From a virus, in the IMG/VR virus record IMGVR_UViG_3300021373_002597, positions 1 to 25,561 of that record: a stretch of DNA of 25,561 nucleotides; one strand, 5' to 3'. Positions 1 through 25,561 of the stretch are shown here, one piece after another. Each line of letters opens with the position of its first letter. The first letter of the stretch is position 1. Under the pieces are notes generated by a model, which worked only from the letters and a program-made list of their open reading frames with translations, did no database searches and was not told where the DNA came from. A program made the translations under genes and the position numbers.

Positions 1-1308
1 GGAATTCTGCGTGATTGCACCAGCACCAGCAGTTTCACCTTCAGCGAATGGGTTAGCAACCATGCCGTAACGAGTCTTGAACCCGATCTTTGGCTGGAAG
101 CTGTTCTCGCCTACGGCACGTACCATTTGCAGAGGTACGTATGGGCAGTAGAAGATGCCAGAATCGAATGCATTTGCACCCTTGTAACCTACAGTCATGT
201 ACTGATTTGCACCGGAACCAGTGAAGTATGGATCGATGTAAACTCTGATACGACCGTTCAGGACACCTGCGAAGGTCTTACCTGTATCGTCTACTTCAAG
301 GTTGTTAGCATTCAGTGCAGGGGTGTAATCCAGAACACCAGCCATCTGCAGAGCCGAAGCTACATCAGACGAACAGAGAAGGATGTTACCCTTACCACGA
401 CGGGTATCTTTAGCAATCTTGTTTGCTTCACGTTCGATTTGGAACATCAGACCCTTGAACTTCTCAACCATCCAACGACCGTTGGAGTCAACGTCAAGGT
501 CAAAAGTACCGGAAGAAGCAGTATTATTCTGAGCACCAGTTACAGCAGTCAGGTTAATGGTTCTTACAACTTCACGGTTAATTTCAGCCAGAATCTCGGC
601 CTGCAGAATGTTAGCAAGCTCAGTTTCAGCGTCCAGACCATGAATTGCTTTCAGATCCTGTGCCAGTTCCATTGTGTACTCAGCCTTGAGTGCTCTGGAC
701 TTTGCAGTCACAGCAACTTTCTCAATGCTGAATGCCATTTCTGGAATTGTATAGGTTGTGTTGCCACCGATTGCTTCCGCATCAGCAGTAGACATGCCAG
801 CTTGGAAGTTGTAGGTGTTAGACTCACCTGTTGGCTGAACACCAAGGTTCTGACCTGCATTACCGTCAACAGCATTGTCATGAGCAGCAACTGGGTTCGA
901 GGAGAAACCAGTGTTTGCTTCATTGTACAGTGCTTCTGCACCAGTCTGCGAATCGAAACGGGAACGCATAGCAAAGATCAGACCAGTAGGACCAGTCATA
1001 GGCTGTACGCCACAGATGTCATATGCTACGAGGTTAGGCATGGAACGACGAACCAGCGAAATCAGTACTGGGTCAAAGATGTCTACGTTGCCGTCACCAG
1101 CAACGGAAGAAGATGCACCCATAGCATTCGCTGGTGCTGCTTCTAAGAGAGACTGAGGGGCAAATCCTCTTTGCTCCATAATGGATCTCTCGGTGTTTTC
1201 GAGCAACTGTGCTGTCACTGCTCTTTTGTGGCTGCTCTCAATATCAGGAAGATCCGGATGATCAAGGAGAGGAGACCACTTATTTACGACGTTTTCGTGT
1301 AAGTTCAT
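1..1308 (-). CDS. 23: Major capsid protein gp23, partial (3' end beyond the left edge)
   Basis: This is the T4-type major capsid protein, which builds the hexamers of the head and is matured by the gp21 protease. I translated it from ATG at 1308. It reads open for 436 codons to base 1, so only the C-terminus is missing (T4 gp23 has 521 residues). It begins MNLHENVVNKW and contains the conserved stretches LVRRSMPNLVAYDICGVQPM and GPTGLIFAMRSRF. An (I/L)-x-E site, LLE, falls at residues 54-56, before an Ala-rich segment, and matches the gp21 cleavage rule, predicting removal of a 56-residue propeptide. AGGAG at 1315-1319, six bases before ATG, supports the start. Codon use changes near the predicted cleavage site: all three Arg codons in the propeptide are AGA, while CGT and CTG dominate afterwards. 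The family is very secure; the cleavage site is inferred. Confidence 0.97.
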   Translation of the reverse strand, partial: MNLHENVVNKWSPLLDHPDLPDIESSHKRAVTAQLLENTERSIMEQRGFAPQSLLEAAPANAMGASSSVAGDGNVDIFDPVLISLVRRSMPNLVAYDICGVQPMTGPTGLIFAMRSRFDSQTGAEALYNEANTGFSSNPVAAHDNAVDGNAGQNLGVQPTGESNTYNFQAGMSTADAEAIGGNTTYTIPEMAFSIEKVAVTAKSRALKAEYTMELAQDLKAIHGLDAETELANILQAEILAEINREVVRTINLTAVTGAQNNTASSGTFDLDVDSNGRWMVEKFKGLMFQIEREANKIAKDTRRGKGNILLCSSDVASALQMAGVLDYTPALNANNLEVDDTGKTFAGVLNGRIRVYIDPYFTGSGANQYMTVGYKGANAFDSGIFYCPYVPLQMVRAVGENSFQPKIGFKTRYGMVANPFAEGETAGAGAITQNS

Positions 1309-1324
1309 TTGAAACTCCTATTAC

Positions 1325-2395
1325 TTAGACTTTTTTAACATGATTAGAAACTGCATCAACGTATTTCTTAACATTTCCGTCAATGTATTTATCATTTTGC
1401 TCAACTTCAACTTGCTCATCCATATAGAAAACATTGGAAGACACTGCTTCTCTTAATACTGATGCTGTGTCAAACTCATTAGCAACAAAGGTTTCTTTGA
1501 GTGCCGTTAATTTATCATTAAGCTGAGAAGCATTGTCAGCATCAACATTTTCTGCGAGTTTCTTTAATTTATCTCTTTGCATCAAAGAAAGGTCAGCAGA
1601 AACTGCCTCGAAAACCAGAGCCTTTTCAAGCTCATTAATATGAGATCTCTGGTTCATGTTCTTTTTGATTTGCTCATTAAGCTTTGTTTTGAGATCTTCA
1701 ACCTCAGTGTAAGCTTCCTGAACCATCTCTACCTGTGTGTCATCAATAGCAATATTGTAAGACTTAATTACCTTAGAGATGTCGGTGATCATATTTTCGT
1801 ACAAATCACCTTTGATTCCATTATCCAGAACAAGCTTGTTCTCGACCATGTATTCCTGAACGGAGTCTTGCATGAAAGCTTCTACAGACTCAGTTAAAGC
1901 TTCTACTTCAGCCTTAAACTGAAAATCAAAATCTTCAGAAAGTTCAGCAATAATTTCGTTTTCTACCTCGTCCATCTTCTGGGCAATAGTAGCCTCAAAG
2001 ATAGCAGCAGCTTTATTACGAACTTCTTCAGAAAGCTCTTCGCCAGAAAAAATAGTATCAACAGCTTCTTTAGCCATGATAGTAGACTGGTTAACTACAG
2101 CAGCCTCGTCTGGAACTTCATCTGCTTTATCTTCAGGATCTGCTTCAGTTGCCTCTGGAGCAGGTTCAGCAACAGTTGCTAAGACTTGATTGACTTTAGC
2201 ATCATCTGCTGTAAGAACTGCATTGATGATTGCAGAGTTTTTGTCTGCTCTAGACATTCCTTCACCAACCTCTTTATCCTGCGGTCTAGCAGAGGGCTTT
2301 GGCTCAGAAACGACTTGAGAAGAAGACAACTCTGGTGTTGGCTCATCTACAGGGACAACATTTGTCGATTCAACAATTTTTCTTCTACGTGCCAT
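1325..2395 (-). CDS. 22: Prohead core scaffold protein gp22
   Basis: This is the main scaffold of the prohead core, around which gp23 assembles; in T4 it is degraded by gp21 and leaves the head as peptides. The 356-residue product is highly charged and mostly helical, with predicted coiled-coil stretches from about residue 130 to 300. The segment around residues 120-140 (ELSEEVRNKAAAIFEATI) is typical of gp22 in marine T4-like phages. The first 100 residues are Pro/Glu/Ala-rich, low in complexity and probably disordered. This helps to make the protein longer than T4 gp22 (269). An IVE triplet at residues 7-9 fits the gp21 cleavage rule. Position between gp21 and gp23 supports the call. AAGGAG at 2406-2411 lies ten bases before ATG, and a late-promoter core precedes it. 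Confidence 0.92.
   Translation of the reverse strand: MARRRKIVESTNVVPVDEPTPELSSSQVVSEPKPSARPQDKEVGEGMSRADKNSAIINAVLTADDAKVNQVLATVAEPAPEATEADPEDKADEVPDEAAVVNQSTIMAKEAVDTIFSGEELSEEVRNKAAAIFEATIAQKMDEVENEIIAELSEDFDFQFKAEVEALTESVEAFMQDSVQEYMVENKLVLDNGIKGDLYENMITDISKVIKSYNIAIDDTQVEMVQEAYTEVEDLKTKLNEQIKKNMNQRSHINELEKALVFEAVSADLSLMQRDKLKKLAENVDADNASQLNDKLTALKETFVANEFDTASVLREAVSSNVFYMDEQVEVEQNDKYIDGNVKKYVDAVSNHVKKV
1386..1393 (-). promoter_or_regulatory. Possible late promoter for gp23 (GATAAATA)
   Basis: GATAAATA on the minus strand lies inside the 3' end of gp22, 77 bases before the gp23 ATG. T4-like late promoters have the core TATAAATA, recognised by the phage sigma factor gp55. Its place fits an extra start for the most abundant protein, but one mismatched base and the coding context make it uncertain. 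Confidence 0.45.
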
Positions 2396-2421
2396 TTTTT
2401 AAAAACTCCTTTAACTGAGTA

Positions 2422-2429
2422 TATTTATT
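2422..2429 (-). promoter_or_regulatory. Late promoter core before gp22 (AATAAATA)
   Basis: The minus strand reads AATAAATA, one base off the T4 late core TATAAATA. The gp21 TAA stop (2425-2427) lies inside it. The gp22 ATG is 26 bases downstream, with AAGGAG at 2406-2411 in between, leaving room for a short leader. Confidence 0.65.
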
Positions 2430-3081
2430 TAGATAAGTTTTTGAGAAAATCCTCAAATAATGATAGTTTAGCTTCTGGTGTCAAACTACGTGATCTAGTT
2501 TTCTCTTCAACGATGTTTTCGTATCTTTCAATGGTAGAAGCTTTTAAGATTCCATTATCCCAAACCCACTCAACACCTTCCATAATACCGTTAACAAAAG
2601 CATCAGGAGCAGACGGATCTGCTACGATGTCTGCTGCAGTAGCAAGAGAAAAATCATCTTGCACTTCCTGAAACTCTCCTCTGGATTTCAAAGATCCCAT
2701 TCCTCTTGTGGAAACGCCAAGAGTAGCACCTTCGTCAATTAAAGACTTAACAATTCGTCCGTTAGGAGTATCAAGAATCTTAGCCGTACCGATGAAATTA
2801 TTGTCATCTTTACGCATCTCAACGATCATGTGGGAAACTCTATCAAGATTGATAGTTGGTCCCTCTGGATGACCGAGTTCCCCAAAAGCTCTTTTCTTTT
2901 CTACGAGTTCAGAGCAATATTTCGCAACTTCCTTTTCAAGAATCTCAATCGGATAGACACGACCATTCTTATTTTTCTTTTCACCTTGAATAAAAATACC
3001 TTCAATATAATATTGGGGCTTACCATCCTTATTCTCTTTAAGGAATTGTACTTCTTCGTTAATTTCTGTGATCAGCTTCAT
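2425..3081 (-). CDS. 21: Prohead maturation protease gp21
   Basis: This serine protease of the T4 gp21 family (MEROPS S77) is activated inside the prohead and cleaves scaffold, core and capsid proteins after (I/L)-x-E. The 218 residues match T4 gp21 in length (212). The family signatures are visible: NKNGRVYP at residues 37-44, ELGHPEGP at 68-75 with probable catalytic His71, and LGVSTRGMG at 121-129 with probable nucleophile Ser124. A C-terminal acidic/basic tail after residue 190 is probably the part removed on activation. The start overlaps the stop of the 518-residue gene by ATGA, indicating translational coupling; no strong ribosome-binding site sits at the usual distance. Its stop codon lies inside the late-promoter core of gp22. 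Confidence 0.96.
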   Translation of the reverse strand: MKLITEINEEVQFLKENKDGKPQYYIEGIFIQGEKKNKNGRVYPIEILEKEVAKYCSELVEKKRAFGELGHPEGPTINLDRVSHMIVEMRKDDNNFIGTAKILDTPNGRIVKSLIDEGATLGVSTRGMGSLKSRGEFQEVQDDFSLATAADIVADPSAPDAFVNGIMEGVEWVWDNGILKASTIERYENIVEEKTRSRSLTPEAKLSLFEDFLKNLSK

Positions 3082-4634
3082 AAGTCGTACAACCTTCTTG
3101 TTTCTGGGTCTCTTTCTTCACTTCTTTCAAGCTCTTGAATTAATTTTTTAATCTCTTCATCAGACAAACTTGCTTTAAGAGTTTGTGTTTCCGCAGATAA
3201 TTTTCTCATGAGATCTCTATCTCTTGAAGCTTCTCTAGCATTCATCTTATTTCTACGGTTACTCAAGTATGCACGATACAAGAATGGACCAGCTATTCCT
3301 AATGCAAGAGCACCTGAAAGAGATAAGGTAAGTCCTTTATGGGCAATTAAAAAACCAATAGCTGGAGCAATTGCCTTTGTTGTTACTGTCCAAATATTGG
3401 AAAGTTCAGTACTAAACCACTGAAGTCTTTTAAACTTATTGATGAACTTCGTTATAACATTTTCAATTTTTTCGGGATCTGCAATTCCACCAGAATCAAT
3501 GTCTGGTTCTGGTGCCGTAATAACATCAAGACCAGAAGGTGATTCTGGTGTATCTGTTCCAGCAACCCAAATCCCTTGAGAAACTAAGAAATCTTTTTCT
3601 GCGTCTGTGTAGATCTTACCTTTTTCTGGATACTTAGATGCAAGATCATTTAATCCCTTGATAGAATAAGAAATGAAATTTGAGTTTGGAGAATCACCAT
3701 AAATTTCATTTTGACTTGCATTCCAAGGAATTTTCACTGAGTTTAATTCGACAGACAAATCGACTTGAGCATTTTGCAAGCTTTTATTGCTAAACTTTGT
3801 CGTTGTTGTTACGGGCATAGAAGTGTAATCTTCTCTATGGAAAAGGATATGTTTTCCCTGTCTGTACCCGTCAATTTTATCTCTATGCAGATGATATACT
3901 GGATGGAAAGGTCTAGAGTTTTGTCCGGGCTTTGATGTGGATGAAAGGAAAAGACCTGTTCCACCACGGCCAGCTACAATAAATCCGCCACCTTGTTCCC
4001 AAATAATTTTATTGAAACCAGAAGAAATCAAAGCTTTTGTGCATTCGAGGAAAGGCTCAGCTAGATTTGAATTCGAACCTTGGTATTGAAGAATAAAACC
4101 CTTTCCATCAACCAAAATAGAATCATATTTTGCTCTATGCTTATTCGGAACTTTTCCAACCCAAACACTCCAGTCCGAAGAACCGGAAAACTTTGAACCT
4201 GCAGCCGCCAAAGCTAGGTTCGTATTTTTTTCAGCAAAAATAGGTATGTCTTCTTTGATGTTAAATCTTTTACGATAGTTTGGATTGATAACACCAAGTC
4301 TGTTTGCCCAAGATCCTAAGTCTGTGTAGCTGTACTTGGACGAATCTAATTTGGGTGGTTCGTTCAACAATCTTTTAGTGAACGACCCGTCTTCACCGTA
4401 ATCAGAATCCATGACAGCATCAGAAAGATCTGTATCAGAACCTACTTGCTCAGAAATATCCTTTTTAACAATTTTTTGAGCTTGCTCTTTGCTAATTTCT
4501 ACAGGATATTCTTTACCACCAAACTCGAAAGACTCTTTACCTGCGAGTGCAGCTTCTGCAGCAGCATAAGTAAAATCAGACTGATCTTCTGTTTTCATGC
4601 CCTTTCCGAGCAAAAGCTTTTTCTTCTCAAGCAT
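3078..4634 (-). CDS. Unrecognised 518-aa protein in the prohead core cluster (gene 68 position)
   Basis: I do not recognise this family. It lies between gp67 and gp21, where T4 has the 141-residue core protein gp68, but is nearly four times longer. Residues 21-46 form a compact motif with key residues F21, A-rich helix, G32-K33, F36, F38, G40-K41, Y43-P44, resembling short motifs I recall at the ends of various marine phage virion proteins. (I/L)-x-E triplets at 60-62 (ISE) and 90-92 (LNE) are possible gp21 cleavage sites. Residues 130-330 look like a globular mixed alpha/beta domain with glycine-rich turns near 215-227. A Pro/Asp-rich linker (362-388) leads to two hydrophobic segments (about 419-432 and 436-455), which could form a membrane hairpin, then a basic helical tail. 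GGAG before ATG 4634 supports the start. An internal or ejected head protein, or an extended core protein, are both possible; this is inference. Confidence 0.72.
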   Translation of the reverse strand: MLEKKKLLLGKGMKTEDQSDFTYAAAEAALAGKESFEFGGKEYPVEISKEQAQKIVKKDISEQVGSDTDLSDAVMDSDYGEDGSFTKRLLNEPPKLDSSKYSYTDLGSWANRLGVINPNYRKRFNIKEDIPIFAEKNTNLALAAAGSKFSGSSDWSVWVGKVPNKHRAKYDSILVDGKGFILQYQGSNSNLAEPFLECTKALISSGFNKIIWEQGGGFIVAGRGGTGLFLSSTSKPGQNSRPFHPVYHLHRDKIDGYRQGKHILFHREDYTSMPVTTTTKFSNKSLQNAQVDLSVELNSVKIPWNASQNEIYGDSPNSNFISYSIKGLNDLASKYPEKGKIYTDAEKDFLVSQGIWVAGTDTPESPSGLDVITAPEPDIDSGGIADPEKIENVITKFINKFKRLQWFSTELSNIWTVTTKAIAPAIGFLIAHKGLTLSLSGALALGIAGPFLYRAYLSNRRNKMNAREASRDRDLMRKLSAETQTLKASLSDEEIKKLIQELERSEERDPETRRLYDL

Positions 4635-4637
4635 TGC

Positions 4638-5021
4638 TTACTCCGAATCTTCTTCTTCGTCAGTTTCTTCTTCTACAGAATCATCATCTTCAGATTCTTC
4701 TTCGTAAACCATCTGATCTTCTTCTTCGTCGTAGTCGGCTTCACGATGTCCCTGTTCAGGCTGAACAGCATCATCACCAGCAGGATCCTCATCCGTTTCT
4801 GGATTGCCTTCAACATCAACAACATGTTTAGCAACAAAATCTTTGTCTGCTTCAGAGTCAAAGATTTCTGGATATTGCTCTGCAATTTCTTGCTGAATCT
4901 CTTTTTCTCTGGTTTCAATTTTTTCCATGAGCTTTCTAGACATTGCAGCTTTAAAGGCACCTTGAGCACCATCCAAATTATCTTCAGCAATGTAGTGAAT
5001 AATATTTTTTACATCATTCAT
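4638..5021 (-). CDS. 67: Prohead core protein gp67-like (acidic)
   Basis: This small acidic protein follows the portal gene, as does T4 gp67, a prohead core component needed for correct head shape and cut by gp21. The first 45 residues are helical with the pattern IAEDNLDGAQGAFKAAM and then a charged helix; T4 gp67 has the same layout of a short amphipathic N-terminal helix followed by an acidic tail. Residues 80-127 are almost entirely Glu/Asp with Ser, Thr and Gly. At 127 residues it is longer than T4 gp67 (80), mainly in the tail. IAE at 11-13 and again near 45 are possible gp21 sites. AAGGAG at 5029-5034, seven bases before ATG, is a strong ribosome-binding site, and a late-promoter core overlaps the gp20 stop just upstream. 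Assignment rests on context and composition, since acidic tails align poorly. Confidence 0.8.
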   Translation of the reverse strand: MNDVKNIIHYIAEDNLDGAQGAFKAAMSRKLMEKIETREKEIQQEIAEQYPEIFDSEADKDFVAKHVVDVEGNPETDEDPAGDDAVQPEQGHREADYDEEEDQMVYEEESEDDDSVEEETDEEEDSE

Positions 5022-5043
5022 TGGAGTTCTCCTTTGTTTCCTT

Positions 5044-5051
5044 TATTTATT
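5044..5051 (-). promoter_or_regulatory. Late promoter core before gp67 (AATAAATA)
   Basis: This is the same octamer as before gp22, again containing the upstream stop codon in the same register (gp20 TAA at 5047-5049). The gp67 ATG is 22 bases downstream, with AAGGAG at 5029-5034. It would drive the head-core genes 67, 518-aa and 21. Confidence 0.65.
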
Positions 5052-6561
5052 CTTCTTCCTGAGAAGACTTCAAATTTTGCATCTGTTGATATTCCTGCAT
5101 ATTTTCCATTGTGATTCTATCAACATCATTGTTTGTTTGTCTTAAGATATTCTTCTTAATGTAATTTGTAGAGAAGTATTTACCGTTATATTGCTCTGCT
5201 TCTCTGAGAGTTATGAGTCTTTCTCTGAAGATCTCATTTTCTTTCAATTCAGTGTAGAAATTATTCTCATTATATCGGATCAAGATATCTTTTTTGATCG
5301 AATCAAATTCAGCAATATTCATAATACCTTTAAGAACAAGCTGAGTTTTGAGACAAGAATAAATTAGCTCATTGAATTTAACTCTAAGTCTTTTGACAAA
5401 CTTGTGGAATTTGACTTCATCTCTATTAATTTCAGAAGCTCTTCCCAAAGTGTAAGACACTTCAGCTTCCATTCTAGAAGTAGGAACGTTCAAAGCTCTG
5501 TAGAGTTTCTTTTGGAAGTACAGAATATCTTCCATCTGACCCAAGTTGTTGCCACCGGGCAATGTACCAATCTCAGTACCACGACCACCTTCTCTTCTTG
5601 GGAGCCAATAGTCCTCAAGCATAGTCATAAATTTACGATCATCTTTAACTTCACCAGAGGAAGCGTCGTAAATTAATTTGTTCTTATGTTTTTGCATCAT
5701 GTCACGCAGGTATTGCTCAGCCTTCATTTTAGGCAAGTTACCCACATCGATGTAAAAAATTCTTCTCTCAGGTGCTCTTGCAAGTCTGTAAATGACTGCA
5801 GCATCTTCCAAAGCTCTAAGCTGATTAACAGGCTTTATTGCTTTGTGGAGGTGGGAAAGGACCATCTTATTAGATTTGTCCAAAATTCCAGAATCACAAT
5901 AAACAATAGAATCTTTAGCAATTCTTATTGAAGAAGCATTTTGAGGCATTGTAGAAATATTGGTTCCCACAAAACCATCATTACTGTAAACATAGTACTC
6001 GTTTTTAATTTTCTTCTCGGAGAACTGTGTTTTTGGATCTCTTTTTTCTTCAAACTCTACAATACGTTTAATTTTTCTTGGATCAACGTATCTGAGTTCT
6101 TGAATTCCAATAGCTGGATTACTTTCATCAATCACAACATGGTAGTAGATTCTTCCATCAACATACCATTTTCTAAACATTTCATAAGATTTTTCTCGGA
6201 ATTCAAGAAGATCCACAATCTTTTCGAATTCCGAGTAAATTAACTTCTTAAGAGGTTGATTAACGTTAACTTTGTCGAGGGAAATTTTTAGTGTATCGCC
6301 AGCCTCATCTGGATTTACAACTTCATTGATAATGTCATCAACAGCAACCTCTACTTCAGGCTGCATGATCATCTCTCTATATTTGTTGATTAACTCAACA
6401 TCATTTCTTACCGAACCATCAAGATCAACGTAAGAACCATAAAACCCTCCGGTGCTGACGGTGACAGAGCCATCGTCAAACTCCGGTTGGGTAAAAGTTT
6501 TTACCTGATTGTCGTCTTCTTTTCCTTGAACACGACTAATATTAAAACCAAAAATTTCCAT
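5047..6561 (-). CDS. 20: Portal protein gp20
   Basis: The portal is the dodecameric ring at one head vertex through which DNA is packaged and ejected, and it starts prohead assembly. The product has 504 residues (T4: 524). Typical gp20 segments are seen: YREMIMQPEVEVAVDDIINE near residues 62-81, DGRIYYHVVID near 136-146, IRIAKDSIVYCDSG near 213-226, and the conserved stretch around 330-375 with GNNLGQMEDILYFQKKLYRA and NVPTSRME. I place the start at ATG 6561 rather than at the TTG immediately before it, because AAGG at 6570-6573 is eight bases from this ATG. The gene lies between tube gp19 and core gp67 as in T4. Identification is secure. Confidence 0.97.
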   Translation of the reverse strand: MEIFGFNISRVQGKEDDNQVKTFTQPEFDDGSVTVSTGGFYGSYVDLDGSVRNDVELINKYREMIMQPEVEVAVDDIINEVVNPDEAGDTLKISLDKVNVNQPLKKLIYSEFEKIVDLLEFREKSYEMFRKWYVDGRIYYHVVIDESNPAIGIQELRYVDPRKIKRIVEFEEKRDPKTQFSEKKIKNEYYVYSNDGFVGTNISTMPQNASSIRIAKDSIVYCDSGILDKSNKMVLSHLHKAIKPVNQLRALEDAAVIYRLARAPERRIFYIDVGNLPKMKAEQYLRDMMQKHKNKLIYDASSGEVKDDRKFMTMLEDYWLPRREGGRGTEIGTLPGGNNLGQMEDILYFQKKLYRALNVPTSRMEAEVSYTLGRASEINRDEVKFHKFVKRLRVKFNELIYSCLKTQLVLKGIMNIAEFDSIKKDILIRYNENNFYTELKENEIFRERLITLREAEQYNGKYFSTNYIKKNILRQTNNDVDRITMENMQEYQQMQNLKSSQEEE

Positions 6562-6569
6562 CAACTATA

Positions 6570-6573
6570 CCTT
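6570..6573 (-). promoter_or_regulatory. Ribosome-binding site deciding the gp20 start
   Basis: AAGG lies eight bases before ATG 6561. A TTG codon directly precedes this ATG in frame, but the spacing and codon preference favour the ATG. Confidence 0.7.
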
Positions 6574-6576
6574 ATA

Positions 6577-7173
6577 TTAAAGTGCTCGACCTTCATTTAC
6601 GAATTCACCTTCGTTGCCCGGAGCTACTTGAGTAGTTCTAGCACTTCTAGCTTCATCCAACAACCAGTAGTCATATTTAAAGTTTACTTGGAATTCTTCG
6701 ATCACATCAGATTGCGCCCAATCAAGACCAATTGCTGTAATATCAGAAGGAAAACATCCAACAAACTTGTACTTTCTCAGAACATCACCAGCTTTCGAAT
6801 ACTGAATTACGGAGCCATCTCTTTTGTAAGATTCTGGTCTTTGATATCCAGCATCTCTGATATTTGGTTCATGAGAATTCAAAGAGTTGTGCCAAGCTTC
6901 TAAAGCATGTCTAACTGCAAAGTCTTCATCGTTAATCACAGTAATTAACCAATCATCATATCTTCTTTGACCAGCAACTTTGATAGTTCTACCGAAGTAA
7001 GGCACTTCAGAAAAACCAATAGAAGATGTAGGAATTGCTGTAGCTCTAGCCATGAAACGAATTTTATCATCACCCCTAGCGTCTACAGGATTTTGAAGTT
7101 CGATAGAGAATAGTGAAGCTCTTGCTCCACCAAACTCTAATTCTTCTCTAAACGAGTTAATGTTAAAAGCCAT
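6577..7173 (-). CDS. 19: Tail tube protein gp19
   Basis: This protein forms the stacked hexameric inner tube of the contractile tail, inside the gp18 sheath. It has 198 residues (T4: 163). It begins MAFNINSFREELEFGGAR and contains the family segments FMARATAIPTSSIG, VPYFGRTIKVAGQRRYDDW and ITVINDEDFAVRHALEAW. The N-terminal two thirds match the family. The extra length is mostly a C-terminal tail after about residue 173, rich in Arg, Gly and Glu, which could be surface-exposed or lie in the lumen. GGAGG at 7183-7187, nine bases before ATG, indicates efficient initiation, as expected for a high-copy protein. It follows gp18 after only five bases, so the two are probably co-transcribed. Confidence 0.96.
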   Translation of the reverse strand: MAFNINSFREELEFGGARASLFSIELQNPVDARGDDKIRFMARATAIPTSSIGFSEVPYFGRTIKVAGQRRYDDWLITVINDEDFAVRHALEAWHNSLNSHEPNIRDAGYQRPESYKRDGSVIQYSKAGDVLRKYKFVGCFPSDITAIGLDWAQSDVIEEFQVNFKYDYWLLDEARSARTTQVAPGNEGEFVNEGRAL

Positions 7174-7178
7174 TTACT

Positions 7179-9212
7179 TTATCCTCCGAATTTTCCTACT
7201 ACTTCTTCAAACGCTACTCCGGTTCTTACTGCAACGAAGTTCAGTCTGATGAAGTTAATAGATCTTGCTGGTTTGATGTAGATATCCCCAACAAACTCAT
7301 TTCTATCGATTATCTCAGGTGTGTTGTTAGTCTCATCACAAACAACTCTAAAGTCTGTGATGCCTCTACGACCCTGAACTGTTCTCAGGAAAGGTTCGAC
7401 CAGAGATACAAACTGTGCTCTTGTAAATTCATCATTCAGTTCAAACAGGGTGAATTTAGCGGCTGTTGCAATAGCCTTTTCGAGAACAATAAACAGTCTT
7501 CTAACATTGATTCTGCTGAACGCAGAAGGTTTGCCAAGAAGTGTTTTATCACCAAACAGAATGTTACCTTGATTTTTAAACTTAACAACAGGATTTACGT
7601 CTGCTCTGTAGAGAACATCTCTATCTGCCAGATCAGGATTGTAAGCAAGCTTAACAACATTTTTAATCTCGCCACGGTTAAATCCAGCAGGAGAATACCA
7701 AGGCTCTCTCTGGTTATCAGTTCTGACCATAAGACCAGCTATATCACCATTGAGTGGAACATATCTAAACACATCATTGTACTTGTCATACATGTATTTG
7801 TATCCAGAGTCACAAATACCGTAAGAAGATGCTCTCAGTGTATTTCTAAAAGTGGTAACATCGTTGAGTGGATCGATACGATTGTTTACAACATCTGCTC
7901 TTTCTGGAGAGATAGTTACAACAGTATCCAATCTTCTTTCAGCGATATTATCGATGAGATAGTTAGCAAATGCAGTACCATTGACACCACCTCTTGCCTT
8001 ACCCTGCATCATAATGGAAACGTCAACCTTTTCAGGATCAGCAAAGAAATCTGCTGCCTGTTGGAGAGAACCAAGAGAAATGGTGCCTTCGTTACCTTCT
8101 CCAGTGCCTTGGGTGAAGGAAAGGTAAAGTGGATCCTCATTTGTAGAAGCTGCAATATTAATCGCTGTTTGCGAACCAGCATTAGCTCTATCGTTAGCCC
8201 ACCATACCCATTCAGACTGATTATTAACAACAGTCTTGTAATAATTTGTGGAGCCATCTGCTGTCTTAGAATCACTTGCTCTAGAAAGATTTGAGAATCT
8301 TTCCAGCACTGTTCTCTTTTGACCAGTAATTTCGCCATCTTCATCAACAACAACAATATGCAACTCGTCTCTAGCAGCATCACCGCCAGAGTGTCTGTCC
8401 GATACGTAGTCCGAGGTTCCGGGAGCAGCATCAAACAAGTTGAAGTAACCCCATCTTCTCTTCATCGTATCCATCGTAATATCTTCGATAAGTGCTACTC
8501 TTTCAGAAAGCTTAATAGTAGCTGTGTAGGTATTAGAACTTCCAATTCTGGAAGCTGATCCAATATTTTCCACTCTAATAAACTGAGTACCAAGTGTAGT
8601 ATTACCAATTTCTAAGAAATCACCAACATTCAGCTTTCCTCTGATTGTAGACATTTCTGTATTTGCGGTCGAAAATCCAGCAACATCGTTACTGATATCA
8701 AGATTAGCTGTATTCGAACCTGCAACAAACTTCACAGCTACTACAGTGTCCGAGTCAGAATTGGTGTGGTTGTTGGAATATGCATCAGCAGAGTCACATA
8801 CCGAAATCTGAAGGCTGTTGCCTCTAGAACCCGGATACTTTGCAATGTAAAGAAGATCCGTATCACCAAAAGTCAAAGACTCGTAGTGATCATCATTTCT
8901 AACCAAAGTGTTTGCTACTACACCAACATTCGCTGTTGCATTGAAAGCTGTGCTATCAATTGCTCTAGAAACATAAAGTTGATTGCCATATGCCAAGAAA
9001 GAAGCTGCGGTAAAAAATGTCTCAAAGTTTTCTTCGGTAGGTTCACCGAACTTTGCAACGAGGTCTCTTTCACTGCTTACTAATACTCTTTCTTCTACTG
9101 GACCCCACGAAAAGGCACCAGCGATTGCCCCTTCTGTGGTTGCTACTGCTGGGACTACAGTAGTTAGGTCAAATTCTCTGACCTGAATTCCCGGACTTAC
9201 TAAAAATGCCAT
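7179..9212 (-). CDS. 18: Contractile tail sheath protein gp18
   Basis: The sheath subunit polymerises around the gp19 tube and contracts to drive it through the cell envelope. The 677 residues are close to T4 gp18 (659). The N-terminus MAFLVSPGIQVREFDLT with a following GAFSWGPVEERVLVSSERDL stretch is the classic sheath N-terminal domain. The C-terminal domain contains NVRRLFIVLEKAI near residue 570, then FLRTVQGRRGITDFRVVCDE, and ends with the conserved strand pattern INFIRLNFVAVRTGV. The middle (about 90-400) is the variable, surface-exposed protrusion region. It has its own leader: AAGGAG at 9219-9224, six bases before ATG, and a late-promoter core 32 bases upstream in the largest intergenic gap of the window, so it probably heads an 18-19-20 unit. 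Confidence 0.97.
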   Translation of the reverse strand: MAFLVSPGIQVREFDLTTVVPAVATTEGAIAGAFSWGPVEERVLVSSERDLVAKFGEPTEENFETFFTAASFLAYGNQLYVSRAIDSTAFNATANVGVVANTLVRNDDHYESLTFGDTDLLYIAKYPGSRGNSLQISVCDSADAYSNNHTNSDSDTVVAVKFVAGSNTANLDISNDVAGFSTANTEMSTIRGKLNVGDFLEIGNTTLGTQFIRVENIGSASRIGSSNTYTATIKLSERVALIEDITMDTMKRRWGYFNLFDAAPGTSDYVSDRHSGGDAARDELHIVVVDEDGEITGQKRTVLERFSNLSRASDSKTADGSTNYYKTVVNNQSEWVWWANDRANAGSQTAINIAASTNEDPLYLSFTQGTGEGNEGTISLGSLQQAADFFADPEKVDVSIMMQGKARGGVNGTAFANYLIDNIAERRLDTVVTISPERADVVNNRIDPLNDVTTFRNTLRASSYGICDSGYKYMYDKYNDVFRYVPLNGDIAGLMVRTDNQREPWYSPAGFNRGEIKNVVKLAYNPDLADRDVLYRADVNPVVKFKNQGNILFGDKTLLGKPSAFSRINVRRLFIVLEKAIATAAKFTLFELNDEFTRAQFVSLVEPFLRTVQGRRGITDFRVVCDETNNTPEIIDRNEFVGDIYIKPARSINFIRLNFVAVRTGVAFEEVVGKFGG

Positions 9213-9266
9213 CGTATTCTCCTTAGATAAGAAACTGCACTCATATTTATTAAATCCGGATATTGG
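9213..9266 (-). other. Longest intergenic gap: gp18 leader
   Basis: This 54-base stretch is the largest non-coding segment in the window. It holds a late-promoter core, the gp18 ribosome-binding site, and a short self-complementary element ATCCGGAT near 9254-9261. I see no U-tract terminator and no small gene in it. No gap of 300 bases or more exists anywhere in the window. Confidence 0.7.
9244..9251 (-). promoter_or_regulatory. Late promoter core before gp18 (AATAAATA)
   Basis: AATAAATA lies in the 54-base gap between gp17 and gp18, outside any coding frame, 31 bases before the gp18 ATG and 19 bases before AAGGAG. It is the best-placed promoter candidate, because no coding constraint explains the octamer. 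Confidence 0.7.
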
Positions 9267-10862
9267 TTAAAGTTTAAAACCGTCATCCTCGTAAATATCG
9301 CCAGAATTTATAAATCCAAATGGAAGCATGCTATCCATTTCTTCTTTTTTGTCTTCTAAAAGACTTCTAACATAGTCTGTGTCGGTAAGATTTTTAAAAT
9401 AATCTTGTGTAGTCATCCAACCAAACATCACTAACGTCATTACAATGTCATCATTTTTTCCTTTGTCGGCTGAAAAAGATTGACCATTAGATATGAATGT
9501 TGAAAGTTCACTAATAACTTCAAAATCATTAGCAATCAGTTTACCGTTTTCAATAAGTGTTTTTAAGTTAGAACACCCAATCTTTTTAGTCTTTAGGGTT
9601 GTTCTGAGTCCGTTGACCATATTGACGCCACCAAAACCAGAACTGATTTTTACACCACCTCTCCCCTTAAAAGAGGTACTGACCATATTTTCATATTCCA
9701 AATCTCTTTCTAAAATATCAGCTACTTGCTGACCGACATCATTAATCTCAACCATACAAAATGCTTCATTGTATTTAAGTCCAAGTTCATAAATTATTTT
9801 TGGAAATTCTTGTACAGTAACGTTGTTAGCTTTAAATCTCGCAACAAGTTTGTAAGGAACTTGACTAACATCAATAACAGAAACCGCCGAGTAATCTAGA
9901 TTGACACCTCTAGCGACATCACATGTCATTACATAGATTTTGTTTGGTTCAGGTTCTTCATAAATTGCAGTTCTGTCATTAAATGTTTTTGGTTTTTCTG
10001 GATACATTTGCCTAAGAAACTTAGGATCGATCAAGGTAAACTGAGAGCCTAAGAACTCACATTCAAATTCCACACGCCACTGTTCCTCAGACGTGTTAGC
10101 AATAGTTTCCTGCTTAAACTTTTCATCTCTTCCGGGAACATCCCACCACTTAACTTCAACTCTCTTGTAAGAGTTTTTTTCTTGCTCAGAATCAGACCAG
10201 ATTCTGTAAAACATATCCAAACCATTTGGAGTGGATGTAATTAAAATTTTAGATGTTTTACCAGAAGATATTGTTGGGTATACAGAAGCAAAGAATTCCT
10301 CTTGGATGTTTGGGGATACGAATGCAAGCTCATCCATATAGATCAAATTGAAGGATCCCCCACGAACGGCAGAGGAGGAGGTAGCAGAGGCAAGAATTTT
10401 TGACCCATTCTCTAGCTCAATATTACCTTTGTTCCACTCCAGAACCCCCTGCTGGAGCCACTTGGGTAAGTGTTCGTAGGCAAGCTGAATACGACTTAAA
10501 ATTTCACGGGACTGAGCCATTTTATTTGCAAGAATGGCAATGTTAAAGCTTTCGTTGAAAAGTACATACCAAAGAAGTAGTGCAGCAATAGTGGTGGTCT
10601 TGCCTGACTGTCTTGGCATTTTACAGATTACAAATCTTTCAGCTACAGCAAGATCAACAATTTCTTTTTGGAATTTATAAGGCTCGAAAAGAACAAGACC
10701 CTGATCCACATTTACAATTTTGATATATTTTTCAAAAAAATAAATTGGATCTTGAGCACATTTGATATATTCTTGCATCTCCTCTTGAGTGTATTCAACT
10801 TCAACATTTGACCTTTTCAGGTTCATGTTTCCAAGATATGCATCTCTACGATCTTCACTCAT
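9267..10862 (-). CDS. 17: Terminase large subunit gp17 (ATPase and nuclease)
   Basis: This is the DNA-packaging motor, which docks on the portal, translocates DNA and cuts it. The 531 residues (T4: 610) carry the expected motifs. The Walker A variant PRQSGKTT lies at 83-90, with Lys88. Walker B, LIYMDE, lies at 173-178, with Asp177 and Glu178. The coupling motif ITSTPNG is at 208-214. In the nuclease domain, Asp315 (CDVARG), Glu372 (VEIND) and the Asp471-Asp472 pair (KNDDIVM) are the likely metal-binding acids. All catalytic residues appear intact. Its ATG overlaps the gp16 stop (ATGA), so the two subunits are translationally coupled. It is followed by the 54-base gap before gp18. Confidence 0.98.
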   Translation of the reverse strand: MSEDRRDAYLGNMNLKRSNVEVEYTQEEMQEYIKCAQDPIYFFEKYIKIVNVDQGLVLFEPYKFQKEIVDLAVAERFVICKMPRQSGKTTTIAALLLWYVLFNESFNIAILANKMAQSREILSRIQLAYEHLPKWLQQGVLEWNKGNIELENGSKILASATSSSAVRGGSFNLIYMDELAFVSPNIQEEFFASVYPTISSGKTSKILITSTPNGLDMFYRIWSDSEQEKNSYKRVEVKWWDVPGRDEKFKQETIANTSEEQWRVEFECEFLGSQFTLIDPKFLRQMYPEKPKTFNDRTAIYEEPEPNKIYVMTCDVARGVNLDYSAVSVIDVSQVPYKLVARFKANNVTVQEFPKIIYELGLKYNEAFCMVEINDVGQQVADILERDLEYENMVSTSFKGRGGVKISSGFGGVNMVNGLRTTLKTKKIGCSNLKTLIENGKLIANDFEVISELSTFISNGQSFSADKGKNDDIVMTLVMFGWMTTQDYFKNLTDTDYVRSLLEDKKEEMDSMLPFGFINSGDIYEDDGFKL

Positions 10863-11254
10863 TTACTTTTCATGTCCTTAATCATTTTTTGAAGTTCAGC
10901 AGTACTGCCTACAAAAAGAGCATTAGTAACATTTTTAGGTGTTCCCTTTTCACCTTTCATAGACTTTTGCTTATTTTTCAATTCCAAAAGATCTTTGTTT
11001 GCATCGGAAACTGTTTTGACCAGCGTAGAAACAACTTCGAATGCTCTAGGTTGTTGAGACTGTTTTGCAATCTCAAGCATTTCTTCTAGAGCATCAGTCC
11101 CTCTTTCGATTATCTGATAAAGATTTTGTCTTGTATATTGATAATCAGAATCAATTTCATGTTCATCGTCACCTTCAGATGACTGAACTATTTGTTGAGC
11201 ACTCTGCACATTATCCTCAATGTTGAGAATTTCATTTAAATCTTTTTTGTTCAT
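10859..11254 (-). CDS. 16: Terminase small subunit gp16
   Basis: The small terminase subunit recognises or organises the DNA end and stimulates the gp17 ATPase. The product has 131 residues (T4: 164). The central helical stretch, residues about 40-90, contains LYQIIERGTDALEEMLEIAK and QPRAFEVVSTLVKTVSDANK, the pattern seen in marine T4-like gp16. This corresponds to the ring-forming coiled-coil core. The N-terminal 40 residues are acidic and the C-terminal 30 contain a basic Lys/Gly segment. The start overlaps the gp15 stop by ATGA, and its own stop overlaps the gp17 start in the same way. Order and sequence together make the call solid. Confidence 0.93.
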   Translation of the reverse strand: MNKKDLNEILNIEDNVQSAQQIVQSSEGDDEHEIDSDYQYTRQNLYQIIERGTDALEEMLEIAKQSQQPRAFEVVSTLVKTVSDANKDLLELKNKQKSMKGEKGTPKNVTNALFVGSTAELQKMIKDMKSK

Positions 11255-12093
11255 ATCGATATAACTGAGTCATTTGCTGTTACTGATGATGAGAATGTTG
11301 TAATAAATCCAAAGTCTGTATTCGGAAGAATTGTATTTGCTGCAACAGAAAGAGCACCATTGCTCGTTGGTGATCCATTTGCAAATTGTCCGGGTCTGAA
11401 ACGGAAACTTTCGACACTTGTATCCGCTGTCCCAGCATTTGCAGTAAAACCATCTATTCTGAAATTTGTATTTGCAAAAAGAATCAAAGGCTTCTCGATA
11501 ATAGGGCCGAGCATGTAAGCTTTCATAATGAAGTCCATTGTATGGACTAACACTCTTCTTTGATCGAAAGAGCCATCGTATAGATCTTGCGTCGTGACAC
11601 TGCTAAGAATAATTGGTAGATCTAATTTTATTGGTGGATCTTCTAATAGTTCAACAGTCGGAGAAAATTGTGGTATAAAGAAAGGTAATATTTGCTCTAC
11701 AATTCTCACACCATCTTCATTTGTCTTTGTGTAGATATTCAAAGAAAATTGAATGTCATACGGAACCTGTGCAAAAACAGTCTTAGCCTTTTCCGCTTGT
11801 GTTTTGCTAACAATTTTATTTGTAGCCGGAAGTTGCCTAGAAGCATCGAAACCCATACGTACAATTTCAAAGGAAATTCTGGGTAGGGTAATTCCAACTT
11901 GAGCACTTAAATCTGGATCTTCTTGCAGTCGTGTAACAAACTTATCTCTTGGTCCGTATGTCAAAGGAACTTCAATGGTTTCAATGACTTGTCCAAGTCT
12001 ATTTACTCTTCTAAGCTTAATATCGTTAAACAAAGTTCCAAAAGTTACAACGTATTTTCTAAGAAGATCGTGGAAAAAATTATGGCCTAGCAT
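11251..12093 (-). CDS. 15: Tail completion / sheath terminator protein gp15
   Basis: In T4, gp15 caps the finished tail and joins it to the head through the neck. The 280 residues match T4 gp15 (272). The N-terminus MLGHNFFHDLLRKYVVTFG, followed by VPLTYGPRDKFVTRL, is diagnostic, and PRISFEIVRMGFDASRQL near residues 70-87 is another conserved block. The next block, PYDIQFSLNIYTKTNEDGVRIVEQILPFF, is also typical. The last 60 residues are Ala/Asn/Thr-rich and less conserved. The start shares one base with the gp14 stop (TAATG), and GGAGA at 12100-12104 lies six bases before ATG. Confidence 0.96.
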   Translation of the reverse strand: MLGHNFFHDLLRKYVVTFGTLFNDIKLRRVNRLGQVIETIEVPLTYGPRDKFVTRLQEDPDLSAQVGITLPRISFEIVRMGFDASRQLPATNKIVSKTQAEKAKTVFAQVPYDIQFSLNIYTKTNEDGVRIVEQILPFFIPQFSPTVELLEDPPIKLDLPIILSSVTTQDLYDGSFDQRRVLVHTMDFIMKAYMLGPIIEKPLILFANTNFRIDGFTANAGTADTSVESFRFRPGQFANGSPTSNGALSVAANTILPNTDFGFITTFSSSVTANDSVISI

Positions 12094-13316
12094 TAGTATT
12101 CTCCACTAGCAAAAGGATCGTTTTCGGTGAAGTCAACAATAGCATCAAACTCTCTTTGAATATCAAAGTTGATAGCACCTGCTACATTGTTAGCGTCAGA
12201 ATCTGTATTGCCGGAAACGACACCAAGAGATAGACCATCCATATAACCATCAAGAGTTGTATTTCCTGTTCTGAATATTTCACCCGAATATTCATATGTC
12301 TCACATCTCAAATCATAAGTTTGTAGTTTCCCTAAAGGATAAAAAATTTGTTCATTTTCGACAAATTTAATTTCAAAAAATGTATTAGCTAAAGGAAAAT
12401 ATAATAAGTCACCTTCTCTCGGCCTTGAAATTGAGATGGATTCATCTGTAGTCAGAATAGTATTAGCTTCATTTTCTTTCAGCTTTCTTATTCTTATGTT
12501 ATAGATAAAACCAGTTGTTCCTGCTTCTGTAAAATAATTTACTTTGAGTCCATCTGTAGAGTAAAATAAAGCATGAAATGCTCCATTTGCTACGGAAGTA
12601 TTTGCACCGTTTGGAAGAACAGGTGTTCCTTCAGCAAATACCGGAGCTTCATTTGTAATATTATTGGCGTTAGCTAAATCACTTCCATTTCTAGCAGAAA
12701 TTCTAAATCTATTGGCAGAACCACCAGTTAAAATCTGCTCCCACTCGACTAAATATCTTCCTTCTGTGGCAGTATTAGATACAGGTATCGATAGGGTTCC
12801 AAAACTAACTGCTTCTATAACCGCATCATCTGAATCATGAATAACACTAATGCTAAGATTAGCACTCGAAACTGTGTTAGCTCTCCAAGTTCCCGGTGTG
12901 TTGATAACGTAATGGCTTGAATTTGATGCATCAAACCTGTCATACTGAGGTAGATCAGCAAAGCTTAAATTTGCAAATGAATAAGTGTTTGCAAATGATC
13001 CATTAGCAATTTCTTGATCGAATCTTTTCTGTGCTATAGTAAAAGTTACTTGATCTCTTATTTCTAAACCGAATCTTGATACAAAATCACCTTCTCCATC
13101 ATATCCCATAACATTTTTTACATACATCTCGACTGGAATTGCATCAATAAAAGCAGAACTTGTATATTGGGTGTACACTGAATCTGTGCCTAGAGAAATT
13201 CTAGGCATGTAATCGATATCAAATCCATAAATCTGAATAGATTCAATAATTAAATCTTCATGAAGATTCTGCTCAGTAGATGTAGTGTATTGATTGAAGA
13301 ATGCATTTCTTGTCAT
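12093..13316 (-). CDS. 14: Neck protein gp14 with a large internal insertion
   Basis: With gp13, gp14 forms the neck that connects the filled head to the tail. The N-terminal 102 residues (NAFFNQYTTSTEQNLHEDLI, GFDIDYMPR, FVSRFGLEIRDQVTFTIAQKRF) and the C-terminal part from about 297 (RPREGDLLYFPLANTFFEIKF, LQTYDLRCETYEYSGE) are standard gp14. Between them lies about 190 residues that the family normally lacks: in relatives, the QKRF strand runs almost directly into RPREGDL. The insertion is Asn/Ser/Ala-rich and beta-strand-rich, with alternating hydrophobics that suggest a jelly-roll or Ig-like fold exposed on the neck. This explains 407 residues against 256 in T4. The reading frame is unbroken. 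The gene shares one base with both neighbours (TAATG junctions). Confidence 0.93.
   Translation of the reverse strand: MTRNAFFNQYTTSTEQNLHEDLIIESIQIYGFDIDYMPRISLGTDSVYTQYTSSAFIDAIPVEMYVKNVMGYDGEGDFVSRFGLEIRDQVTFTIAQKRFDQEIANGSFANTYSFANLSFADLPQYDRFDASNSSHYVINTPGTWRANTVSSANLSISVIHDSDDAVIEAVSFGTLSIPVSNTATEGRYLVEWEQILTGGSANRFRISARNGSDLANANNITNEAPVFAEGTPVLPNGANTSVANGAFHALFYSTDGLKVNYFTEAGTTGFIYNIRIRKLKENEANTILTTDESISISRPREGDLLYFPLANTFFEIKFVENEQIFYPLGKLQTYDLRCETYEYSGEIFRTGNTTLDGYMDGLSLGVVSGNTDSDANNVAGAINFDIQREFDAIVDFTENDPFASGEY
12429..13010 (-). other. Inserted beta-rich domain in gp14
   Basis: Residues about 103-296 of gp14 interrupt the conserved core. The segment contains repeated FAN motifs at its start (SFANTYSFANLSFAD), then strand-like stretches such as ANLSISVI, EGRYLVEWEQIL, NRFRISARNG and FIYNIRIRKL. 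The composition resembles phage fibre and carbohydrate-binding jelly-rolls, but no family can be named by eye. Boundaries are approximate. Confidence 0.7.
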
Positions 13317-14056
13317 TAACCGATCATATCAGCGGCAGGAAGAGAGTAAGATGTTCTCATTTCCATTTCCAACTGCTCCTTGTCTCGTATTCCCTCATTG
13401 TATATAGACATCCCATCCATGATCATTCCACCGGGCATTTGCATTCCTTGGAATTTCTTAAGATTTTCGCCCCACTGTATTTTTATAAGAGCAGTTGCAT
13501 ATCTTTGTAACCAATAATCCCCATACATCTTAGAGTAAGTGTCTGGATCAATTACCTGATAAGCTTCAACAATTAAATATTCACCAACAGCAATTTTATT
13601 CCAATCCATATCAATATGAAATTGGTTTCTATGTCTATTATATCTTATTGGCTGCTTTCCAACCAATATTTGCTCATAAAGTTCTAGATGTTGAAAGGCC
13701 ATATAATATGGCACTAGAGACTGAGAAGTTAAAGAATATAAATCATTCAAAGCAATTTGATAACGAATGTTAAAAAGATTATTGGTACTTGTAGCATCAC
13801 CAATATCAAATAAATTAACAGCACCGATAATGTTATCCGGTAAAGTAATATACTTATTGTCTTTATCATCTTGTGTTATCTGCTTTTTATAGAAAACTCT
13901 TTCAGTTCCATCAAAATGATAGTCTTGATAAAAATTAACAGCTTCGTCAACCCTATCGTCAACTTGAGCATTACTCACGTTGATCTCAATAACACCTTTT
14001 CCTAATTTTCTAAGGCAAAATTCCTTAAAGTCTGTGTTTGATGTTGGAGTAGCCAT
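13316..14056 (-). CDS. 13: Neck protein gp13 (head completion)
   Basis: gp13 binds under the portal after packaging and forms the neck with gp14. The 246 residues (T4: 309) show the family blocks DFKEFCLRKLGKGVIEINV at 10-28, DDRVDEAVNFYQDYHFDG at 33-50, NDLYSLTSQSLVPYYMAFQHLE at about 104-125, and NRHRNQFHIDMDW at about 140-152, which is highly characteristic. The C-terminus is helical and Met-rich. ATG follows the TAA of the fibre gene directly, and GGAGG at 14062-14066, five bases before ATG, is a strong ribosome-binding site. From here to gp23 the gene order is that of T4. Confidence 0.95.
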   Translation of the reverse strand: MATPTSNTDFKEFCLRKLGKGVIEINVSNAQVDDRVDEAVNFYQDYHFDGTERVFYKKQITQDDKDNKYITLPDNIIGAVNLFDIGDATSTNNLFNIRYQIALNDLYSLTSQSLVPYYMAFQHLELYEQILVGKQPIRYNRHRNQFHIDMDWNKIAVGEYLIVEAYQVIDPDTYSKMYGDYWLQRYATALIKIQWGENLKKFQGMQMPGGMIMDGMSIYNEGIRDKEQLEMEMRTSYSLPAADMIG

Positions 14057-15496
14057 TTATTCCTCCGGACACTTGCAAAAAGCTTTGCTTTCTAGAGCTT
14101 TAATTCTCTTATCCATTTGTTTTATTGTTGAAAGGAGAACTGCAGTCATCTTTCCATAATCAACCATTTTTTCACCAGAGCTATTCTCTGTAACAAGTTC
14201 TGGAACGTATTGCTCTAAATTCTGAGCAACAAAGCCAATCTCTTGTCTGTCGTGGAATCTTTCAGTATCTTTCCAGTAGTATGAATATGTTTCAATATCA
14301 AACACCGAAGAAGATGCTTCAAAACTTGTGACATCTGTTTTCAGCCTTAAATCGGAGTAGTTTAATTGGTTCAAATCAGATGGAGTACCATCACCAACTA
14401 CAAAGGCATGTGGATTGAATTCAATAATCTGAACAATATCCGAAGAAACCAAATTTGAAGTAAGAGAAATTTGGGATGTATTTGTAACACTAAAATCTGT
14501 ATTGCCCTGCTTAACACCATTAATGTAAAGCTGAACAAGAGAATTAGAAGTCGAAACAAAAGATATGGTATTACTTGTCGAACCAGTTAATTCCGTTTCA
14601 GACATAGAGTCCAAACGACCAGTAATAAAACCATTAGATGTGTTTGCAAAAGTTTCTGTATTTGAAGTGTTTACAACTCTAATTAACAAGTCACCGGGAG
14701 ACTTTGTAATGTTGACATCATCGATATCATCAACCGAAGTAACATCAATCAACGGTCTTGGTCTGTTGACAAACTTTCCAGAATTTTCATCATAAACTAA
14801 AACGTCAGCGTTGGAAATTCCAGCATAGTTAATTTGAATATCTCCAATTTCACCAACTTGCTGAAGAGTAGAGTTTGCAAAAACCAGCTTACTTCCGTCA
14901 GAATTGACTCTGAGATATTTGTTACTTTGTCCAGACATCTCGCTAATTTTGATGTTAGCTGTGTTTGGAAGATTTGTTGTCCCAACTACTAAATTAGCAT
15001 CTGCGGTGCTTGCTAATTCAATTCCTGTTGTAAGAGTAATTTTGTTAGCAGCAGTGTCAGCAGCATCAGATCTGAGGAAGCTTGTGCCGCTTACACCACC
15101 AAGTGTATTTGCATCTACCGATGTCAAAGATGACCCATTTCCAGAGAAAAGAGAAGCAGTAACGTTTCCACTAACAACTACACCACCAGAAACATTTATG
15201 TTTGCAGTATTGCTTACGCCAGTGACAACAAGTTTTCCACCAATATGAGCATTTCTTGATACGCCCAAACCACCTTTTGACTGCAGAGAACCTGTTGTTG
15301 TGCTAGTGGACTGTGTTGTTCCGTTTGCCTTTAAATTTCCACCAGAAAAAGTTCCAGTGATAGCAGCACTTCCGACAGCAGTATTAGAAGCCACTGTAAC
15401 AGCCTTAAGTCTAAAGGCATTAGCCATATTATTTGTTCTGAGTCTCCAATACTCAAACGTATTAGTCGTCGTGGTATTAGCTATGTTAATTGCCAT
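14057..15496 (-). CDS. Tail fibre / whisker-like protein with C-terminal S74 chaperone
   Basis: The protein is a probable trimeric fibre of 479 residues. Residues 1-30 (key: TNTFEYWRLRTN) resemble the virion-attachment ends of marine phage fibres. Residues 40-200 are a repetitive Gly/Ser/Thr/Asn-rich beta region. Residues 318-362 form an 'INGVKQ...' beta module also present in the DUF4815 protein. Residues 380-479 are an intramolecular chaperone of the peptidase S74 (endosialidase type) family: YSDLRLK places the Ser-Lys dyad at Ser381 and Lys386, followed by the signature GFVAQNLEQYVPELV (421-435) and a C-terminal helix. Autocleavage before Ser381 is expected after trimerisation. The tail ends in a CKC motif. 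The gene occupies the T4 wac position before gp13. It overlaps the previous gene by 11 bases, and AAAGG before ATG supports the start. The receptor is unknown. Confidence 0.88.
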   Translation of the reverse strand: MAINIANTTTTNTFEYWRLRTNNMANAFRLKAVTVASNTAVGSAAITGTFSGGNLKANGTTQSTSTTTGSLQSKGGLGVSRNAHIGGKLVVTGVSNTANINVSGGVVVSGNVTASLFSGNGSSLTSVDANTLGGVSGTSFLRSDAADTAANKITLTTGIELASTADANLVVGTTNLPNTANIKISEMSGQSNKYLRVNSDGSKLVFANSTLQQVGEIGDIQINYAGISNADVLVYDENSGKFVNRPRPLIDVTSVDDIDDVNITKSPGDLLIRVVNTSNTETFANTSNGFITGRLDSMSETELTGSTSNTISFVSTSNSLVQLYINGVKQGNTDFSVTNTSQISLTSNLVSSDIVQIIEFNPHAFVVGDGTPSDLNQLNYSDLRLKTDVTSFEASSSVFDIETYSYYWKDTERFHDRQEIGFVAQNLEQYVPELVTENSSGEKMVDYGKMTAVLLSTIKQMDKRIKALESKAFCKCPEE

Positions 15497-15701
15497 TTAC
15501 AAGTGCCTTTAATAAGTTCTTTATTTCTTTCAAGTCTTCTGAATTGCCGTCAACAACTTTTTTTAAATTTTCAACATCGTTTATAACACTATTTATTTGG
15601 TTTTCACGATTCCTTGCTGCTTTGTAGGCAGAGAGAGATGAATTATCTACGCTTATGATTGCATTAGTTTTTTCATCTCTCTTCACATTGGTCAATCTCA
15701 T
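15486..15701 (-). CDS. Small coiled-coil protein, 71 aa
   Basis: This is a short, plausible real gene between the DUF4815 protein and the fibre. The N-terminal 20 residues (VKRDEKTNAIISVDNSSL) are followed by a basic stretch and then a heptad-patterned helix from about residue 35 to 68, with Ile, Val and Leu at a/d positions. Small proteins of this design are common beside fibre genes in marine T4-like phages, but I cannot name a function. It could be a fibre assembly factor or a small connector. Its start is one base after the DUF4815 stop, with AGG upstream, and its end overlaps the fibre start by 11 bases, implying coupled translation. A late-promoter core lies within it. Confidence 0.75.
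   Translation of the reverse strand: MRLTNVKRDEKTNAIISVDNSSLSAYKAARNRENQINSVINDVENLKKVVDGNSEDLKEIKNLLKALVNGN
15590..15597 (-). promoter_or_regulatory. Possible late promoter for the fibre gene (AATAAATA)
   Basis: AATAAATA lies inside the 71-residue gene, 93 bases before the fibre ATG. It could give the fibre and the neck genes their own transcript. Being in coding sequence, it may be a chance match. Confidence 0.4.
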
Positions 15702-15702
15702 A

Positions 15703-18700
15703 TTAAACCTGTAGTGCTATAGCTCTTACATCATCAATAATAGCTGGGTTAGAAGAATTTTTATCACCAAAGCCATCTGGCGAATCAATAGTTGCATAAG
15801 TTACAATTTTTAATTGGAACTGTTTATACGTATCGTAAGTAGTTCCGCTTCTAAAGTATTCAGCAACACCTGTAGTATCATTAGTTGCAACTAAGCTATT
15901 TGCAGTAAAGCCGCTTGTGTGTTTGAATGCATAATCAGATCCTGTTGTGTCGTTAAATATTTTGACCCACTCAGTATCATTAATTTCACTTCTGGTGAAT
16001 AATCTAAATTCAAACTCTTTAAGATCTTCTCTATCATTTCTGGAAGAATTTACTTCTGGGGTAAGATCTTTCAACGGGGTGAAAAGAACATCATCAATAT
16101 TATCAAGCTGGTTTACAAATCTACCAAACACATAAATCTTAGCTCTTGGTGGCTTAAACGCAGAGACTATAACTCTCATATCTTCAGCGTCTTGTCCGTC
16201 TGCAAGATTGATTGGCTGTGAAATATATCTAACGTTTGTTTCACCAAGACCAGAGAATATTTCACTGTAAATACTCGCAGAGGTTTCTGTTCCAACAGAC
16301 GTTCCATCAATAAAGTTATTAGCATTGTCATCTGGTGTAATTGTTAAATTACCCAGCGCTGTTAACAGAGTTCTTCTGAGATCCAAAAATGGGGATGTCT
16401 TTTCTGTTGCGTTGGACATGTTAACATCAATTACAAAAGAAGAATTTCCAGTTGCAGAACCAAGCTTCAACACTTCATTAGTTCTTGATCTGAGAACTAA
16501 TGGATTGTCTGTGTATTCATATTCTTCTTCGTTAGGAATTGCAAAAGTCTTACTAGATGTATTTGAAATGTTGTATACAAAGTCCATATCTATAGAAGAC
16601 TTTTTGTAAACACCTGTAGTAAACTGAGGAACAATACCACTGTATTCATGATCCTTCAGAGACATGAAAGTTGTCCCCACAAACTTGTTTATGTCAACAG
16701 TTTCTGTATCCAACAAGCTGTCAGAAGGTCTGTAGAAAGCAATCTTATACTTTGTAGTATTTTTTGTGCTTCCATTAAGAAGTGTCTCATTAAACACCTT
16801 AGTTGATGAAGATGTTAAATCTCCTGTAGATGGAGAGAGGTTGATGATGTTGTTAATATCATCAACAGAGGAAACAATTCCGAAAATAGAAGTGTTTACA
16901 TTTGCAACGGTCAAAGATGGATCCGTATTTGCGGATGTCATGCCATAGATGTAATCGCCTACTCTAATCGATGTATGACCATTAGTAAATGTAATATCTT
17001 CATATTCACCACGATCAACGTTTCTAGGCTTCATTCTAAGAACAGCAGATCCTGTAGAGAATACTGCTCTCTTGATTGTAAATTTGATATCTTCATCCTG
17101 AAGAGCAGACCAAGTATCTTGGTTAGCACCTAAGAAGGCAATTCCTTCATATGGCTGAGAATTTACTGCAGTTCCTGTCAAGATATCTGCTCCCCCAAGC
17201 TGAGAGAAATAAACATCGTAGTCAGGATCGTCAGCTTCAGGCTTTACTACAAAAGCATATCCTCTGTCTTTCTTTAAGAAGATAGGGTAAGAGAATTTAA
17301 ATGTGGTTGCAGCAGATGCATCATCGGAAACGTTAACATCAGAAGGATTTACTGTAACCTTAGAAGCACCAAAGACTTTCGAGGTATCTGGATAACCGTT
17401 TTCAAGTGGGCAGACATATACTTTGATAGCATTTTTAGAAGACTTTCTCTTGAAGAAAAGATCTATCGAAGAGATAAAAATACCATCTTCATCTGTTGCC
17501 GTATCACCACGAACATAGAATGTTTGAGCAATAGGATCGTTTCTTCTTCTTTCGACTACAGTTTCAGTAACTGTCTCAATCTCAAAAGTTCTCTCCTGAA
17601 GTTCAACTTTTTGAGCACCTAATCTATTAGAGTAGAACATTTTGGAAGCAGAAGAGAGAATAGCATCAGTTTCAGTCTCAAGATCTTGAACATCAGCAAC
17701 TAATGCATTTCTATCACCCTGCAAGAATGTGTCTTTGGGAACAAAGAAAGTACCAGAAACAACGCCGTTTCTAGAAGAAACTAAAGGATCTCCTTTGTTG
17801 CCAGCTATTCTGATTAAATTGCCAGTGTCTGTAGAAGTTGAAATTTGATCTTGGATTTGCTTTTCAGTAATTTCACCATTGCCATCCTGATACAGAATGA
17901 TTGGTGAAATGCTAGAGGCAACCACAGGACTTGTAGAAATTACAGAAGGTGCTACATGCTCATCAACATTAACATTATTGAAGAAGAATGAATGTTGTTC
18001 GTTTGGTCTCAGACCAGTTGCAACGAAGTTTATAGCCAGTTCTCTGATAAACGGACTAATCGAAACATCTACAACTCTTTCACCAACAGTCTCCAACTCA
18101 CCTTCGGTGAAACGAGTTACAGTCCGTGTTCCAGTTCTTTGTTGAACGTTTTGTATTCTACCTCGTCTTGTTGTTCTGGTTGTTCTCCAATTACCCCAAT
18201 TTGTCGTTGTTCTTTCAGAAACAGGAGGTGTTTCGTCCGGGTTGATAATAATATTTCCAACGTTTTCAGAATCAACACCAACATCATATTCTGGGAATAA
18301 TTTAAGATCACCAACAAACCTTATAGAAACAGGTGCAGCAGGTCTTACTTTGGTTGCTTTGCCTTGCTTTAGGTATTCAGATTCACCATAATTGTACATA
18401 ACTCTATGACCGAACACACCAATGTTTCCAGAAATAATTTCTGGTGTGAAGTTGTTCACCAAAACTTCTTCAAAGTTGGGTCTAAAGTGATTTGCCTCTT
18501 TATCGATAGTTACTCTATATTCACTATCATTAGTGGCACCAAATTGATGAGATACAAATGGCTCTACAAAAATACCATTTTTGAATCTTTCGATCCCACT
18601 AGCATTTTTAAACTGCTTGTTGAACGTATCGGACTCAAGTGCATTCAATGAAGTATAGTATTCAAGATTTCCGATTCTCTGATCAAGAGTTCCGATATCC

Positions 18701-21700
18701 TTCATGGTATATCTTCTGATATTAACTTGATCAATTTTGATTCTGTAATCTCTTACATCAAATTCGGTCTTTTTATCTTTAAGCTTACCGCCGCTGTAAA
18801 TATTAAGGGCAGACGTTGACTCTTCTCTTGTAAGAGAGGGGTAAGGTGCTATTTCGAGAGAAGCAATTTTCATTGCTTTGTTTACTTCTGGTGGTAAAGA
18901 ATTTGTATTGTTGGAAACCGAAACCGTGAGTGTAGAGTTTTCGCCAAGATACACATCTGCTCTTTTTGGAAGATTTGTCTTGTAATCAGAAACAAATTCA
19001 GAATCATTCTTGAATATTAAGAAAGAGTTTTTGCTTGTACCGCTTGATTTAGCAGAGTCTTTATCTTTAACATTAGTCACATCTACGGTAGAGGTATTCG
19101 CTACACCAGAAATAAGATTTGTATTTTCTTTATTATTAATTCTTGGTCTGTGATCTACCACGTCACGAAGGGCAATTTTTTCACCAGCCACAGACGTATA
19201 TGTTGGAATCTCTTCAAACTTGATAGTGGTGGTGTTTGCAGTCGAGTTTGTGGTTGTCGGGTAAGAATCTACTGTGAAATAGCCTTCACCGTCATTATTA
19301 TCGATTGTGAACGCATCCATCTCAACAACAATGGTGTTATTAGATGTTACAAAGTTCTTAAATCTTCCCTTTTTGGTCAAGTGAAGAGAGCCGTAATCGT
19401 AGAAATGATCTCTCTGACCTGAATCATACTCAAAGAAACCACCATTTACTTTGTTAGACGAGGCAGTCAGATCTGCAGAAGTGAAAGTATCGTTTGCATT
19501 TCCATTATTTTTGTTTGTAAGAACCCAAACACCTGTCACTTTATGAATATCAGATACACCAAGATCCCAAGGACCGATAGAGTTGGCAGTGTTGTTAGCA
19601 GTATTGATTCTTCTGTAAAGAGACTTCTTAATATCTTTACTAAATGGCTTGTAATTTCTTCCATTAAACTCGTAAGTTGCTCTTACGGTAGTTGCTCCAG
19701 AATAATTACTGTTATTCAAGATTGGAATTGTAGCTGTTAAGGTATTGTTTACCTGATCAGTTGTAATCATTGCAGAATCAACTGCAATCGTCTTTCCAAC
19801 AGGTATAATTTTCTTCAAAGTTCCCGTTGTATCGGTACTTGCTTCATTCGTTTGAATTTCCGTAGAGGAATTGATTTTTGTAACAATAAGCTGATTACCA
19901 GAGTCAATCTGAACAATGTCACCAACATGAATATTTGCACTGAAACCAGCAGATAATGTAATTACATTTCCTGATGAAGTGGTTACTCCGGTGGAGTTAC
20001 AAGAGATCTCGCTACCCACGTTGGAAAGAATAAGATTATTAACTTCAGCTGAAGTGTAAGATCCAATTGCATTATTTCCAGTAAGATCTGTTTCGTCATC
20101 AACGTCTATGACAATAACACCAGCAGTTGACATAGAGTCTGTAACAGAAGCAAATTTTCTCACTACAAAGTTGTTATCAAAAGTGCCGGATCCATCAGTA
20201 TAGGATCTGATAGCTGGTTCACCAAAGGAGTCAAATGGAAGTTCTTCTGCATTTGCAATCACAGCATTGTTGCTGGAATTTAAGATGATGTCAGCGCCAC
20301 CCTTCACAGTGTCATTTGTGACAATAGTTCTTGCGTTAGAAATAGAGTCATTTGCCGATTGCTCAACACCAAACAAGTGAATTCTATAAACGGCCTCAGA
20401 AGATCCCGGTGTTCCAGATTCAAGCTCTACAGACTTAACATAAGCTCTACCAACATTGTTGGATGAAGCTGGTGTGAGACCTGTTAAACTGGTTAGAAAT
20501 GTCGTGTTTGATGCTGGGAAGTATCCATCATTTGCACCGTTGTGTACAAAGGAAACTCTGTCATAGGGTGCAAAACTGCCGTTAAACTGCTTAACCCTGA
20601 TGTAGTTCCCGTAATTAATACCTAATTCAAAGTCCTCTCTCTGAAGGGTATTAGTACCTCGTACAATAGTTTCTGAAATCGGAGATAAAGTTTCTACTTT
20701 ATAACCGTTAACATAGCCCAAACCGGGTTCTACGACAATTTTAATTAACTCGTTATTTGCTGTTACAGCTTCAGTGTCAGCAGAGAATCTTTTGACTGTA
20801 AAACTTCCTGCGTGATCAGTATTTCTTTGCGCAAGCTGATCACCAAGAATATTATATTGTGGATCCCTGTTCTCGCTAAGAACTTCACCATCCTCATTGA
20901 AGTTTATAAGGACAGCAACAGCTTCTCTATTATTCAGGTTTGCTGTGTTTGCGGCTACCATTGCAGGATCTAATTTTAATCTATCAGCCCCCGGTGCAAC
21001 TTCGTTGTTGAACCCGGCAGAATTATCAAGCAAAGACGTGTCTGCTTTAAACGTTACAATAGATTCGCTTGAATCAATTGCTACGATTGTTCCATTAGCA
21101 CCTTCCACGCTATCGGAAACGACAACGAAGCCGGAATCGATGTTAAGGAACTGACCTTTATGGAAAACAACACCGTCTTCATTCGATGCAAGTGTACATC
21201 TAGACGAGGTTGGAACTGTAGCTGATTTAAACGTTTGCAGACCAGTGAATTTAGTTGTATTTAACCCTTCAACAAAACTCACTTTATCATCATTTTTAAG
21301 ATCATACTTAAGAACAACATGTGTCGTATTTGGTGTGTAGTCAATTGTTCGTGTTTGTTGATTTCCGTTAACAAAAACATTTAATGTATCAGTATTAGCT
21401 ACTGAAAATCCTAATAAAAATGTATTGGATGTAACAGAAGTATTTACAGTGTTAGACTGTGTATTTCTTACAGTTCTCTCAACAACATCCAAAATCTCTG
21501 GAGAGTCAGCAGTACCGAGGACACCAAATTCTGTTAAATTTCTATGAATTGTAAAGTTATTCGATGTTACCGCTGTATTGCTAAAGGAAAGTTTTCTGTT
21601 TAAGGTTAAGGAAATGTTGTTTGCAATGTTGTCAATTTTTGCCTGAAATGCAACTTTTCTCTTTTCTGGGGTTTGGAAAATTGTCATGTAATCACCAACA

Positions 21701-22212
21701 GCATAGTTGGTGAAAGAAGTTCCTGTTCCAGTAACAGTGTTGGAATTTATTGTTACAGAGACATTTCCTACTGCAGTCTTAGTGTTGGAGTCATCTACAT
21801 TAGTGTAAATGACATACAATCTTTTGGTGTTTGGAGATTCTGCCTGAGATCCCTCTTGTTGAAAAATAATTTTAGCTTCAACATCACTAGATTGAGAAAC
21901 AAGTGTCAAATTGTTGGAAGAATTTAAAATAGCTTCTAAGTCAACAACACTATTGTTAGAATAAGAGTTTCTAAATCTAACAACATGTGCCTGATCAACA
22001 ATAGAGGGGTTTACACCGTCTACAATAGACCCATCCTTAAAGACATGAGAACCAAATCTATTGATTTGTTTTTGAAGAATTGTCTGCAATTGAGACAACT
22101 CTCTAGCCTGAACTGCTGTGCTCGGCTTAAAGAGAATTCTATAGAATTTTTTATTTTCTACGTAATCATCGAAATAAGGAGAACCGGAAAGATTGGTGTT
22201 GATATCAGACAT
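15703..22212 (-). CDS. Giant tail/baseplate structural protein, DUF4815 type (2169 aa)
   Basis: This is the largest gene, 30 times the length of its downstream neighbour. The N-terminus carries the DUF4815 signature, VQARELSQLQTILQKQINRF at 34-53, followed by HVFKDGSIVDG. Around residues 1160-1185 is DIGTLDQRIGNLEYYTSL, a recurrent segment of these proteins. It is followed by an Arg/Thr-rich linker near 1337-1365, VVDVSISPFIRELAINF at about 1383-1397, DPIAQTFYV near 1560, and RGYAFVVKPEADDPDYDVYF near 1650. The rest is long Asn/Ser/Thr-rich beta structure with no catalytic motif that I recognise. Similar giants in marine T4-like phages are virion proteins of the baseplate or tail-fibre network; the exact role is unknown. 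AAGG six bases before ATG supports the start. A perfect late-promoter core lies 67 bases upstream. Confidence 0.9.
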   Translation of the reverse strand: MSDINTNLSGSPYFDDYVENKKFYRILFKPSTAVQARELSQLQTILQKQINRFGSHVFKDGSIVDGVNPSIVDQAHVVRFRNSYSNNSVVDLEAILNSSNNLTLVSQSSDVEAKIIFQQEGSQAESPNTKRLYVIYTNVDDSNTKTAVGNVSVTINSNTVTGTGTSFTNYAVGDYMTIFQTPEKRKVAFQAKIDNIANNISLTLNRKLSFSNTAVTSNNFTIHRNLTEFGVLGTADSPEILDVVERTVRNTQSNTVNTSVTSNTFLLGFSVANTDTLNVFVNGNQQTRTIDYTPNTTHVVLKYDLKNDDKVSFVEGLNTTKFTGLQTFKSATVPTSSRCTLASNEDGVVFHKGQFLNIDSGFVVVSDSVEGANGTIVAIDSSESIVTFKADTSLLDNSAGFNNEVAPGADRLKLDPAMVAANTANLNNREAVAVLINFNEDGEVLSENRDPQYNILGDQLAQRNTDHAGSFTVKRFSADTEAVTANNELIKIVVEPGLGYVNGYKVETLSPISETIVRGTNTLQREDFELGINYGNYIRVKQFNGSFAPYDRVSFVHNGANDGYFPASNTTFLTSLTGLTPASSNNVGRAYVKSVELESGTPGSSEAVYRIHLFGVEQSANDSISNARTIVTNDTVKGGADIILNSSNNAVIANAEELPFDSFGEPAIRSYTDGSGTFDNNFVVRKFASVTDSMSTAGVIVIDVDDETDLTGNNAIGSYTSAEVNNLILSNVGSEISCNSTGVTTSSGNVITLSAGFSANIHVGDIVQIDSGNQLIVTKINSSTEIQTNEASTDTTGTLKKIIPVGKTIAVDSAMITTDQVNNTLTATIPILNNSNYSGATTVRATYEFNGRNYKPFSKDIKKSLYRRINTANNTANSIGPWDLGVSDIHKVTGVWVLTNKNNGNANDTFTSADLTASSNKVNGGFFEYDSGQRDHFYDYGSLHLTKKGRFKNFVTSNNTIVVEMDAFTIDNNDGEGYFTVDSYPTTTNSTANTTTIKFEEIPTYTSVAGEKIALRDVVDHRPRINNKENTNLISGVANTSTVDVTNVKDKDSAKSSGTSKNSFLIFKNDSEFVSDYKTNLPKRADVYLGENSTLTVSVSNNTNSLPPEVNKAMKIASLEIAPYPSLTREESTSALNIYSGGKLKDKKTEFDVRDYRIKIDQVNIRRYTMKDIGTLDQRIGNLEYYTSLNALESDTFNKQFKNASGIERFKNGIFVEPFVSHQFGATNDSEYRVTIDKEANHFRPNFEEVLVNNFTPEIISGNIGVFGHRVMYNYGESEYLKQGKATKVRPAAPVSIRFVGDLKLFPEYDVGVDSENVGNIIINPDETPPVSERTTTNWGNWRTTRTTRRGRIQNVQQRTGTRTVTRFTEGELETVGERVVDVSISPFIRELAINFVATGLRPNEQHSFFFNNVNVDEHVAPSVISTSPVVASSISPIILYQDGNGEITEKQIQDQISTSTDTGNLIRIAGNKGDPLVSSRNGVVSGTFFVPKDTFLQGDRNALVADVQDLETETDAILSSASKMFYSNRLGAQKVELQERTFEIETVTETVVERRRNDPIAQTFYVRGDTATDEDGIFISSIDLFFKRKSSKNAIKVYVCPLENGYPDTSKVFGASKVTVNPSDVNVSDDASAATTFKFSYPIFLKKDRGYAFVVKPEADDPDYDVYFSQLGGADILTGTAVNSQPYEGIAFLGANQDTWSALQDEDIKFTIKRAVFSTGSAVLRMKPRNVDRGEYEDITFTNGHTSIRVGDYIYGMTSANTDPSLTVANVNTSIFGIVSSVDDINNIINLSPSTGDLTSSSTKVFNETLLNGSTKNTTKYKIAFYRPSDSLLDTETVDINKFVGTTFMSLKDHEYSGIVPQFTTGVYKKSSIDMDFVYNISNTSSKTFAIPNEEEYEYTDNPLVLRSRTNEVLKLGSATGNSSFVIDVNMSNATEKTSPFLDLRRTLLTALGNLTITPDDNANNFIDGTSVGTETSASIYSEIFSGLGETNVRYISQPINLADGQDAEDMRVIVSAFKPPRAKIYVFGRFVNQLDNIDDVLFTPLKDLTPEVNSSRNDREDLKEFEFRLFTRSEINDTEWVKIFNDTTGSDYAFKHTSGFTANSLVATNDTTGVAEYFRSGTTYDTYKQFQLKIVTYATIDSPDGFGDKNSSNPAIIDDVRAIALQV

Positions 22213-22213
22213 C

Positions 22214-24100
22214 TTAGACCTTAACTACAATTTTGAATTCTACGTTGCTAGTATCTGTTTTAGACACCTTCAAAACATTATTTATATACAATACGTGACC
22301 ATATAATCCGTCTACAAAAGAATTCGAAACCTCTGCGGTTACAACATTTGCTGTATTTTCAGAAACATTTCCTGTAACGGTAATACCAGATGGAAATTTA
22401 GTTCCGACAATAGACAAGGTGTTAGAAGATTGATTTACAAGAGTTCCAAAATATTCTTTATCTAAAGAAGTTATAACTTCTCCGTTACTAAACAAATTAG
22501 CCTGATCTACGGTCAGTTTGATAGTATTATTAAAGGTGTTAGCTTTATATAATTTTCTAAATGCAACATTTGTGTGTGTTGAAGCAAAAGGATTTCTAGC
22601 ATACAATAAAGTATTTGAAGAAACATTTAAAACTTGATACGATTCGTCAAAGTCTTTACCCTCGACCAAAATGGTATCAGTAGAAACCTGCTGGTTTGTT
22701 ATTTGTTTGTTGAACTCGTTAAAGAGATCTACCAAAGTGCTTGCCTGATCAGTATTGGAAGCAGAAGTATTGGACAATATTGCAGTGTTAACAGCACTTA
22801 AAGTAGATCCTGCTACTGGTCCAAGAGAGGGATTCGTGAAAACATCACTAAATTCTGTTCCTACTCCAGTAACAATATTCTGTCCTGCTGTTGTCGATAC
22901 AGTTCCAGTAAATGCTGTATTTGCTGGTGATGGGTTCGATAAAATACCAACAGTTCTAAATCCATTTTGAAGATTTGCTGTAATAGTATTTGACTCGTTA
23001 CCTTCAACAGTAACTGCATACATTATTTTACTCGAACCAAGTTCCTCATGGGGATCATGCCCATGCCCCTTACGTGGTGCAATTACAGCTTCAGCCGATG
23101 CCCCAGTTCCAGTATTTGCGTCGATTATAACGTTAGCGAAGGAATAAGAATCGCCAGAGGTTTTGATTTTAATTGAGGAAATAGATTTCGTTGTATCATT
23201 AACTTCTGCAATAGCTGTTGCATTAGCACCGTCACCCAAAATTCTTACTCTAGGAGAAATTTCATATTTCGTAGATCCCGAAAATGTATGATTTCCTTCA
23301 ATAGTTATCTGCTTGGAAGAGGCAATGTAGTCAGAAATCGTAAACAAACTTCCATTAGCTCTAGACCCCGGTTCAAAAAGAAGAATCGAAGTATTGTTAA
23401 AGAAATTATCCTCTGGTGTAAAATTTAAACCATTAGAAAACTTTAAAGATTTATCTTCAATAATAAATTTAGAGTCAGAGATCGTTGATTGAACGTCTCC
23501 ATTCACAGACTCGGCGTAGTTGTTACCGCCATTTCTTAGAAAAATTCTATCAATTCCGGTAGTTGCATTTAATTGTACCGTAGTATTTGCTACGATTGGA
23601 ATATATTCATCTGTAATGAACTTTGAACCGGAAGGAACAGAGTACATGTATTTCCAGACATAACCGTCAGACTCTTCTCTTGGTGTTAAATCTGTATGAG
23701 AAGGCTCTACAGTAGATGATCCAGAGTTATTGTTGTCTATACACTTGTAAACGTTTCTTGACGATGTAAACACATAAAAAGAATCCTCAGAATCACTCTC
23801 ATTAACAGTAAAAAGAGTGTTCGAATTATCAAAAAAGGCTTGATAAATTGTATTAGAAGCCCAATTGTATCTTTCGATTACTGGAGACACATCAGACGGT
23901 AAAATCTTTTTACCAAAAACCATCTCTCTAATCGGATTATGTAAAGAAGTATAATAATTTTCAGAGTTAGCAATTTCTTTTACATTTTCATTGTTGTTAT
24001 CATGAGTTTTAGATACAAAAATGTAAACATTCTGCGTAAAAGTAGAAAGCTCAGTAATCATTCCAATGTTATGTGATAAAGATCTTGTAGTATGTCCCAT
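22214..24100 (-). CDS. 8: Baseplate wedge protein, gp8-like, enlarged
   Basis: The order of conserved segments fits T4 gp8, a baseplate wedge protein: an N-terminal region around residues 60-80 (REMVFGKKILPSDVSPVIERYNW), NVYKCIDN near 115, and DGYVWKYMYSVP near 144-155, comparable to the DGYVWEYLFEIP of T4. HGHDPHEELGS near 346-356 is typical of gp8 in marine relatives. It has 628 residues against 334 in T4. The extra mass is beta-rich: a repeat of the GSGY/GTGA type at about 310-340, then a C-terminal half with VTGVGTEFSD and several Asn/Ser/Thr-rich strands. The start is ATG 24100, five bases after the previous stop; the ribosome-binding site is weak, so coupling is likely. It could also be regarded as a gp8 fused to fibre-like modules. 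The gp8 label is fairly secure for the first half only. Confidence 0.78.
   Translation of the reverse strand: MGHTTRSLSHNIGMITELSTFTQNVYIFVSKTHDNNNENVKEIANSENYYTSLHNPIREMVFGKKILPSDVSPVIERYNWASNTIYQAFFDNSNTLFTVNESDSEDSFYVFTSSRNVYKCIDNNNSGSSTVEPSHTDLTPREESDGYVWKYMYSVPSGSKFITDEYIPIVANTTVQLNATTGIDRIFLRNGGNNYAESVNGDVQSTISDSKFIIEDKSLKFSNGLNFTPEDNFFNNTSILLFEPGSRANGSLFTISDYIASSKQITIEGNHTFSGSTKYEISPRVRILGDGANATAIAEVNDTTKSISSIKIKTSGDSYSFANVIIDANTGTGASAEAVIAPRKGHGHDPHEELGSSKIMYAVTVEGNESNTITANLQNGFRTVGILSNPSPANTAFTGTVSTTAGQNIVTGVGTEFSDVFTNPSLGPVAGSTLSAVNTAILSNTSASNTDQASTLVDLFNEFNKQITNQQVSTDTILVEGKDFDESYQVLNVSSNTLLYARNPFASTHTNVAFRKLYKANTFNNTIKLTVDQANLFSNGEVITSLDKEYFGTLVNQSSNTLSIVGTKFPSGITVTGNVSENTANVVTAEVSNSFVDGLYGHVLYINNVLKVSKTDTSNVEFKIVVKV
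22279..22286 (-). promoter_or_regulatory. Possible late promoter for DUF4815 (perfect TATAAATA)
   Basis: This is the only exact TATAAATA match I found on the minus strand. It lies in the 3' end of the gp8-like gene, 66 bases before the DUF4815 ATG. An internal start here would boost expression of the 6.5-kb gene. Confidence 0.55.
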
Positions 24101-24105
24101 ATTAC

Positions 24106-25561
24106 TTAAACGCCACTAGCCGTGACACTCTCCTCTAAAACTTTGATGTCAGCGTCTGTTTCGTCTTTTATGAGATTTTTCGTGAAGAATCTCCTACCAG
24201 ACATATGCATCAATTGATCCAAAACTTCTTCGTATCTATCATTATTAATTGTGGATTCTACTTCATATGAATACTCTTGCCAGAAATTACTATCCTGAAG
24301 CCTAATCTTAGAATTTGGCTCTGAATTTATAGTTGCGTGTCTTCCCTCAAGTATTGACTGACCACCCTTAACAACTTTTATATTTATGTCTCTTGTTGCA
24401 AAGTACCCAGAACCACCAGAAACAACAGAAATTGTTGAAATAATTCCACCAGAAACTGTAGCAGACAAAGTTGCTCCGGTTCCAGTCCCACCCTCAACTG
24501 TAACATTTGGAGAGGTATAACCCGAACCACCATTTGTAACTATAACATCAACAACAGCTTGGTTTAAAACAATCGCAAAAGCTTGAGCACCAGATCCAGT
24601 TGTATCTGTAATATTAACTTTTGGTGTTAGATCCTCAGATCTCATAGTAATTTCATCATCTGAATTATATCCAAAGCCACAATTTAAGATTTGAAGCTTA
24701 GAAACAGACCCAGAAGCCGAAGTTATGTTAAACGTCAAATCAGCATCAACACCTGTTACGATGTCAGTAAATTGTGTACCCTCTTTAACAACAGCCTTTA
24801 AAGGATCATTGAGAGGACTAAAGTTTGCATTAGATGTATTATAACCTATTTTTATATCATAGGTTCCAGTTGATGAAAGCTCCCCTGTGAGGATTTTATC
24901 GTCCAGATAAACGGCTGTACTATTAACTGAATTATTAACAGTCCTTACAACCCTTTTTCCATTACCATCAGTAAGCTCAATATAATTCACAAAACCTCTG
25001 CTGTAGTCGTTACCTTCAAATGTATATGGTGAACTTTGGCCCAAAGTAATCAGCGTATCACTATCAACTCTCTCAATATTATGAAAAGTTGGTAATCCAT
25101 CATCGTTCATAACCTTTATCACATCAAAAGGTGCAAAATCGTCAGTGAAGGAAGTTCCGACACCAACAACTTTATTATTGGCGTTGAAGATAGATACATT
25201 GCCAGAAAAAGTATCAGATACACTCAACAAAGTATTTGAGAAAATCGGTTCAGAGCCGGGAACCGTAAGAAGTGTATTTGACAAAGATACATTCGAAGAT
25301 TTTTTTGCAGTAAAAGATACGTCTTTTATGGCAACAAAAGGATTCTTCAACCCATTATAGTTTTTAGGGGCTTCGTTGATAGAAATGTTAAAAATAGAAC
25401 CATAAGTTCTACTAGAATAGGAAAGAATGTCTCTGATTGATGTGGTATTATAAGAATTCAGAGAATTAGCGCTATCAAAAATGTAACCATTGATGTTAGC
25501 TGAACCTATAACTTCATGATTATTAACTTGCAACAAGTCTCCGTCAATATCATGTGTCGAA
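24106..25561 (-). CDS. Baseplate/tail structural protein, partial (5' end beyond the right edge)
   Basis: The frame is open through the right edge (codons read S-T-H-D-I-D-G-D-L-L before the first TTG), and no in-frame ATG is present at the start, so this is the C-terminal part of a longer protein. The visible 485 residues are beta-rich. Near the N-terminal side is the module VVGVGTSFTDDF, shared with gp8 and DUF4815. Three glycine-rich repeats follow, each with a CGFGY or GGSGY core and a GTGA/GSGA turn. The last 90 residues, from DSNFWQEYSYEVEST through HMSGRRFFTKN, resemble the C-terminal domain of structural proteins next to gp8 in cyanophages. It probably belongs to the baseplate or tail periphery. 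No enzyme motif is seen. The stop (TAA, 24106-24108) lies five bases before gp8. Confidence 0.82.
   Translation of the reverse strand, partial: STHDIDGDLLQVNNHEVIGSANINGYIFDSANSLNSYNTTSIRDILSYSSRTYGSIFNISINEAPKNYNGLKNPFVAIKDVSFTAKKSSNVSLSNTLLTVPGSEPIFSNTLLSVSDTFSGNVSIFNANNKVVGVGTSFTDDFAPFDVIKVMNDDGLPTFHNIERVDSDTLITLGQSSPYTFEGNDYSRGFVNYIELTDGNGKRVVRTVNNSVNSTAVYLDDKILTGELSSTGTYDIKIGYNTSNANFSPLNDPLKAVVKEGTQFTDIVTGVDADLTFNITSASGSVSKLQILNCGFGYNSDDEITMRSEDLTPKVNITDTTGSGAQAFAIVLNQAVVDVIVTNGGSGYTSPNVTVEGGTGTGATLSATVSGGIISTISVVSGGSGYFATRDINIKVVKGGQSILEGRHATINSEPNSKIRLQDSNFWQEYSYEVESTINNDRYEEVLDQLMHMSGRRFFTKNLIKDETDADIKVLEESVTASGV
24370..24700 (-). repeat. Three GSGY-type beta repeats in the partial structural gene
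   Basis: Three consecutive protein repeats follow the pattern I-x-V-x-x-G-G-x-G-Y-x(4-6)-V-x-V, two of them followed by GTGA or GSGA. Their cores are NCGFGYNS, NGGSGYTS and SGGSGYFA. A related copy lies in gp8 at about 23076-23180. Such glycine-rich strands are common in phage fibres and baseplates. Boundaries are approximate. Confidence 0.75.

Follow-up and report, generated by a model that had tools for sequence, protein, structure and literature searches.

A mosaic protein with constant ends and a variable middle in the head gene cluster of a T4-related virus, and its possible role in cell entry

Between the genes for a gp67-like core protein and the gp21 prohead protease, a little-known relative of phage T4 encodes a 518-aa protein that is a member of no described family, being neither gp68 nor an active M15 peptidase. 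The protein is a mosaic: its N-terminal module and its C-terminal helix and tail are constant, and its middle varies even between near-identical phages. We found it in a 25.5-kb virus record (IMG/VR IMGVR_UViG_3300021373_002597), all 25,561 nucleotides of which are referred to here as the window, and we call it the slot protein after its position. The middle has a predicted M15/LAS fold from which the zinc ligands are missing in the window's type, and it is replaced by a different middle in a sister type. Our preferred reading, to which we give slightly less than an even chance, is that this is an internal head protein that would be cleaved by gp21, ejected, docked on the cell wall and inserted in the inner membrane.

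The 518-aa open reading frame of the preliminary description stands (Table 1); it lies on the minus strand, which that description had left unstated, and the plus-strand frame of the same interval has 22 stops. It is a real gene, because there are full-length homologues in other contigs and because dN is 0.009 against a dS of 0.056 in comparison with the closest relative (285 codons). The gene order on the minus strand is terL, gp18, gp19, gp20, the gp67-like acidic protein, the 518-aa gene, gp21 and gp22, with gp18, gp19 and the gp67-like protein named by position and appearance, and the earlier placement of the gene in the head-core cluster is borne out. The gp67-like gene stops 4 bp before the start of the 518-aa gene, which overlaps gp21 by 4 bp (ATGA). 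Elsewhere in the window, a 2169-aa ORF in the structural region (15703-22212, minus strand) probably encodes a baseplate or fibre protein.

Table 1. Positions in the window of the slot gene, its parts and the neighbouring head genes
Feature	Position	Strand	Evidence
gp22 scaffold	1325..2395	-	Pfam T4_CASP E 1e-41
gp21 prohead protease	2425..3081	-	Pfam Peptidase_S77 E 3e-35; PHROG 207
518-aa slot protein, ATG ORF including stop codon	3078..4634	-	ORF analysis, homologues in other contigs
Basic helical C-terminal tail, aa 456-518	3081..3269	-	hydropathy/charge, AF2, hhalign
AGAAGG, codons R513-R514, probable gp21 Shine-Dalgarno	3093..3098	-	alignment
Conserved hydrophobic helix, about aa 433-455	3270..3338	-	hydropathy in seven proteins
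Pro/Asp-rich linker, about aa 360-395, poorly conserved	3450..3557	-	sequence, conservation
Rest of middle region, aa 236-354, low model confidence, invariant H250	3573..3929	-	AF2, alignment
M15/LAS-like core (predicted), aa 96-235, zinc ligands not conserved	3930..4349	-	AF2, fold searches, zinc columns
Predicted gp21 cleavage after E62 (I-S-E / Q), codons 62 and 63	4446..4451	-	[IL]xE column
N-terminal module and predicted propeptide, aa 1-62; folded part aa 18-57	4449..4634	-	conservation, hhalign, AF2
gp67-like acidic core protein	4638..5021	-	position and composition; without curated family match
gp20 portal	5047..6564	-	Pfam Portal_T4 E 2e-161

Searches of Pfam, PHROGs, NCBIfam, PADLOC and PDB sequences gave nothing useful for the slot protein, and tblastn with five queries against 50,697 phage records found no relative. 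None came from bacterial and archaeal genome contigs either, where the one match was a spurious one in an unrelated protein. In IMG/VR, about a dozen contigs of the window's clade have such a protein in the slot. Relatives of the window type range from 97% identity (L002, partial) through 40-41% (L003, L096, L097 and L098) to 35% (L008, L009 and L010), a more distant slot protein of 783 aa is encoded in L022, and a 313-aa sister protein occupies the same slot in L020, L021, L087 and L092. In every relative contig that includes the neighbours, the gene is flanked by the gp67-like gene and gp21.

To place these proteins in a wider context, we surveyed the slot in 56 loci that have gp20 and gp21 in order, some of which are the same contig. 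By hand count, 28 of the 56 have a slot ORF with a T4 CTS-like start, MK(T/S/N)(L/F)K..(L/F/I). The slot proteins that are long and have a clear hydrophobic helix belong to the window's clade, and some other loci have long ORFs without the helix. Other small genes and segments were also noticed. L062, L066, L068, L071, L072, L075 and others have a second small ORF of 80-154 aa directly before gp21 (e.g. L071:4055-4504), the 57-aa ORF in the slot of Ochrobactrum phage ORM_20 (L014:2708-2881) is strongly hydrophobic over one segment (KD 2.1), and Vibrio phage D532 (L016:1808-2260) has an extra 150-aa ORF, annotated as hypothetical, between the portal and core genes. Two different slot proteins (L022:2153-2290 and L028:888-3236) have a second short segment, LT.AE.KK.E..V.A.KR.NP.M....AYAIAT..AK.VAE, which is possibly another portable module.

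The mosaic can be seen by comparing L003 and L008, which are 99% identical in the portal, 93% in gp19 and 90% in the gp67-like protein. Their slot proteins are 72% identical in the N-terminal module and 77% in the last 13 residues, and only 26% in the core; the two contigs differ by 1% in the portal versus 70% in the slot protein. From these alignments, the simplest account would be that the middle was exchanged, or diverged very fast, between fixed ends. Near-identical gp20 and gp19 beside a dissimilar core is what is seen with exchanged alleles, and T4 IPs and Alt are known to enter the host, where Alt modifies the RNA polymerase (PMC9026906). These points would favour a protein that is injected, as T4 IPI or Alt is, to take over the host or counter its defences in the cytoplasm or at the membrane, and whose middle changes by arms race. 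We think this quite improbable, given that no convincing match was found in PADLOC or to known effectors, that dN/dS to the nearest relative is low, and that both types of middle point to peptidoglycan, as described below.

The central domain, which the first reading of the sequence could not assign, can now be placed in the M15/LAS group, by predicted fold only. This is a thin assignment, an AF2 fold with almost no sequence support. One model covers the whole protein (mean pLDDT 47 from 13 sequences) and another only aa 96-354 (58 from 10 sequences; core 75-89). Fold searches with both lead to M15/LAS/Hedgehog, and the two models are not independent of each other because they have sequences in common. 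VIA gave Z scores up to 9.3 (rmsd 3.1, 112 aligned), and among the matches listed every row with Z of at least 5.7 belongs to the M15/LAS/Hedgehog superfamily. The top matches in BFVD are named M15 peptidase (probability 0.99-1.00, best E 6e-4). Foldseek with the full-length model found no match in the PDB with E below 1, and the M15 assignment rests on the second look with VIA and on BFVD. The Pfam Peptidase_M15_3 profile gave no match up to E 10, and membership of M15_3 by sequence was rejected, with the full-set profile-profile score at shuffle level. Three phage-type M15 sequences, a subset chosen afterwards, match in the expected register and better than 200 of 200 shuffles.

At the three columns that correspond to the zinc ligands (H-x6-D and H), we found D/N/K/S/E, Q/D/E/K and V/I/Y, and the only histidine in these columns, in L022, is probably an alignment shift. 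The clear invariant histidine of the middle region, H250, is outside these positions. An active M15 peptidase was rejected because the zinc ligands are missing; since the ligand positions are not conserved and H250 does not fall there, the modelled domain is most likely a pseudo-peptidase. The middle of the sister protein differs and has a PG_binding_1-like motif, VPEIRELQKELGVGVDGKVGPDTFSAM, which is found in the sister proteins and not in the window's own protein. By hhalign this motif has a probability of 92 and a score of 44 versus a shuffled maximum of 20, and the Pfam PG_binding_1 matches in L020 and L087 (E 0.004 and 0.011) fall short of the curated cut-off. Our main argument for action at the cell envelope is that both middles, different as they are, suggest peptidoglycan.

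The N-terminal motif noticed earlier was confirmed, with aa 1-47 being 62-74% identical between the window and three other lineages, compared with 27-41% for the core. The first 58 residues are common to the window protein and the sister protein (hhalign E 7e-17), and a module of about this extent (aa ~1-58) is common to all full-length variants. AF2 predicts a helix, a beta-hairpin and a helix in the folded part (pLDDT about 77). In T4, gp21 cleaves after L/I-x-E, and internal proteins have N-terminal targeting propeptides of 10-19 residues (PMC9026906). Two gp21 sites had been suggested in the slot protein, E62 and E92. E62, directly behind the module, is the sole [IL]xE column conserved in the four lineages of the window's type compared (ISE/IYE/IYE/IVE), which amount to nearer three independent cases, given how close L003 and L097 are; E92 is not conserved and was rejected. 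In the L020 (sister) type and in L022, no canonical [IL]xE follows the module. We take the conserved column as support, not proof, that gp21 would cut after E62. A short T4-like CTS was not found at the N-terminus in the window's clade, and the module, which is unlike the short T4 CTS, may have a targeting role.

A profile of the module matches proteins of other phage contigs, in which it is embedded or in tandem, and found nothing in six complete T4-like phage genomes; judged from these matches, the module is portable. The carrier in L127 has a match (E 3e-14) to a PHROG family with the name virion structural protein, and the other carriers are without a family. At 4 kb or less from the carriers outside the slot, no T4 head genes were found, apart from a piece of gp18 close to the one in L102. 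Because the module lies inside proteins of other phages without T4 head genes nearby, it may have another role. In L120, L122, L123, L124, L128, L129 and L132 (about 3.3-4.9 kb of each locus) it occurs within a CxxC phage protein family with zinc-ribbon type motifs (CEQCG...GECSECG), on contigs some of which are 257 and 296 kb, and the two members tested have no PHROG family. In L125, L126, L130 and L131 (e.g. L126:3929-4744) it is near the N-terminus, directly after MKNLFQDAFNESLDK, and in L125, L126 and L131 it is in tandem. L102:4202-8623 encodes a 1473-aa Pro/Lys-rich protein, with no PHROG family, that combines the module with other short repeat-like segments and lies near tail-type genes.

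At the C-terminal end, two hydrophobic segments forming a membrane hairpin, followed by a basic helical tail, had been proposed. The second segment (aa 434-452) is conserved in every variant and present in 7 of the 7 proteins examined, with moderate strength. Because the first segment is weak and not conserved, the hairpin is not supported and was rejected. The tail was upheld: the 15 residues after the helix have a net charge of +4 to +6, and helix plus tail are homologous between the window type and the sister type (hhalign E 6.6e-12, score 67, with shuffles reaching 20 at most). The positive-inside rule would place the tail in the cytoplasm and the body outside, and the slot protein has no visible signal sequence. 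A protein delivered from a virion would take up this topology, and insertion from the producing cell would fit less well. The invariant RRLYDL end was rejected as a protein motif, as it is confounded by the gp21 Shine-Dalgarno: AGAAGG just upstream of the gp21 ATG is invariant in all lineages with this tail, and the fixed C-terminal end is, at least in part, a DNA effect.

The conserved helix and the core-cluster location would also suit a prohead-core protein of the producing cell, an alternative already raised in the preliminary description. Its C-terminal helix would tether the prohead to the inner membrane during assembly, the protein would be broken down or set free at maturation, and ejection would not be needed; T4 proheads do leave the membrane after proteolysis (PMC9026906). 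We consider this unlikely. Peptidoglycan-type middles make little sense in the cytoplasm, a cytoplasmic tail and outer body, as the basic C-flank suggests, are awkward without a signal sequence, and a middle that is swapped beside nearly identical portal and neighbouring genes is odd for a part that has to fit the core.

Another possibility is that the protein sits where gp68 does and is an ordinary core or scaffold component: it would shape the head and be digested by gp21, and the fold and motif likenesses would be accidental or a relic. The place is the same as that of gp68 in Straboviridae, the zinc ligands are lost and the M15 sequence evidence is weak. Homology to gp68, which the preliminary description had singled out as telling against its reading, was looked for and not found (BLASTP E 46; hhalign probability 0.1, E 0.63), and a gp68 homologue was rejected. 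Few gp21-type sites are conserved, only one being common to the lineages, and a conserved hydrophobic helix is not expected of such a protein, so we regard this possibility as distinctly unlikely.

Under the head-carried reading that we prefer, the N-terminal module would hold the slot protein in the prohead core, and a gp21 cut behind E62 would leave a mature protein of about 456 aa that is kept in the head with the DNA. During infection, the protein would exit via the portal and tail into the cell envelope, where the middle domain would dock on peptidoglycan, by a catalytically dead M15/LAS fold here and by a peptidoglycan-binding motif in the sister phages. The hydrophobic helix would insert in the inner membrane, leaving the basic tail on the cytoplasmic side, and may help DNA or proteins across. 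The original suggestion, a head protein that is targeted, processed, perhaps injected and able to reach the membrane, is strengthened by the N-terminal module, the one conserved gp21-type site, the peptidoglycan-type middles and the helix with its basic C-flank, although without the E92 site and the hairpin. The position of the slot, the CTS-like ORFs in half of the loci surveyed and the order of parts in T7 gp16 also speak for the head-carried reading. Counting against it are the sister type and L022, without a canonical site behind the module, as well as an M15 call from AF2 on 10-13 sequences, a PG motif below cut-off and a helix of moderate strength.

More speculatively, the clade may carry an exchangeable envelope-entry cassette, in which a portable head-loading module and a membrane anchor are combined with a replaceable peptidoglycan-recognition domain (pseudo-M15 or PG-binding) and ejected with the DNA, for a gp16-like function with a contractile tail; we would put this well short of even, as a rather doubtful extension. 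If the head-carried reading is right, proteins that are directed at the wall and insert in the membrane can travel in T4-type heads, a task associated until now mainly with the ejection proteins of short-tailed phages. The slot between genes 67 and 21 and the portable module would be handles for finding other packaged proteins of uncultivated phages, and the clade offers a natural case of a protein middle swapped between constant ends in nearly identical surroundings.

Among known systems, T4 gp68 has the same gene position, directly upstream of gp21, but is 142 aa rather than 518 aa, and its composition and parts differ. T4 IPI-III and Alt resemble the slot protein in their head-core context, in a propeptide cut by gp21 at [IL]xE (predicted here) and in a fast-changing mature part. 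However, their propeptides are 10-19 residues (PMC9026906), compared with about 62 with a folded module in the slot protein, and the IPs act in the cytoplasm, with no peptidoglycan-type domain described for them in that paper. The M15/LAS peptidases (VanX, zinc DD-peptidase, phage endolysins) and Hedgehog have the same predicted fold as the slot middle, but the zinc-ligand positions are altered in the slot protein and there is no family-level sequence match. T7 gp16 has a peptidoglycan-type domain followed by membrane regions, is encoded with head genes and varies in domain content among related phages (PMC8954989). It has an active transglycosylase and 1318 aa, whereas the slot protein has a predicted fold without zinc ligands, a predicted propeptide and a T4-type phage as its carrier. 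For the slot protein the order of parts would be the same, judged by fold and hydropathy only, and the likeness that we draw is one of architecture.
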